NCBI RefSeq assembly: GCF_014274465.1
Contig: NZ_CP060394.1
Coordinates: 3,658,001 to 3,722,000 of the forward strand
Reading direction: 5' to 3'
DNA: 64,000 nt
DNA from: Alloacidobacterium dinghuense
Lineage (GTDB): Bacteria > Acidobacteriota > Terriglobia > Terriglobales > Acidobacteriaceae
Part shown: positions 1 to 64,000 of the stretch, one piece after another
Layout of the letters: the number at the start of each line of letters is the position of its first letter
How positions within the stretch are numbered: position 1 is the stretch's first letter
Notes under the pieces: generated by a model
The model's input: the letters and a program-made list of their open reading frames with translations, nothing else
The model's database searches: none
What the model was told of the DNA's origin: nothing
Made by a program: the position numbers and the translations under genes

Positions 1-395
1 CGCGCTGCAGCGTTGTCCCGCGTAGTCCCCAGCGCAACGGCTGTGATTGCGCCAGGCCACAATTCTCCCTGTACGATGCCCGCAAACAAAGCGCTCCCGT
101 GACCTTGGTTTCGATGTTGCGGAATGACAAACAGCTCGTCGACCTCGCAGATGTCACCCCCAAACTCATTTGACCAGAACGCAATCAGCAGTGCGTACCC
201 AGATACCTTTCCTTGAACGTCCAGAACAACCGCTCGACCGCGATAGGGGCTGCGACGGAGGGTCACTAGAGTGGTATGGATATTCTCTTGCGGGATGGGT
301 GACGGACCGGGGTCCTCAAGGTACAGATGTCGGCACATGTCAGCGATTGAATCATCGTCCGCAGCCTGCGCAAGTCGCCACGTGCTCTGTGACAT
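1..395 (-). CDS. GNAT-family N-acetyltransferase, 3' end beyond the left edge
   Basis: The reverse strand is open from an ATG at 395 to the window edge, about 131 codons, so the C-terminus is missing. A purine-rich GAAAGG lies about 7 nt before the ATG. The reading contains a typical GNAT core: a strand with GYALLIAFWSNEFGGD, then the acetyl-CoA-binding motif A region DELFVIPQHRNQGHGSALF, where Q-x-x-G-x-G matches the pyrophosphate-binding loop. GNAT enzymes move acetyl from acetyl-CoA to an amine; the substrate cannot be read here. The family assignment is firm from the motif, the substrate unknown. Plus-strand readings over the same bases resemble nothing and are shadows. Confidence 0.8.
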   Translation of the reverse strand, partial: MSQSTWRLAQAADDDSIADMCRHLYLEDPGPSPIPQENIHTTLVTLRRSPYRGRAVVLDVQGKVSGYALLIAFWSNEFGGDICEVDELFVIPQHRNQGHGSALFAGIVQGELWPGAITAVALGTTRDNAAA

Positions 396-915
396 GTCCG
401 AACCTTTCAGGACCGGTGCTCAGTCAGTGATTCGCGTCGTCTGCGGATATCGAGACATTGACACGAAAATCGAGAATCAACTGGCACCAACTATGACTGC
501 ACCCTTGCAGAAAAGGTTACAGGCACATTGTCACGCTGCATCGACGTCGGCGAGCAATAACCTTAGTTAGGATGGTGCGATCCTACCTTGTGCTCTAGGA
601 TCGTCGAGAGCCTTCGTTTCGAGGCGCGAGTCGATTTCATTCTTTTGCTCGCAGGCGTGTTGCCCTGGCCAATGCTCAACCATTGACCCGATTCTCGGAG
701 CCGCTTCGTTCAGCGGCCACTCCAGGAATCCGGTCGTGATGACCCCTTCGATACTCTCCCACAGGCAGAAGAGCCAACCGCGTTAACTCTCTGCTCTAAG
801 ATGGCAGCCACCGAAAACGCGGCCGTGCAGATCGAACTACGGCGCGGCATCCCTTACGCCCTTAAGCGTCAAGCCCTCCGAGACACACTAGGAACAACGC
901 CGGAAAGCGCGTACC
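396..915. other. No recognisable gene
   Basis: Between the acetyltransferase start and the small ORF before the ADOP permease I see only short, unconvincing readings on both strands. The promoter of the leftward acetyltransferase must lie here but I could not pick a clear -35/-10 pair. Confidence 0.5.
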
Positions 916-1098
916 GTGGATGCGGTGATATTCGGTAGAGATGTCGCTCTACCTGTGCCCGTTATCGGACAACTGACGCTCAATAGTGAACAGACCCTTG
1001 CCTCTTGGCTACGTGAAGGAGTTGATCCGAAAAGAGATTTAGAGTCTAGGACTGGCATGGAGATTGCAGCTTTCATATTGATGGAGCCAAGAAAATGA
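916..1098 (+). CDS. Small ORF or gene 3' end coupled to the ADOP permease; function unknown
   Basis: This 60-codon reading begins at a GTG and ends in a TGA that overlaps the ATG of the next gene (ATGA), the usual sign of translational coupling. Its sequence (VIFGRDVALPVPVIGQL, then a charged middle, ending AAFILMEPRK) looks like real protein rather than noise, but I do not recognise a family. An in-frame TAG at 889-891 limits it upstream, so it may be the 3' remnant of a longer frameshifted gene. ADOP permeases are often preceded by a PadR regulator; this does not look like one. Confidence 0.3.
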   Translation: MDAVIFGRDVALPVPVIGQLTLNSEQTLASWLREGVDPKRDLESRTGMEIAAFILMEPRK

Positions 1099-3536
1099 CA
1101 GCATTTACTCGGAATCTGAAGTTTGCCCTGAGACTACTGCGGAAGAGTCCGGGTTTCGCATTTGTTGCAGTCATGATCATGGCGCTCGGTATCGGGGCAA
1201 ATACTGCGATATTCAGCGTGGTGCACGCAGTTTTGCTGGAGCCGCTGCCGTTCCGCGATGCCAACCGCCTTGTGCAGCTATGGCATATTCCGCCTCAGTC
1301 AAGCTTTCCGGGAATGACAGAGTTCTCTGTATCGGCTGCGAATTTTCTCGACTGGCAAAAGCAGAATCACGTATTCGAGCAGATGGCGCTATACACGGGC
1401 GCCGGCTATGACATCACCGGAACGGCAAAGCCTGAAGCAATTCGTGCGTCCCCCGTAAGTGATGGCTTCTTTTCCGTACTGGGCGTTCAGCCTCTTTACG
1501 GACGCATCTTTCTACCCGATGAAGATCGCCCGGGTCATAATCATGAGGTCATCCTTACCTATAAGTTTTGGCAAAGTCACTATGGTTCGGACCCTAGTGT
1601 GCTCGGCAAGACAATCAACTTTGATGGAGAACCATATGTCATCGTCGGGGTGATGGGGCCGAAGATGACCAAACCTGACTTTGCCCAGGTTTGGACTCCT
1701 CTTGGCTTGACTGCCAAAGAAGCGGCGGTGCGGGGCGAACATCACTTTCTCGCAATTGCCCGCCTCAAGCCTGGCGTCACTCTTACGCAAGCTCAGGTTG
1801 AGATGAACAAGATCTCGAAGAATCTTGAAGAGGCTTATCCCGAGGATGACAAAGGCTGGGGCGCGCTGGCTCGCTCCTTGCGGGAAGAAACAGTTGGCGA
1901 AGTTCGTCCTGCGGCGCTCATGATGCTTGGCGCTGTAGCATTTGTGCTGCTGATCGCTTGCGCCAACGTTGCCAACCTTATTCTTGCGCGCACGTTTGAG
2001 CGCCGCAAGGAGATCGCGATCCGCTCCGCGCTTGGCGCCAGCCGACCTCGCATCATCCAGCAACTGCTGGGCGAATCCGCAATCATTGCTTTATTTGGCG
2101 GTGTTCTCGGGCTGGTTGCAGCTCATTTTGGTATCGAGTTGCTGATCAAATTCTTTGCTGACAAATTGCCGCGCATGGGTGAAATCGGTCTTGATGCCCC
2201 TGTACTTACTTTCACGTTCGTACTCTCCATTGCGACAGGCATTCTTTCCGGCCTATTGCCAGCCTTGAGCATGACGAAGGGCGAACTAAATGATGCGTTG
2301 AAACAAGGTCTTGGCCGCACGGATGCCGACAGCGGCACCAGCAAGACCCGCTCTGCGCTAGTTGTGATTGAGGTGGCTCTCTCGCTAGTCCTGCTGATCG
2401 GAGCGGGGCTCATGATTCGGAGTCTCTGGAAGCTGCAGACGATCGACCCTGGATTCGACGAGCACAACGTTCTCACGCTCTCGGTTTTAGTGCATAAGCA
2501 CCAGTACAAAGATGCGACGCATGAAGCGCAATTCTTTGATCAGATACTTCAGCGCGTGCGCTCACTCCCCGGCGTCGCATCCGCCGGAGCGGTCGACAAT
2601 CTGCCACTGAACGGCGGTTCCAATCAGCCGGTGGCCATTGAGGGGCATCCCGCTGTCGCACTATCGGAGCAGCCTGAAGTATCCGTCCGCGTGGCAACCC
2701 CGGGATATCTGCCGACGATGCATATTCCTGTGCTGCAAGGACGCGATATCAGCGCAGACGACACGGCAGACTCCCCAGCCGTAGTTGTCATCAGCCAGAG
2801 TATGGCGAAGCAATTCTGGCCGAACGAAAGTCCCATGGGCCGCCATCTGAAGTTGTCTTTCTTCCCGGACAAAGAGCGAGAGATTGTGGGAGTCGTCGGC
2901 GATGTGAAACAACAAGGCCTGGATAGCTCCGCCGGCATCGCTACACTCTATTGGCCTCTGGCGCAGACGGTTAGCTCAGCTATGGGCCCATGGGATTCGT
3001 ACCCGCTGCAGATGACTGTGCGCAGTACAACCTCTCAAAACCTTGCGATTGCAGTAACGAACGCCATCCACCAGGTTGACCCGGACATTCCTGTCGATAA
3101 CGTGATGACGCTCGAAGATTTTGTCGGCGAAACTTTGACGCAACATAGTTTCAATATGCAGTTGCTTGCCATCTTCGGATCGCTGGCACTTGTTCTCTGT
3201 GCGATTGGTATTTACAGCGTCCTTGCCTACGCGGTGAAGCGGCGCTTGCGGGAGATTGGTTTGCGCATCGCCTTTGGCGCGACGTTGCGCGATGTCGTGC
3301 GCCTCGTCGTAGTTCAAGGGATGAAGCCTACGCTCGCAGGCATAGGAATCGGACTGGTTGCAGCATTCGCTCTAGGCCGTGTGATTACGAGCATGATCTA
3401 TGGAGTAAGTTCTCGCGATCTCACAACTTTTCTCTTGGTAACTGTGTTGCTTGTCTTCGTGTCGTTCTTCGCCAGCTTGATTCCTGCAATACGAGCGACG
3501 CGTGTTGATCCTCTTGCCGTACTTCGTGACGAATGA
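1095..3536 (+). CDS. ADOP-family ABC transporter permease (fused MacB/FtsX type)
   Basis: An 813-aa inner-membrane protein made of two MacB-periplasmic-core plus FtsX halves in tandem, the layout of the Acidobacterial duplicated orphan permeases. The first membrane segment lies in about residues 15-45 (LGIGANTAIFSVV is the family signature), followed by a periplasmic core and an FtsX helix bundle near 270-400 (ACANVANLILAR, REIAIRSALGASR). The second half repeats this with FtsX near 690-805 (RLREIGLRIAFGAT) and ends VDPLAVLRDE. Such proteins are thought to act in lipoprotein or small-molecule export, but no ATPase partner is adjacent, as is usual for this family. The start follows a GGAG about 8 nt upstream and overlaps the stop of the preceding small ORF. 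Confidence 0.92.
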   Translation: MTAFTRNLKFALRLLRKSPGFAFVAVMIMALGIGANTAIFSVVHAVLLEPLPFRDANRLVQLWHIPPQSSFPGMTEFSVSAANFLDWQKQNHVFEQMALYTGAGYDITGTAKPEAIRASPVSDGFFSVLGVQPLYGRIFLPDEDRPGHNHEVILTYKFWQSHYGSDPSVLGKTINFDGEPYVIVGVMGPKMTKPDFAQVWTPLGLTAKEAAVRGEHHFLAIARLKPGVTLTQAQVEMNKISKNLEEAYPEDDKGWGALARSLREETVGEVRPAALMMLGAVAFVLLIACANVANLILARTFERRKEIAIRSALGASRPRIIQQLLGESAIIALFGGVLGLVAAHFGIELLIKFFADKLPRMGEIGLDAPVLTFTFVLSIATGILSGLLPALSMTKGELNDALKQGLGRTDADSGTSKTRSALVVIEVALSLVLLIGAGLMIRSLWKLQTIDPGFDEHNVLTLSVLVHKHQYKDATHEAQFFDQILQRVRSLPGVASAGAVDNLPLNGGSNQPVAIEGHPAVALSEQPEVSVRVATPGYLPTMHIPVLQGRDISADDTADSPAVVVISQSMAKQFWPNESPMGRHLKLSFFPDKEREIVGVVGDVKQQGLDSSAGIATLYWPLAQTVSSAMGPWDSYPLQMTVRSTTSQNLAIAVTNAIHQVDPDIPVDNVMTLEDFVGETLTQHSFNMQLLAIFGSLALVLCAIGIYSVLAYAVKRRLREIGLRIAFGATLRDVVRLVVVQGMKPTLAGIGIGLVAAFALGRVITSMIYGVSSRDLTTFLLVTVLLVFVSFFASLIPAIRATRVDPLAVLRDE

Positions 3537-3733
3537 GGCCGTGCACTGCTGTCTCGAAGTTACTCGTGCAGCCGAGAGCTGCATAAGGAAGGGGCGAGGC
3601 AGTTCCATCCAGTCTAGGTCGGTTGGTGATAAATCGCTAACTCACTCTTTGAGCGTTTTCGAGCCTCTTGAAGGCGTATTCCAGGGTTGCGCCTGGATCA
3701 TCGCCTATGCGTCAGTGACCGAACTACGTGGCT

Positions 3734-4045
3734 TGGCATTTTATTTTCCTGCAATCCATTCCTCTCGCTGCCGTAGCCGCAGTCCTTGTTTGGTATGCCT
3801 TACCATAGGATGCACCTCACTACGGGAGGTTCAGGATCTTTGATTGGCGTGGCACGCTGCTGGTCATAATCGGTCTGGGATCTCTGACGACGATATTGCT
3901 ACAGGGAGATCGGCTCGATTGGTTCAATTCTTCGACGATCTGTCTTCTTGCACTTGCATCGATTGTGGCAATACCGCTTCTGATCTGGAATGAATGGCAC
4001 CACGAAGTTCCTCTCATTAAGCTCCAAATGATCTGGGCGATGTTT
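3734..4045 (+). pseudogene. Fragment of a DHA2/EmrB-type MFS transporter
   Basis: Read from 3734 the frame gives an MFS loop and two helices: WHFIFLQSIPLAAVAAVLVW, then after an in-frame TAG at 3806-3808 it continues DAPHYGRFRIFDWRGTLL and a hydrophobic helix, then QGDRLDWFNSSTICLLAL and NEWHHEVPLIKLQ. This matches the middle of 14-helix drug:H+ antiporters such as EmrB, with the TAG sitting where Gln is expected. Only about 100 codons remain and both ends are missing. It is unrelated in position to the intact emrB at 38-39.5 kb. Confidence 0.75.
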
Positions 4046-4078
4046 GGATGTAACCCGACGTGCGTCGCGGCGACCTAT

Positions 4079-4104
4079 ACGAAAGTATCAATGGATACTT
4101 TCGT
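4079..4104. promoter_or_regulatory. 26-bp palindrome, copy 1 (upstream of tkt)
   Basis: Perfect 11-bp inverted repeat, arms ACGAAAGTATC and GATACTTTCGT around the 4-nt spacer AATG. It is the best of seven copies and lies about 340 bp before the transketolase start. Probable operator for a dimeric regulator not identified in the window. Confidence 0.7.
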
Positions 4105-4442
4105 TTAATTGCTCTGCTTCCTTACTTCAGGCCTAATTGCTGTGGCGGCCGGATCCGAACCTTCTCGGATACGCCACTGGGGGAAAGAAGTCGACCAGAG
4201 AGCGACAAGCGCCGACACGGAGTACATGTGCACGACATACGGGATGTTTTAGAGTTTGCACGAAAAATCGCTCTTCGCTCAGCGGCAAAAGGCATCATCA
4301 TTTTGTGGCATTTGCGGCACGTAGGCCGGACGCTGCGAAGCGCTGCTGTTCGAAGAAACCGGCTTGTTCAGGGGCGCTAGGTACGAATTTCCCATAGCAA
4401 TTCGCGCCGCGACTGGCGCTTCAGTGAAAGGATGATTCCAAA
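4105..4442. other. Leader region before transketolase, no gene seen
   Basis: No convincing coding sequence. The end carries the tkt ribosome-binding site (AAAGGA near 4427). The stretch probably holds the tkt promoter, but I could not place it. Confidence 0.45.
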
Positions 4443-6449
4443 ATGCCCGGAACTACTAATATGGTTTCAACTTCAATCGATCAGCTTTCAATTGATACGT
4501 TGCGCATGCTCGCCGTGGATAGCGTGGAAAAGGCCAGGAGCGGGCACCCTGGGGCGCCGCTGGGCTGCGCACCGATCGCGTACCTTCTGTTTCACAAGCT
4601 GATGAAGCACAGTCCCGCGCACTCGAGGTGGGCCGATCGTGACCGCTTTGTGCTATCAAACGGGCACGGGTCGATGCTGCTCTACGGGACGCTGTTTCTG
4701 GCGGGCTACAAAGTCACCCTCGACGACCTAAAGAGCTTCCGCCAGTTCGGATCGAAGACGCCGGGGCATCCCGAATATGGGTGGACGGACGGCGTAGAAG
4801 TGACGACCGGGCCGCTGGGGCAGGGTTTCGGCATGGCGGTAGGACTGGCCATCGCGGAGAAGCATCTGGCGGCGACCTACAACAGGCCGGGCTTCAACGT
4901 CGTGAATCACCATACATACATGCTTTGCGGCGATGGCGATTTGATGGAAGGCCTATCGCACGAGGCGGCGTCATTGGCGGGAACATTGAAGCTGGGTAAG
5001 CTGATCGCGCTTTACGACGACAATCTCGTCTCGCTGGATGGGCCGACAGAATGGAGCTTCACCGAGGACAGGTATAAGCGGTTCGAGGCCTACAACTGGC
5101 ACGTGCAGCGCGTGGAAGACGGGAACGACCTGGAGGCAATTGAAGCAGCGATTGTATCGGCGAAGGCCGAGAAAGATAGGCCGTCATTCATTGCGGTGCG
5201 CACTGTGATTGGGTACGGAAGCCCCAGGGCCGGTACGAATAGGGTTCACGGCGAGGCGATGGGGCCGGCAGATGCGGCCGCAACGAAGAAGTTCTTCGGA
5301 TTTCCAGAAGATCAGAGCTTTTATGTGCCGGACGATGCACTAGCCAATTGGCGCAAAGCGGTAGAGCGCGGGGCAGTGCAGGAAGCGGAGTGGAACGACC
5401 TTTTCGCGAGCTATGCGAGTGCATTCCCCGAGCTCGCTGGGGAGTTCGAGCGGACGCAGGCTGGCAAGCTGCGTGCCGGATGGGAGAAGGCGATCCCCAG
5501 CTTCGGGACTGAGAAGCCAATGGCGACGCGCAACGCGGGTCAGCAGGTGATGGCGTCAATCTTCAATGATGTGCCGGAGCTGTTCGGCGGCGCGGCAGAT
5601 TTGACGGCGTCGACCAAGACGATCTTCAAAAACTCACCGCATTTTGCAGACGATCCGGGCGGGCGCAATGTGTTTTTCGGCGTACGCGAGCTGGGCATGT
5701 GCGCGGCAGTGAACGGCATGGCGGTGCACGGAGGACTACGGCCGTTCGGGTCGACGTTCTTCGTCTTTTCTGACTACGCGAAACCGGCGCTGAGGATCGC
5801 AGCAATCATGAAAGCAAACTCGTTGTTTGTGTTCACGCACGATTCGATTGGCCTGGGCGAGGACGGACCGACGCACGAGCCGATTGAACACCTGATGGCA
5901 TTGCGCGCGGTGCCACACATGACGGATTTTCGCCCCGCAGATGCGAACGAAACAGCAGCGGCGTGGCGCCTGGCGCTGGAGCGCGGGGGGCCTACGTTTT
6001 TTGCGCTGACGCGGCAGGATCTGCCGGTGATCGACGCATCGAAGCATGACATTTACGGCGGCGTGAGCAAGGGAGCCTACGTTCTGGAGGACGCGGCGCA
6101 TCCGCAGGTGGTTTTGATCGCGACAGGGTCAGAAGTCTCAGTGGCTCTGGGCGCGGCCAAACTGCTTGCCGCGGACCGAATCACGGCGCGTGTGGTCAGC
6201 ATGCCAAGCTGGAAGGTCTTCGAGGAGCAATCAGCGGAGTATCGGGTGAGCGTGCTGCCGGCGGATGTGCCCAAGCTGGCGGTGGAGGCGGGCGCCACAC
6301 AGGGCTGGTGGAAGTATGTGGGCACGGGCGGCGACGTTGTTGGACTCGATCGGTTCGGTGCGTCGGCGCCGGGCAAGATCGTGATGTCCGAGCTTGGCTT
6401 CACGCCGGAGAATGTCGCGGCGAGGGCGAACAAGATCGTAAAGCAGTGA
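4443..6449 (+). CDS. tkt: Transketolase
   Basis: A 668-aa thiamine-diphosphate enzyme that moves two-carbon ketol units between sugar phosphates in the pentose-phosphate pathway, in the cytosol. Length is normal for bacterial transketolase. The N-terminal domain has [12 protein letters not shown] and the ThDP/Mg motif [18 protein letters not shown]...DDN near residues 158-190; the pyrimidine-binding domain has [14 protein letters not shown], then [20 protein letters not shown]; the C-terminal domain has LIATGSEV. The start has AAAGGA about 12 nt upstream; an ATG six codons in is an alternative. Base composition is clearly more GC-rich than the flanks. The gene is single, with no other pentose-phosphate genes near, and a 26-bp palindrome lies upstream. 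Confidence 0.96.
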
Positions 6450-6664
6450 ACAGGCTACAGGGATCGCTGGTCGTGCTCCAGGTAGATGTTTGATAGCAGG
6501 GCGAAAGTTTGAGCAGCCTGGAATCTGTTCAGTGACGACTTATCACTCATGACTCGACGGACTTGCCCCGATCGAGAGGTGTTCCAGAGTTCGGTGCGAA
6601 TACTCTTGCTCGGCGCGAGAGTTTCTTCCGTGACGAGGTAGTCGCTCCGAAGGCGCATTGCCGA

Positions 6665-8198
6665 TTTCGGAGTCGATAGTGAGGAGGGGAAAAACCTATG
6701 CGCACGATCAGCCATTTCATCAACGGCCAGAGCGTCACGCGCCCTGGCGCACTCACCAGCCCTGTCTACGATCCCAGCACCGGGCAGGTGCAGGCCCTTC
6801 TGGAGCACGGTGACGCCGCAATCCTTGGTGAGGCTGTCGCGGCCGCCAAGGCGGCGCAACCCGCCTGGGCCGCGATTGACCCCCTGCACCGGGCGCGTGT
6901 GATTTTCAGGTTCAAGGCATTGATCGAAGAGCACAGGCAGGAGCTTATCTACCTGATGTCCTCCGAACACGGCAAATTGCTCGGCGACTCCAACGGCGAG
7001 TTGCAGCGCGGCCTCGACGTGGTGGAGTTTATGTGCGGTGTCCCGCATCTGCAGAAGGGCGAGTTCACCCAGGGCGCGGGACCTGGCGTGAATGTCTATT
7101 CCATCCGCGAACCACTGGGAGTCGTTGCCGGAATTCCGCCCTTCAACTTCCCCGGCATGATCCCGCTCTGGATGCTGACCCCGGCCATCGCCGTGGGCAA
7201 CGCCTTCATCCTGAAGCCATCGGAGCGCGTACCCTCCGCGGCCCTCCGGATCGTCGAGCTCGCCCACGAAGCCGGCGTGCCGCCGGGCATCGTCAATGTC
7301 GTGCAGGGTGTCCAGGAGGTCGGCGAAGCGATCGGGGATCATCCGGACATCAAGGCCGTAACCTTTATCGGCTCGACGGCCGTGGCGAAGTCCGTCTACG
7401 CGCGCGGCGCGGGCAACGGCAAGCGCGTGCTATGCCTGGGCGGAGCGAAGAACCACGGCGTCATTCTGCCCGACGCTGATCTCGACTCGGCTGTCGTGGA
7501 TATCCTCGCCGGGGCCTTCGGGTCTGCAGGCGAGCGCTGCATGGCCATGCCGGTGATCGTGCCCGTTGGCAAGGAGACGGCCGAGGCGGTTCGCGAGCGC
7601 CTGCTCGAGGAGATCCCAAAGCTGAGGATTGGCGTCTCCACTGATCCCAATGCGCAAATGGGTCCGGTCGTCACCCCCGAAAACAAGAAGAAGATCGAGA
7701 GCTATATTCAACTGGCTGTCGACGAGGGCGCCGAGCTGGTCATCGACGGGCGGGGGCGAAGCCTGCCGGGGCACGAAGAGGGGTTCTTCTTGTGGCCGAC
7801 CCTGATCGATCACGCCACGCAGTCAATGCAGAGCTACCAGGACGAGATCTTCGGCCCCACGCTGCAGATTGTTCGCGCGGAGACGTTCGAGGAGGCGCTA
7901 AGCTACCCGAACGTCCACCACCAGGGCAACGCAGTTACGGTCTTTACGCGCAGTGGAGACTGGGCCCAGCGTTTCGTTGCCGGGGTCGAGGTGGGTATGG
8001 TGGGCGTTAATTTTCCCCTGCCAACGCCTGTCGGCTACTACAGCCATGGCGGCTGGAAGAACTCAGCTTTCGGCGACCTGAACCAATATGGCGAGGACAG
8101 CATCCGCTTCTTCACGCGCACCAAGAACGTGACACAACGCTGGCCGCACGGCGGACCAGCCACCGAACTTTGACAACAGACTGCGGAGTCCGTGCGAG
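6665..8198 (+). repeat. Long inverted repeat, left arm (mmsA copy 1)
   Basis: About 1.53 kb including the mmsA ribosome-binding region, the whole gene and 25 bp after the stop recurs, almost identical, in inverse orientation at 57962-59496. Identity breaks off at both ends (after GTGCGAG on the right). The two arms enclose about 49.8 kb. Confidence 0.9.
6698..8173 (+). CDS. mmsA: CoA-acylating methylmalonate-semialdehyde dehydrogenase
   Basis: A 491-aa aldehyde dehydrogenase of the MmsA/IolA branch. It oxidises (methyl)malonate semialdehyde with NAD+ and CoA to propionyl- or acetyl-CoA and CO2, in valine or inositol breakdown. It starts THISHF-like (TISHFINGQ), as the family does. PPFNFPGMIPLWM near 147-158 and LKPSERVPSAA near 173 form the NAD site, FIGSTAVAKSVYARG follows near 223, and the catalytic Cys is in GSAGERCMA at residue 281. 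The start has a strong GAGGAGGGG site. No other valine or inositol genes are adjacent. A second, frameshifted copy lies inverted near 58-59.5 kb. Confidence 0.95.
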   Translation: MRTISHFINGQSVTRPGALTSPVYDPSTGQVQALLEHGDAAILGEAVAAAKAAQPAWAAIDPLHRARVIFRFKALIEEHRQELIYLMSSEHGKLLGDSNGELQRGLDVVEFMCGVPHLQKGEFTQGAGPGVNVYSIREPLGVVAGIPPFNFPGMIPLWMLTPAIAVGNAFILKPSERVPSAALRIVELAHEAGVPPGIVNVVQGVQEVGEAIGDHPDIKAVTFIGSTAVAKSVYARGAGNGKRVLCLGGAKNHGVILPDADLDSAVVDILAGAFGSAGERCMAMPVIVPVGKETAEAVRERLLEEIPKLRIGVSTDPNAQMGPVVTPENKKKIESYIQLAVDEGAELVIDGRGRSLPGHEEGFFLWPTLIDHATQSMQSYQDEIFGPTLQIVRAETFEEALSYPNVHHQGNAVTVFTRSGDWAQRFVAGVEVGMVGVNFPLPTPVGYYSHGGWKNSAFGDLNQYGEDSIRFFTRTKNVTQRWPHGGPATEL

Positions 8199-8283
8199 GG
8201 TATTGAATCCGCATAAATCTTGCCCATAAGAAGGCGAGCTAACCCTGGCGTCAGCTGGGTTCCCGTGGGTGGGAGGTCGATCG

Positions 8284-8721
8284 TTGTATAGTCACATCCT
8301 TATCGGACTGAACCAATCAGCTGCAGCACACAGAGCGTTACGACAGGCAATTCGCCTCGCCGCGACGTTCCATGCAACTCTGACTGCTGTGGCCGTCACG
8401 CCCTCTCTTCCTCTATATGCCGCATATGCCACGGTGTTAGGTCCTGAAGCGCGCCAAATCATGGAAGAGGATCAGCAGGCATCATTCGCACAACTGTTGG
8501 AAATGGCACGAAGAGAAGCTAGGCAACACGACATCGAAATTGAAACTGTTCTGAGCAGCGGGCCAGTCACCGATTCCCTGTTTGAAGCAGTGCGGGTGAA
8601 GCACATCGACCTGCTCGTGCTGGGGATCCATCTCGACCACGGTTTGGCTGGATGGCTGTCTAGCAATACCACTCACGAACTTGCAGAAAGGGCCACATGC
8701 GACGTCCTCGGAGTTCATTGA
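8284..8721 (+). CDS. Universal stress protein, UspA family
   Basis: A single Usp domain of about 145 aa, cytosolic, nucleotide-binding alpha/beta fold. It opens YSHILIGLNQSAAAHRALRQA, the first Usp strand and helix, and ends with the typical DLLVLGIH...NTTHELAERATCDVLGVH; the ATP loop G-x2-G-x9-G-S/T is poorly kept (GIHLDHGLAGWLSSNT), so ATP binding is uncertain. I choose the TTG at 8284 as start because GGGAGGT sits 6 nt before it; a GTG at 8269 would place that site inside the gene. It follows mmsA on the same strand by 110 bp. Confidence 0.85.
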   Translation: MYSHILIGLNQSAAAHRALRQAIRLAATFHATLTAVAVTPSLPLYAAYATVLGPEARQIMEEDQQASFAQLLEMARREARQHDIEIETVLSSGPVTDSLFEAVRVKHIDLLVLGIHLDHGLAGWLSSNTTHELAERATCDVLGVH

Positions 8722-8877
8722 AGGACTGCTGATCGGTGGGGCAGAAGTAAGCCTGGGGAAAGCAAGAGACGAACGACTCGGGAAGGCCGCGATGGGTCTC
8801 CGATCATCACGTTCAGTGAGCGCAAGCTAAATTCAACGCTGAAAACAATCTTATTGACCGGAAAGGAATTTATTGCC

Positions 8878-9345
8878 ATGACTTCACGTCCACCACTGCC
8901 TCCCTTCACACAAGAGACAGCCACTCTAAAGGTTCGCCTTGCCGAAGACGGCTGGAACACGCGTGACCCTGAGAAAGTATCTCTTGCCTACACTGTTGAT
9001 TCACGTTGGCGGAACCGCGCCGAATTCCCGATCGGCAGAGAACAGATCGTCGCATTCCTCACCCGCAAGTGGACGAGAGAACTGGACTACCGACTCGTCA
9101 AGGAGCTGTGGGCGTTCCATGGCAATCGCATCGCGGTACGGTTCGCCTACGAATACCGCGATGATTCAGGGAACTGGTTCCGTGCTTACGGAAATGAGAA
9201 TTGGGAGTTCGACGAACAGGGATTGATGCATACACGGCATGCGAGCATCAATGAGTTGCACATCACTGAAGCCGATCGAAAGTTCCATTGGTCTCTAGGA
9301 AGACGGCCAGATGGCCACCCGGGCTTAAGTGATCTCGGCCTTTAA
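8878..9345 (+). CDS. SnoaL-like / nuclear transport factor 2-fold protein (DUF1348 type)
   Basis: A 155-aa cone-fold protein. Residues resemble the DUF1348 group: [95 protein letters not shown]. Members are small cytosolic proteins of unknown reaction. The ATG at 8878 is preferred over one eight codons upstream, because GGAAAGGAA lies before it. It is not like the second SnoaL-type gene at 51.7 kb apart from the fold. Confidence 0.85.
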
Positions 9346-9730
9346 GCAGTTTCGCGGGTCTCTCGCCTCTGCCGCAGGCTCGCTGTAGCTAACGGCCGCT
9401 CTTCCAGATGTCAGTGTCAGGTTTGGCACAACGGAGTCCGCGAACCGTCGCATCAGGGCGGCGATGTCATCGGCGCAGGTGTCGAGCGCTTGCCCCAAAA
9501 TTCCCAGAAGCTTTAGCTGGCATGGGGGCTTCGTATCTGCCGGTCAATCATGATTCCCCTATTACCGAAGTTCGCTGACAAAGTCTGGCCACGCGCGCGC
9601 TGCCTCACTGTGAATGATGGAGAATCTGCTTTCACAAGTCTTTCAAACTTTCTAGACGACGAAAAAGGGTAAGCGTCGTCTCTGTACCGTCATGACTCGG
9701 GCGACATTAGTGCATCTCCCCGTGGATCGG
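9346..9730. other. No recognisable gene
   Basis: No coding reading could be supported on either strand. A weak stem (AGACGACG at 9654 with CGTCGTCT at 9674) lies near the right end, without a T tract, so I do not call it a terminator. Confidence 0.45.
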
Positions 9731-10009
9731 TCACACGGCCGTTAAGGCCCGCTGAAGCCTGTCGAAAAGCGAAATCGCGGACAAGAGCAAAACTCCAAGC
9801 CCCAGGACGGTGGCATTGGTCGGTGCCACTCGCTCTACCTCCACGAGGGCGGCTTCCAGAGCCGGGCTGCCACCTATGATTTGGACAGATCTACGGTCGG
9901 CATAAGCCTGTTCAATCGAGATTGCGCTGTTGAGATTTTTCATAACTCCAGGCTTCTCATGAGCCACGAACCGGGCGCATCTTGCAAGTGAAACACTTGA
10001 TGTGTTCAC
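9731..10009 (-). pseudogene. Fragment of a sigma-54 activator AAA+ domain
   Basis: The minus-strand reading contains IIGGSPALEAALVEVERVAPTNATVL, the first stretch of an NtrC-type AAA+ domain just before its Walker A loop. The intact activators of this window have [25 protein letters not shown] at the same place. The Walker A sequence (GETGTGKE) is missing: the reading continues GLGVLLLSAISLFDRL and stops. About 26 codons of homology remain, so this is debris of a third activator and not functional. Confidence 0.65.
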
Positions 10010-10021
10010 CCGTATTACTAT

Positions 10022-10126
10022 CTAACTACCGCCTCGCTCTCTTGTGATCCACTCCCGGATATATGCCGGACAATTCTTGAGTTCAATGCCTTCTGCTTCA
10101 CATTCCGCAAGAAAGATCACCGTCTC
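10022..10126 (-). repeat. 105-bp direct repeat of the 3' end of STAS gene 2
   Basis: Bases 10022-10126 match 24382-24486 with about four mismatches and in the same orientation, 14,360 bp apart. The copied piece is the last 33 codons and stop of STAS gene 2 (ending YIREWITRERGGS). Here it overlaps, in another frame, the very end of the histidine kinase reading. Recombination between the two copies would remove activator 1, its STAS gene, the kinase and the TonB receptor. Confidence 0.9.
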
Positions 10127-13100
10127 GATTTCGATTCTGGGATGAGTGTGCGTGACGGAGCCATTGACTGTCCTCCAATGTTGCGCGAGCGACGTCACCA
10201 GCGGACCGGATAGCAGCCACCGCACTTTCGACTAAACAAGGAATAGAAAAGGAGAATGTAGCTCCCGGACCATCATTAGGTGCTGCCCACAGACGCCCAT
10301 GATGGCTCTCAATAATAGAGCGACTTACTGACAGCCCAATTCCCATGCCATCATTCTTCGTCGTGTAGAAAGCCTCGAACAATCTCTCCGCTGATTGATG
10401 ATCGAACCCCAGGCCCGCGTCCTGCACGGTCAAGCACACGTGATTGTCGGCCTCTAGTTCGGTCTTGATCGTCAACTGTCTTGGACGGTCCTCAACGGTA
10501 CGCATTGCGTCTGAAGCGTTCCTGAAGAGATTCAGGATGACCTGTTGCAGCTGCACTCGATCACCTGAGACAGCCGGAAGATTGTTGGCCAGGTCAGACC
10601 GTACGATCACCCCATTTCGCTGGAGTTCAGGCAACAAAAGCGCGATCACCTCCTGGGTGGCCTCACTCAAATCCACTGCTTCGAACGCGACTGCCTTCTT
10701 CCCGAACAGCGCCCGCAGTCGCGTGATGACATCTGACACGCGGTTCCCATCCCGAATGGTTCGTCGTACCGTTTCGCGCGCCCCTTCGAGGTTCGGGGGA
10801 TCGGCGGCCAGCATTCTCATACAAGTGTTCGAGTTGGTAAGAATGCCCGACAGGGGCTGATTGATTTCGTGCGCGATCGACGCCGTCATGACCCCGAGGC
10901 TGGTTGCTCTTGTCACCTGCGAGAGCTCCGATCGAGCCTTACTCAGTGCCTCTTCCGCAAGGCGGCGCTGTGTGATGTCCTGAACCGCACCGATGTATTC
11001 CAGTCGGCCCTCCCGGTCTCTTGTTCCGTGCGCAATCAGCTGCAAGTACTTGAGGGAGTGATCAGGCATCAGCAGCCGGTATTCGTACTCGAAGCTGCGG
11101 GCGCCTTCGCGCGCCCGTTCTACCATGTCTTGCATCATCGGGAGATCTTCCGGATGGATCCGAGTAAAAGCCAACTCAATCGTCACCGGTACATCCTTTT
11201 CAAACTCGAAGATGCGATAAAGCTGCTCGGACCAAGTGATTTTCTCAGTCGCTATGCACCAGGAAAAGCTGCCGACTCGGCTGAGATACTGTCCTTCCGC
11301 GAGAAATGCCTCACTGCGTTGCAGCTGTTCTTCGGCCTGTTTCCGTTCATCGATGTCTGTGATGGTTCCGTACCATTTAATGATCTTGCCTACTTGATCG
11401 TGCAATGCGTTCGCACGGAATAGAAACCACCGATGCTGTGCGTCGAAGCGACGAACGCGTGCTTCGATTTCACCCCGCTCTCCCGAAGCCAGAATGGAGC
11501 GCCAATAGTCTACAAGCCGGTTCAAGTCGTCGGGATGGACCGCAGCCGTCCAGCCCCAATCCTGCGCGTTTCCCTTAGTGATGCCCGTGTAGTCAAGGTA
11601 ATGTTGATTGAAGAAATCGACGGAGCCATCGGGACGCGCAGACCACGCTAGCGTCGGAATCGTATTGATGATCAGGTGGAGGTTGCGCTCGTTTGCGCGC
11701 TGCGCCTCAAGCGCCATATCAAAGTGCCGATGGAGTCGTTTGAGCCGCAATTGATAGCCGGCCCAAAGCAACAGGAGAAGGATTGCGGCACAAAGGCCCC
11801 GAAACCAGACTGTCTGAAACCATGCCGGCGCAACGGTAAAGGCGAGCGTCGCACCTTTTCGATTCCACACACCATCGTTATTGGACGCGATCACACGGAA
11901 CAGGTATTTTCCTGGTGCCAGGTGGGTAAAGAAGGCTTCTCTGCGACCGCCCGCCTCATGCCAACTCTTGTCCCACTCGTCGAGCTTGTACCGGAAACGC
12001 ACACGTTCCGGAATTGACAGACTCGGGGCAGCATATTCGATGCGAAGGTTGTTTGTTAAAGGCGGAAACTTGAGATCGGAGAATGCAGAATAGACTTTGC
12101 CGTCGGCGACAATCGATCGGATGGAAACAGGCGGAGGAAGTGGATTCTTGTAAATATGACTTGGGTCCACGCGAACTGCCCCGCTTCTAGTCGCAATCCA
12201 TATGCTGCCATCGTCAGCCTGAATGGCCCCCGGGGAATAAACCTCCCCTCGTTGAATTGGTTCTGGCAAATCGGTCACCAGATCAAAGAGATCGAATGTA
12301 ACCCTATGTTCGGGATGTTGAATCACAGTTTCGATTTCACTGGCAGGAATGCGGACGACACCCGATCCCGTGTTCAACCACACGTCGCCATTTGGTGTTA
12401 CCACGATTCCAGTAACGGACGTGAACCCGGTAACTTCAGCGCTCTGTATAGTGTGGAAGCGTCCTCCCTGGAGAAATGCCAATCCGGATTCACCACCAAC
12501 CCATATCAGTTGATTGCATTCTGCCATGACGTCCGGCGGACCGATGGCCAGACCTTCTTTGGCGCTAAAGATTCGTATGTTGCCGTGATCATAGCTAGCG
12601 ATCCGGTCTCCCCATAGAAGCCAAATGCGGTCGAGGCTGTCGGTAATCGTGTACCCGGCGGACCAATCCGGATGGTCCGGGAGAATCGGGACGAAATTCC
12701 AGATGCCGTTCGTCAAGCGGAATTCTCCGCTACCGCCGAATGCAACCCAAAGATTGCCGGCACGATCTCTGGTGATCGACGAGGCAATGATGGGATCAGG
12801 TGGTGTAACAGAGAGTCTCAGTTTTTCGACTACATCCGGCACTGCGACTTTCTCGAGTTTCCCATCCTGCAAATGCAACAGCGTGTGATTCCCGCTGTAC
12901 CAAATCGTTCCATCCGGATCGTGATAGACCGTGTACACATCGGTTGGCCCGTTGGCCACCAATGTTCGATCTTCGACACGGACCACAGGAAATGATGTTC
13001 CCCTCGACCCGGCCCAGACTTTACTGTCGGGACCGACGAATAGGCTGAAGGGACCTCCTCTCAGAGGAAACCAAGTAATATTTCGGTGACGGAATCGATC

Positions 13101-14186
13101 AAGTCCTCCTCCGGTTCCGACCCAAATGTTTCCTTCACGGTCCTCCAGAATCGTCTCGACGGCTGAGTTTGATAGTCCTTGCGTTTGGGTGAACTTCTCC
13201 GTCACATGCTCGAGGTTGTGATCGCGTAATCCATCAGGAAATGACAACCGAGTCAATCCGTCATTCCCGGTCCACAACCCGCCGTCGCGATCAAATATGG
13301 CCGAGTTTACGCGAATACCGATGTCGGGCAAAGCCTCGAATCCATTGGCCTCGTCATAACGAAAGCGCAAGAACCTTCCGCGATCGTCGTCCTGAAACAA
13401 GATGGAAGCATCGGGGGCTTCCAACATCACCGAGCCTTTTCCGCTTCGAAGCCCGGCGCTGTGAAATCGTTTCTCTCCTGCGGGCAGGTACACGATCTGA
13501 CTTCCCGTGGCGACCCAGAGGGTTCCCCGCCGGTCTACCAGAAGAGCCCATGCAGTCTTGTCCGAAAAATTCCATTCACTATATGCCTGCTGCCAATGCT
13601 GGCCTTCCAGCCGCGCAAATCCACCGACCGCCGCGACCCAGATTGATCCTGTTTCATCACGAGCGAAGCACCGAACCGTGTATACCGGAAACCCGTCAGG
13701 GTCTGAGTAGTTCCTGACCCGGCCATTCTTGATGAAGCTCGCGCCACCCCTCGTGAAGCCCACCCATAGCCCCCCATCAGGCACAGCCATCAATGCAGAG
13801 ACCGAACTGGCCGTCAGGGAACCAGCTTCAGGTTGATAGCGTTCGAAGGAGACCCCATCAAATCGCAAGAGACCGTCGGTGGTTCCAACCCACAGGTATC
13901 CGTCCGTGGTCTGAGCGAGAGCTGTCACGTTCCCGCTAACGCCTTCTTTTGCATTCCAGGAGGTGTGGTAGAGCTGCGCGATGGGCTCGTGAGGATCCAG
14001 AGCAAACGCCGAAGAACACTGCAAAGTTAAGTTGATCCCGATCCCAAGGAAGATCGAAAGCTTGGCTGCAATAAGCGTTCGTGAGTTCTTGAGGCGCAGG
14101 AACAACGCAGAGGAGAAGGAAACAACTCTGCGCGTTGAATCGCCACGGACCATCGTTGCCTCGACCTGACCTGCAAAAGCAGTCAC
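10098..14186 (-). CDS. Sensor histidine kinase with periplasmic two-component propeller
   Basis: A 1362-aa membrane kinase. After a signal/anchor helix (about 40-62) comes a periplasmic seven-bladed propeller of Reg_prop repeats (DGYLWVGTTDGLLRFDG, EGNIWVGTGGGLDRF), then Y_Y_Y domain (about 690-755), one membrane helix (WFRGLCAAILLLLLWAGY), two PAS-PAC domains, HisKA with phospho-acceptor SIAHEINQPL, and HATPase with N box NLFRNASDAM, DAGLGF and GMGIGLSVSRS. No receiver domain. The native end should be near FSFSIPC; the last about 45 residues read through foreign sequence into the copied STAS 3' end. It starts at GTG 14186 after AAAGGGA, 66 bp behind STAS gene 1, so the two are probably one sigma-54-driven operon. 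No response regulator is adjacent. Confidence 0.9.
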   Translation of the reverse strand: MTAFAGQVEATMVRGDSTRRVVSFSSALFLRLKNSRTLIAAKLSIFLGIGINLTLQCSSAFALDPHEPIAQLYHTSWNAKEGVSGNVTALAQTTDGYLWVGTTDGLLRFDGVSFERYQPEAGSLTASSVSALMAVPDGGLWVGFTRGGASFIKNGRVRNYSDPDGFPVYTVRCFARDETGSIWVAAVGGFARLEGQHWQQAYSEWNFSDKTAWALLVDRRGTLWVATGSQIVYLPAGEKRFHSAGLRSGKGSVMLEAPDASILFQDDDRGRFLRFRYDEANGFEALPDIGIRVNSAIFDRDGGLWTGNDGLTRLSFPDGLRDHNLEHVTEKFTQTQGLSNSAVETILEDREGNIWVGTGGGLDRFRHRNITWFPLRGGPFSLFVGPDSKVWAGSRGTSFPVVRVEDRTLVANGPTDVYTVYHDPDGTIWYSGNHTLLHLQDGKLEKVAVPDVVEKLRLSVTPPDPIIASSITRDRAGNLWVAFGGSGEFRLTNGIWNFVPILPDHPDWSAGYTITDSLDRIWLLWGDRIASYDHGNIRIFSAKEGLAIGPPDVMAECNQLIWVGGESGLAFLQGGRFHTIQSAEVTGFTSVTGIVVTPNGDVWLNTGSGVVRIPASEIETVIQHPEHRVTFDLFDLVTDLPEPIQRGEVYSPGAIQADDGSIWIATRSGAVRVDPSHIYKNPLPPPVSIRSIVADGKVYSAFSDLKFPPLTNNLRIEYAAPSLSIPERVRFRYKLDEWDKSWHEAGGRREAFFTHLAPGKYLFRVIASNNDGVWNRKGATLAFTVAPAWFQTVWFRGLCAAILLLLLWAGYQLRLKRLHRHFDMALEAQRANERNLHLIINTIPTLAWSARPDGSVDFFNQHYLDYTGITKGNAQDWGWTAAVHPDDLNRLVDYWRSILASGERGEIEARVRRFDAQHRWFLFRANALHDQVGKIIKWYGTITDIDERKQAEEQLQRSEAFLAEGQYLSRVGSFSWCIATEKITWSEQLYRIFEFEKDVPVTIELAFTRIHPEDLPMMQDMVERAREGARSFEYEYRLLMPDHSLKYLQLIAHGTRDREGRLEYIGAVQDITQRRLAEEALSKARSELSQVTRATSLGVMTASIAHEINQPLSGILTNSNTCMRMLAADPPNLEGARETVRRTIRDGNRVSDVITRLRALFGKKAVAFEAVDLSEATQEVIALLLPELQRNGVIVRSDLANNLPAVSGDRVQLQQVILNLFRNASDAMRTVEDRPRQLTIKTELEADNHVCLTVQDAGLGFDHQSAERLFEAFYTTKNDGMGIGLSVSRSIIESHHGRLWAAPNDGPGATFSFSIPCLVESAVAAIRSAGDVARATLEDSQWLRHAHSSQNRNRDGDLSCGM

Positions 14187-14252
14187 AGCATTATTCCCTT
14201 TGTGAATGCGAGATATGTTCCGCTTCTTCCTCTCATTAAGAATCGGCGTGCG

Positions 14253-14516
14253 CTACGTTCCGGTCCGCTGTCTCTTAAGCCACTCGCAGATGTATGGATC
14301 GCAATTCAACAGCGCAATGTCAGACTCTTCGCACTGGAAGAGAAAATTGATGCCGTCCTGCCCGGTCAGAGTTATGTCTTTGAGGTCGAGGGTGACGCGG
14401 CGACCCGTCCCTTCCGCGGCGATTAGTGCTTCCAATTCGGCAATATTCTCTTTGTCGATCCGGCCGCTCAATTTAAAGACCACGTTACCGTTCGCCTTCC
14501 TGTGAATTCTCAACAT
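14253..14516 (-). CDS. Small STAS-fold protein 1
   Basis: An 87-aa single STAS-like domain (MLRIHRKANGNVVFKLSGRI start, beta strand VTLDLKDITL, end ICEWLKRQRTGT), resembling anti-anti-sigma factors in fold. In SpoIIAA the phosphorylated serine lies in DSSG; here the same place reads GQDG, so no serine is available. I take the ATG at 14516, with AGGAAGGAAACGA before it, rather than an upstream ATG that would begin inside the sigma-54 promoter. It is probably co-transcribed with the histidine kinase. What it binds is unknown; the activator 130 bp upstream is the obvious candidate by position. Confidence 0.8.
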   Translation of the reverse strand: MLRIHRKANGNVVFKLSGRIDKENIAELEALIAAEGTGRRVTLDLKDITLTGQDGINFLFQCEESDIALLNCDPYICEWLKRQRTGT

Positions 14517-14603
14517 TCGTTTCCTTCCTGAAGACGACCCATAATCCGCAAGATGCGCTGAAAGGCGGTCCCTCCCATTACTCGATTCCCTGCGTTTGAG
14601 GAC

Positions 14604-14619
14604 GCAAGTCAAGAGCCAA
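14604..14619 (-). promoter_or_regulatory. Sigma-54 promoter of STAS 1-histidine kinase operon
   Basis: On the minus strand TTGGCTCTTGACTTGC has GG and GC exactly 10 nt apart, as in the -24/-12 promoter (consensus TGGC-N8-TTGC). Transcription would start near 14592, leaving a leader of about 75 nt before the ATG at 14516. Confidence 0.75.
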
Positions 14620-14651
14620 TGTAAGCTACTGAAATAAAAGACATTGATGTA

Positions 14652-14684
14652 TCCGTCAATTGACGGATTCCGTCAATTGACGGA
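14652..14684. promoter_or_regulatory. Tandem CAATTG palindromes, probable upstream activator sites
   Basis: Two perfect 16-bp palindromes TCCGTCAATTGACGGA stand at 14652-14667 and 14669-14684, centres 17 bp apart. The distal centre is 60 bp from the promoter GG, the proximal 43 bp. The sites lie between the activator 1 stop and the sigma-54 promoter, the normal place of enhancer-binding-protein sites. Confidence 0.7.
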
Positions 14685-14740
14685 TATGGTGCAAAGTTGC
14701 AGGGGGGTGTGAATAACCGGCGGGGTGCTGTGGCTGTCTT

Positions 14741-17700
14741 TCAGGAGATCTGTCCTCTGAAGCGATTCTTATCGATTTTCAATGACTTGATCTTCGTTTC
14801 CAGAGTGGTTCGCGGTATGCCGAGTCTTGCAGCGGCGCCTCGGGGCCCGTAAACACGTCCTCCGCATTCGCGCAATACAGCCTCAATTAGGGCTTTCTCC
14901 TGGGCGGGAGGCCGGTTGAAGAGGTTTGTTTGGATCGATGCGCCGCGGGACGAAGGCCTCGGGGAAAGCCAACTTTCATCCACTGAAAATGTCTGTGTCT
15001 CGTTTACAATAACAGATCGCTCGATCACGTTCTGCAATTCCCGAATATTTCCGGGCCATGCATACGTTTGCAACAGATCAAGGCTCTGTTTATCGATTGC
15101 GGTAAAGTGCCTGCCTGCCTTCCTTGCGAACCGATTGAGGAAATACGTCACGAGCAAGGGTATGTCTTCTTGTCGTTTCCTCAAAGGCGGCATCTCAATG
15201 GGAAACACGTTCAGGCGGTAAAACAGGTCACTGCGGAACGTACCCGATTCGATCGCGGACTCTAAGTCGCGATTGGTGGCGGCGATTACCCGGACATCGG
15301 CGCGAATGGGCCCCTTTCCTCCGATGCGTTCAAATTCCCGTTCCTGCAGGACCCGCAAAAGAACAACTTGAGTTTCGGCCGGAAGCTCCCCCACCTCGTC
15401 GAGGAAGATCGTGCCTTTCTCGGCCAGTTCAAAGCGGCCTGAACGGAGCTGAGTCGCCCCCGTGAAGGCGCCCTTCTCATGGCCGAATAATTCCGAGGCA
15501 ATGAGGTCACGAGGGATCATGGCACAATTCACACTCACAAAGGCGTGCGAAGATCGCCGTGACCGCCGGTGAATGGCGCGCGCCACAAGTTCCTTTCCAG
15601 TGCCGGTCTCCCCGGTTATCAGGACGGTGGAGTCGGTTGGTGCGACCTTGGAGACGCCGGAGAGCACTTTTTTCAGGAGCGCTGAAGTTCCCACAATCTC
15701 CTCGAACATTGATGCCTTGTCAACTTCTTCGCGCAACGAAACGTTCTCTTCCTGGAGCCTTTGCCCGGCCAGCTTGAGTTCTTCAATATCGGTCCCCGCG
15801 GCATACCAGCGCGTGATGCGCCCTTGTTCGTCTGACATCGGACTCAAGCGATAGTGGAACCAACGATGCTGTCCGCCCTTTCTCTTAAGCCGCGCTTCGT
15901 ATTCAAATGGCGATCCGATTTGGAATTTTGCAGGAAGTTCATTTATCACGAACCCAGCGTCCTGCGGATGCAGCACCTGCCGCAAATCAGCGTCCTGCCA
16001 TTCCTCCAAAGTAATGCCGAAATAATCCAGTGACGCGCGATTCGTGTAGAGGCGCGCCCCATCGGCCCCCAATTCGGTGATGTGCAGGGGCGAAAGGTCG
16101 AGAAGTTGGCGAGCTTCCTTTTCGCTTTGGCGGATCTTCTCTTCCGCACGCTTCTGGTCGTCGATGTCGGTGGTCGTTCCGACGAATTTGAGGACTTTTC
16201 CTTCTGCATCGCGCAAGACCACGGCTTGTTGGAGATGCCAGCGATAGGTCCCGTCCTGAGCGCGCAGAGAGCGGGTTTCGAACGCAAAACCCTGTCCAGA
16301 GCATATTCCCTCCCAAAAGGCCTTTGATGCCGCTTCGCGATCCTCGGGGTGGACTGCGGTCATCCAGGCCTCGGGATGCGACCGGACGAAATCGAGCGTC
16401 TGACCGGAAAATTCAAGCCAAACTTGATTGACGAAATCCGGCGTCCCATCAGGCTTGAGCGTCCAGGCGGATACGGGAAGACGCTGCAAGAGCCCCACTT
16501 GGAGTTGCAGATGACCATAGAGGGCAGCATTCTCCAGGGAAATGGCGGCTTGCGAAGCCAGCAGCGTCAGAACGGTAACCCGGTCAGGCGTGAAGGCGCC
16601 CGGAGTGAGATTGTTCTCCAGATAAAGTGCGCCGACGAATTTTGTTTGCCTGACGATCGGCAAGCATAGGACCGACCGTGAGCGCTTCAGCTGCACATAT
16701 TCGTCCTTGGAGTAGACGTTGTCTGACGAGGCATCATCGAGGAGCACGCCGTCGTGTGTTCGGATCACGTAATGCAGCGCGGATTGGGGGAGATCAGACG
16801 GCGCAACGGCTACCTGTCGAAATACAACCTCAACCCTGTCCGGGCCAGTGGTAGCCTCCGCTTCGATCCGCGATTCGTCGCCTCCACGCAGGATCAGCAG
16901 ACCCCGCTCAGCCCCGGCATTCTCCACCGCGATTCGCAAGAGCTTCTCGATCAGCCTGGGGAGGACCATCTCACTCGAAATCGCCTGCGACGCTTTCACT
17001 ACAGTCTCGATATCCAACCGACCGCCAGGCGGGTCGAGCATGGCCGAAGCGGTGGGAGTTCGTTCCTCACGCGGGCGCGGATAGCGTTCGTCGAGTAGCC
17101 TTACCTTGCCGGAAGCGCCCCAACGGTCGTAGCAGTTTCTCGCATTCCGGAGATAGGCGTCGGCGAACGTCTCGAAGCCGCGCGCCGTGTAAAAGCGGGC
17201 GGCGACCTCATAGGCGAGCGCCTCATTATGGACAAAGCCGTTCGAGCCGGCCGAACGGATCGCCTCTTCGTACAGGCGCTCTGCATCCAGCTCTCGGCCT
17301 TCGATGCGCGCAATCTCCGCTCCCACCAGCGCGGCGCGGTCGTCGAAATTCTCCGCGCAATTCTCTGCCCACACCTCGAGCTGTCTGTAGTGGGCCGCCA
17401 ACGCCTCGAGATGCTGCTGGTACTCCTTGGGGCGCAAGGACGGATAGACGTCCTCCGCGACACGCTGAGATAAAGGGTCGTCCTGATTGGAAACCGCGGA
17501 GGTGCAGGATGCGGCATGAGTAAGTGCAGCATAGAAGTGATATTCCGCCGTTTCAAACATCGCAGCCGATGTCCAGAGTATTGGTTGTGCCTTCGCTGCG
17601 GCATCGAGTGCCGAAGGATAGTCCCCGGCAAAGAAGCGCGCCTGCAGCTTTCGGATCCAGTACCAGCACTCTGGCACGTTCGTCGCGGGGTTTGCTTTCA

Positions 17701-20700
17701 GGTGTTGTTCCAGCAGCGCCTCGCTGAGCTGTCCGTCATCGAAACGGCCAAATTTGTAAGTCAAACCACGCAACGTTCTAATTAGACCAAGCTGCGTTGC
17801 CATGACGTCAATCAGGTGGCGGAACCGCATCCTTTCGGCAAATTCGAGACCATTCTCAGCCTGAAGTTGCGTCTCAGCCAGTGGATCACCGGCGGCAAGA
17901 AAGTTTGTATTCAAGTTGTCGAGGCTGTATCCCACCACGGTTAGATCGCCAGCCCTCGTCGCCGCTTCGAGCGCCTGCCGCATCAGCCCACGGCAGGCCC
18001 GGACGTGCCTCGTCCAGGGCATGACAAATTGTGCAAACCAGAGATAAGTTCGGGCCCGGAAACGCCCCAAGCCACGTCTGTCGACCAGCTCATAGCCGAG
18101 CTGACCGAATCTGAATCCAGCCTTGTAGTCGCCGAAACGCGGTCCGGCAACCTTACTGAAAAACACGTAAGCTACACATGAACCATCGCTGTTGCCCCGC
18201 TCGATGCTGAGACTAATCGCCCTGCAGATGACCATGGCAACAAGATTCCAATCCGTAAACAACGCTGCAGGCAACACCTTGGTCAAAACATCCAGAGTCG
18301 CTACAGACGTCGGGTCGCTCATCAGGGGAAAATCCATCACCTCCTCGATCTCGCGATTTCCGAGTTGTGACCAGATTCGCTCATATTCGCTTCGTGCTTG
18401 ATCTTCGGACGGATGGATTGGCCATTCGACCCCCAGATGCCGAAGGTATTCGAGACAGGCGGCCACAGCACGATCGGGCTGTTCGAGAACCGTGTACAAA
18501 TCGATGCGCAAGCACTGAACGGTTGCTCGCTCGACGGTGTTCGCGGCGCGGGATGAAAGCGTCGTCAAGCGCTTCTCTGCAACCGCAAGCTCGCCAGTCA
18601 GGAACTCGCATTCCGCCCGATGTAATTCCAGCCCTAAGATAAGATCGCGGCGGCTCTCCCACGGGTCGTTGTTCAAAAGTGCTTCGCCGGCGATGAAGTA
18701 TTTCAGGGCAGAGGCGTAGGCTGTAGCAGCCTTGGCCCGCTTGCCAGCGACGAGGTTGAGCTCAGCCACCTGGAAGCGTTCATTTTCTGAAGTGATGAGT
18801 TCGGCACCACGGTTAAACTGATTGACGATTTCGAATATAGCCCCCTCAAGCTTTTCAGGGGGAGTGTGCGCAAGGAGCAATCGCCCAATTCGCAGATGAG
18901 CCTGGGCGCGTAATTCTGGCGCAATGGTGGAATAGGCAGCTTCCTGGACGCGGTCGTGCCCAAACCGCCAGAAGCCGTCCGATTCGACAATCAGTTCCTG
19001 GTTGAGTGCCTTCCACAGTTCTGCTTCGACTTCCTGTTCAGTCAATTCAAGAACAGCAGAAAGGGTGGCGGCTTCGGCGCTGTTTCCAATGCACGCGAAT
19101 TGCTGAAGTGCTCGTTGGGTTGTAGCCGGGAACCGGTTCAACTTGGCGACCATAAGGTCTACGACGTTTTCGGTATAGGCCTTGGCGCGAATAGCATTCA
19201 GATCCCACTGCCATCGGGCGTCTCCATGGTCGAAAGCAATCAGCCTCTCATCCACCAGGGCACGGATAAACTGAATCGCAAAGAATGGGTTGCCGGCAGT
19301 CTTCTCGTGTACGAGCTGCGCGAGCGATGACGCGCGTCGTGGATCGCAATGTAGGGCATCTGCAATGAGGTGTCCCAGGTCGCCGGTGCCCAGCGGCGCC
19401 AGGCGGATCTCCTGTACTTTTCCCCCGGCTTCACGGATTGCAGACAGCTTTCGCATCAGCGGGTGCGCCGCGTCGACCTCATTGTCGCGATAAGCGCCGA
19501 CCACAAGAAGGTGGGCGAGATCCTGCTGGACCAGCAAATCTTCCAGAAAGTCGAGTGTTGCCGCATCAAGCCACTGCAGATCGTCGAGAAACAAGGCCAG
19601 CGGATGTTCAGGCCGTGCGAAAACACCGATGAACTGCCGAAATGCAAGGTGCGCGCGAGCTTTCGCCTCTTGAGGCGGCAAACCGGCAACAGGCGGCTGC
19701 GCGCCTATGATTAATCTCAATTCCGGAACCAGATCCAAAACGAGCGATCCGTTCGGACGTAATGCCTGATTAAGGTCATCCCGCCACTTGCTCAACTCGG
19801 CCTCAGGCTTACCCAAAAGTGGGCGGATGAAGCTATGGAAGGCTTGCGCCACTGTTGCGTAAGGAATGTCGCGTTTGTACTGGTCGAACTTGCCTGACGC
19901 AAATAAGCCGCGGGGTGGAACAAGCCATTTGTGAAGTTCGTTGACCACGGCGGATTTGCCAACACCGGAGTATCCGGAGACAAGCAACAGCTCCGGTCTT
20001 CCGCCGGCAACGACACGATCGAACGTCCCAAGCAGCGCATCAACTTCGCGCTCTCTCCCGTATAGTTTCTCTGGGATCAGCAATCTGTCCGATGCATCGT
20101 CTGTGCCAAGAGGAAACGAATCGATGCGGCCATGAGATTGCCAGTCCGTGAGACATCGCCGAAGATCGGCTTCAAGGCCCGCGGCGGTCTGATAACGTTC
20201 CTCGGGATTCTTTGCGAGAAGCTTCATGATGAGGTCAGACAGCGGCTTGGGGATATTCCGACCATCGGTGGGCGGCACTGGCTGACGTGCAATGTGGCAG
20301 TGGACCCACTCGAGAGGATCGGCAGCAGCGAATGGGAGCCCGCCTGACAGCATTTGATACAAGGTGATGCCCAAAGAGTAGAGATCGCTGCGGGTATCCA
20401 TCGATCGATTCATGCGCCCGGTCTGTTCTGGGGACATGTAGGCAAGGCTGCCGACAATGATTTCCGGCGGCGCCGGCGCCTGGCGCTCGCGCGGCAGCCG
20501 GGACGCGATGCCAAAGCCGGTGAGCCACACGCATCCGGCCTCGTCGACGAGCACGTTCTCGGGCTTGACGTCTTTGTGGATCAGACCCCGCTGGTGGGCA
20601 TGGCCGAGCGCCGTTGCCAAGTTAATGGCAAGGCGTAAAAAACGCGCCAGATCGAGAGGCTGCTCCCTGTCCTGCTCAAGAATGCGGTTGAGGGGCTCGC

Positions 20701-20959
20701 CGCCCGGGTCGGCAAGAACAAGGATTGTCCGTCCTTCGTGACGCGTGAGCGCCAGAGGCTTGGCTGCCCACGCGGGCTCAAGTTCGGCTGCGAGCGAGTA
20801 TTCGTGCTCAAGGCGGCGCAGACTCTGGGGCAACGGTTGTTCTGCGGTAGGAGCTACTACCAGGACGGGCGACGGGTTGCCGTGCTGTCGGGCGCGGTAG
20901 AGCGTGAATTCCGCGCCATCGCGGATTGGCTCCAACATGTACTCAGAAGCTGCTGCCAT
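14741..20959 (-). CDS. Giant sigma-54 activator 1: pseudokinase-AAA-TPR-GAF-PAS-PAS-AAA+-Fis
   Basis: About 2072 aa. Order: Ser/Thr-kinase-like domain (about 10-270), PknK-type AAA ATPase (Walker A GYSGVGKS near 332, Walker [11 protein letters not shown]), long helical TPR-like region (about 700-1270), GAF (about 1340-1490), two PAS-PAC domains, then NtrC-type AAA+ from about 1756 with GETGTGKE and the sigma-54 contact loop GAFTGA, and a C-terminal Fis-type HTH (ARLGIPRTTLETKIKSL). In the kinase-like domain HKD and N are kept, but DFG reads GFG and no lysine is seen in strand 3, so it is probably a pseudokinase. Relatives with the same N-terminal half usually end in a histidine kinase. ATG 20959 has GAGGA in front; another ATG lies three codons earlier. 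It sits behind the TonB receptor and before its own probable target promoter. Confidence 0.9.
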   Translation of the reverse strand: MAAASEYMLEPIRDGAEFTLYRARQHGNPSPVLVVAPTAEQPLPQSLRRLEHEYSLAAELEPAWAAKPLALTRHEGRTILVLADPGGEPLNRILEQDREQPLDLARFLRLAINLATALGHAHQRGLIHKDVKPENVLVDEAGCVWLTGFGIASRLPRERQAPAPPEIIVGSLAYMSPEQTGRMNRSMDTRSDLYSLGITLYQMLSGGLPFAAADPLEWVHCHIARQPVPPTDGRNIPKPLSDLIMKLLAKNPEERYQTAAGLEADLRRCLTDWQSHGRIDSFPLGTDDASDRLLIPEKLYGREREVDALLGTFDRVVAGGRPELLLVSGYSGVGKSAVVNELHKWLVPPRGLFASGKFDQYKRDIPYATVAQAFHSFIRPLLGKPEAELSKWRDDLNQALRPNGSLVLDLVPELRLIIGAQPPVAGLPPQEAKARAHLAFRQFIGVFARPEHPLALFLDDLQWLDAATLDFLEDLLVQQDLAHLLVVGAYRDNEVDAAHPLMRKLSAIREAGGKVQEIRLAPLGTGDLGHLIADALHCDPRRASSLAQLVHEKTAGNPFFAIQFIRALVDERLIAFDHGDARWQWDLNAIRAKAYTENVVDLMVAKLNRFPATTQRALQQFACIGNSAEAATLSAVLELTEQEVEAELWKALNQELIVESDGFWRFGHDRVQEAAYSTIAPELRAQAHLRIGRLLLAHTPPEKLEGAIFEIVNQFNRGAELITSENERFQVAELNLVAGKRAKAATAYASALKYFIAGEALLNNDPWESRRDLILGLELHRAECEFLTGELAVAEKRLTTLSSRAANTVERATVQCLRIDLYTVLEQPDRAVAACLEYLRHLGVEWPIHPSEDQARSEYERIWSQLGNREIEEVMDFPLMSDPTSVATLDVLTKVLPAALFTDWNLVAMVICRAISLSIERGNSDGSCVAYVFFSKVAGPRFGDYKAGFRFGQLGYELVDRRGLGRFRARTYLWFAQFVMPWTRHVRACRGLMRQALEAATRAGDLTVVGYSLDNLNTNFLAAGDPLAETQLQAENGLEFAERMRFRHLIDVMATQLGLIRTLRGLTYKFGRFDDGQLSEALLEQHLKANPATNVPECWYWIRKLQARFFAGDYPSALDAAAKAQPILWTSAAMFETAEYHFYAALTHAASCTSAVSNQDDPLSQRVAEDVYPSLRPKEYQQHLEALAAHYRQLEVWAENCAENFDDRAALVGAEIARIEGRELDAERLYEEAIRSAGSNGFVHNEALAYEVAARFYTARGFETFADAYLRNARNCYDRWGASGKVRLLDERYPRPREERTPTASAMLDPPGGRLDIETVVKASQAISSEMVLPRLIEKLLRIAVENAGAERGLLILRGGDESRIEAEATTGPDRVEVVFRQVAVAPSDLPQSALHYVIRTHDGVLLDDASSDNVYSKDEYVQLKRSRSVLCLPIVRQTKFVGALYLENNLTPGAFTPDRVTVLTLLASQAAISLENAALYGHLQLQVGLLQRLPVSAWTLKPDGTPDFVNQVWLEFSGQTLDFVRSHPEAWMTAVHPEDREAASKAFWEGICSGQGFAFETRSLRAQDGTYRWHLQQAVVLRDAEGKVLKFVGTTTDIDDQKRAEEKIRQSEKEARQLLDLSPLHITELGADGARLYTNRASLDYFGITLEEWQDADLRQVLHPQDAGFVINELPAKFQIGSPFEYEARLKRKGGQHRWFHYRLSPMSDEQGRITRWYAAGTDIEELKLAGQRLQEENVSLREEVDKASMFEEIVGTSALLKKVLSGVSKVAPTDSTVLITGETGTGKELVARAIHRRSRRSSHAFVSVNCAMIPRDLIASELFGHEKGAFTGATQLRSGRFELAEKGTIFLDEVGELPAETQVVLLRVLQEREFERIGGKGPIRADVRVIAATNRDLESAIESGTFRSDLFYRLNVFPIEMPPLRKRQEDIPLLVTYFLNRFARKAGRHFTAIDKQSLDLLQTYAWPGNIRELQNVIERSVIVNETQTFSVDESWLSPRPSSRGASIQTNLFNRPPAQEKALIEAVLRECGGRVYGPRGAAARLGIPRTTLETKIKSLKIDKNRFRGQIS

Positions 20960-21157
20960 TGAGAGCATCCTCGTCGCCAGGGCTAAGCGAAAACAGATAG
21001 TTATTCTGACAGGAAACCATAGAGCTGCGTGATGTGATCCACGTGCGACTCCCGGTCCGACGGCTTTCCGGTGCCCTTCAGAACGTAAACCGACCGCCCA
21101 GTTGAATCTGGTGCCCGGAGCCGACGGTGGTTAGGATTTGCCCTGTACAGCGCCGGG

Positions 21158-24100
21158 TCAAATTGCGCGAACGCCGGGCCCCCGCAGGCTATTTCGTCCC
21201 GCTTTGCCAAACTGACCTGCAGGCGGTACCGCAAAAGCACTTGGATTGAACCAGCATGACGGAGTACCCACTCTGGCCCCATTCGGACAGACACCCGCGT
21301 AAGGGTTGCCAACAAGGTCCGGTCGTTCCGTAATGAGTAGCGATTGCAAATCGGCATTGTCGAAGGCCAGCACTGGGGTAAATGGGAGGCCACTATGAAC
21401 GCTGGCAACGGCCGAGACCTGCCAGCCACCCAGGAGACGTCCGCCTCCAGGCAGCCCGTAAACGACATTTGCCACGAAATTATGCCGAACGTCAAAATCT
21501 GACCGGCCTCGGCTTCCCTTGCGATCGAAAATGTTCTGAGATGCGGGAGGATCATTCACAGATTCGATGTCGAAATCCACCGAAGCATCATCCACGGAAT
21601 GGGCTAATGTGTACGACGCCTGCCAGAAAAGATTACCTGCATGGCGTTTCGAAACGGACACTTGGAAGGAATTATAGAAGGATTGCGCGTCAGTCAGATC
21701 CGCTAACAGAGGTGATGCCAAGTTCGGATTATAGCGATGACCTAACGCCGGCTCAAAGGGGTTCGCCTCGGCTTCGCGGGTGAGGTGATTGCCACGCGTA
21801 CCAAAGTATCCCGCGCTGAGGATCATGCCCTGCGCGAGTTCCCGTTCCACGTTGAGGTTATAGTCGAGCGCGTACGGGAACTTCGGGTAGTAGGTTGTCG
21901 CGAAAGCGTCGAGCGGCTGGGTCAGGAGAGCATTCTGTGTATTTAGAAACTGAGGGAGAACGAATTCCTCCAGACCGAAGAAAGGCGGTAGAAGCCGGTC
22001 GACACCGAACAGGGCTGCCGGGAGTTGGTCGCGATAGATGCCGAATCCGCTCCGCACCACAGTTTTGCCGTCGCCGAAGACGTTCCATGCAAAGCCTGCC
22101 TGGGGTGACAGAAGATCCAGCGGCGTCCCGGAAAATACCTTGCCGACGGTTGGCGCGGAATCCGTCGCCGGGTTTGGAAAAGCTGAGAGACGGCCGAATG
22201 CTTCGGTCGGATTCGAGTAGAAATCGTAGCGCAACCCGACATTTACGGTTAAACGGCTGTTCACGCGCACGAAGTCCTGAGCAAAACCAGAGGCGAAAGT
22301 TTCACGGTATCCGCGGTCAGAATCGGCGTTGGAGGGATTGACCCCCACGTACGACAGCGGCAACCCTTGAAGGAAGAATTCGAGTGCAGGGTTGTTGCTG
22401 GATCCCTGCAACCCGAAGGGAGTCAGGTCTTGGAAGCTATACAATCCGTTAACAGCGAAATCCAGCGGCCCATTGTATTGGAGCCTTCGAAACTCCACGC
22501 CAAATTTCAAGGTGTGACGACCAATTGCACGCGACATTTGGTCCTGAACCTGATAAACGGTCGAAAAATCGCCTAAAGGAAATTCCGGGCTGTTGCCTAT
22601 CAGACTCATACCCGTAATATCGATCATTCCGAACGGTCGGTCAGGAAGCAAAGAAATAGACAGGCCCGGATGCGTATTATCGATTGACGTGGACGCGGTG
22701 GTGCGGTTGACACCGAAGCGCAACTCATTGATCAATTCGGGTCCGAATGTTTTGCGGTCCTGAACAGTGACATACTGATTCCGCGCCAGGTGAAAAGCCG
22801 GGAATCCCGGCACATAGGTGCCCGGCGGCGTCCCGATGTATGGAACCTGAGAAGAACTGTCATCTACGGTGTAACGCGCGAACAGCGAATGGGTGCTGGA
22901 GAAGTTGTGGTCGATGTGAATCATACCATGGTCTTCACGAATAGTGCCTTTGTTAGCGGTGATCAGTTCGCCGGTGCCGTCCCCATTGTCTGGTCCGTTC
23001 GAAGGAGGCAGCAGATTGAGAAATTGTGGCATCAGAGCATTGATTGGAGTGGCGACGCACCCGCTTGGAGTGGCGTTGGTGCAGGCCGCTGGGTTATTCG
23101 CGGATGGCAGCAAACCTCGATGAGCAAGCGCATCTGGTACCGTAGCGATCGCCGTGGATGCCTGTATTTCGCGAAACCCCTCATAGTTGACAAAGAAGAA
23201 CGCTTGATCACGCTTCAGTGGCCCTCCGATTCCAGCACCGAACTGATTGCGGACGAATGGCGGGATCGGGCTAGTGCCCAAATCAAAGTAGTTCTTAGCG
23301 TCGAGTGACGCATCCCGATGCAATTCCCACAAAGATCCGTGAAATTGGTTAGTGCCTGACTTGGTTATCATCTCGATGACCGCGCCCCCATGCCCGCCGT
23401 ACTCCGCGTTGAAGGTTTGGGTCAAAACGTGGACCTCCGTCAACTCATTCAGGCCGAGAAAAAAACCCGAAGCGCCCGCGGGCGAATAGCCCCAGACCGG
23501 ATCGGTCGCATCCATACCGTCGATCAGAACGGTCGTCATATTCGGACGTATGCCACTAATGGACACTTGCCCCGCCTTGCCGTTCGAAAGCAATGAAGGA
23601 GCACTGCTGGGGTTAGGAGCGACTCCAGGCACCAGCGCAACCGCGCTAAAGAGATCGCGGTTATCGAGTGGCAGTTCCGTCAGGCTCTTCTCTAGAAGTA
23701 GTCCATTGATAGTCGATGTCGTGTCATCGATCCCGGCAACGTTCGCGATGACCGTCATCTGTTGTTGAATGTTGCCTATCGCGAGTCGCGAATCTATCAT
23801 CACATCGGCAGCGGAAGTGAGCTCAACTCCTTCGCGAGTCTGCGATTGGAATCCTGTTTTCTCTAGGCAAAGAGAATAGTTTCCAGTTGGCAAGCCGGCG
23901 AAACGGTATTCGCCGACACCGTCAGTAAGACTGCTCCGTTTTAATCCAGTGTCTTGGTTGACAATCGTGACGCCGACGCCGGGGACAACGGCGCCACTGG
24001 CGTCCGTGATGGTGCCGGAAACAGTCGCAAGCTCGGTTTGCGACCAAGCACCAACTGAAATGAGCACCACCAACGCTGCTGACAGTATGAAAGGTCGGTA

Positions 24101-24190
24101 CGATGCAAGTTTCGTGTCTGAAGGCGCCCCCACAAACTTGTTCGTGACCTCGGTCCACCTTACGGTCCACTCAGTTTCGTTTTTCGCCAT
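21158..24190 (-). CDS. Oar-like TonB-dependent outer-membrane receptor, damaged C-terminus
   Basis: About 1010 aa: signal helix (FILSAALVVLISVGAWSQ), carboxypeptidase-regulatory-like domain (VSGTITDASGAVVPGVGVTI), plug (SISGIRPNMTTVLIDGMD) and long beta-barrel. Such receptors take up large substrates, often glycans or peptides. The reading stops soon after GRNSLRGPGVRAI. The usual continuation RGPAFAQFD is present one frame away, reached by removing one G from a run of five near 21179. The true last strand (GHQIQLGGRFTF, stop at 21078) is in yet another frame, and about 50 residues between are missing. So a +1 shift and a deletion have removed the last strands, and the barrel is probably not functional. 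ATG 24190 follows GGGGGGAG. It follows STAS gene 2 by about 190 bp. Confidence 0.88.
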   Translation of the reverse strand: MAKNETEWTVRWTEVTNKFVGAPSDTKLASYRPFILSAALVVLISVGAWSQTELATVSGTITDASGAVVPGVGVTIVNQDTGLKRSSLTDGVGEYRFAGLPTGNYSLCLEKTGFQSQTREGVELTSAADVMIDSRLAIGNIQQQMTVIANVAGIDDTTSTINGLLLEKSLTELPLDNRDLFSAVALVPGVAPNPSSAPSLLSNGKAGQVSISGIRPNMTTVLIDGMDATDPVWGYSPAGASGFFLGLNELTEVHVLTQTFNAEYGGHGGAVIEMITKSGTNQFHGSLWELHRDASLDAKNYFDLGTSPIPPFVRNQFGAGIGGPLKRDQAFFFVNYEGFREIQASTAIATVPDALAHRGLLPSANNPAACTNATPSGCVATPINALMPQFLNLLPPSNGPDNGDGTGELITANKGTIREDHGMIHIDHNFSSTHSLFARYTVDDSSSQVPYIGTPPGTYVPGFPAFHLARNQYVTVQDRKTFGPELINELRFGVNRTTASTSIDNTHPGLSISLLPDRPFGMIDITGMSLIGNSPEFPLGDFSTVYQVQDQMSRAIGRHTLKFGVEFRRLQYNGPLDFAVNGLYSFQDLTPFGLQGSSNNPALEFFLQGLPLSYVGVNPSNADSDRGYRETFASGFAQDFVRVNSRLTVNVGLRYDFYSNPTEAFGRLSAFPNPATDSAPTVGKVFSGTPLDLLSPQAGFAWNVFGDGKTVVRSGFGIYRDQLPAALFGVDRLLPPFFGLEEFVLPQFLNTQNALLTQPLDAFATTYYPKFPYALDYNLNVERELAQGMILSAGYFGTRGNHLTREAEANPFEPALGHRYNPNLASPLLADLTDAQSFYNSFQVSVSKRHAGNLFWQASYTLAHSVDDASVDFDIESVNDPPASQNIFDRKGSRGRSDFDVRHNFVANVVYGLPGGGRLLGGWQVSAVASVHSGLPFTPVLAFDNADLQSLLITERPDLVGNPYAGVCPNGARVGTPSCWFNPSAFAVPPAGQFGKAGRNSLRGPGVRAI

Positions 24191-24381
24191 GGCTCCCCCC
24201 AATCTCGGACGAACGGGCCACCCCAAAACTGTCAGAAACAGCCGCCTTCATCTCTTGCGTCACTCGTTCTCGATGGGGCCTTCACAGTCATCTCCGAGAT
24301 GCCTAATTCTGCGGGGAAATCCTTCCGGCGAAGGCCGCGTTTGTGTCATTCGCGTCGGCTGTCGGTGTCAGTCGTGCACAG

Positions 24382-24639
24382 CTAACTACCGCCTCGCTCT
24401 CTTGTGATCCACTCCCGGATGTATGCCGGACAATTCTTGAGCTCGATGCCTTCTGCTTCACATTCCGCAAGAAAGATCACCGCCTCCCGGTCAACAAGCG
24501 CCAGTTCCTTCAGATTGAGGGCGAAATGGTTGGGCTCCGAGGCAAGCAGCTTCTTAATATCGGCTATCTCTTCCAGGGCGAGTCGTCCGATCAGGCCGAA
24601 GATTACGATTCCGTTCTGGACTCTCTGGATTTTGAGCAT
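24382..24639 (-). CDS. Small STAS-fold protein 2
   Basis: An 85-aa paralogue of STAS protein 1 (MLKIQRVQNGIVIFGLIGRL, FALNLKELALVDREAVIFL, end YIREWITRERGGS). The SpoIIAA-type DSSG site reads DREA, so again no phosphorylatable serine. ATG 24639 is preceded by GGAGAG and AAAGG; a longer reading starts inside the upstream sites and is unlikely. Its last 105 bp are duplicated at 10022-10126. It stands between activator 2 and the TonB receptor, all on one strand. Confidence 0.8.
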   Translation of the reverse strand: MLKIQRVQNGIVIFGLIGRLALEEIADIKKLLASEPNHFALNLKELALVDREAVIFLAECEAEGIELKNCPAYIREWITRERGGS

Positions 24640-24666
24640 TCGCCTTTGCTCTCCGACCGCTGTAAC

Positions 24667-24682
24667 TGCACTCATAGGGCCA
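24667..24682 (-). promoter_or_regulatory. Sigma-54 promoter of STAS gene 2
   Basis: The minus strand reads TGGCCCTATGAGTGCA: GG and GC 10 nt apart, with TGGC and TGCA at the two elements as in the -24/-12 consensus. The start site would be near 24657, about 18 nt before the ATG. Confidence 0.75.
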
Positions 24683-24734
24683 TCGGTTAGCATTGAAAAT
24701 AAACGATCTATTCGGAATATTCGTTGGTGATAGT

Positions 24735-24748
24735 TCGCCAATTGGCGA
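24735..24748. promoter_or_regulatory. CAATTG palindrome, probable activator 2 site
   Basis: Perfect 14-bp palindrome TCGCCAATTGGCGA, centred 61 bp from the promoter GG, against 60 bp for the distal site of the first module. It keeps the CAATTG core but differs in the next base pairs (GCC/GGC here, GTC/GAC there), as expected if the two paralogous activators have diverged in specificity. Confidence 0.65.
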
Positions 24749-24825
24749 CATTCAGACAACAGTGCACGGCGAGGAGAGAATGGTCACCGGGGGATCCAGT
24801 GAGCAGCGGGAAGTCGCCTCTGATG

Positions 24826-27800
24826 TTACGACGACGTACCTTTGAAGCGATTCTTGTTTATTCTTAGCGCACGAATTCTGGATTCAAGCGTCGATCGAGG
24901 AATGCCGAGCTTTTCGGCTGCCCCAGACGGTCCGAAGACGCGTCCTTGCGATTCCCGCAGAGCGTTCTGGATGAGTTCCTTTTCTTGCGCGGCAAATTTT
25001 GTTCGGAGGTCAAGGGATTTTGTTTTCTCGGCTGCTTCGGGTCGCTGGGAGAGCCAGCTCTGATCAATTGAGAAGGTTTCCGATTCACAGACAACCACAG
25101 AGCGCTCGATCACGTTCTGCAACTCGCGAATGTTTCCGGGCCAGGGATACGCTTCGAGCAGTCGCAGAGTTTTCTTGCTGACTTTGCTAATCGACTTACC
25201 GGCTTTCCTTGCGAAGCGATCAATAAAGTATTCCGCCAAAAGGGGTATATCTTCTCTGCGTTCGCGCAAAGGAGGCACTTCGATGGGAAAAACATTGAGC
25301 CTGTAAAACAGGTCACTTCGAAAAGCCCCCGACGCAATTGCTGCTTGGAGATCACGATTCGTAGCCGCGATGACACGGACATCGACCGCTATCCGCTCAT
25401 TGCCACCCACACGCTCGAACTCATGTTCTTGAAGTACACGCAATAGAGAGATTTGTGTTTCGGCAGGAAGCTCGCCGACCTCGTCAACAAATATCGTCCC
25501 ACCTGCTGCCAGCTCGAAACGGCCGAGGCGCCGTTGCATCGCTCCTGTAAAGGCGCCCTTCTCGTGGCCAAATAATTCCGAGGCAATCAAATCGCGCGGC
25601 ATAGCCGCGCAGTTCACGCTTATGAATGCCCCCTTTGACCGTTTCGAACGCCTGTGGATGGCACGCGCGACCAACTCCTTGCCCGTGCCCGTCTCTCCGG
25701 TAATAAGAACGCTGGAGTCGGTTGGAGCGACTTTCGATACGCGAGAAAGCACGGCTTTCAGGGCGGGGGAGGCGCCGACAACCTCCTCAAACATCGAGGC
25801 CTTATCAATCTCTTGCCTCAAAGCTACGTTCTCTTCGTAAAGCTGATCTTTCAACTTTTTGATTTCCGCAAGAGCATTTTGCAGGTTGTCCTCCGCCTGC
25901 CTGCGCTCGCTAATATCTCTCACTGCTGCTGAGACTAGCGTACCCTCCTCCGTCTCTAGCGGACTAAGGCTGATCTCCACGGGAAACTCCGTTCCGTCTT
26001 TCCGTCGTCCGTAGAGGTTCAAACCCCTACCCATCGGCCGCACACGAGGCTGGGCAAAAAATCCCGTGCGGTGGTCAGCGTGTCGGCCCCGAAACCGTTC
26101 CGGCACGAGAATTTCAACATCCTCCCCCAGCATCTCTTCCCGCTTATAACCAAAGACTTTCATCATCTGCGCGTTGACCAATACAATCCTGCCCTGCCGA
26201 TTCATAACAACCATCGCGTCCGGTGCGGATTCCAGAAGGTCTCGGAATCTTTGCTCAGCCCGCCTGCGCCCGGAAACGTCCGTCACCGCTCCCACAAACT
26301 CCAGGCACCCGCTTTCGTTCTCAGACGGGCGACCCACAACATGCAGGTATTTGACTGATCCATCGGGCATCTGCAAGCGATGCTCTATATCTAACTCATG
26401 CCCCCCGCGCGATAGCCGTTCGATGTGCTGTTGCACGCTCTGACGGTCCTCAGGGTGGACTCGTAAAAGGGCGAATTCGATTGTTGGCTTGGTTGTTCGT
26501 TCGAGGTCGAAAATTCGGTACGTCTCTTCGGACCACACGATCTCGCCGCTCACGGGCTTCCACCCGAAGCTGCCAGTGGCACTCAGCCGCTGCGCCTCTG
26601 CGAGGTAAGACTGCGACTCTCGAAGATCCCGATATAGACGCGCGTTCTCGAGCGAGATCGCCGCCTGCGACGCCAGGATTTTGAGCACTTCGACCCGGCT
26701 TGAAGTGAACACGCGCGAGGCCTGATTATTTTCAAGATAAAGCACGCCGATGAGCCTGCTTTGATTAGTCAACGGCAAGCAGAGAATTGAACGGGTCTGA
26801 CACTGTAGGAAGTACGGATCGGTCGAGAAAGGCGTTTTTTGAACTGACGCATCGTCGACAATCACGCTTTCCCTAGTACGCGCAACGTACTCGACGATCG
26901 ATTCTGGCACGGCACCTATGACCGCTTCTCTCGTGCGCAGGGCAATCCCGTCACCGCTTGTCGCGGCTTCCGCCTCAATCCGTTGCACATCCCCTACGCA
27001 GAGCATCAAAAGCCCTCGCTCAGCGCCAGCGTGCTCAAGCGCGACGGGCATGACCGTGTAGATCAGCTTGTGCAAATCCATCTCGCTCGACACCGCTTGC
27101 GAGACCTTGATGACCGTAAGGATGTCAAGCTGTTCGACAGGCGTCTCGATGGTGCTCGAGGGATCGGCAACAGGCTTGTATTCCCCTAGCTGCGGATACA
27201 ACTCATCGAGTTGCTGGACCTTCCCATCGGCGCCCCAAGTCACATAGCAGTAACGGGCGTTCCGCAAATATGCATGCGAGATGGTCTCGTAGCCGCGTGC
27301 AGCGTGGAAGCGAGCTGCGAGTTCGTTGGCGAGCGCTTCGTTGTGGACAAAGTTGTTCTCACGCGCCGATCTGATTGCCTTTTCGTATAGGCGCTCGGCA
27401 TCCAACTCTCGGCCTTCGATGCGCGCAATCTCCGCCCCCACCAGCGCGGCGCGGTTCTCGAAGTTCTCAGGACAGTTCTCTGCCCATATTTGAAGCTGAT
27501 TGTAGTGCGCTTCGAGAGCATCGAAGTGCTCCCGGCTTTGGTCCGCCATTGCAGAATCCCACAACGCTGCGCGGGCAAGCGCGCTGTAAAACTCATATTC
27601 TGCCCACTCAAAAGCCGGCGATGTCCAAAGCAGCGGCCGGGCCTTCAATGATGCCTTGATGGCTGTGGCAAAGTCGCCGGCAAAGACGCGCGCTTGCAGC
27701 TTTCGGATCCAATACCAGCATTGGGCCACCGCCGGGTGACTGTCCAGATCACGCTCAAACCCTGTCTCGTCGAACTCTGCATGGTCAAAGGAGCCGAATT

Positions 27801-30800
27801 TTGTCGTCAAGCCCCTGAGTGTCCGGATAAGACTGCAATGTGGATTGATCAGGTCAGCGATGAGACCAAACTTGGCTTTCTGCCCGAAGACAAGACCATT
27901 CTCGGCTTCCCTTTGCGCCTCAACGAGCGGCACTCCCGTCGCGAAAAGAAGGGTGTTCAGGGTTCCACGGCTGTATGCTGCGTATGTAAGGTCGCCGATT
28001 TTGTTTGCAACCTCAAAGGCTTGACGCATCGCGTCACAGCAAACTGGAAGATGTTTCATCCATGGCATGATGACGGTTGCGAAGGTGACAGAAGTCCTAG
28101 CCTGAAAGCGTTTCAGGCCGCGCTTTTCAACTAGTTCATTGCCGAGCTCACCGAATCGAAATCCGGCTTTATAGTCACCGAACCTTGGTCCCGCTATGTT
28201 GCCAAGCCACACATAGCTTGTGCATGAAGCGTCGCTGTTGCCGCACTCGATACTGAGACTGATCGCCCTGCAGACGACCAGGGCAACACGGTTCCGATCC
28301 GTCAATAATGCCGCAGGCTGTGCCTTGGTCAAAACATCCAGAGTCGCCATAGACGTGGGGTTGCTCATCAGGGGGAAGTCAATGACCTCCTCGATCGCGC
28401 GACTTCCTAGTTGTGACCAGATCCGCTCGTATTCGCTTCGTACTTGTTCCTCCGTCGGATAGAGCGGCCATTCGATACCGATATGGCGCAGGTAGTCGAG
28501 GCTGGAGGCGAATGCACGGTCAGCCTGACCGAGCGTGATGTAAACATCCATACCCAGGCACGTGGCCATCGCCAGTTCGACGGTATTTGAGGCACGTGAT
28601 CGAAGTATTTCCGCACGTGCTGCTGCGGTCGTCGCCAGGCCAGTCAGGAACTCGCATTCGGCCCGCTGCAATTCCATTTGGAAGATAAGATCGTGGCGGC
28701 GCTGCCAACATTCATTCGTCAAAAGCGCATCGCCAGCGATGAAATACTGAAGAGCTGAGGCGTTGGCGGCAGAGGCTTTGGCCCGCTTGCCTGCGACGAG
28801 GTTGAGCTCAGCCAACTGGAAGCGCTCGTCTTCGGATGTAACGAGCTCGGCTCCGCGGTTTAACTGACTGACGATCTCGAAAATCGCCTCCTCCAACTTC
28901 TCAGGGGGAGTGTGACTCAGCATCAGCCTCCCGATTCGGAGGTGCGCCGCAGCGCGCTGCGTTTCCGGGATCAGGGAATAGGCGGATTCCTGAACGCGGT
29001 CGTGGAGGAAGCTATAGGAACCTTCCGAAAAAAGCACGAGACCGATTTTCAACGCCTGCTGCAAATCGCGGTGCACGTCGTCGGTCGAATCCTCGCGGCC
29101 CATTGTCAGTAGCGCAATATGTGCACTGTTGCCAAGGCAGGCGAGTCGCTGCAGGGCGCTTTGAGTATTGATCGGCAGGCGGATCAGATTGCTGACCATG
29201 AGGTCAGCCACGTTGTCCGTGTATCCCTTTGCATGAATGCGAGCCAGGTCCCAGGACCACCGCGCCGCTTCGTGATCGAACGTGAGCAATCCTTCTTCGA
29301 TCAGTGCGGAGAGAAACTGAATGACGAAGAATGGATTCCCGGCCGTCTTCTCATGCACGAGTTGCGCCAGCGGGACGGCCCGTTCGCAGTCGCAGTAAAC
29401 GGAATCGGCAACCAGGCGACCCACGTCCTCGCGGGCAAGGGGCGCAAGCACGATCTTGTGCACACGCGATCCGGCATTTCTGATCGCATCGAGCGTACGC
29501 ATGAGCGGATGGCTGGACGTGACTTCATTGTCGCGATACGCGCCGATTAGCAGGAGGTGCCGGACATCCGTCTGGGTCAACAGGTCTTCGAGCAGATCAA
29601 GAGTGGCCGCATCGAGCCATTGCAGATCGTCGAGGAACAAAGCCAGGGGATGCTCCGGTCGGGCGAACACAGCCAGGAAGCGCCGGAAGACGATTTGGAA
29701 GCGTCGCTGTGCGTCCTGGGGGGGCAACTCAGGGACCGGCGTTTGCTCGCCGATGATCAGTCTCAACTCCGGGACTAGGTCCACCATGAGTTGCCCATTC
29801 GGGCCTAGCGCTTCACGGAGCGCCTCGCGCCAGTAGCCGAGTTCGACATCGCTCTTCGCCAAGAGCGGGCGGACGAGGCTTTGAAAGGCCTGCGCCAAGG
29901 TGGAATATGGAATGTCGCGCTTGTATTGGTCGAACTTGCCTGCCGCAAACAGTCCGCGCGGTGGCACCAGTACCTTGTGTAGCTCGTTCACGATGGAGGA
30001 CTTGCCGATCCCGGAATAACCGGAGACGAGTACCAACTCCGGCGCGCCGCCCTTGACGATGCCGTCGAAGGCGGTGAGCAGTATCTCACTCTCGCGCTCC
30101 CGTCCGTACAACTTCTCCGGGATCAGCAGCCGGTCGGGGGTGTCGTGTTCGCCGAGCGCAAAGTCATCGATGCGTCCCACAGCCTCGAATTCCGCCTGGC
30201 AGCGACGAAGATCGTGTTCCAGACCGGCCGCGGTCTGATAGCGTTCCTCAGCAGTCTTCGCGAGCAGCTTCATGATGATCTTCGACACCGTCGCCGGAAC
30301 ATGCTGCACCCGCTCGCCGGGCGGCATCGCCTGCCGGGCGATGTGACAGTGCACCCACTCCATAGGGTCGGCTGCAGCGAATGGCAGCGAGCCCGTGAGC
30401 ATCTCGTACAGCGTGACGCCCAGCGCGTAGAGGTCGCTGCGCGCGTCGATCGAGCGGTTCATCCGTCCCGTCTGTTCGGGCGCCATGTAGGCGAGCGTGC
30501 CGGCGATGGTCTCCGGAGGCAGGGGCGCCTGCCGCTCGCGCGGAAGTCGAGAGGCAATACCGAAACCCATCAGCCACGCCTGATCCATAGCAGCATTCGC
30601 AATCACGTTGGATGGTTTGATGTCTTTGTGGATGAGACCATGTCTGTGAACCTGGCCGAGTGCTGCAGCGAGAGCATTCCCACAGCGAAGAAACTGTTTC
30701 AATTCCATAGGCCGTCTAGGAAGTCGATCGAGTGGCTCTCCCTTGGGATCCTCGAAAAGTAGCATGGCCCGGCCATGTTGTTGTGTGAGCGCGATCGGCG

Positions 30801-31011
30801 GAATCGCCCATGCTGGATCCAACTCGTCTCTCAAAGAAAATTCGTGCTCTATCCGCTTGATGGTTGCAGGAGCGGGACGCTCCATCAGCGGCGACAAAGT
30901 AAGAATAGATGGCGGACTTGTCTCGGCGTTGGTCTGGCGGAGACCGCGGTACAAAATGAACTCTCCATCCTGATGGAGCGTTTCCAGTCTGTACTGCGAA
31001 AGATCTATCAC
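24826..31011 (-). CDS. Giant sigma-54 activator 2: pseudokinase-AAA-TPR-GAF-PAS-PAS-AAA+-Fis
   Basis: About 2061 aa, a full-length paralogue of activator 1 in the same domain order: kinase-like (about 5-270; HKD kept, DFG reads GFG, strand-3 lysine absent), AAA ATPase ([18 protein letters not shown]), TPR-like region, GAF, two PAS-PAC domains, NtrC AAA+ from about 1742 ([14 protein letters not shown]) and Fis HTH ([17 protein letters not shown]). The second PAS is of a different kind from that in activator 1 ([19 protein letters not shown]), so the sensed signals may differ. I choose GTG 31011 with GGAG 9 nt before it; a TTG five codons earlier is the other option. It is first of six leftward genes and lies 187 bp before STAS gene 2. 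Confidence 0.9.
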
Positions 31012-31435
31012 ACGATTAAACTCCAACTCAACCGGTGTTGTACGATACGAGAATTACGCTCATTGCGTTGAGCCCATTTCTGGTCATGTAGGTTGCGAGC
31101 TTGACAGCCGCGTGGACGAGATTTGGTTTCGATTCTTTGAGACGCACGCCCTCTCTTGGAGGCTCTGACCGCCCGCTCGATTCCCTACAGAATACGTTGA
31201 TGATTCTAGCAATGAGCGGTCACGGCTAGTCAATTGGGAAGATCCAGTCCTCGTAGCGCATCAAACACGGCATGACAAGCAGTTCTCGTGGCAAGAATCG
31301 CAAAATTGGACGATTCTATAAGGCCGATACTTCGGATATGGCCTCTCATGCAGACACGTTCCCAAAATTCCCAATGTCGTTCTCGCCGTTACAAATTCGT
31401 TTTCCCAAGGGCTTCAGCTAATGCGTGAGACTGTA
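31012..31435. other. Intergenic, no gene seen
   Basis: Holds the promoter of activator 2 (leftward) and the 3' end of the mdtO-like gene. A half-matching CAATTG element (AGTCAATTGGG near 31228) is present but not palindromic. No coding reading stands out. Confidence 0.5.
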
Positions 31436-33598
31436 TCATGTCTCGACGATCTTCCCGATAGGCCAATCTCCAACCGCCTCCTCATCTCCAACTTCCAGTG
31501 CTAAATTCAATCGAGCTCGCCATGCCAGATGCGACGCTATCTCCAATAGAGACGCACACAACCGCATCTCGATTTGTTTCCATCGATCTTTCCAGTCCCT
31601 TGATTTCTCTTCTTCGATGAATACTCTGGCGCGGAGTTCCTGAGCGTCCACATTCCGCCGCGAGAGTTGTTCAGGTGCTTCGCTTTCGATTGCGTTCGCT
31701 ATCCCATGAAGCACACTAGAGGCTTGCTCTTCCACTTCTCGAACAATCGCGTCTGGTTCCGCCGCTGCCAGCTTCATGTGCTGTAGAAGTCCAGTCTTCA
31801 CCAACAGGAAGGCGCGCAACTCTGGCGAGAGCGTCCGAATGCTACGGTTCACAAGGCTTTCGCGCCGCATTTTGGGGAAAGATTCAAAAGCGTACAAATC
31901 AGCCAAATCTCGCAATTTGTCGAAATCACGGTTAATCCTGGAACTCGTCGCGGCCAGCCGTTGATTCGCCTCTTGAGGAGTCTCCGCCGCGACCGCCTTG
32001 AAGTCCGCCAGGTTCCGCAGCGTGCCCAGGAGCAAGCTACGGACAGATGAACCGGAGGTCTCTGCCCAGAGATGATCGAACACAAGCCACATCGCCACAA
32101 TGCCTAACACGATACCCAGAACTGCGTCACGAGACGGCACAAGTGAGGTATTGATGGTGAACCTGTTAAGGTTCACCAGATTGTAGGACAGGATAATCTG
32201 AAACCCAGCGAATGCTATTCGCGGTCCAGAGGTGGCTATCCAAGAACCAACCCAAACGACCGACGCGGATAACAGAGCGAATTCCGCGATAGTGTTTAGC
32301 TGAGGGAGAATGAAGACCTCGGTTCCTAAGCTGATAACGCCTGCCCCCAGGACGAATCCGGCAAATCGGAGAGTCTGTCTCTGCCGGCCTCCGCCTGTCA
32401 ATCGACGAGCAGTAAGGGTACATGTTAGGGTGGACGAAACAAGCCCCATCCAACCCGTGCTCATGTAGAAGAGATAGCAAAGAAAAGCAGAGAGCGTGCC
32501 GCGCACCGCAAATTTGATATGCTCCGGATTTTGAAGGGCGTCAGTAACAAACTCACTGATCGACGTCGTTGGGGCTGCTGCGGGGGAGCTCCAGTGGATG
32601 CGAAAACTCTCACTACAGAAGCTCTGAGTGATTAAACCCGTCGTGCGTTCAATTTCTATCAATATCGGATTTGATGAATGACTTGTAAAAGGAAGATCGA
32701 TCCATTCCGGACACTCCATGCGCCCGAGGCTGGAACGAACCGAAGCCAGATTTCGCGCAATCGCTCGACAACGCTCCTGGTCCTCGACAGACAAGTCGGG
32801 AGCCGATTCGGCAAGATTCGAACCCAGCTCTATGAGCTGCCTTGTGAGAGCGATCACCGTTGCGAGCAAGTCGCGAAAGCCCGTGTCATAGCTCGGATTT
32901 GCGAGGTGCTGCCGCAAATCGTCCACACCTCTGGAAGCAGCGCGACCGAGCTGAATCCTCAACGCCGAGGAAGGAAAGTCTGCAAAGGAGGGTCGATTTA
33001 AGAGGGTTTCTACCAGACTCAAGCGGCGAGAAATTCCGTCGAGCACTATGTCCGGCGGGCTCTTCTTCGAGAATACAGTCTCAATCAGGACGCTAACAAC
33101 ACACCCTATAAGAATCGAGAGCAAGGTGTAGAGCGAAGATTCCACGCGTGTTTCAGCACGGATTGGATAGTCCCATAACCGGATTGCAATCGCGAGTATC
33201 GCGCTGAGAGTGAGAGACGCACTCGTAAAGTTCAAGCTGCTGATTACGTAGAATGCGGCGAAGAGGCTTACGATCACCCACATCACATGAAGAAATGGTG
33301 AGCCGGCCGTCAACATGCCACCGACGATGACTTCAGCAGTTCCGATTGAACAAGCCAAGGCAATCTGAAATGCAGTTTTCCGTGTGGCTTTCAGATTGTC
33401 GCGTGAAATCAATATCGGGAAGCTAGCGCCCAATACTGCGCCGGGAATGCGAAAAATCTCGGCCAGCAAGACTACGCTCGTACAAGCGAGCACCATTCTC
33501 GCTACCAAGGCGGGCCGTCCCGGGTACCACGTGAGTTCGGCGCGCAGCACCTCGATGAGATTCCGAACAGACGAGTTGGACCCGCTATATGTTGTCAT
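31436..33598 (-). CDS. FUSC-family efflux protein, MdtO-like
   Basis: A 720-aa inner-membrane protein with two blocks of hydrophobic helices (about 25-170 and 360-510 counted from the chosen start) each followed by a soluble part, the FUSC/aromatic acid exporter layout. ATG 33598 (MTTYSGSNSS) is chosen because it follows the upstream gene by 17 bp; the longer reading would overlap it by over 100 bp. Gene order here is outer-membrane factor, YtcA-like lipoprotein, HlyD-type adaptor, FUSC. This is the gene set of the E. coli ytcA-mdtNOP operon, so this is probably the MdtO counterpart. The substrate is unknown. Confidence 0.85.
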   Translation of the reverse strand: MTTYSGSNSSVRNLIEVLRAELTWYPGRPALVARMVLACTSVVLLAEIFRIPGAVLGASFPILISRDNLKATRKTAFQIALACSIGTAEVIVGGMLTAGSPFLHVMWVIVSLFAAFYVISSLNFTSASLTLSAILAIAIRLWDYPIRAETRVESSLYTLLSILIGCVVSVLIETVFSKKSPPDIVLDGISRRLSLVETLLNRPSFADFPSSALRIQLGRAASRGVDDLRQHLANPSYDTGFRDLLATVIALTRQLIELGSNLAESAPDLSVEDQERCRAIARNLASVRSSLGRMECPEWIDLPFTSHSSNPILIEIERTTGLITQSFCSESFRIHWSSPAAAPTTSISEFVTDALQNPEHIKFAVRGTLSAFLCYLFYMSTGWMGLVSSTLTCTLTARRLTGGGRQRQTLRFAGFVLGAGVISLGTEVFILPQLNTIAEFALLSASVVWVGSWIATSGPRIAFAGFQIILSYNLVNLNRFTINTSLVPSRDAVLGIVLGIVAMWLVFDHLWAETSGSSVRSLLLGTLRNLADFKAVAAETPQEANQRLAATSSRINRDFDKLRDLADLYAFESFPKMRRESLVNRSIRTLSPELRAFLLVKTGLLQHMKLAAAEPDAIVREVEEQASSVLHGIANAIESEAPEQLSRRNVDAQELRARVFIEEEKSRDWKDRWKQIEMRLCASLLEIASHLAWRARLNLALEVGDEEAVGDWPIGKIVET

Positions 33599-33615
33599 CG
33601 CGAACTTCCGTGATC

Positions 33616-34830
33616 TCAGTTGGATCGCATCTTGACGATTGCGACCTGACCGACGCGAAGCGTCGCCGGAGGCGGATCGATGATCCTGATGCGTACCGGG
33701 TATCGCGACGCGAGACGCACCCAATTCAGCGTGCGCTGTGCATCCGGCAATCCCTCTGAAAGCTTTCCGACTACGTCCGGATCGGGTGTGACGCCAAAGC
33801 TCACACTCTCGACGACGCCACGATATTTTGCGTTCGTATCGGACATGAGGAAGACATCGACGGGGGTTCCAGCCCGGGTATGAGAAATTTGACTTTCTCT
33901 AAAATTCGCGAGAACCCACCAGGTCCTGTTGTCAATGAGTGTGAACAGTTGCGTGCCCACCTTTACGTATTGTCCCTCTGATGTGGTGAAGTTAGTAACA
34001 CGGGCATCGAATGGCGCGAGCACGCTGCATTGCTCATAGTTGTATCGCGCTAATCGAACTGCCGCAGCTCTTTGCTCGCGCTGTGCGAGTAAAGGCGCCA
34101 GCACCAAAACCGAGTGTGCCGATTCCTTCACTTCGGCCCGGCTTTGTGAAATCTGCGCTTCAGCTTGCTCCTTCTGAGCCGAAGCGGCTAACAAACTCGC
34201 CTTCGCAAGTTGTAATTGAGACTTCGCTTGATCCACTGCCGCAACCTTCGCGTCGGCTGTGGTGCGAGCTTTGTGAACATCATCCACGGTTACGAATCCC
34301 TTCGCAAGAAGCGGCTCGACGCGATGAAAATTACCCATCGCGTAGCTCTCATCAGCCTGTGCTTGGGTGAGCGCAGCTTCCGATCGCGCAATCGCAGCTT
34401 TAGCGATCTCGATTTCGTCAGTCGCCCTAATCTCGTTAGCTAGGGCATTTTGCTCGCCCGCATGCGCCACATCCACTCGGTTCACTTCGGAAGAAATTCG
34501 ACGGGATTCGTTTTCGATCTCGCCCTCCAGTTCTGCCTGAGCAGCGACCGCGTTCTGCAACGCATACAGGTATGGTCGATCGTCAATTTTGTAGAGCAAG
34601 CTGCCTTTCTTGACGAACTCGTTATCGTGAATTGGTAACTGCACGACCGGACCTTCAACCACGGGAGCAATCCCGATGAAATTCGCGGTAACTTCCGCAT
34701 CATCCGTTCGCGGATACAACACGACCTCGCGAAGTACTAAACCAGCCGAGATTAGTGCGCCAACGACGATGCACGCGCTGATGATTGATCCTTTGCGTCG
34801 TATCGGCGATCCTGAGTTTGTTATCTGCAT
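33616..34830 (-). CDS. HlyD/EmrA-type membrane fusion protein, MdtN-like
   Basis: A 404-aa periplasmic adaptor. One N-terminal membrane helix (IISACIVVGALISAGLVL), a split lipoyl domain (ANFIGIAPVVEGPVVQLPIHDNEFVKKG; the second half APFDARVTNFTTSEGQYVKVGT) around a long Ala/Gln/Glu-rich coiled coil, then a beta-barrel domain ending RVGQVAIVKMRSN. ATG 34830 has GAGAGGAAA before it; an 89-codon extension upstream covers the ytcA-like gene and is a shadow. It bridges the FUSC pump and the TolC-type channel of the same operon. Confidence 0.9.
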   Translation of the reverse strand: MQITNSGSPIRRKGSIISACIVVGALISAGLVLREVVLYPRTDDAEVTANFIGIAPVVEGPVVQLPIHDNEFVKKGSLLYKIDDRPYLYALQNAVAAQAELEGEIENESRRISSEVNRVDVAHAGEQNALANEIRATDEIEIAKAAIARSEAALTQAQADESYAMGNFHRVEPLLAKGFVTVDDVHKARTTADAKVAAVDQAKSQLQLAKASLLAASAQKEQAEAQISQSRAEVKESAHSVLVLAPLLAQREQRAAAVRLARYNYEQCSVLAPFDARVTNFTTSEGQYVKVGTQLFTLIDNRTWWVLANFRESQISHTRAGTPVDVFLMSDTNAKYRGVVESVSFGVTPDPDVVGKLSEGLPDAQRTLNWVRLASRYPVRIRIIDPPPATLRVGQVAIVKMRSN

Positions 34831-34844
34831 GGCCTTTTTCCTCT

Positions 34845-35147
34845 CTACCCGAACAAGATCAGCCAAAGCGAGCAACTGAAGAGACACAGAAGGGCAGAGT
34901 AGACAATTGGTAATGGCCAAAGTTGCTCCGTAAGCTTTTTCTTTGTGACATACGTGTGAACCAGGAACGTCAACGGAATCGCAATTGCAAGACATACAAG
35001 CCATGACGGGAAATACGATCCAAGGATGTTGAACTCTGGGGATCTGGAGCATCCGACAGTTGCCGGTGCCAACAGGCTTATCGCGAACCTCATCCACCTC
35101 CGGCGTCGGTTCGCGCAGCGCTCAAACAACTGATGATTCGAGCTCAT
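34845..35147 (-). CDS. ytcA: YtcA-family small membrane lipoprotein
   Basis: A 100-aa protein with a probable lipobox (ISLLAPATVGC, Cys near residue 33) followed by SRSPEFNILGSYFPSW and two hydrophobic helices, matching the YtcA family found beside MdtNOP-type pumps. Its ATG overlaps the TGA of the TolC-type gene (ATGA at 35144-35147), so translation is coupled, and the adaptor gene starts 15 bp after its stop. Role unknown; it always travels with this kind of pump. Confidence 0.75.
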   Translation of the reverse strand: MSSNHQLFERCANRRRRWMRFAISLLAPATVGCSRSPEFNILGSYFPSWLVCLAIAIPLTFLVHTYVTKKKLTEQLWPLPIVYSALLCLFSCSLWLILFG

Positions 35148-36622
35148 GGATTTTTGCCTTTCGGATGATTTGCCAGCAGGTCGCCCGTTCGGAATTCAAG
35201 ATCACTGAAGGTCTGGAGTACCTGAGTGCGGGCAGTGACGTCGATGGCGCGGGCTTGTGCCAAGGCATCTTCAGCAGCCAGCACATCCAGGAAATTGCGA
35301 ACGCCGTCTTTGTACGACTCCAGCGCCGCCGAGTATGCTTCGGACGAAGCACTCAATAGGGCTGCCGCCGCCTGTCTTTGCTCCAGCGCTGTTGCCGCAT
35401 CCGAGTAGTCGTTCCAGACCTGATTTGTAATCTCGTCTTGACGATCGCGAATCTCTTCCATCGCTGTTTTCTCCCCAGCCTTCGCCTGACGAATGCTGTT
35501 TTCGCGCCGAAATCCGTCGAAAACCGTCCATTTCAGAGCGAGTGTGGCAGCGTAGGTTGGAGTGTGTGCGTAAGTGCCAGGGTAGCCATATTGCTCTCCG
35601 AAGCCGCGGATCCAGCCTTTCGAACCTTCAAATGTCAGCGATGGGTAATAGGAGGTGTGCGCATGTTTTACTTCGGCCTGCGCCGCGCTCACACGAGCCT
35701 GGTCGGCCTGCAGGTCGGGGCGATCTTTGAATGCCGTGTTTATGGCATCCTCGACTGATTGATCCAGTTTGTCCGGAATTCTCAGTTGATCGAGCGGTTC
35801 CACTTTCAACGGCTTCACCGGATTCGCGGTAATAGCCCTGGCGAGATTTCCGATTTCGACTTGCTCAGCCCCGATCGCACTCTTCAAATCATAGAGTGCT
35901 TTTGCTGTCGCAGCCTTAGCCTCCAGCACTTCCGGCACGGTAGCAAGTCCGTTATTACGTCGCTCCTGCGCTGCTGCCTCGGACGTCTGGGCGTCCTTAA
36001 GGGAGACCTCTGCTGCTTCCCGCAATCCTCTTGCTCTGAGCAGGCTGAAGTATGCTTGGCTAACTTGTCGGATAAGTTCCAGATGCTCATTGTTGAACGA
36101 CAGGTTTGCGGCAACAAGTCGTGCTTGAGCTGCGCTAATCTCCGTATGCCGCGCACCGAAGTCTACAAGCGTATAAGCCAGATGGACATCTATATCAAAA
36201 ATGGCCCAGTCCTGCAGGACAAAGGTTCGATAAAAGAGTTGTGGGTTGAGATAATTTGTTCCGGACACCGCTGCGATGATCGTCGGATACAATTCGCTCT
36301 TCGCGATTCCGACCGAGGCGGCATTCATCTTAGCTCGATTCCAAGCTGCTTGTGTTGCGGGGCTATTTGATTCTGCAATGTCAATCAACTCACCCAGGCT
36401 GTAAACGTGCTCGCCATCTATTTGCACTTCGTGAGGAGGTACAGCAATTGTGTGGCGCTCCAGTGTCCGGTGGTCGGGGAGCCAAGGCTCATTCGGCGTA
36501 GTCGGAGCCTTTTGGCCCCATGCTGCAGACGATAGAAACGATGTCATCGTCACGGCAGCCGCAAGCAGCCTTATGACGATTGCGCCCGACGAAGTATTCT
36601 TGGCTTGATGACCCGATCTCAT
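35144..36622 (-). CDS. TolC-family outer-membrane efflux protein, MdtP-like
   Basis: A 492-aa outer-membrane factor. Signal peptide about 1-36 (IRLLAAAVTMTSFLSSAAWGQ), then two OEP repeats of coiled-coil helices (LGELIDIAESNSPATQAAW near 77; second repeat near 285 with AFKDRPDLQADQARVSAAQAE). It is first gene of the leftward mdtPN/O-like operon with ytcA. A 26-bp palindrome lies 365 bp upstream. The other TolC-type gene near 41-42 kb is only distantly similar. Confidence 0.9.
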   Translation of the reverse strand: MRSGHQAKNTSSGAIVIRLLAAAVTMTSFLSSAAWGQKAPTTPNEPWLPDHRTLERHTIAVPPHEVQIDGEHVYSLGELIDIAESNSPATQAAWNRAKMNAASVGIAKSELYPTIIAAVSGTNYLNPQLFYRTFVLQDWAIFDIDVHLAYTLVDFGARHTEISAAQARLVAANLSFNNEHLELIRQVSQAYFSLLRARGLREAAEVSLKDAQTSEAAAQERRNNGLATVPEVLEAKAATAKALYDLKSAIGAEQVEIGNLARAITANPVKPLKVEPLDQLRIPDKLDQSVEDAINTAFKDRPDLQADQARVSAAQAEVKHAHTSYYPSLTFEGSKGWIRGFGEQYGYPGTYAHTPTYAATLALKWTVFDGFRRENSIRQAKAGEKTAMEEIRDRQDEITNQVWNDYSDAATALEQRQAAAALLSASSEAYSAALESYKDGVRNFLDVLAAEDALAQARAIDVTARTQVLQTFSDLEFRTGDLLANHPKGKNP

Positions 36623-37319
36623 ATCAAGTACTTTCCTTCATTCGTTCGCCGCGGGTCTTGCACAAGGTTGCTGTTCTATACTTCGCATTTCGTCGAAAAC
36701 TTCAGTAAGACGTGCATGCAGGCAGTGCCAAACGAGGCAACTGAGCCGTAGCTGTGATATTCGGGATTCAGACCACTGTCACTGATTCGTAAAGGTAGGC
36801 AGCGCTCGTGCAGTTGACCCCATGACCAGCCCTGACTGCAACGTGTGGCATAGCGCATCTCCTATTTCACGAGATAAGTAAGCTTCTGGGTGATAGAGCA
36901 CCGATACCCACGACCGACTAACGCGCGTTGTCCAGACCAAAATACATAGTTGCCATTAAGCCAGAAGAGTGGAGGCAAATCTATTGAACAAAGGTATTCA
37001 TTGATACCTTGGTAGCATGCATGACATCTGACGAGAAGGGGGAGAAGCGAACAATTCCACAATGGCATCGACGACACCTTGTGTCGGGCGCGTTAGGTAG
37101 AATCTGAGACTATTGCTGGTACGCGATAGGACTGGCTTACTTATCGAGACTATTGTGCGGACAGTTCTTCCTGGACTTTGCTCAGTGCCGATTGATACCG
37201 CAGAACGCGACGCGCAGATTCGGTGCGAGGATGTCTCGTAAGCCAGGTGTATCCTTCATCGCGATTCATCACTTTCGAAAGTGGCAGCGAATGCCGGCTT
37301 GGTGACAGCGAAAGAGAGA
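36623..37319. other. Long intergenic region before the mdt-like operon
   Basis: No coding sequence that I can support; two short minus-strand readings have no family features. It must contain the promoter of the leftward efflux operon and the 3' end of the rightmost neighbour. The only clear element is the palindrome at 36988-37013. Confidence 0.5.
36988..37013. promoter_or_regulatory. 26-bp palindrome, copy 2 (upstream of mdt-like operon)
   Basis: Arms ACAAAGGTATT and GATACCTTGGT around spacer CATT. It matches the shared pattern with some arm mismatches. Distance to the TolC-type start is 365 bp. Confidence 0.65.
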
Positions 37320-37949
37320 TCACTCAGTGTCGCGCTCAAACTGTCGGACACACTCAACGAGCATGGTAGCCGTACAAGACTCCCCCATCTCGGTATTGAA
37401 CATTGTGTGGTACAGGTGGGGTTCCGGCCATTTCAGCCCGAGATACTGCCGGACGAACGCAACTCGCGCCTTATCCGTTGTGTCGATCTGTTCGATTGCC
37501 TCGTCCTGAGATGCGCCCCTGGAGATCAGTCTGCGGATCTTGTGATCGCGAGATGAATAGAGAAAGACACGGAAGACATCCTTGCGACTACGCAGGAAAA
37601 ACTGTGAACCTCGCCCGACGATCACCGAGGGTCCGCTGGAAAGGGCGGTCTTGACGGCTATTTCCGAGACTTCGGCGATCCGGCGCGCATCGAGCAAGTG
37701 CAGCCGGTTGGTGGGCGGCAAGCCTCCCTCAAATCCGCCCCGAAGGAAATCTTTGAATATCCTGTATACGGCAGGATCGGTTCGCCATTCTCTCCGCTCG
37801 ACTGCTTCCCGCGTACTCTCGGTCAGCCGCGCGATTTCCTGTGTCAGTCGGTCGTCCCACAGACTCCATCCAAGGCGGCTGGCGACCAAACTGGCAATCT
37901 CGGATGCTCCGCAGCCGAACTCGCGCTCAATTGTTATGGCTTGAATCAT
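37320..37949 (-). CDS. Cytidylate kinase-like family protein
   Basis: A 209-aa P-loop-kinase-fold protein. It begins MIQAITIEREFGCGASEIAS, where the GCGAS stretch replaces the usual P-loop, and has WDDRLTQEIA, a GRGSQFFLR turn and VFLYSSRDHKIRRLI, as in the cytidylate-kinase-like family often tied to efflux or sensor genes. The reaction is not established. ATG 37949 has TTGAGGA before it and overlaps nothing essential: it begins 12 bp before the end of emrB's stop region, so it is the last gene of the TolC-emrA-emrB operon. Confidence 0.8.
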   Translation of the reverse strand: MIQAITIEREFGCGASEIASLVASRLGWSLWDDRLTQEIARLTESTREAVERREWRTDPAVYRIFKDFLRGGFEGGLPPTNRLHLLDARRIAEVSEIAVKTALSSGPSVIVGRGSQFFLRSRKDVFRVFLYSSRDHKIRRLISRGASQDEAIEQIDTTDKARVAFVRQYLGLKWPEPHLYHTMFNTEMGESCTATMLVECVRQFERDTE

Positions 37950-37960
37950 TGCGTTTATCC

Positions 37961-39562
37961 TCAACCCGCCGCGACCTGTCCGCCCGCTCCTGGATCATTC
38001 TTCTTCAAGAAAAATGCGAGAACGAACATGATGGAGCAGAGCGCGCCCAAGATCCAGAAGACGTCCATATAGCACAGTGCGCCAACTTGTCGCTGCACCA
38101 ATTGGTAGAACCTCGCAATTGCCTGGTCGCGAGCGTCCTTCGTCTGCAGCCCAGAGTGGGCGATTTTTGAGCCCACAGCAGCAAGTGCTAAACGGTACGC
38201 GGGGGAATCGGGAGTGAGGTGGCCGACGAGAATTTGCTGGTGATATTGAGCTCGTCGGGTAATCATCGTGGTCACAACGGAAGTTCCGATACTGCCGCCT
38301 ATATTGCGCATGAAATTGATCATGCCGGAGACGCTATTGCCTTTCTCTGGAGGAACCCCGATATAACCCGCTGCGGTGATGGGAACAAACAGGAATCCAA
38401 TTCCTATGACTTGCGCGGTGCGGAGCCACATCGCAAACTTGAAGCTCACGAACAAGTCAATCTGGTTCGCGCAATAGAACAGTCCAATGGCAAGGCACAG
38501 CCATCCCGTCGCGATCAGCCACCTGGCTTGAATCTTGGATGTGAGCCGGCCGACAATGGGCATCATCACCAGCAGAACAATTCCGCCACCGGACAGGACG
38601 AGGCCGGCAAGCTCTGCTGTGTAACCCATCAGCGACTGCAGGAATGCCGGGATCAAGACCAGGGTGCTGAAGAGCATGAAGCCCATCATGAACATCATCA
38701 AGTTAGCAGCGGCGAAGTTGAAGCTCTTGAACATGCGGACGTCGATAATCGGCTCCTTGTGGACCCACTCCCAGATGACCAGTGAGACAAGGCAGACGCT
38801 TGCCGTTATTACCAGAGTCGTGATGAAGTGCGAGCCGAACCAATCGTCTTCCTGTCCCTTGTCCAGAAGTATCTGCAGCGAACCCACTCCCAACGTCAGC
38901 AAGGATATTCCGATGTAGTCCACCCGGATGCCCCCTCTCTTTAAGCGTTGGAGGAACGGCGGATCGTCGACCAGCATGTGCGTCAAAAAAAGAGCGAGGA
39001 GCACCGGGGGCAGCGTGATGAAAAATATCCAGCGCCATGAATAGCTGTCAGTAATCCAGCCGCCCAGCATCGGCCCGACTGTAGGGGCGAGAACTGCAGT
39101 AATGCCATAAACGGCAAACGCCGAGCCACGCTGCTCCGGGGGAAACGAGTCGTTGAGAATGGCCTGCGCCATCGGTTGTAGTCCGCCGCCACCGATGCCT
39201 TGCACAGCTCGAAACAAGAGCAATAGCGGCAGGTTGGGTGCTAAGCCGCAAAGCAGCGAACACACGGTGAAAATAGTAAGCGATATCATGAAGTACCGCT
39301 TGCGACCGATCAACTCCGCGAGCCATCCGCTGATGGGTAAGACGATCGCGTTCGCAGCAAGGTACGAGGTGAGTACCCAGGTGCTGTCGTCGTAGCTGGC
39401 TCCCAGGCCTCCGGCGATATAAGGCAAGGCAACGTTGGCAACGCTCGTGTCCAGGACTTCGATAAACGCCGCCAGCGACACAGTGGCTGCGATCGCCCAG
39501 GGATTCACTTTGGGACGCCAGACCACGTGCTCCGACGGAAGAGCCAATGCTGTGGCGCTCAT
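37961..39562 (-). CDS. emrB: DHA2-family drug:H+ antiporter, EmrB-like
   Basis: A 533-aa inner-membrane protein with about 14 hydrophobic helices. Family motifs: LDTSVANVALPYIAGGL (motif D1) in helix 1, WLAELIGRKRYF (motif A) between helices 2 and 3, and AVYGITAVLAPTVGPMLGGW (motif C) in helix 5. It exports lipophilic compounds against protons, with the EmrA-like adaptor whose stop overlaps its ATG by four bases. Substrate unknown. Confidence 0.93.
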   Translation of the reverse strand: MSATALALPSEHVVWRPKVNPWAIAATVSLAAFIEVLDTSVANVALPYIAGGLGASYDDSTWVLTSYLAANAIVLPISGWLAELIGRKRYFMISLTIFTVCSLLCGLAPNLPLLLLFRAVQGIGGGGLQPMAQAILNDSFPPEQRGSAFAVYGITAVLAPTVGPMLGGWITDSYSWRWIFFITLPPVLLALFLTHMLVDDPPFLQRLKRGGIRVDYIGISLLTLGVGSLQILLDKGQEDDWFGSHFITTLVITASVCLVSLVIWEWVHKEPIIDVRMFKSFNFAAANLMMFMMGFMLFSTLVLIPAFLQSLMGYTAELAGLVLSGGGIVLLVMMPIVGRLTSKIQARWLIATGWLCLAIGLFYCANQIDLFVSFKFAMWLRTAQVIGIGFLFVPITAAGYIGVPPEKGNSVSGMINFMRNIGGSIGTSVVTTMITRRAQYHQQILVGHLTPDSPAYRLALAAVGSKIAHSGLQTKDARDQAIARFYQLVQRQVGALCYMDVFWILGALCSIMFVLAFFLKKNDPGAGGQVAAG

Positions 39563-40863
39563 CGTAAGTACACCTTGGCTTCGACATTCTCACCCGGCCG
39601 AAGCTGGCGGTCACCATTTTCGCCGGGATCGAGAACGATCTTCACGGGAACACGCTGAACGATTTTCACGTAGTTGCCTGTTGCGTTTTCCGGTGGCAGC
39701 AGGCTAAAGGTTGGTCCCGTCGCTCCCTCGATGCTGTCCACATGACCGTGATATGTGCGGCCATTCGAGTCGAGTTCGATATCTGCTTTCTGGCCCACGC
39801 GCATGTGTTTGAGTTGGGTCTCTTTGAAATTCGCGGTGATCCACACCTGATCCAGGGGAACGACCGTGAGCAGTTGCTCGCCGGGGTCGACATTCAATCC
39901 GACGACAACCTTTTTCGTGACCTCCCCGGTTACAGGTGCGAATATCTTGGTGTATCCCAGATTCAACTGCGCTTGCTCGACAGCGGCCCTTTTCTGGTTT
40001 ACGTCTGCCGTGGCCGAAAGGGCTTTGGCGCGCGTTGAGGCAACGCGTTGCGGCCCGGCCTGGGCATCTTCGTAGCGTGCCTCAGCCTCAGTGAGGCGGC
40101 TGCGCGCTTCTTGAACGGCTTGTTGAGCGGCGGCCTCGTCTGCTTCTGCCGCGGCTACGGCGGCGACATCGGTCGCTGCTGCGGCATAAGCATGGTCGTA
40201 GACTTGCTTCGGTACCTCCTCCTTCGCGAGCAGTAAGCGATAGCGGGTGACGTCATCTTGAGCTTTTACATTTTCCGCTTGCGCTTCCAAAACGCGGGCG
40301 TGCGCGGCGGCTTCTTGTTTTTCCGCTGCCCGGATCGCTGCTTCCGCGTTCTTAATATCCGAGGACGTGAATTTCAATTGGCTTGAGGTATCGACGGAAG
40401 ATATGGGCACATCGATATTCGAACCTTTCGCGGAGGCCTCTGAAGTGTCGAGTGTTGCCTGAGCTCTTGCCAATGCCACTTCATAGTCTTTTGGATCGAT
40501 TTCCACGAGTGTGAAACCTTGATCGACCCATTGATTGTCCTCAACGTTGACCTTCTGGACATATCCGGAGATGCGAGCACTGACAGGGTAAAGATGGACG
40601 TCCACCTGCGCATCGTCGGTGGATTCGAAGCCGGAAAGATAGTGCCAAAAGAGCGCACCAGCAACGGCCAGAACAACGAACGCGGCAAAAAATATCCAAC
40701 GCTTGTGGGATCGCCTCCTCGGATAAGCCGAAGTTAACGAGTCGGCTGCGCCGGCGTTGGCCGCTGGTGCGTTTCGCCCTGGCGGATTCGCTTGTGGCGG
40801 ATTCGCTTGTGGCGGATTCGCTTGTGGCGGATTCGTTGCCGGATTTTGCTCAGCCGTACTCAT
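39559..40863 (-). CDS. emrA: EmrA-like membrane fusion protein
   Basis: A 434-aa periplasmic adaptor: a proline-rich N-terminal cytosolic tail with a repeated NPPQA unit, membrane helix (WIFFAAFVVLAVAGALFW), lipoyl half (VHLYPVSARISGYVQKVNVEDNQWVDQG), a long Ala/Glu-rich coiled coil, the second lipoyl half and a beta domain (VDPGEQLLTVVPLDQVWITANFKE) typical of EmrA. It overlaps TolC upstream and EmrB downstream by ATGA, so the three are one translationally coupled tripartite pump. Confidence 0.92.
   Translation of the reverse strand: MSTAEQNPATNPPQANPPQANPPQANPPGRNAPAANAGAADSLTSAYPRRRSHKRWIFFAAFVVLAVAGALFWHYLSGFESTDDAQVDVHLYPVSARISGYVQKVNVEDNQWVDQGFTLVEIDPKDYEVALARAQATLDTSEASAKGSNIDVPISSVDTSSQLKFTSSDIKNAEAAIRAAEKQEAAAHARVLEAQAENVKAQDDVTRYRLLLAKEEVPKQVYDHAYAAAATDVAAVAAAEADEAAAQQAVQEARSRLTEAEARYEDAQAGPQRVASTRAKALSATADVNQKRAAVEQAQLNLGYTKIFAPVTGEVTKKVVVGLNVDPGEQLLTVVPLDQVWITANFKETQLKHMRVGQKADIELDSNGRTYHGHVDSIEGATGPTFSLLPPENATGNYVKIVQRVPVKIVLDPGENGDRQLRPGENVEAKVYLR
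40781..40835 (-). repeat. 15-bp tandem repeat inside emrA, 3.7 units
   Basis: Identical units GGCGGATTCGCTTGT (plus strand) stand at 40781, 40796 and 40811, with a partial unit at 40826. On the coding strand each encodes NPPQA in the cytosolic tail. Being in frame, copy-number change would only lengthen or shorten the tail. Confidence 0.9.
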
Positions 40864-42353
40864 TTACCCTCCACGTATTCAGCAAAGCGTGATTCCGCGA
40901 CGCCGGTCGACCTTGCCAGAGATATTTTTGCAACGTTGTAGCTATAAAGACTGGCAATATAGGCGTCACTAGCGATTGCCAGCGCATCTTGCGCTTGAAC
41001 GACTTCAATGTTGTCTGTAACTCCCGAAGTGAATCGATCGCGAGATTGTTCCAGGTTCTGAGTGGCCAGCATTACCGCGCTTTTCTCGACAGACACTTCT
41101 TGCGCAGTTGCGTCCAGGTCGAGATAAGCGTCGCGAATTTCTTGATCGATCCTGGCTCGCAGGTCCTCCAACCGCTGTCTTTCCCTTGTGAGCGAAGCGT
41201 CGGCCCGGAGAATATCCCCGTGTACTCTTCCACCCTGAAAAATAGGAATGCGGAGCGTGGCAGCCGCATCAACAGTGCCGTGCGACGAGCCCGGGTTAAC
41301 TCCTGAGAGACCATAGTCGGTTTCCACGCCTACCGATGGATAACGCTCAGCAGACGCGGCTTTTCTCACGAGCTCAGCCGATCGGACCTGATTCATCTGA
41401 CTCTGAAAATCGGCGCGAGCTTTGTAGGCGCTTTGGATCGCTTCATCGAGACTCGAGGCCGTCAGCTCCTGGTAAGGGACCTGGGTGGTTATCTCGAACG
41501 TTTGGCCCGGAGGGAGACCGATGGCTCGGGCCAAAACCAATTTCTGCTTCGCTAAATTATTTCGCGCGACAATCAGTTTTTGTTCGCGTGATTGCAGTTG
41601 AACCTCTGATCGCAGAACATCCACGGCCGAAGCAAGGCCTGCAGTCTTCTGGTCGGATGCCTGTTGAAACAGTGCTTTGGCGGTATCTCGTTGCGATGTG
41701 GCAGACTCAACTTCCGATTGATCGGCGATGACCTGCAAATAGTTGGAGACAATGACAAGAACGATAAGCTCGCGAGCATCTTTGGAGCTGAACTCTGCGG
41801 ACTTCAGCTGCGCCCTTGAAGATCGCGCCCGCTCGATGGATGTCCAATCAAAAGCGGATTGCGTGAAATAAGCCCGCGAGTCGAAATAACCAAATGGGCC
41901 AATGATCGGAGGTTCTCCGGGAATGGTCAGACCGAAGGCCGCCTTTACATTGATCTGATGAACTCCGAAACCCGTATCAGTGATTACATGCGGAAGCAAC
42001 TCGCTCAACGCTTGCCAGCGTTGTCCCAGCGCGTCGGTGACGGTATCCGTGGCCAGCACTCCACCGAGATTTTGCTTCAGCCCGAGGGCGACAGCGTCGT
42101 CGAGCGAAAGCGCCACTGGGGTTGCGCTGAGCTTTCCTGCAGGAACCCCTCCGAGGTACGGATTCTGCGACAGGCTCTGATAGTTATTCTGCCCGGTTTG
42201 AACGGCTGCCCGTGGCGTTCCTGTTACTTCGGCCAGAGCAATCGGATTGTATGGCGCCGGCGTAGCAGGCGGGCTGTATTGCGCAAGGGCCCCCACTCCG
42301 CCGAGAAGTGCAGGACTGAGCAGTAGTAGCTTGTTCCAGGATAGGCACCGCAT
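40860..42353 (-). CDS. TolC-family outer-membrane efflux protein
   Basis: A 497-aa outer-membrane factor with signal peptide (LLLLSPALLGGVGALAQ) and two OEP repeats (SLDDAVALGLKQNLGG near 95; DAIQSAYKARADFQSQMNQV near 300). It is the channel of the EmrAB-like pump, and its stop overlaps the emrA start. ATG 42353 is taken since the signal peptide begins just after; the longer reading adds 22 non-signal residues. No palindrome copy lies directly upstream; the NarL-type regulator, STAS 3 and the small membrane gene precede it on the same strand. Confidence 0.9.
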   Translation of the reverse strand: MRCLSWNKLLLLSPALLGGVGALAQYSPPATPAPYNPIALAEVTGTPRAAVQTGQNNYQSLSQNPYLGGVPAGKLSATPVALSLDDAVALGLKQNLGGVLATDTVTDALGQRWQALSELLPHVITDTGFGVHQINVKAAFGLTIPGEPPIIGPFGYFDSRAYFTQSAFDWTSIERARSSRAQLKSAEFSSKDARELIVLVIVSNYLQVIADQSEVESATSQRDTAKALFQQASDQKTAGLASAVDVLRSEVQLQSREQKLIVARNNLAKQKLVLARAIGLPPGQTFEITTQVPYQELTASSLDEAIQSAYKARADFQSQMNQVRSAELVRKAASAERYPSVGVETDYGLSGVNPGSSHGTVDAAATLRIPIFQGGRVHGDILRADASLTRERQRLEDLRARIDQEIRDAYLDLDATAQEVSVEKSAVMLATQNLEQSRDRFTSGVTDNIEVVQAQDALAIASDAYIASLYSYNVAKISLARSTGVAESRFAEYVEGK

Positions 42354-42474
42354 GTCGTAATCCTTGGTAGAGATATTTCGCTTCCCTTGTCGTCCAGACA
42401 GAAACAGTTTCGCAACCATTCCGTATTCGGACCCGCCCCGGTCTCATGCGAAGGGTGTCCGACCGGGAGCCTCC

Positions 42475-42654
42475 TCAAAGCGTTCGCGTGTAAAGCCAGA
42501 CATACGCGAGCGCGCCTGTTAAGACGGTGACTAAGGTGATGCAAATCCCGAGAATCGTACCGGCGTTTTCTCGGGCCCTTTCAGCGCATACATCCGGATC
42601 GAGGTAACGAATCGCCCGCATAATCTCGGCATCGGTCAGGCGTTCATCAAACAT
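42475..42654 (-). CDS. Small single-helix membrane protein
   Basis: 59 aa: a charged N-terminal half (MFDERLTDAEIMRAIRYLDPD) and one strong membrane helix (ILGICITLVTVLTGALAYVW). ATG 42654 has AGAGGAAC ahead of it and lies 14 bp after the stop that STAS gene 3 would have in its repaired frame (42669). I know no family for it. Placed between a signalling gene pair and an efflux operon on the same strand. Confidence 0.6.
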   Translation of the reverse strand: MFDERLTDAEIMRAIRYLDPDVCAERARENAGTILGICITLVTVLTGALAYVWLYTRTL

Positions 42655-42668
42655 CAATATCGTTCCTC

Positions 42669-43006
42669 TTATTCGTTACTCCGCCGCATTGGTGTCCGCT
42701 CCATCTTGACCCATTCACGAATGTAGGCGCGGCCGTTCTGAGTTCGTCTCCGTTCGCTTCATGGACCGCCAGGAGCTGTACGGCCTCGCGGTCGACGATA
42801 AAAAAGTCTTCGAGGTCAATGGCCACTACGCTTCTTTCCTCTTCCAGAAAGGTCCGAAGCGTGCTCACATCCTGTTCAGCAATCCGTTCGTTGATGCCCA
42901 GGACGACGAGATCCTCTCTGATGACAAGCCGGTCGATTCTGCAGTTCGTTGTAGCTTTACCTTCGCACCCTTTGCGTTTCTCGCCGTTCTCCCCGAGCGG
43001 CTCCAT
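42669..43006 (-). pseudogene. STAS-fold protein 3, frameshifted near its 3' end
   Basis: The first part reads like the other two STAS proteins (RLVIREDLVVLGINERIAEQD, VVAIDLEDFFIVDREAVQLLAVHEANG), with DREA at the SpoIIAA DSSG site. Then the family ending (AYIREWVKMER) appears one frame away. Restoring one G near 42740 (CTCAGAAC to CTCAGGAAC) joins both parts and moves the stop from 42647 to 42669, which frees the ribosome-binding site of the next gene. Either a recent mutation or a base-call error. It follows the NarL-type regulator by 42 bp. The start at 43006 is uncertain. Confidence 0.7.
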
Positions 43007-43048
43007 CTGCTTGTGAATCCGGCCGGTTCGTTAACGGAAAAGCAAAAC

Positions 43049-43672
43049 CTACAACTGAATTACCCCGCGACGTAAGGCGATAGCGAGTGCCTGGGTTCGA
43101 TCATTGGCGCCCAGCTTGTCCAAAATGTGCCTCATGTGAGCCTTTACCGTCTCCTCGGCGATGAAAAGCCTCTCCGCGATTTCACGGTTGCGATGTCCGT
43201 CGACTAAGTGACGAAGAACCTCCACCTCACGATCGGTAAGCAGCTCGTCGCTGTAATGTTCCGCCAACTGGGCCATGATGGGGGCCGGAATTTTCCTCTT
43301 GCCCGCATGAACTTGGCGGATGACATCGACCAGTTCGCTGGAAGGCATACTCTTGAGCAGGTAAGCTTGCGCCCCTTCTGCCAAGGCTCGCCGAATCTCG
43401 TTCTCGCGCGCGAAAGCAGTGAGGATCACAAAACGTGCGCCAGGAAACTCGGTGCGTATGGCGATCATGAACTCGATGCCGCTTATGTCTGGAAGCCTGA
43501 GATCCATAAGAATGACGTCAGCCCCGTGATTACGAAAATAGTCAATCGTCTCGCGTCCCGTGGAAAGTTGGGCCACCAACTCCATATCTTGTTGAGCATT
43601 GATAACGCTGGCCACTCCGAGACGCCACACGGGGTGGTCATCAAGATTCAAAACCCTGATCTTGTCGCTCAT
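43049..43672 (-). CDS. NarL-type response regulator
   Basis: 207 aa: receiver domain with acidic pair NLDD, phospho-acceptor in VILMDLRLPDISG, Thr in VILTAF and Lys in YLLKSMPSS, then a LuxR/GerE HTH (LTDREVEVLRHLVDGHRNREIAERLFIAEETVKAHMRHIL). ATG 43672 has GGAGGAAG right before it. No kinase is adjacent; the only intact kinase in the window is at 10-14 kb. As first gene of the leftward STAS 3/efflux group it may control it, an inference from position only. Confidence 0.92.
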   Translation of the reverse strand: MSDKIRVLNLDDHPVWRLGVASVINAQQDMELVAQLSTGRETIDYFRNHGADVILMDLRLPDISGIEFMIAIRTEFPGARFVILTAFARENEIRRALAEGAQAYLLKSMPSSELVDVIRQVHAGKRKIPAPIMAQLAEHYSDELLTDREVEVLRHLVDGHRNREIAERLFIAEETVKAHMRHILDKLGANDRTQALAIALRRGVIQL

Positions 43673-43913
43673 ACTTCCTCCACTTTCGATGTCCTCGACT
43701 CGACTCTCTAAAAAGCAAACCTTATGCCTAGACCTCCTCGACGTTCTCAGCACTCATCGGTTCAATGGGTTTGTCGTTCATGTTCATCCTCCTTTGCAGT
43801 TGAATAGGCTGGATTATTCCATTCGTCGCAAGAATCGTGCCTAATCTACAGCCACGAAGTTCCGCCAAAACCGAATATAAGTTCTTCACTCAACTTGGCG
43901 GCACCGATGGGAT

Positions 43914-44528
43914 TCAAACCGCTGAACGCTGAATAAGCTTCTTTCGCGCCCGAAGAAGCCTCGACTTCGCGGCTGCGGACGAGACATCGAGTGTGTGGGC
44001 CATTTGCTTCATCGAACACTCCTGCGAAACCCAAATCCAGATTGCATTGCGTGATTTCGGATCTAGTCGTTCTATTGCGCTGAACATCCGGTTGCGTCGC
44101 TGTTTCAGATCGCAGATCTCTTCGGGATTCGGAGCCGTATCGTAGATATCGAAGGTGTGAACGTCCGCTCCCGATTCGGGCGATTGTTGGAGCCGCACCT
44201 CAACGCGGGTACGGCGTCTACGTATGGTCATGAGTGCAGAGTTAATGGCGATCCTGGATAACCAAGTAAAGAATTGTGACTTTCCTTCAAAGGAATCGAT
44301 TGCCACGAAGGCGCGAAGGAAGGTATTCTGCAACGCATCTTCCGCGTCTTCACGGTTTCTAGTGATCGAAAGAATTCGCTTATAAAGGCGATACGAGTAA
44401 AGTCTCTGGAGCTCGTCGAAAGCAGCGCCTGATCCGGCTCGCGCCGCAGCGACAAGTTCCCCATCTCGACGGCCTATGTGCTCCATTTCGGCTATTCCTG
44501 ATGTTGAGTAAAATCCTGCAGAATGCAT
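43914..44528 (-). CDS. ECF-type RNA polymerase sigma factor (sigma-70 family), copy 1
   Basis: 204 aa with region 2 (AFDELQRLYSYRLYKRILSITRNREDAEDALQNTFLRAF) and region 4 (RLDPKSRNAIWIWVSQECSMKQMAHTLDVSSAAAKSRLLRARKKL). ATG 44528 is backed by AAGGAGC 7 nt upstream; a later ATG at 44486 is less good. No anti-sigma gene follows. It shares the stretch SITRNREDAEDALQ and overall design with the second ECF factor at 60 kb. A small gene and a 26-bp palindrome precede it. Confidence 0.9.
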   Translation of the reverse strand: MHSAGFYSTSGIAEMEHIGRRDGELVAAARAGSGAAFDELQRLYSYRLYKRILSITRNREDAEDALQNTFLRAFVAIDSFEGKSQFFTWLSRIAINSALMTIRRRRTRVEVRLQQSPESGADVHTFDIYDTAPNPEEICDLKQRRNRMFSAIERLDPKSRNAIWIWVSQECSMKQMAHTLDVSSAAAKSRLLRARKKLIQRSAV

Positions 44529-44611
44529 CACCAAGCTCCTTCAACTTGTGTATCTCGGGCCAACGTAGAGAAAGGTTGAGACTTAAAAGCTTTGTCGATA
44601 GCCTGTCTACT

Positions 44612-44830
44612 TCAGTTACTCCAACAAACGTGGAACTGCCCAATGCCCGTGGGATCTGCGGCGGTGGGTACGATTTCACCCGATGCGATCAGCCGCTTGA
44701 GCCTGATTTCTTCGTCAAGTACGGCAATTATGGCTTCCAGATCGCTGCTCTCCAGATCGCCCTCTCTAAGGGTGCGAACACGATAGTCGTCGATGTCACT
44801 GCTGAATTTGAATGTTATTGATCCTCTCAT
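44612..44830 (-). CDS. Small acidic protein, function unknown
   Basis: 72 aa (MRGSITFKFSSDIDDYRVRTL..., helix SSDLEAIIAVLDEEIRLKRLIASGEI). GGAGGAACGGCG lies in front of ATG 44830, a strong site, so I think it is real. It is followed by the ECF sigma gene after 83 bp on the same strand, and a 26-bp palindrome is 88 bp upstream. Size and place would fit a sigma-linked regulator, but no family is recognised. Confidence 0.6.
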   Translation of the reverse strand: MRGSITFKFSSDIDDYRVRTLREGDLESSDLEAIIAVLDEEIRLKRLIASGEIVPTAADPTGIGQFHVCWSN

Positions 44831-44918
44831 CGCCGTTCCTCCGCGTGACTTGCGTAGCTGATTCGGTCTCGAATCAACTTCAGTCATTAAGCCAGATGTT
44901 CAACGTCGAGTCGATTGG

Positions 44919-44944
44919 ACTAAGGTATTTATGGATACTTTCGT
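44919..44944. promoter_or_regulatory. 26-bp palindrome, copy 3 (upstream of ECF sigma 1 group)
   Basis: Arms ACTAAGGTATT and GATACTTTCGT around spacer TATG. 88 bp before the small gene that leads to the sigma gene. Confidence 0.65.
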
Positions 44945-45042
44945 ATCGATCGGCGCCGGTCGCGCGTATCCTTGACTTCTGTGCCTTCAGCCTTGGGAAT
45001 AGGCTCCCACTAAGGGTAGAGAAACGGTATGGAGTGAGCCGG

Positions 45043-45061
45043 CCCGGTGCTTCGCACCGGG
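45043..45061 (+). terminator. UUCG-loop hairpin with T-rich tail
   Basis: CCCGGTG-CTTCG-CACCGGG folds into a perfect stem closed by a UUCG tetraloop, followed by TTTATT on the plus strand. No protein gene ends just before it on that strand, so it closes either a lost gene or an unrecognised short RNA. Confidence 0.65.
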
Positions 45062-45114
45062 TTTATTCCGACACTCCCAAACAACTAAACTCTTCGATCT
45101 CTCCTGCGCTCTGT

Positions 45115-45590
45115 TGCTGGCCCAATTCATCAGCCTGGTGGCGGGTGAGCAAGTTCAGCTTCAGCAGGTCATCATGAATCTTGTGTGGAACGCCGTAGAC
45201 GCGATGATCACTATCGAGGATCGTTCAAGGCAGTTGATGATCAAGACGGAGTCCAACGATGGCCTGACCGTTCACTTGACAGTGGAAGGTTGTCGGCGAG
45301 TTCATGACGCAGAATGACCCTGCTTCTCTGCAGGTCAGTCAACGACAAAACGATCCACTTCGCGCGTGGCTTCATTCAGGTCACAGGGCTCGGCAACGAC
45401 AGTCTTCCTCTTGAAGGGAGCCCGCAGGCGTGTAATCACGTCGGAGGCTCGATTTTCGTCGCGAATTGTGACGGCCGGCGGTGCAGGATGCTGGCGCATT
45501 GGCTTCGCCCCTGATGTCGTCGATCGGCTCTTCGAATCGTTCTACACAACCAAAGACGATGGCATGGGTGTCGGGCCCTCTCATAGATCA
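45115..45590 (+). pseudogene. Decayed histidine kinase 3' end
   Basis: Plus-strand pieces match the ATPase domain of the 10-14 kb kinase: VQLQQVIMNLVWNAVDAM, TIEDRSRQLMIKTE (45140-45260), then VVDRLFESFYTTKDDGMGVG (45510-45575). Stops and frame changes interrupt it and its catalytic G2 box is lost after GMGVG. Between the two pieces lies a segment in the opposite orientation (see next entry). Not functional. Confidence 0.8.
45335..45472 (-). pseudogene. Inverted piece of histidine kinase inside the remnant
   Basis: Only the minus strand reads as kinase here: VTIRDENRASDVITRLRAPF, then VVAEPCDLNEATREVDRFV, then a stop. The intact kinase has RTIRDGNRVSDVITRLRALF and DLSEATQEVIALL. In a normal kinase this part lies just before the VQLQQV piece, so a local inversion with displacement has taken place. 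Confidence 0.8.
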
Positions 45591-45776
45591 GTGGATACCA
45601 AAGTACACTAGACGTTACGAAGCCATCAGCGGATTATGGCTTCTAGGGTGCTCCAAGAAGGAACTCAGTGGGATTGTGGATGCGCAGCGAAGATTAGCTT
45701 GAACGGCAAACTCGGAAGGCTATAAAACGACGCCGTCGGAATGGTCGGTCTCAGTATTGATAAATATAGTTCTTCG

Positions 45777-46166
45777 ATGGGTAAGAAATCGAGAATGAAT
45801 ATACGTTCAGTTGTGTCGGTAGTTGATGATGACGAATCGGTACGCGAGTCATTACCTGATCTCTTGATGGAGCTCGGATATGCGCCTCGGGCATTCTCTT
45901 CTGCGGAGGAGTTTCTAGCATCGGATAGTCTCTCGGAGACGAAATGCCTTATCTTGGACATTGCCATGCCGGGGATGACTGGGCCCAATCTGCACGGCGA
46001 GTTGAAGCGCCGGCGGGCGAAGATCCCGATCATTTTTATCACTGCGCAGAGAGACGAAGCTGTGCGGTCGCGCGCGATCGAAGAAGGCGCGGTTGATTGC
46101 TTGTTCAAGCCTTTCAGCGATACGGCCCTGATCGTTGCCCTGAATGCTGCCTTCAAGGCGCAATGA
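45777..46166 (+). CDS. Single-domain response regulator, FixJ-type receiver
   Basis: About 129 aa, a receiver alone: VVDDDESVRESL acidic pocket, phospho-Asp in CLILDIAMPGMTG, Thr in FITAQ, Lys in LFKPFSD. It ends without an output domain, 78 bp before the FixJ-type regulator start on the same strand; the two receivers are alike, suggesting tandem duplication. No ribosome-binding site stands out, and ATGs at 45741, 45777 and 45795 are all possible. Confidence 0.85.
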   Translation: MGKKSRMNIRSVVSVVDDDESVRESLPDLLMELGYAPRAFSSAEEFLASDSLSETKCLILDIAMPGMTGPNLHGELKRRRAKIPIIFITAQRDEAVRSRAIEEGAVDCLFKPFSDTALIVALNAAFKAQ

Positions 46167-46244
46167 GTGATCTATCTACCTTCTTGTTGCGGATATACAA
46201 TGGTGCCTGCGAGTACACATGGCTACGAAGGGAGGCCCTTCCCC

Positions 46245-46892
46245 ATGTCGCAAACCTCACCGATCGTCTTCGTCGTCGATGACGATGTATCCGTTCGCGA
46301 ATCGCTCGAACTTCTGATTCGCCATGAAGGCCTTGCAGTGGAGACCTTCACCTCGGCGCAGGATTTCCTTGCACGCCCCCACACTTCAGTGCCAAGTTGC
46401 TTGGTGCTGGACGTCTCTCTTCCGGACCTGAATGGCCTCGATTTGCAGAAGAGAATTGCGCAGGAACGCCACGACATGCCCATTATTTTCATCACCGGCC
46501 ATGGGGATATACCGATGACAGTGCAGGCGATGAAGGCGGGCGCCGTCGAGTTTCTCACCAAACCCTTCGACGACGCAGTTCTGTTGAACGCCATTCGCAA
46601 TGCGATCGAGCGCAGCAGAGTCTTGCTTGGCCGTGAGGCTGAGATTCGGGAATTGAGAGCCAGATATGCCCGTCTCACCTCGCGTGAGCGCGAGGTGATG
46701 GCACTTGTTGTTGCTGGCGTGCCAAACAAGCAAGTTGGTAGCGAACTAGGCATCACCGAGATTACCGTCAAAGCACATCGCGGCCGTCTGATGCGAAAGA
46801 TGAAGGCGGAATCTCTCCCAGCACTGGTGAGCATGGCAGCGCGCCTTCGCCTGATGCGAGCTGCTCCCAATGTTGTGGCTGCGGCCAAATAA
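46245..46892 (+). CDS. FixJ-family response regulator
   Basis: 215 aa: receiver (VFVVDDDVSVRESLELLI, CLVLDVSLPDLNG, IFITGHGDIPMTVQAMKAGAVEFLTKPFDD, the usual FixJ wording) plus LuxR HTH (LTSREREVMALVVAGVPNKQVGSELGITEITVKAHRGRLMRKM). ATG 46245 has GGGAGG in front. It probably forms an operon with the single-receiver gene before it. The partner kinase may have been the decayed one just upstream. Confidence 0.93.
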   Translation: MSQTSPIVFVVDDDVSVRESLELLIRHEGLAVETFTSAQDFLARPHTSVPSCLVLDVSLPDLNGLDLQKRIAQERHDMPIIFITGHGDIPMTVQAMKAGAVEFLTKPFDDAVLLNAIRNAIERSRVLLGREAEIRELRARYARLTSREREVMALVVAGVPNKQVGSELGITEITVKAHRGRLMRKMKAESLPALVSMAARLRLMRAAPNVVAAAK

Positions 46893-46960
46893 GTCGTCCT
46901 CCGGCTCAGCCCAGCACTACTCCTTGCTTCTCTCCCTTACAACTCAATCGCCCCAGCTAT

Positions 46961-46986
46961 ACCAAGGTATCCAATAATACTTTCGT
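46961..46986. promoter_or_regulatory. 26-bp palindrome, copy 4 (upstream of stress protein)
   Basis: Arms ACCAAGGTATC and AATACTTTCGT around spacer CAAT. Lies in the 292-bp gap between the FixJ-type gene and the stress protein, 198 bp before the latter. Confidence 0.65.
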
Positions 46987-47184
46987 ATCATGTAGCCTTC
47001 GCAGATCTCGATCCTTCTCCGGCATCTCTATGTTGCATGTCCGAACCAGATGGTAAGTGGATGGGTTCCCGGGGCTCGGCGCGGATGAGGGGCATACTGA
47101 CCTGAGCCGAAGATCGTGTTCTGGCCGACTCCGTACGAACGTGCGGTCGGATCATTGAGATTGATATAGATGAAGGTAGGCCGT

Positions 47185-48045
47185 ATGTCATCGATGCAAT
47201 ATAAGATTCTCTATCCGGTCGACTTTTCAAAGCGCTCCACGTTAGCCATCCAGCACGTGAGGGTCTGGGTCGAACACTTTCGAGCCGCCCTGGATACACT
47301 GCACATTGTCGACAACAATACACCTGGCCCCCCATACGATCCTTCATTCTACGAGGAACAGTCCCGTCTTAGAGAAAGGCGTACTGCTGATCTAGAATAC
47401 TTCTCCGATCAGTATTTCGGTAAGGACGTGGCTCGCCCCGCCGTTCTAACTGGCGACAGAGCCAATCTGATTCGACACTTTGCGGACCGTGAACAAGTCG
47501 ACCTGATCATGTTGTGTCGAGATCATCAGAGCCTCATATCCCGCTTTTTCCATGACTCTTTAACGGCACAACTCCTCGACCGATGCAGGGCGTCTATTTG
47601 GATGACAGAACATTTTGAAGATACGACGCCTTCGATCCCGAGCAACGTTCTTTGTGCTGTGCACTTGGGAGACGATCCAACACTCGATGCGCACAATCAC
47701 CGAATTCTTTACACGATCCGAGACCTTGTATCCAATTTCGGCTCTGACGTGACATTTCTGCACGTCACCGGTAACGAAGACACGAGCAAGCCCTCCTCCG
47801 AGCAACGAACGAAGACTGGATTCATGTTGTGGCTGGAGCAAGCACACTGCTTATTCGGGAGTCCCGTAAAGCTCCTTAGAACGTCAGGCAGGGTCATCGC
47901 TGCGATCAGAGAGACCGCAAAGAAGGTGAGGGCTGACCTGGTTGTCGTTGGCCGCATGCGCCCTGGAGCCGTGAGTCTTGGACGACAGAGTCGGTTATTA
48001 AAGATTGATCATGCCTTGTGCTGCCCAGTCCTTAGCGTGTGGTAA
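47185..48045 (+). CDS. Universal stress protein with two Usp halves
   Basis: 286 aa. The first half opens YKILYPVDFSKRSTLAIQHV and ends DLIMLCRDH..., the second closes with IRETAKKVRADLVVVGRMRPG and DHALCCPVLSVW. The ATP-loop glycines are not well kept in either half. ATG 47185 has AAGGTAGG before it; ATGs at 47170 and 47194 are alternatives. A 26-bp palindrome lies 198 bp upstream. Confidence 0.82.
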   Translation: MSSMQYKILYPVDFSKRSTLAIQHVRVWVEHFRAALDTLHIVDNNTPGPPYDPSFYEEQSRLRERRTADLEYFSDQYFGKDVARPAVLTGDRANLIRHFADREQVDLIMLCRDHQSLISRFFHDSLTAQLLDRCRASIWMTEHFEDTTPSIPSNVLCAVHLGDDPTLDAHNHRILYTIRDLVSNFGSDVTFLHVTGNEDTSKPSSEQRTKTGFMLWLEQAHCLFGSPVKLLRTSGRVIAAIRETAKKVRADLVVVGRMRPGAVSLGRQSRLLKIDHALCCPVLSVW

Positions 48046-48314
48046 AACCTCGACAGCTTAGGGCTATTTCGGGAACGGGTGCTTCGTTACTGGGGGGCAC
48101 ACGCTCAAGCGCCGTAGTCAGACGCGGCGGTGCGCCTGGGTGCGCTGCCTGAAGCTAGCCGCACAATGGCTTCCGACTCCTCGCGTGCTCCATCCCTGGC
48201 CCCTTGACCGCTTCGTCCCCACTCATCCGAGATAAGAGCCGCATGCGCCGGTGAGCCCTCGCGCGGATCTGTGCGGGGGCGATCAGCATGGTCGTCCCTA
48301 CCGCGTGGATCGCT

Positions 48315-48466
48315 CGGAGGTGGGCCGCTTATTCACTCAGCAGGATAAAACCAATCGAGGTTGAGTTATGGTTGCGTCAGCTTCCTTTGGCTCGCGGTTC
48401 CTGCGCAAAGATCAGGAACATCATGAGCGTCCTCTTCAACCACGCGTGCACATATGAACTCTATGT
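48315..48466 (+). pseudogene. Fragment of a tyrosine integrase
   Basis: Fifty codons (SRIKPIEVELWLRQLPLARG, KIRNIMSVLFNHACTYELY) match the core-binding part of the integrase at 60.8-62 kb (REIKTIEVESWLRRLPLAKS, KIRGVMSVLFNHACRYELF). Similar but not identical, so another element left it. It breaks off exactly where the palindrome at 48467 begins. Confidence 0.85.
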
Positions 48467-48492
48467 ACCAAGGTATCGACCAATACCTTCGT
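48467..48492. promoter_or_regulatory. 26-bp palindrome, copy 5 (upstream of porin)
   Basis: Arms ACCAAGGTATC and AATACCTTCGT around spacer GACC. It abuts the end of the integrase fragment and lies 238 bp before the porin start. Confidence 0.65.
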
Positions 48493-48730
48493 CTCATACT
48501 CTGCACGCAGACATTGCTGCGCGAATTGCATCTCTAGTCACGTGCCGCACGAGAACGATCGCCGGTGTATTCCCCTCTCACTGATGGACGGGAAATCTCA
48601 AGCTAGCTGGTTCTTGCCCATTCCGATCAGTGTTTTCGAGCTCCCGCCTTCTACCGCTCGGCCCACTGGGACTGCTGGAACCACGAAGGACGTCGTTAAC
48701 AAACGTAGCCAGGGTCGGGGGGGAAGACAC

Positions 48731-50026
48731 GTGAGAGCGCATTTGCTCCTGTTTTTCCTTGGATCCAGCCTTTTGGCTTTCGGCCAAAGCAATCATGTAG
48801 GCGTTGCACTAGCCGATCAATCGAGCCCGCCCACTCAAGGCCGGCCGTCGACAATCAAGAACGCGCAGCCTGACGAACTCAAGCAGGAGCTCGATGCGGA
48901 CGTAATTGCCTTGTCGAAGATACCCGCCGACCCACTCATAAAACCGGATCCTGTAGCTCCGATCTTGCGCCCAGTCGACAGGCTTGTAGATAGCAGCATT
49001 GACTCTCTACGGTTGAAGTTTGGCGCGACTTATACCTTTCTGAACCAGTACGCAACAATTACGCCGGACGGTGTCCGGCACAACCAGACCAGCGGGCGTC
49101 TCGATTTCACCGGCGCCTGGTCTGTGTACGATCACGAAAGCACTGCGGGATCCATCAGCCTGCTTGTTCGTTCCGGCACCAATATCGGCTACAGCCAGCA
49201 GTGGAACCTTAACGATCGACTCGGCTCAGGGCTCTACTTGAACTGCTTACAGGGCGGAGGTCCGCAGGAGCCAATCACCTTGAACGTCCTCTACTGGCGG
49301 CAGGATTTCTTCGCGAAGAGACTTTCGTTTTATGTGGGCAAGATCCATCCTAACGAATACATAACTCTCAGCATGTTCAATAACGACGAACGCTCACAAT
49401 TCTTAAATGGGGCAAACGACGGTAATGATGCTGTCGCCGACGACGGGACATACGCCGGAGGCGCTGCGGTTGAATTCCAGGCTACACGGCATGTTTACAT
49501 CCACGCCGTCGCCGTAGACACGGAGGGCGCACAGCAGAGAAATATCGAAACGCTCGTCGATCGAAAATACATGGAAGGCGTGGAACTGGGCTGGTCCTCA
49601 GGCTCAGTCGGTGAAAAGTATCGGCTTTATCGCATCGGCATGTGGCGAGACGATACTAAGAACATGGGGAGTGGGTATGGCGGCGGCTTTGAGTTCGACC
49701 ATGAATTATCCAACGGCTGGACGCCATTTGGAAGGGTCGTTTTCGGTACCAATAAGGGAACGGCCATTAAAGACCAGTACGGGATCGGTTTGGCTCAGGT
49801 TCATCCATTCGGACGTCGGGGAGACATGTTCGGCGCTGCATTCAATTACACACAGCCGAATTTCCCTGGTAAGCACCATGAGAGCGTGTTTGAGTCGTTT
49901 TATCGCCTTCGTCTGACTCAAAGTGTCGAGATTGGCCCGGATTTAGAGGTTTCAATTCATCCGACCTACGCAACTAAGGCTTACACGACAACTCTTCTCG
50001 GCGCAAGAATACGAATCATCTTCTAA
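48731..50026 (+). CDS. Carbohydrate porin, OprB family
   Basis: 431 aa. GTG 48731 begins a good signal peptide (VRAHLLLFFLGSSLLAFGQ) and has GGGGGGAAG before it; the longer reading has no signal. The barrel shows OprB features: RLDFTGAW, NVLYWRQDFFAKRLSFYVGKI, GGAAVEFQATRHVYIHAVAVD, and the last strand LLGARIRIIF with terminal Phe for barrel assembly. Such porins let sugars through the outer membrane. No sugar-transport genes are intact nearby, but a fucose-permease-type fragment lies just behind it on the other strand. Confidence 0.82.
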   Translation: MRAHLLLFFLGSSLLAFGQSNHVGVALADQSSPPTQGRPSTIKNAQPDELKQELDADVIALSKIPADPLIKPDPVAPILRPVDRLVDSSIDSLRLKFGATYTFLNQYATITPDGVRHNQTSGRLDFTGAWSVYDHESTAGSISLLVRSGTNIGYSQQWNLNDRLGSGLYLNCLQGGGPQEPITLNVLYWRQDFFAKRLSFYVGKIHPNEYITLSMFNNDERSQFLNGANDGNDAVADDGTYAGGAAVEFQATRHVYIHAVAVDTEGAQQRNIETLVDRKYMEGVELGWSSGSVGEKYRLYRIGMWRDDTKNMGSGYGGGFEFDHELSNGWTPFGRVVFGTNKGTAIKDQYGIGLAQVHPFGRRGDMFGAAFNYTQPNFPGKHHESVFESFYRLRLTQSVEIGPDLEVSIHPTYATKAYTTTLLGARIRIIF

Positions 50027-50164
50027 GCACCGAGATCCACTGACCTGAGGTCGTTTCCTCGATGAAGAGCACACTAATTCCGAAGCTGATGTGGAAGATT
50101 CACTTTGTCTGTCCCTGGCAGCTTCTGTCACACGCGGAAAATTTGAGGCGAAGAAAGATGGGAG

Positions 50165-50290
50165 CTCGGTTAGTCGCTCGATCGCCAGCGGCGCTGCGCT
50201 CAGGATCAGCAAACCCCCGAGTTTCGGAGCGATTGTCGTACCCAGCGAGTTGAAAGCCTGGGTCCGGTCCAGCCGGCTCGACGCTGGCAA
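50165..50290 (-). pseudogene. Fragment of a FucP/GluP-type sugar permease
   Basis: About 40 minus-strand codons read RTQAFNSLGTTIAPKLGGLL then ILSAAPLAIERL, the well-conserved helix of the fucose/glucose-galactose MFS permeases. Nothing of the rest is present. It points to a lost sugar-uptake gene beside the porin. Confidence 0.65.
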
Positions 50291-50294
50291 TAAG

Positions 50295-50759
50295 ATGACG
50301 CAAATTCATGGAGTCGCGATCTCAAGGCCGTTGGCGGTCGGCTCAGTCGCCGTCCTGTCCACAATCTTTATTCATGTGTTTGCTATAGTCGTAACTGTGC
50401 GTTTTTTCCGTTACGAGAGAAAACGTGGCCGGACCGGCGCAGGCTTGCTTGTCGATTTTCCAATTCTTATGCTGACGATAGTAATAGCCTTCGTGGCGCA
50501 CTTGATCGAGATCGCCTTGTGGGCGGTTCTATTTGTAATCTGCGGAGAATTCAAAGACTTTGCATTCGCCTATTATCATTCAGCGGTTAACTACTCAACC
50601 CTGGGCTACGGGGATGTGATTATGTCGCCGTCGTGGAAGCTGCTGGGGCCGCTGGAAGCAGCCGATGGTGCACTCATGTTTGGTGTTTCGACCGCAATGA
50701 TTTTTGCCGTCATTCAGCGATTGATTCTCACAAGATTCGCCGATCTCAGGACCCAATGA
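50295..50759 (+). CDS. Small potassium-channel-like protein (Ion_trans_2)
   Basis: 154 aa with three hydrophobic segments (AVLSTIFIHVFAIVVTV; LLVDFPILMLTIVIAFVAHLIEIALW; LMFGVSTAMIFAVIQRLI) and the pore loop YYHSAVNYSTLGYGDV. TLGYGD is the K+ selectivity filter. No RCK domain. ATG 50295 is used; the reading upstream of it overlaps the permease fragment on the other strand and is not membrane-like. Confidence 0.82.
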   Translation: MTQIHGVAISRPLAVGSVAVLSTIFIHVFAIVVTVRFFRYERKRGRTGAGLLVDFPILMLTIVIAFVAHLIEIALWAVLFVICGEFKDFAFAYYHSAVNYSTLGYGDVIMSPSWKLLGPLEAADGALMFGVSTAMIFAVIQRLILTRFADLRTQ

Positions 50760-50867
50760 TGTGTCATTGCCTCTAATCAAACGTCACAGAGTGATCTTTC
50801 CTGCGAAATCGCAGCAAACTGGAGCCGAAATTAGGGCTATCCCGCATTTCTCAGACGTCCAACCAAT

Positions 50868-50893
50868 ACTTTGGTATTGATCGATACGTTAGT
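50868..50893. promoter_or_regulatory. 26-bp palindrome, copy 6 (upstream of SDR)
   Basis: Arms ACTTTGGTATT and GATACGTTAGT around spacer GATC; the weakest copy. It lies 58 bp before the SDR start, the closest of all, and also overlaps a second small palindrome CAATACTTTGGTATTG. Confidence 0.5.
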
Positions 50894-50951
50894 CCAATAG
50901 ATCGTCTGCCGCGCTTCAGGCTTAATCAAGCTGCAGCCAATCGGAGCGATT

Positions 50952-51742
50952 ATGAGCACTGCAATTACCGCTTCTCACACCCAGCGAAACCCGGAACTTT
51001 TGGGTCAAACAGTCATCGTGATCGGCGGAAGCGGCGGCATCGGCCTCGAGACAGCCCGAAGAGCAAGCGCGGAGGGCGCGAAGCTAATCCTTACTGGTCG
51101 CAGTCCTGAACGCCTCCAGCGGGCGGCAAGCGAGGTCGATGCGCTGACCACTAACGCTTTTGACGCCACGGATCCTGCGCTGCTCGCGCAGTTCTTCCGC
51201 AATTTGCCGACCTCAATCGATCACACCATGGTGACAGCTGGCCGGCCCTATTTCGGCCGCCTCATCGACCTTGATCTCGCCCACGCGCGCCGTGTGCTGG
51301 ACGAGCATTTTTCACTCTTCATCGAAGTCGCCCGGGACGCAGCTGGCAAGGTAAAAGCCGGCGGGAGTTTGATATTTATGGGGGACACCGGCGCCGCCCG
51401 AGCATTGGCCTCGGAATCTTGTCGACCATGACCGCCGCACTTCCTGCCCTTACGGCCAATCTGGCGCTTGAGCTGGCACCCGTTCGCGTGAACCTGATCG
51501 CCGCCGGATTCGTCGACACGCAGCTGTCTGCATCGCTCTTGGGCGATGAACTCGAAAACCGCCGCAGCCAGCTTCGAGCCAGACTGCCCATCCGGCGGGT
51601 CGTTCAACCAACAGATGTCTCCGCACTGGCCGTACACATCATGACCAACACTGCCCTTACGGGCGCAACCTCCGACGTCGATGGGGGGGCAGCAGTTCGC
51701 CGACGCCTAGCCGGGAAACGGTGCGCGGAAGGCTCAAGATGA
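50952..51742 (+). pseudogene. Short-chain dehydrogenase/reductase, single frameshift
   Basis: The first 147 codons give a Rossmann start (VIVIGGSGGIGLETARRASAEG) and follow the SDR fold; the rest, in another frame, has STMTAALPALTANLALELAP, VRVNLIAAGFVDTQL and a normal SDR end. The parts join if one G is restored near 51390 (ACCGGCGCC to ACCGGCGGCC gives TGGRPSIGLGILSTM). The catalytic Tyr-x3-Lys is not seen: the usual place reads STMTAALPAL, as in a group of atypical SDRs. The stop overlaps the next ATG (ATGA), supporting one original gene. Could be intact if the missing base is an error. Confidence 0.78.
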
Positions 51743-52158
51743 ACGATCAACAAAAGAAGGAGCAGTATCCTGGAGTACGGGATCAAGAGATTCGTGCGGT
51801 ACTGGATCAGCACTGGGCGGCATCCGATGCCAACGATTTTGAAACGGAGCACCGCATCTATCACGAGGACGCGGTGCTTGAATACCCGCAGTCAGGCGAG
51901 CGAACCCGCGGTCGACGCAACATACAGAATCAACGCGCTAGTCAGCCAAGCAAAAAGCGGTTCGCTGTCCGACGAATCATTAGCGGCGGTGATCTTTGGA
52001 TCACCGAATTCATCCTGACATATGACGGCAAGCCCTCCTACACCGTGAGCATCATGGAGTTCAGGGGCGACAAGGTGGCGCGGGAAACACAGTACTTTGC
52101 GGATCCATTCGTGGCTCCCGCATCGCGCGCTCAATGGGTCGAGCGGATGGACACATAA
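51739..52158 (+). CDS. SnoaL-like / NTF2-fold protein
   Basis: 139 aa with a typical SnoaL pattern: VLDQHWAASDANDFETEHRIY, HEDAVLEYPQSGERTRGRRN, then strands WITEFILTYDGKPSYTVSIM and RETQYFADPF. ATG 51739 overlaps the SDR stop and has GGAAGG before it, so it is co-translated with the SDR. Function unknown. Confidence 0.83.
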   Translation: MNDQQKKEQYPGVRDQEIRAVLDQHWAASDANDFETEHRIYHEDAVLEYPQSGERTRGRRNIQNQRASQPSKKRFAVRRIISGGDLWITEFILTYDGKPSYTVSIMEFRGDKVARETQYFADPFVAPASRAQWVERMDT

Positions 52159-52188
52159 TCTCGCTGTCTGGACTTCAAGGAGGTAGGA

Positions 52189-53946
52189 ATGCCCCGATTG
52201 CTCTCTGTAAATGTCGGTCTTCCGCGCGACGTGACATGGAACGGCAAAACTGTCCGAACCGCAGTTTGGAAATTTCCTGTTGCGGAGCGGCACATGGTGC
52301 GCAAGCTCAATATCGATGGCGACGGGCAAGGTGATCTTGCCGGTCATGGAGGCGAGCATCGCGCCGTCTTTGTCTACCAGATGGGCTCGTATCATTACTG
52401 GGAGCGCTTTCTGGGCCGCAATGATTTTACTTTTGGGCAGTTCGGTGAAAATTTTACGGTCGACGGGCTTGCGGATGACGAAGTTTGCATTGGTGATCGA
52501 TACCGCATCGGCGACGCGCTATTTGAAGTGACGCAGCCACGCGTGACGTGCTATCGCGTCGGCATCCGCATGAACGAACCTCGGATGGCAGCCCTACTCG
52601 TAGCACATCACAGACCAGGATTTTACTTTCGCGTGTTGCAAGAGGGAGAAGTTGGCGCGGCCGATGACATTGTAAAAGTTGCTGACGGTCCAGAGCGGAT
52701 CACCGTGGCGGAGACTGACGCCCTCCTATATTTGCCGGGGCATTCCCATGATCGACTGCAACGCGCGCTGCGGATTCCTGCGCTTAGCAAGGGTTGGCAG
52801 AGTTCGTTCCAGGCAATGCTCGGGCGAGAATCGAGTTCCGAAACTGCGGCAGGGAATCCGGGGCTCGCACATGAGGAGCAAGCTCCGGCATGGCCCGGAT
52901 TTAAGCAAATGCGAGTCACGCAGATGAGTAAGGAGAGTGACAGCGTGACTTCCTTTGTTCTCGCGCCGATCGATGGTCAGCCTCTTCCCGCCTTCCACGC
53001 AGGTCAATTCGTTGTCTTGCGGTTGCAGGTCGATCCGGGGAAGCCTCCGATTCTTCGCAGCTATTCCTTGTCCGATCTGCCAGTAGCCGATCATTTCCGC
53101 ATCACCGTCAAGAACGAATCAAATGGAGTTGGAAGTTCGTTTCTGTGCAACCACGTGCGAGAAGGCGATGCATTGGATGTGAGCGCACCCAGGGGAAGTT
53201 TTACCCTGCATTCCGGCGCGGACCCCGTGGTTTTGCTGAGCGCCGGAGTTGGCGCGACGCCGGTGATGTCGATGCTGCACGCACTCGCCGCAGAAAAATC
53301 TGAACGAGAGATCTGGTGGATCTATGGAGCGCGCAATAGTCTCGACCATCCATTCGCGCGAGAGTCACGTTCTCTACTGCGACAGCTTTCTCGCGGGCGA
53401 AGCTACATCGTGTACAGCAGACCCGCAGCAACCGATCAACCCGGGTTGGACTTTGATGCGTCAGGTCATATCGACGCAGCGTTGGTGGAGAAGATTGGCG
53501 TGTCGCGGGATAGCGAATTCTATGTGTGTGGCCCATCTTCGTTTTTAGAGAATATGCGGGGTGGGCTGCGAAACTGGGGTGCGCGCGCAGAGAATGTGCA
53601 TACGGAAATTTTCGGTGCCCTTGAGGGCATGACACCCGGTATGGCGAGTGTTGGTCATACACCGCACCTGCCCCACGGCCCCCAGGGATCCGGCCCGTCA
53701 GTCTCATTTGCGCGCAGCGGGATCACGGCTGCGTGGGATCCCAAAGATCAGAGTTTGTTGGAACTGGCGGAAGCGTGCGACATTCCGGTCAGATGGTCCT
53801 GCCGGACGGGAGTGTGCCATACCTGCATGACGGGTCTGATTGGCGGATCGATTCGTTACAAGCCGGAACCGCTGGAAAGGCCGGCGACTGGAAATGTGCT
53901 GGTGTGCTGCTCACAGCCGGAAGCAAATGTAATTCTTGATCTTTGA
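52189..53946 (+). CDS. MOSC domain fused to ferredoxin-reductase and 2Fe-2S domains
   Basis: 585 aa. MOSC domain (about 1-215; DLAGHGGEHRAVFVYQ, GQFGENFTVDGL, TQPRVTCYRVGIRM with the conserved Cys), FAD domain (LRSYSLSDLP near 285), NAD domain (VVLLSAGVGATPVMSML) and C-terminal plant-type [2Fe-2S] (CDIPVRWSCRTGVCHTCMTG, then CC near the end). MOSC proteins handle sulfur carried to molybdenum cofactor or reduce N-hydroxy compounds (YiiM type); the fused reductase could supply electrons. Strong AAGGAGGT before the ATG. It lies 30 bp after the SnoaL gene on the same strand, likely one unit with it. Confidence 0.92.
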   Translation: MPRLLSVNVGLPRDVTWNGKTVRTAVWKFPVAERHMVRKLNIDGDGQGDLAGHGGEHRAVFVYQMGSYHYWERFLGRNDFTFGQFGENFTVDGLADDEVCIGDRYRIGDALFEVTQPRVTCYRVGIRMNEPRMAALLVAHHRPGFYFRVLQEGEVGAADDIVKVADGPERITVAETDALLYLPGHSHDRLQRALRIPALSKGWQSSFQAMLGRESSSETAAGNPGLAHEEQAPAWPGFKQMRVTQMSKESDSVTSFVLAPIDGQPLPAFHAGQFVVLRLQVDPGKPPILRSYSLSDLPVADHFRITVKNESNGVGSSFLCNHVREGDALDVSAPRGSFTLHSGADPVVLLSAGVGATPVMSMLHALAAEKSEREIWWIYGARNSLDHPFARESRSLLRQLSRGRSYIVYSRPAATDQPGLDFDASGHIDAALVEKIGVSRDSEFYVCGPSSFLENMRGGLRNWGARAENVHTEIFGALEGMTPGMASVGHTPHLPHGPQGSGPSVSFARSGITAAWDPKDQSLLELAEACDIPVRWSCRTGVCHTCMTGLIGGSIRYKPEPLERPATGNVLVCCSQPEANVILDL

Positions 53947-54107
53947 TGAAATGGAAATACAGAGGGGAGACGAGCGTTGTCGTCCCGGCAGGAGCAGCAC
54001 TCGCCAGCAGATTTTCACGGTGAAGAGCAAGGTATCGATACGGAAATCGTGCTGAATTTCCGAACACGACCCGGCTTTCCTATGTTTTTTTTGCGCGGGA
54101 ATACGCG

Positions 54108-54133
54108 AAAACGGCCCCAAATCGGGCCGTTTT
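54108..54133. terminator. Bidirectional rho-independent terminator
   Basis: Perfect 10-bp stem AAAACGGCCC / GGGCCGTTTT with loop CAAATC. T-runs follow in both directions (TTTTCCTTTT on plus). It lies between the converging MOSC-oxidoreductase and carbonic anhydrase genes. Confidence 0.88.
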
Positions 54134-54153
54134 CCTTTTGCTGGTGTTGCGGG

Positions 54154-54696
54154 TTAGCTTGCTTTCTTGTGCGCAAGGTCGAGGACGCTCTCGTCCCCCG
54201 GCGTTACTTCGCTCAGTTTTCCCGTTGACAAATCAAGAACAAATCCACGAATTATAACGCTCGAAGGAATCCAGGGGTGCGACCTGAGTTTCAGCACCTG
54301 CTTTTGTGTCTGCCAATTCACGTCGGAGTAGCAGTGGAATTTATCGGGAGCTACTGCCCACGCGCCACACTGCGTGTGAAGGTGCTGCTCGAACTCTTCT
54401 TCCGAAAACATTTCCATTCCGCAGCCAGTGTGCCCGACTATCATGAGTTCTCGAACACCCAGAACGTGAATTGAAAACATTAGGGACCGCACAACGTCTT
54501 CCGTTGCAGCAGTTCCCACGTTCCGAATCACGTCCGCATCGGCGGGCTTGATGTCCAGCCACTCGAGCAGTTGGTTGAGGCGAGGGTCCATACACGTGAG
54601 GATTGCAATCTTCGGAGCTGGTTTGTTTGCCAGCGAAGGATCGTGGTGCTCTGCATTCTTACGGTTTGCCGCAATCGCGCTCTCGATCAAGCTCAT
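54154..54696 (-). CDS. Beta-class carbonic anhydrase
   Basis: 180 aa, interconverts CO2 and bicarbonate in the cytosol. Zinc ligands and the Asp/Arg pair are visible: CMDPR (Cys-x-Asp-x-Arg) near residue 35 and HTGCGM (His-x2-Cys) near 88. The spacing, short length and sequence ILTCMDPRLNQLLEWLDIKPADADVIRNVG point to the small clade (mycobacterial/archaeal Cab type). ATG 54696 has AGGAGA before it. Confidence 0.92.
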   Translation of the reverse strand: MSLIESAIAANRKNAEHHDPSLANKPAPKIAILTCMDPRLNQLLEWLDIKPADADVIRNVGTAATEDVVRSLMFSIHVLGVRELMIVGHTGCGMEMFSEEEFEQHLHTQCGAWAVAPDKFHCYSDVNWQTQKQVLKLRSHPWIPSSVIIRGFVLDLSTGKLSEVTPGDESVLDLAHKKAS

Positions 54697-54786
54697 TTGG
54701 ATTCTCCTAAATCGCGTTGCGCGTCCCACATTTGGTTTGCGACAACGCGTGGTTTGGCGTTGTTTTTATACGGATTCAACCCTCTC

Positions 54787-54855
54787 GGATCGGCTCCGCA
54801 GTCCGTTGTCAAAGGTCGGCGCCAGGTCCGCCGTGCGGCCAGCGCTGTGTTATCG
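54787..54855. pseudogene. Short remnant of the mmsA 3' end
   Basis: About 65 bp resemble the 3' end and trailer of mmsA in the orientation of copy 2 (CTCCGCAGTCCGTTGTCAAA, then GGTCCGCCGTGCGGCCAGCG), with several mismatches. So a third, older mmsA tail lies 3 kb from copy 2. The rest of the stretch 54697-54965 shows no gene. Confidence 0.7.
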
Positions 54856-54965
54856 CTAGTGGAATCAGGATCTCTATTCGATTCGTTGCGTCATCCTCGA
54901 CTGCCAAAGGCATCCCACACTGCCATGTGCTGTGATCTCTGGACATATCTATTCAGACTGGTCAG

Positions 54966-55520
54966 TCACCTCTTGCAGCTCATCGCGGCGGGGCTGTCTG
55001 ACTCCGATTTGGAGATGCCATGAGAAAGATTTACAGCGAGGCGTTCAAGTATCAGGCACAGCAGCGCTAAGACCGATGTAAGCATCAACCGCTGATAAAG
55101 GCCGCTCACACGAAAGAGCTCTACAAGGAGGATCAGACTGGCCAGCACCAGCAGCGTCAGGGACATGGCACGATGGAATCGTTGCATCCCGTATTCCAGC
55201 CCGTTCAGGTCCCTTCGCTCAATCTCGCGGCCTTTGTCGGAATCGGTGCAAGCCACTTTGCTCTTGCAGGAATTGCAGGCAGCAGCAGGCGCACGGTAGA
55301 CGACAACCCCCTTTGCTGAGTCCGAGAAAATCGGGAACAGGTGTTGGTCCTGCGGGCACCTCCAGACGTCCCGGTCCGGATGATAAGTGAAGCCGGCGGT
55401 ACTGGCGCCCAGAGATCGCCGGTGGGCATGACGCGCGGCGCATTCCAATAGAAAGGCGATGAACGCAAGGGAAACAGCGTATGCCAAAATCAATGTGAAT
55501 TCGAGAGATGCGTGAACCAT
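54966..55520 (-). CDS. Membrane protein with Cys-rich insert, next to NO reductase
   Basis: 184 aa. One N-terminal helix (LEFTLILAYAVSLAFIAFLL), a soluble insert (about 40-100) with FTYHPDRDVWRCPQDQHLFP, then VYRAPAAACNSCKSKVACT, and two more helices. The insert looks like the metal-binding motif known from IS1182-type transposases (Y-x-C-P-x-G ... A-x-C-x2-C-x4-C-T), but no transposase core is present; helices flank it, so it is not an IS. It follows norB by 23 bp on the same strand and is probably co-transcribed. Role unknown; a metal or redox accessory to NO reductase is a guess. Confidence 0.7.
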   Translation of the reverse strand: MVHASLEFTLILAYAVSLAFIAFLLECAARHAHRRSLGASTAGFTYHPDRDVWRCPQDQHLFPIFSDSAKGVVVYRAPAAACNSCKSKVACTDSDKGREIERRDLNGLEYGMQRFHRAMSLTLLVLASLILLVELFRVSGLYQRLMLTSVLALLCLILERLAVNLSHGISKSESDSPAAMSCKR

Positions 55521-55543
55521 GGTTCATCGCTCCTAAATCTAAG

Positions 55544-57829
55544 CTACCGTTCCTCGACCTGAGCCACGACGTCGGTGAAGAGGATGTCTTTTGGCTCCTC
55601 CATGGTCGAACTCTTCCCCATATGACGAATGCCGAGGAAAGACAGGTAGAGCATCGGAAGCGTTCCACCCAGGATGAAAACAATGTCGCCCGGCATGCGT
55701 AGCCACTCCAGCACGGAGTTGGCACGACTGCCGATGTAGTTCAGCGTGCGGGCATCATAGTAGCTCACGCTGATCGAGTGATAGAGCTGCAGTATACCCA
55801 GAGGGAAAAGGGTTGCGAAAACCATCCACGCCAGCCCGAGATTGAGCGACCAAAAACTGATCCTGGCCGCCCTATCCGACCAGTATTTTTGCGGGATGAC
55901 ATAGCGTAGGCAGAAGAGAGCGAGACCTATCGACAGCATTCCGTATACGCCCATCATCGACGCATGTGCATGATTCGCAGTCAGGGCGGTGCCGATCTCG
56001 TAGTAAGAAACGATAGGCAGGTTGATGAGAAAGCCGAAGACCCCGGCTCCAAGAAAGTTCCAGAAACCGACTGCAGCGAGGAACATCACGGCCCAGTAAT
56101 GCGGAAATGGCGTTCTCGATCCCGCGCTCTGCACTGTTCCCAACTGCAGGAAGCTCCACGCCTCAAGCGTAAGGATCGTCAGCGGTATAACCTCGCCCGC
56201 GGAGAAAAACGCGCCAAGCGCCATGTGCATAGCGGGCTCGCCCGAGAAGTACACGTGATGCATAGTGCCGACGATTCCACCTGCAGAATACAAAACAACG
56301 TCGAGGTAGATCATGCGCAATCCAATGCGCTCGTCAACCACGCCTAAGAGAACAAAGATGTATGCGACCAGGACAGTGGTGAACAGCTCCAGAAAGTCTT
56401 CAACCCAGAGATGCACGACCCAGAAGCGCCAGAAATCCGTGGTTGTAAAATGCTCTCCAGGATTCGCCAGCAGGCCAATGCCATAGAAGGCGGGGATGGA
56501 AAGCGCAGAAAAGAAAAAGAGCCAGGGCATGTTTCCTGCATGCTCAGCAGAGAGCCTGCCGCGAAGCCCTCGATAGAGAATCACGACCCAGAAAGACAAG
56601 CCGACGGTCAACAAAATTTGCCAGATGCGACCAAGATCGAGATATTCAAATCCCTGATTGCCGAACCATGCGTTACGAACCAGGCCCTGGATACCAGCAA
56701 ATTCGCCGAGCAGACTTCCCACCACGACAACGACGAGTGCACCCAATAAACCATATGCAAGGAGCTTTTGTCCTTGCGGCTCTCGCCCTGCAATCATGGG
56801 TGCCAGGAAGATGCCCGAAGCAAGATACGAAGTGGAGACCCAGAAGATGGATAGCTGTAGGTGCCATGTGCGGACCACATTGAAGGGAAGAACCCGTCCA
56901 AGATCGATGCCGAAGAAGGTCTGCAGGTCCGCGCGATAGTGCTCGGTAGCGGCGCCCAACAGAGTTTGAATGACGAAAAGCGCTGCCATGACGAAGAAAA
57001 ACCATGCGCACGCCCTTTGAGCCGGCGTGAGCTGAACTTCATCCGGAGCGCGGAAAGACATAGTCTGTTGTTCGCGGCCATGCCATCCCATCAGATTCCA
57101 GCGGCCAAAGGCTGCTAGTAGCAATCCCGTTCCCCCCAATAACACAACGAAGGAAAGCACACTCCACACGATTGAGTCGGCGGTTGCATGATTGTCGACA
57201 AGTGGTTCGGGCGGCCAGTTGTTGGTGTAGGAGTAGGGATGGCGGGGCCGGGCGGTAGAGGCTGCCCAGGCAGTCCAGCTGAAGAATGCTGTCAGCTTGC
57301 GAATCTCTTCCGGGTCGCGAATGGCGGATGGTCTCAGGCCGAACTTGGTTGTCGGCTCTCCAAAGAACGTCGCGTAGTAGGACCGGCAGTCTTTGAGGGC
57401 CTGTACCTGAGCATCTGTATATACGAGCGTGCCCGTACTTTCGTCATATTGGTTGGACTTGAAGTCTTTTATGGTGTGGCTGCGCGCGGTGTCGGAGTTT
57501 TGGCCACCATAAAAATCGATACTGGAGAGCGCTGCGCGATGCAGATACTCGGTTGTGAAGTCCGGTCCAAGATACGCACCATGGCCGAAGATCGATCCGT
57601 ATTCCATCAGGCCGTTGCCGAGAAAAATCTGTTGGCCCGTCATGATGTCGCCGCGAGTGAACAGGACTGCGCCGTGTGTGTTTTTAACGTTCTGGGGAAT
57701 GGGAGGTTCATCATTGTAGGTGTAGTAGGTGAGCACACCCATGATCAAGAATCCAATCATCAGGACGATGCCTGCTGCCTGGATCCAACCACGAGAGATC
57801 ATCAGCGGACGCTTTTCAAGCGCGGACAT
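55544..57829 (-). CDS. norB: Quinol-dependent nitric oxide reductase (qNOR)
   Basis: 761 aa, membrane enzyme reducing 2 NO to N2O with quinol electrons. The N-terminal cytochrome-c-like extension of qNOR is present (about 40-220; GDIMTGQQIFLGNG, MEYGSIFGHGAYLGPDF, no CxxCH), then 12 or so helices. Heme and FeB ligands: RTWHLQLSIFW, WVVHLWVEDFLELF (His and the functional Glu), GTMHHVYFSG, NHAHASMMGVYG. ATG 57829 has AAGGAGTGA. There are no denitrification genes nearby, so NO detoxification is the likely role. The upstream gap holds no NsrR/NorR-like site that I could recognise. Confidence 0.95.
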   Translation of the reverse strand: MSALEKRPLMISRGWIQAAGIVLMIGFLIMGVLTYYTYNDEPPIPQNVKNTHGAVLFTRGDIMTGQQIFLGNGLMEYGSIFGHGAYLGPDFTTEYLHRAALSSIDFYGGQNSDTARSHTIKDFKSNQYDESTGTLVYTDAQVQALKDCRSYYATFFGEPTTKFGLRPSAIRDPEEIRKLTAFFSWTAWAASTARPRHPYSYTNNWPPEPLVDNHATADSIVWSVLSFVVLLGGTGLLLAAFGRWNLMGWHGREQQTMSFRAPDEVQLTPAQRACAWFFFVMAALFVIQTLLGAATEHYRADLQTFFGIDLGRVLPFNVVRTWHLQLSIFWVSTSYLASGIFLAPMIAGREPQGQKLLAYGLLGALVVVVVGSLLGEFAGIQGLVRNAWFGNQGFEYLDLGRIWQILLTVGLSFWVVILYRGLRGRLSAEHAGNMPWLFFFSALSIPAFYGIGLLANPGEHFTTTDFWRFWVVHLWVEDFLELFTTVLVAYIFVLLGVVDERIGLRMIYLDVVLYSAGGIVGTMHHVYFSGEPAMHMALGAFFSAGEVIPLTILTLEAWSFLQLGTVQSAGSRTPFPHYWAVMFLAAVGFWNFLGAGVFGFLINLPIVSYYEIGTALTANHAHASMMGVYGMLSIGLALFCLRYVIPQKYWSDRAARISFWSLNLGLAWMVFATLFPLGILQLYHSISVSYYDARTLNYIGSRANSVLEWLRMPGDIVFILGGTLPMLYLSFLGIRHMGKSSTMEEPKDILFTDVVAQVEER

Positions 57830-57961
57830 AGTTCACTCCTTACCAGCTAGAGATGGTGCCTCGAGGGGCCTGCTCGAAGAGTTCTTGACGCGGTTGTGCA
57901 GTCATAAGATCGTCTAACTCAATTACCCGTGTCGTGACAGCGTCCGATCGCATCGTTTCCT

Positions 57962-59496
57962 CTCGCACGGACTCCGCAGTCTGTTGTCAAAGTTCGGTGG
58001 CTGGTCCGCCGTGCGGCCAGCGTTGTGTCACGTTCTTGGTGCGCGTGAAGAAGCGGATGCTGTCCTCGCCATATTGGTTCAGGTCGCCGAAAGCTGAGTT
58101 CTTCCAGCCGCCATGGCTGTAGTAGCCGACAGGCGTTGGCAGGGGAAAATTAACGCCCACCATACCCACCTCGACCCCGGCAACGAAACGCTGGGCCCAG
58201 TCTCCACTGCGCGTAAAGACCGTAACTGCGTTGCCCTGGTGGTGGACGTTCGGGTAGCTTAGCGCCTCCTCGAACGTCTCCGCGCGAACAATCTGCAGCG
58301 TGGGGCCGAAGATCTCGTCCTGGTAGCTCTGCATTGACTGCGTGGCGTGATCGATCAGGGTCGGCCACAAGAAGAACCCCTCTTCGTGCCCCGGCAGGCT
58401 TCGCCCCGCCCGTCGATGACCAGCTCGGCGCCCTCGTCGACAGCCAGTTGAATATAGCTCTCGATCTTCTTCTTGTTTTCGGGGGTGACGACCGGACCCA
58501 TTTGCGCATTGGGATCAGTGGAGACGCCAATCCTCAGCTTTGGGATCTCCTCGAGCAGGCGCTCGCGAACCGCCTCGGCCGTCTCCTTGCCAACGGGCAC
58601 GATCACCGGCATGGCCATGCAGCGCTCGCCTGCAGACCCGAAGGCCCCGGCGAGGATATCCACGACAGCCGAGTCGAGATCAGCGTCGGGCAGAATGACG
58701 CCGTGGTTCTTCGCTCCGCCCAGGCATAGCACGCGCTTGCCGTTGCCCGCGCCGCGCGCGTAGACGGACTTCGCCACGGCCGTCGAGCCGATAAAGGTTA
58801 CGGCCTTGATGTCCGGATGATCCCCGATCGCTTCGCCGACCTCCTGGACACCCTGCACGACATTGACGATGCCCGGCGGCACGCCGGCTTCGTGGGCGAG
58901 CTCGACGATCCGGAGGGCCGCGGAGGGTACGCGCTCCGATGGCTTCAGGATGAAGGCGTTGCCCACGGCGATGGCCGGGGTCAGCATCCAGAGCGGGATC
59001 ATGCCGGGAAGTTGAAGGGCGGAATTCCGGCAACGACTCCCAGTGGTTCGCGGATGGAATAGACATTCACGCCAGGTCCCGCGCCCTGGGTGAACTCGCC
59101 CTTCTGCAGATGCGGGACACCGCACATAAACTCCACCACGTCGAGGCCGCGCTGCAACTCGCCATTGGAGTCGCCGAGCAATTTGCCGTGTTCGGAGGAC
59201 ATCAGGTAGATAAGCTCCTGCCTGTGCTCTTCGATCAATGCCTTGAACCTGAAAATCACACGCGCCCGGTGCAGGGGGTCAATCGCGGCCCAGGCGGGTT
59301 GCGCCGCCTTGGCGGCCGCGACAGCCTCACCAAGGATTGCGGCGTCACCGTGCTCCAGAAGGGCCTGCACCTGCCCGGTGCTGGGATCGTAGACAGGGCT
59401 GGTGAGTGCGCCAGGGCGCGTGACGCTCTGGCCGTTGATGAAATGGCTGATCGTGCGCATAGGCTTTTTCTCCTCCTCACTATCGACTTCGAAATA
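57962..59496 (-). repeat. Long inverted repeat, right arm (mmsA copy 2)
   Basis: Counterpart of 6665-8198. Apart from the two single-base deletions and a few substitutions (one is C to T in AACGGCGAG near 59165) the arms are the same. In the ribosome-binding region they differ by several bases. Confidence 0.9.
57987..59460 (-). pseudogene. mmsA: mmsA copy 2, two single-base deletions
   Basis: Length is 1474 nt against 1476 for the intact gene. One C is lost from CCCC near 59006 (after PPFNF), shifting the frame, and one G from GGGGG near 58405 (after VIDGRG). Between them the second frame reads normally, including the active-site Cys in GERCMA. As it stands three out-of-frame pieces result and no enzyme can be made. 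Since both losses are in homopolymers and everything else is nearly identical, sequencing error is possible. Read depth over both copies would tell. Confidence 0.88.
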
Positions 59497-59559
59497 AGCA
59501 ACCCCTTTACGGACTCGGCAGCCCATTGTCCAAGCTTTAGAGAGGATGAAGGGTCAAAA

Positions 59560-60216
59560 TCATTGCTCTGTTTTCCTGGTGGAATTGACCGGCCCTCCGG
59601 TTCCGAGGGCCGGAGATTGGAGTAGTCGTTTTCGTGCTCGGTGAAGCCTGCTTTTCACAGATGCCACTGATACTCCGAGATCCTGTGCTATTTCCTTAGT
59701 GGAATGCTCTTCCGACAACCGAATGTCCATTACTGCTCGAGACTTGGGATCAAGCCGTTGGAGTGCGCGGCGGATTGCGTGGCATCGCTGTTGCTGATCG
59801 TAGAGTTGTTCCGGGTTGGGAGCGCCGTCAGGAATCTCGAGGTGTGCGCAAGCACCTTCAAAGTCTTGCTGCTGTTCGAATGACATCTCTGGGCGGCAGT
59901 GACGTCTGCGAAGGATCATCAGTGCCGTGTTGATGCCAATTCGCGTTAACCAGCTGGACAACTTGGATCTACCTTCAAATGAGGGGAGCGCTAGATAAGC
60001 TTTCAGAAAGGTATCCTGCAAGGCGTCCTCAGCATCCTCCCGATTCCGCGTTATGGACAGAATCCGCTGATAAACGCGATGAGAATGAGTTCTCTGCAGT
60101 TCGGCAAAGGCTGCATGGGAACCACGCCTAGCTGCAAGTATGAGCTCCTCATCACGTGACATGGCCTCATATCCCATGTTTGACGAAATCGCCGAACACC
60201 GCTCCGGAGAATTCAT
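59560..60216 (-). CDS. ECF-type RNA polymerase sigma factor, copy 2
   Basis: 218 aa with region 2 (AFAELQRTHSHRVYQRILSI, TRNREDAEDALQDTFLKAY) and region 4 (RLDPKSRAVMDIRLSEEHST, KEIAQDLGVSVASVKSRLHR). ATG 60216 is fixed by AAGGAGGTCGGGC just before it. Similar throughout to the factor at 44 kb. No anti-sigma gene. A 26-bp palindrome is 99 bp upstream. The C-terminal tail (GTGGPVNSTRKTEQ) is not part of the fold. Confidence 0.92.
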   Translation of the reverse strand: MNSPERCSAISSNMGYEAMSRDEELILAARRGSHAAFAELQRTHSHRVYQRILSITRNREDAEDALQDTFLKAYLALPSFEGRSKLSSWLTRIGINTALMILRRRHCRPEMSFEQQQDFEGACAHLEIPDGAPNPEQLYDQQQRCHAIRRALQRLDPKSRAVMDIRLSEEHSTKEIAQDLGVSVASVKSRLHRARKRLLQSPALGTGGPVNSTRKTEQ

Positions 60217-60315
60217 GCCCGACCTCCTTCGTCTTTGCCAGCTTCGACTGAATGCGAAACTGAAGCTTCAGTTGATGTGGTCATTACGCCAGAGGAACAG
60301 ATTTGTAACAATTGG

Positions 60316-60341
60316 ACGAAGGTATCGGTCGATACTTTCGT
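60316..60341. promoter_or_regulatory. 26-bp palindrome, copy 7 (upstream of ECF sigma 2)
   Basis: Arms ACGAAGGTATC and GATACTTTCGT around spacer GGTC; one mismatch only. 99 bp before the sigma gene start on the minus strand; it is also upstream of the distant rightward integrase. Confidence 0.7.
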
Positions 60342-60800
60342 ATGATGGAAGTCCTGCACGTCCTAACTCATTATTGTTTAAAAAAGGTGACGATGCGCCA
60401 CGCCTGGGAGGTCAGCGATACGGATGCGCTTCGTCTTTGCCTTACGGGTCTTGAGACGGCTACGACTAGTGGCTCGCGGAATGGCACACGCGATTCATAG
60501 AACGAGCTGCGATCAGCTGAAGGCGGACGCGTGAATCCAGTGTCGATCCCTCCTCGGTCGAACGCAAGGTCCTGCCCACTAGGCACATTTCCTTCAAGAC
60601 GCAGCGTCGCCCCTCGGATGCCGGGTCTTATATTTGCGCAGCAGATCGTTTGATTGGCCCAGGCTCAGGAAGAAGATTCAGATCCTCAGGACTCTGCCGC
60701 CGCAAGGCAGTGTTCTTCGATGGTGGTCGCTTAAATGCCATCGGCGGCCAACATAAGTAATCATCTTCCCTGCACCGCTATCGCGGTCAGGAGGACGAAA
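60342..60800. other. Intergenic before integrase, no gene seen
   Basis: Short readings on both strands show no family features. It contains the strong integrase ribosome-binding site CAGGAGG at its end. Confidence 0.5.
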
Positions 60801-61955
60801 ATGCAGCGCTGCAGCTTGATTAAGAAGAACCGGAAGCGGGGTTCCGATGTATGGCTTCTCCGTTGGTCCGACAAGTCCATTTCGGGAAAGCGCATCTATC
60901 GCAAGAGAGTCATAGGGACAGTGGATGAATATTCCGACGCTCAATCAGCGCGTCAAGCAGTCTCATCACTGATCGAGCGGATCAACGCCGACAATCCTCG
61001 AATAGGCCTTCGGTCGATTACACTTTCTACGCTGTGCAATCACTTCGAACGATGCGAATTGGCGCAGAGCAACACTTGGCGCAGCTATTCCACGAAGAAG
61101 TGCTACGCAGGATACCTGAAACGGTGGGTCGTCCCCCAATGGGGAAAGTATGAACTGCGAGAAATCAAAACAATAGAAGTTGAGTCCTGGCTTCGCCGCT
61201 TACCGCTTGCAAAGAGCAGTTGCGCGAAGATCCGAGGCGTCATGTCGGTTTTGTTCAACCATGCCTGCCGATATGAGCTCTTCGATCACAATCCGATTCA
61301 TCTGGTCCGTCAGGGCGCAAAACGCAAAGGAACGCCCTGCGTTTTAGCCCCGTCCGAAATAAAGCTATTGGCAGATAGTCTCGCCGATCGAGAACGAACA
61401 TTGGTGTTGCTCGCCGCATCCACTGGCTTACGTCAGAGCGAGTTATTCGGTCTGAAATGGGGCGACATCAATTTCACGGAGGGAACGATGAACGTGACAC
61501 GCTCGATCGTTTGCGGCATTGTCGGGCCGTGCAAGACCGAATCATCGCAGAAGCCGGTCCCGATTCATCCGCTGATTATCGAGGCGCTCGTCAAATGGAA
61601 GGAGCATCAGCACTACCGCAAGCCCGACGACTGGATTTTCGCTAGTGGCCGTCGCAGCGGCCGCAAGCCGTACTGGGGTCAGGCGATCCTGCGGAAGTAC
61701 ATCCTGCCAAAGGCGCAAGCACTCGGAATCGAAAAGAGGTTTGGCTGGCACACCTTCCGACACACTTACTCGACGCTGTTGAGGAGCGTGGGCACTGAGT
61801 TCAAGGTTATGCAGGAATTGCTTCGACACTCTTCACTACGATCCACTCTTGATGTCTATACCCAGGCGATCACGCCGGCAAAGCACGCTGCCCAGGCAGC
61901 AGTTATGGCGCTTGTCTTTTCTCCGCAACCCGAGTCTGAAACGCGTGCGTTCTGA
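60801..61955 (+). CDS. Tyrosine-type site-specific integrase
   Basis: 384 aa. An N-terminal arm-binding-like part (SDVWLLRWSDKSISGKRIYRK), SAM-like core-binding domain (about 75-170) and catalytic domain with Arg in ASTGLRQSELFGLKWGDI, His-x2-Arg in WHTFRHTYS and the nucleophile Tyr in STLDVYTQA. All active residues are seen, so it may be active. ATG 60801 has GGAGG 6 nt before it; a longer reading upstream is unlikely. It points to a tRNA-Asp gene 120 bp beyond its stop, a classical integration target. Confidence 0.93.
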   Translation: MQRCSLIKKNRKRGSDVWLLRWSDKSISGKRIYRKRVIGTVDEYSDAQSARQAVSSLIERINADNPRIGLRSITLSTLCNHFERCELAQSNTWRSYSTKKCYAGYLKRWVVPQWGKYELREIKTIEVESWLRRLPLAKSSCAKIRGVMSVLFNHACRYELFDHNPIHLVRQGAKRKGTPCVLAPSEIKLLADSLADRERTLVLLAASTGLRQSELFGLKWGDINFTEGTMNVTRSIVCGIVGPCKTESSQKPVPIHPLIIEALVKWKEHQHYRKPDDWIFASGRRSGRKPYWGQAILRKYILPKAQALGIEKRFGWHTFRHTYSTLLRSVGTEFKVMQELLRHSSLRSTLDVYTQAITPAKHAAQAAVMALVFSPQPESETRAF

Positions 61956-61991
61956 CGGCTTTGGATCAGCGACCTTATATATGGGCACTGA

Positions 61992-62041
61992 AATTGGGGT
62001 GCAAAAGGGGCACGTTTCCGTAGCTCTTTTGCACCCCAATT
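61992..62041. repeat. Perfect 16-bp inverted repeat between integrase and tRNA
   Basis: AATTGGGGTGCAAAAG at 61992-62007 and its exact complement at 62026-62041 enclose 18 nt. There is no T tract after it, so it is not a plain terminator. It may act as a terminator for the integrase or as part of an attachment site. Confidence 0.7.
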
Positions 62042-62078
62042 GATTTCCGCCATTCCGAGTTAACTCTTTTGGAATGTA

Positions 62079-62155
62079 TGGCGGGGACGACGGGGCTCGA
62101 ACCCGCGACCTCTGCCGTGACAGGGCAGCATTCTAACCAACTGAACTACGTCCCC
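62079..62155 (-). tRNA. tRNA-Asp (anticodon GTC)
   Basis: 77 nt on the minus strand. Acceptor arms GGGGACG and CGTCCCC pair fully; D arm with AGTTCAGTTGGTTAGAAT; anticodon stem CTGCC/GGCAG with loop CTGTCAC, anticodon GTC; T arm with GGTTCGAGCCC; discriminator G and an encoded CCA. G73 and GTC fit aspartate. Confidence 0.96.
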
Positions 62156-62419
62156 CAAACTAACTTTGGACTTGCTACCGAGCAATTAAAGCGACTGAAG
62201 AATCGCAACAACAATTCCGTAACTGAATTGTAGCAGACAATTCTCCAACGCAGCTATTGGGAGTACGGACATTAGACAGACGTTGACGATTTCAAGTGAA
62301 CAAAATGAAGTGGGATAATCTCACGATGAAGTCGCCAGGGCATAGCCGCGAGATCCTCTCTAGCAGGGAGGCACAGTCGCCCCACCTACGAAGTAGCTTT
62401 AGAGAGTTAACTCGTTGAC

Positions 62420-63413
62420 AACCGTCACTCTCGAAAAACCCATGCCCCAGCACACCATCGTTCAGCGTCAAGTTTTCTGGAGTATAGGTGAGGCAATATT
62501 GTACTCGTACAGCAACGCTGTTCGCGATCATCGCATCGGGGGATGTGGTGGACCACAGGCCGGGACCATGTTTTGCGAATCGCATCAAGAGCGAACTTTT
62601 GCAGGCAGAGTTCCGCACTGTGCCGCGGCGGCTGGATCAAACGTCAGGCCCAGCGCCTGCGATTTTGCCACCATCCGCCCCATTGTGATATCGCATAGAC
62701 AGGTTCCTGCATCTACACCTCCTGCCAACGCTGTCCCTCCACCCATGTCACCGTGACACCCCGAAAACCACACGTGTTCGATTGTCTGACCACCTACCGG
62801 TTTCGACGTCCAGAGCGTCGCCGGGAACTGTGCTTGTTTCATCGATTGGTAGGCATTCTTTATGTCCGGATGAAGACTGGTATCGAGAAAGCCGTACTTG
62901 TTCTCTTCCACTCCACTAAAGATTGTTGGAATGCTGAGCGACCCAACTGTGTCCCATACGCCCAGCATTTTGATCGTTACATCGCGTAATCCGCATGCTC
63001 CCAAACCGGCAAGGATGGAGGTACGCTTCATTGGATCAAGGTATGCGGCGAATGCCTGCGTTACGCAATCGTCGGTGAACGCTCCGGTTGGCAGGCCGCA
63101 TGTCGCGATCATTCCAGCGAGGCTTCTGACGGTGTAAGCGCCTCGACTGAATCCAAACAGAAAATTTTGTCGCCTGACTCATACACATGGGACAATCTTT
63201 GTGTAGCAATCCATGATCTTCTGCAGCAGTCCCTGATCAAAGGCTCCTTCGAGGATGCGATTCAAGCCTGAGGCATCGGCACCCACTCCATCGTCGTAGT
63301 ATGTGACTTGGTCTGAAGTGACGGTCAAAGCCTTATAGAACCGGTACACGTTGGCGTTGTTCCCCGGAGACTGCCAAAGTTCCATTCGCACATAACACAA
63401 TCCGTTTTGACAT
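62420..63413 (-). pseudogene. DUF2235 (Tle1-like phospholipase) pseudogene
   Basis: Starts MSKRIVLCANGT (ATG 63413). Pieces in several frames together make an alpha/beta hydrolase of the DUF2235 family: NVYRFYKALTVTSDQVTYYD, DDGVGADASGLNRILEGAFD, the GFSRGAYTVRSLAGM nucleophile elbow, VWDTVGSL and VWFSGCHGDMGGG. Frames change near 63377, 63189, 63161, and again near 62620 and 62540 (FALDAIRKTWS, then VAVRVQYCLTYTPENLTL). Five shifts make it a true pseudogene rather than one error. Intact relatives include type VI secretion lipase effectors. Confidence 0.82.
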
Positions 63414-63518
63414 TGAGGGACCTCCGGCAAATTGCAACTCTTTCACCATGCCTGGACCCTCCGAGATTGGCCAATTTTTGCCTTGACATACACCCAATCC
63501 CAATTTCCCATTGCCGAA

Positions 63519-64000
63519 ATGCAAGGCAAGCTGGAAAGTCTTTCTCTCAGAGCTTTTGGATGGTCTGCTCGTTGTCGCGCGTTCGCGCTGATGCTTTCGT
63601 TATGCCTGGCAACGATTGGATGCACGTCCTCTCTCTCGAAGCACAGTGCTGCACTCTCAACTGCGACGGCACCGGTCGTCGACCAAGCAGCGACTGCTTA
63701 TCGTACAGCCCAGGCACTGCATGATCTCCGAGTCGACTATGACGCAATCCCTGAGTTCGAGGCTGCGCAACCGGTCTACAACCCGCGCAACATTCAACCA
63801 CTTATGTCAGACAAAGATATTCAGGTCCGGCTCGCCGTACTTGAGGCCTTCAAATGCTATGTACAGTCCATTGTTGCCATCACCAATGGTACCGACTCAA
63901 AGGAACTCGATGCGGCCTCAAAGTCTGTTGGGGATTCGCTGAGCGATCTCGGAAATTCTTTGGCGCCAGCCATTGAAAGCACGCTCGGAGTCGCTACTGC
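63519..64000 (+). CDS. Lipoprotein, 3' end beyond the right edge
   Basis: From ATG 63519 the plus strand is open to the last base, 160 codons. The N-terminus has basic residues, a hydrophobic stretch (FALMLSLCLATIGC) and a lipobox with Cys near residue 35, then a mostly helical region (AATAYRTAQALHDLRVDYDA; MSDKDIQVRLAVLEAFKCYV). It is divergent from the DUF2235 pseudogene, with 105 bp between. I do not know the family; such lipoproteins often stand beside DUF2235 genes, possibly as immunity partners, but that is only a guess. Confidence 0.78.
   Translation, partial: MQGKLESLSLRAFGWSARCRAFALMLSLCLATIGCTSSLSKHSAALSTATAPVVDQAATAYRTAQALHDLRVDYDAIPEFEAAQPVYNPRNIQPLMSDKDIQVRLAVLEAFKCYVQSIVAITNGTDSKELDAASKSVGDSLSDLGNSLAPAIESTLGVAT

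Follow-up and report, generated by a model that had tools for sequence, protein, structure and literature searches.

A membrane protein with a transposase-related cysteine insert encoded directly behind one lineage of quinol-dependent nitric oxide reductases

A 184-residue protein with three predicted membrane helices, for which we use our own label X, is encoded directly after the quinol-dependent nitric oxide reductase (qNOR) gene norB in the 64,000-nucleotide stretch of DNA analysed here (the window). X was found in both Acidobacteriota and Actinomycetota. Its position directly behind one NorB lineage in two phyla suggests, on sequence grounds, an undescribed dedicated partner of an enzyme supposedly made from one gene. 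The loop between the first two helices of X carries a cysteine-rich segment related to one of IS1182-type transposases, and a group of natural X variants does without it.

The norB-X pair and its membrane scaffold

The features of the pair are listed below in window positions; all are on the minus strand, where norB comes first and X follows.

55544 to 57829, minus strand: norB (norZ), quinol-dependent nitric oxide reductase, 761 aa, from Pfam profiles and alignment with a solved qNOR
55521 to 55543, minus strand: 23-bp gap from norB stop to X start, with a Shine-Dalgarno-like AGGAG, from the sequence
54966 to 55520, minus strand: gene X, ATG-started reading frame for a 184-aa three-helix membrane protein with a Cys4 insert
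55437 to 55493, minus strand: transmembrane helix 1 (TM1) of X, residues 10-28, from hydropathy and the structure model
55209 to 55391, minus strand: Cys insert of X, residues 44-104, with homology to the Cys-rich part of IS1182-type transposases; C55, C82, C85 and C91 the same in all 20 aligned rows
55113 to 55169, minus strand: transmembrane helix 2 (TM2) of X, residues 118-136, from hydropathy
55032 to 55088, minus strand: transmembrane helix 3 (TM3) of X, residues 145-163, from hydropathy and the structure model

The window's NorB matches the Pfam profiles COX1 (PF00115, E = 1.1e-51) and NorB_cytochrome_c-like (PF22085, E = 8e-51), i.e., the fused cytochrome c-like and COX1-like domains are both present, and its residues 21-739 align with a solved qNOR (best E = 6.4e-163). 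By these matches it is a full-length qNOR. Promoter and terminator scans returned nothing informative.

The preliminary description had reported a three-helix protein of 184 residues starting 23 bp after norB, and both the open reading frames and hydropathy bear this out. The three most hydrophobic 19-residue stretches of the window's X have mean hydropathies of 2.2-2.4, and the three best stretches in 20 aligned X rows (window included) score 1.38-2.81. TM1 and TM2 are separated in the window's X by a loop of 89 residues. A positively charged segment, H-x-H-R-R-S, stands directly after TM1, and a family signature, W-x-x-S-E-x-x-R-F-H-R-G, of which the window's X retains R-F-H-R, precedes TM2. 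The Cys loop, 89-93 residues long, holds 12-17 Lys/Arg, of which 2-5 lie within 15 residues after TM1; elsewhere, X has 0-1 Lys/Arg ahead of TM1 and 0-2 between TM2 and TM3. The positively charged side of membrane proteins is the cytosolic one (the positive-inside rule). Given this charge distribution, the loop is predicted to be cytosolic, with the N-terminus outside.

A structure model of X reached a pLDDT of 82.7 and a second one 82.5, the latter from a set where only one of five models reached 70. In the model, a long helix (residues 6-41) leads into a small Cys domain built of short strands and helices, after which come two more long helices. No credible relative turned up when solved structures were searched with the X profile (best E = 0.16). 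With the whole model, Foldseek gave nothing at E ≤ 0.001 and generic helical matches only, and in a second fold search the best Z of 10.0 is within the range common for helical bundles. The Cys domain alone yielded nothing convincing in fold searches (best Foldseek E = 1.1, best Z = 3.9). Two weak profile matches were set aside: HisKA_7TM, matched by one of 20 rows at E = 0.0089, and SufB, at E = 0.12.

Linkage and co-inheritance with norB

The preliminary description would have given up the pairing if the protein occurred mostly away from norB, and the searches with X queries found the opposite: once pooled and de-duplicated, 29 distinct sequences match the X profile with 70 bits or more, and 27 of them have norB in the locus. 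The two others are an X fragment starting at a contig edge (L086) and a piece of a transposase (L087). Matches below 70 bits were dropped before this count, among them a truncated X with no norB in its locus (L085); neither its genome (G793) nor that of L086 (G847) is among the 11 genomes of the same draw with a NorB match at E = 1e-50.

One hundred relatives, counting the window's genome, gave twelve matches to X, nine of which are full-length X, all beside NorB; L010 and L011 are a transposase or a piece of one, and L012, which has no X-profile match, is unclassified. A scan of a species-genome collection, which used two peptide patterns only and is not a census, gave 14 loci, all with norB directly upstream: 11 are acidobacterial and three actinobacterial (Pseudonocardia acaciae, Rothia aerolata, and a Thermoleophilaceae MAG with a frameshifted X). 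For X, this pattern scan alone covered phyla other than Acidobacteriota and Actinomycetota. Further X loci came from a 396-genome draw of the window's phylum and from a draw of Actinomycetota; the X of L006, L007 and L008, which belong to genomes of its order or class, are the same as in named acidobacterial contigs. In 23 loci with 20 distinct X, the nearest X start lies -4 to +23 bp from the norB end, and in 19 of the 23 between -4 and +2, the start being the plausible one closest to the norB end.

Matches away from norB comprise 36 rows (L085 and L086 excluded), 35 of which have no hydrophobic stretch by the threshold of the script. All 20 that were drawn from these rows and tested hit the IS1182 model at E ≤ 4e-18, nine of them above its cut-off. 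Going by these matches, the Cys segment away from norB belongs to transposases. The plasmid collection contained no X, only IS1182 transposases on three records, and the phage collection gave no match to X.

Seen from the NorB side, the class survey (299 genomes) contains 20 NorB places with 62% identity or more; 18 of them have X, and the two X-less places, L051 and L137, end at a contig edge 45 and 0 bp after norB. At places of at most 57% identity X is present in 0 of 9, among which L149 has only 51 bp downstream and L055 has an internal stop. In the Pseudonocardia order (298 genomes), X is present at all 19 NorB places, 14 times in the Cys type and five times without the insert. The Actinomycetota draw had a NorB match at E = 1e-50 in 11 of 396 genomes and X in seven of these 11; the actinobacterial NorBs without X are L112 and L113, with 63-64% identity to the window's NorB, and those of two genomes with distant matches. 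Of the NorB loci from the window's relatives, 20 of 30 are without X. Four NorB places that lacked a fetched locus (G033:C20, G022:C3, G018:C39 and a second piece in G008) were counted as X-less only since the X search gave no further match there.

In two trees, the X-bearing NorBs form one side of a branch with support of 100/99 (25 of 45 labelled rows in one and 34 of 45 in the other, which has 45 rows and not every surveyed NorB), and neither tree has a NorB without X inside this group. Its nearest X-less rows are L112 and L113, whose NorBs are useful natural controls without X. A single clade of the actinobacterial X-bearing NorBs, a group named after the tree had been seen, is not rejected (p-AU = 0.362). 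The distances among X correlate with those among NorBs, with r = 0.69 for 28 pairs, 0.90 for the 16 of Actinomycetota and 0.82 for the 12 of Acidobacteriota (L043 omitted); each time, none of 2000 permutations was as high. As sequence comparisons, these correlations show joint inheritance, not contact, and together with the clade they could reflect plain co-inheritance of adjacent genes. At 95%, the only group-specific NorB residue is W244 in window numbering (31 rows versus 11; L042, L043 and L114 omitted), hence no contact site is visible in NorB. Linkage to norB and co-inheritance with NorB, the pattern looked for in a NOR accessory subunit or assembly factor, were thus both found, with the above exceptions. 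The simplest account of these trees and loci would be that the norB-X pair arose once in the sample and has been inherited together since.

When reading frames of 100 aa or longer were compared in 20 loci, norB and X alone kept a constant position in both phyla. A few further clusters, one with an ABC-transporter ATPase member, recur at scattered distances. Of 19 actinobacterial loci with Cys-type X, 16 have a gene for an SPFH/band-7 protein (stomatin/slipin) after X (L041, L042, L043, L128, L129, L130, L153, L154 and L158-L165), with Pfam E values of 3e-37 to 1.4e-41 in the three genes tested. These 16 loci are not independent, 14 of them having been collected in a single order. The gene was not found in the loci of G690, G831 and G668, in the five loci with Cys-less X (in sequence reaching 1.3-1.4 kb past norB), beside L112 and L113, or in the acidobacterial stretches tested, including the window. 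That it accompanies the Cys form may be due to a single branch of the tree, and the association is a weak sign of contact. The SPFH gene is a separate third gene in most actinobacterial Cys-type loci, not part of X.

In the window, the norB-X pair stands between two direct copies of a 70-nt repeat, at 54781-54850 and 57959-58028, which are 86% identical. The second copy takes in the 3' end of an aldehyde-dehydrogenase-like reading frame, and the layout looks as if the pair lay between the end of this gene and a duplicated fragment of that end. A search for an empty site next to the aldehyde-dehydrogenase-like gene gave none: G003 and G029 had no match, and G001 had a 64% partial one. The aldehyde dehydrogenase, presumably of the methylmalonate-semialdehyde type, seems split at 57987-59526 over three reading frames in different frames (Pfam was run on the middle piece only), so it is probably a pseudogene. 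Also nearby are a phage-type integrase gene (60735-61955, plus strand) and, near norB, a reading frame for a 585-aa fusion of MOSC, YiiM-type helical, FAD/NAD reductase and 2Fe-2S domains (52189-53946).

The cysteine-rich insert and X forms without it

The likeness of the insert to that of IS1182 transposases, also claimed in the preliminary description, is upheld by the NCBIfam IS1182 model NF033551, which matches residues 35-114 of the window's X (E = 2.3e-9) and all 20 aligned X rows (best E = 5.4e-12). The window's X covers only positions 349-427 of the 488 in this profile, with 36.7 bits versus a cut-off of 270. DDE_Tnp_1_6 of Pfam (PF13751) likewise matches 20 of 20 rows at E ≤ 0.01 (best 3.6e-7), the window's own match being weak (E = 0.0033, 18.1 bits versus a cut-off of 25.1). 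Only this partial transposase match recurs among the 20 X rows; hence no Pfam or NCBIfam family made for X was seen.

The insert was aligned over 26 distinct X, the frameshifted L043 being left out, and 24 transposases picked by their match to the X profile. Cysteines C55, C82, C85 and C91 are present in all 50 rows. Other positions common to both sets are F44 (50 of 50), R98 (49), P56 (48) and T92 (47), as well as D51, L61, Y75 and G97 to varying degree. Every X row has W53 and N83, which vary among the transposases. Judged by this alignment, the Cys-rich segment of X is homologous to the transposase segment and not a chance motif. From the aligned sequences and the usual DDE motifs, we read the segment as lying in the DDE domain after the second Asp and before the Glu. 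The helices of X have no aligned transposase counterpart, nearly all transposase rows being gapped outside approximately residues 33-126, and no match to the rest of the IS1182 profile, such as would indicate a DDE catalytic domain, was found in the window's X. Given that the match is limited to the insert and the helices are unmatched, X as a whole is not a transposase; it looks like a membrane protein in which a transposase insertion domain has been reused as a module.

In a tree, the inserts of X group together, separate from those of the 24 transposases (100/99, from 62 columns with a bootstrap that had not settled), which agrees with a single acquisition of the insert. IS1182 transposases are far more widespread than X, which favours the direction from transposase to X; the tree itself is unrootable. 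The word "domesticated", used of the insert in the preliminary description, is therefore plausible as regards a separate X group and the existence of Cys-less X, yet the direction it implies cannot be rooted. The four cysteines invariant in X make the Cys4 insert a candidate zinc-binding unit; no close solved fold was among those listed.

Five actinobacterial X (L155, L156, L157, L166 and L167), which match the X profile at E = 5e-7 to 4e-14, are Cys-less. They retain TM1, a W-P-H-x-E motif and TM2-TM3, and the Cys insert is replaced by a linker of about 25-40 residues (length by eye); they are natural variants that either lost the insert or predate it. The NorBs beside them group together (100/99). 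Support for Cys-type X as one group is only 57/26, too low to order the gain of the insert relative to the branching of the Cys-less forms. Since the helices are kept in the Cys-less X, what stays constant beside norB is the helical scaffold, and the insert is a module that can be separated from it; and since the insert is absent in five of 19 loci of one actinobacterial order, the core role of X cannot depend on it everywhere. These variants offer a direct comparison by which the role of the module can be tested.

Proposed role of X and comparison with known systems

We favour, at slightly better than even confidence, a dedicated role for X as an accessory subunit that binds NorB or as a factor in its stability or assembly, with the transposase-related, probably zinc-binding module serving docking or regulation in the cytosol. 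Given that X has no catalytic or DNA-cutting part, is linked to one partner, and has a gene that touches or overlaps norB, a NorB-bound accessory role is the simplest. X would be made from the same transcript as NorB, directly after it and often with overlapping codons, and its three-helix scaffold would insert beside NorB, serving the membrane enzyme as a small accessory subunit or as a stability or assembly factor. The TM1-TM2 loop would lie in the cytosol and hold the Cys4 knuckle, probably with zinc and probably captured from an IS1182-type transposase, as a rigid docking or regulatory knob, for which the SPFH protein encoded next could be the natural docking candidate in most sampled actinobacterial loci. 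The shared transcript, NorB contact, zinc, cytoplasmic side, docking and capture direction are inferred. A partner that is confined to one NorB group yet conserved in two phyla would alter the assembly or control of NO reduction in that group, and X-bearing NorBs expressed heterologously without X may fail.

More speculatively, and with rather less than even confidence, one qNOR lineage in two phyla may be a membrane system of two obligate components (encoded by three genes in most of the actinobacterial loci sampled), whose small subunit would have exapted the IS1182 Cys4 insertion domain as a cytosolic metal-dependent docking module or NO-responsive switch. A fragment of a transposase would then have become part of a membrane complex for respiration or detoxification.

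It seems unlikely that X is, by analogy with NorQ and NorD, a metallochaperone-type maturation factor inserting FeB (or heme) into this NorB group. X is membrane-bound, is encoded with NorB and has a potential metal site, and cNOR does need NorQ and NorD for FeB insertion according to the available part of PMC9976466; the same text, however, states that qNOR needs no additional genes, FeB insertion included, a statement covering other qNORs, and the Cys site of X is predicted to face the cytosol, and five loci lack it.

Quite unlikely, too, is an NO- or redox-responsive regulator, in which a cytosolic Cys4-metal site would react with NO or oxidants and gate or tune NorB. The invariance of the four cysteines in 26 of 26 distinct aligned X and the strict link to an NO enzyme fit such a role, yet the same cysteines occur in the 24 aligned transposases, where structural zinc is the simpler reading; moreover, X is without an output domain, and five loci keep it without the insert.

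The spacing of the four cysteines could hold Fe as well as Zn, so that X might be an electron-transfer subunit whose rubredoxin-like iron passes electrons between the cytosol and NorB. This is very improbable: qNORs take their electrons from quinol, the insert is homologous to transposase segments and missing in five loci, and no rubredoxin-like match is among the fold-search matches listed, which leaves the idea some room. A functionless transposase remnant lying beside norB by chance, as the homology of the insert and the integrase gene nearby might suggest, is hardly credible, since the conservation of X already contradicts it, its frames staying open and residues invariant in two phyla, its NorBs being one group and 27 of 29 matches being linked to norB, and since the helical parts have no aligned transposase counterpart.

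On the accessory-subunit reading, norB-X would be a qNOR with a dedicated second component. In the literature searched, including the available parts of PMC9976466, PMC13332983 and PMC5900883, no description of X was seen, most subscription papers being outside its coverage.

In comparison with IS1182 transposases, X has the same Cys-rich segment of about 60 residues with the same four cysteines, but differs in its three transmembrane helices, its partial profile match and its being encoded with norB. In comparison with the NorQ and NorD of cNOR, the proposed role is similar in that these are also accessory genes of a NOR (PMC9976466, available part). NorQ is, however, an AAA+ ATPase and NorD a VWA protein in the part of the literature available, whereas X is a small membrane protein, and X has no match to either in Pfam or NCBIfam. 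Given that other qNORs are reported to do without extra genes and that 20 of 30 NorB loci are without X, X is not a general requirement. Finally, qNOR is described as a single-gene enzyme in the available part of PMC9976466, whereas the X-bearing NorB group has a second conserved gene.
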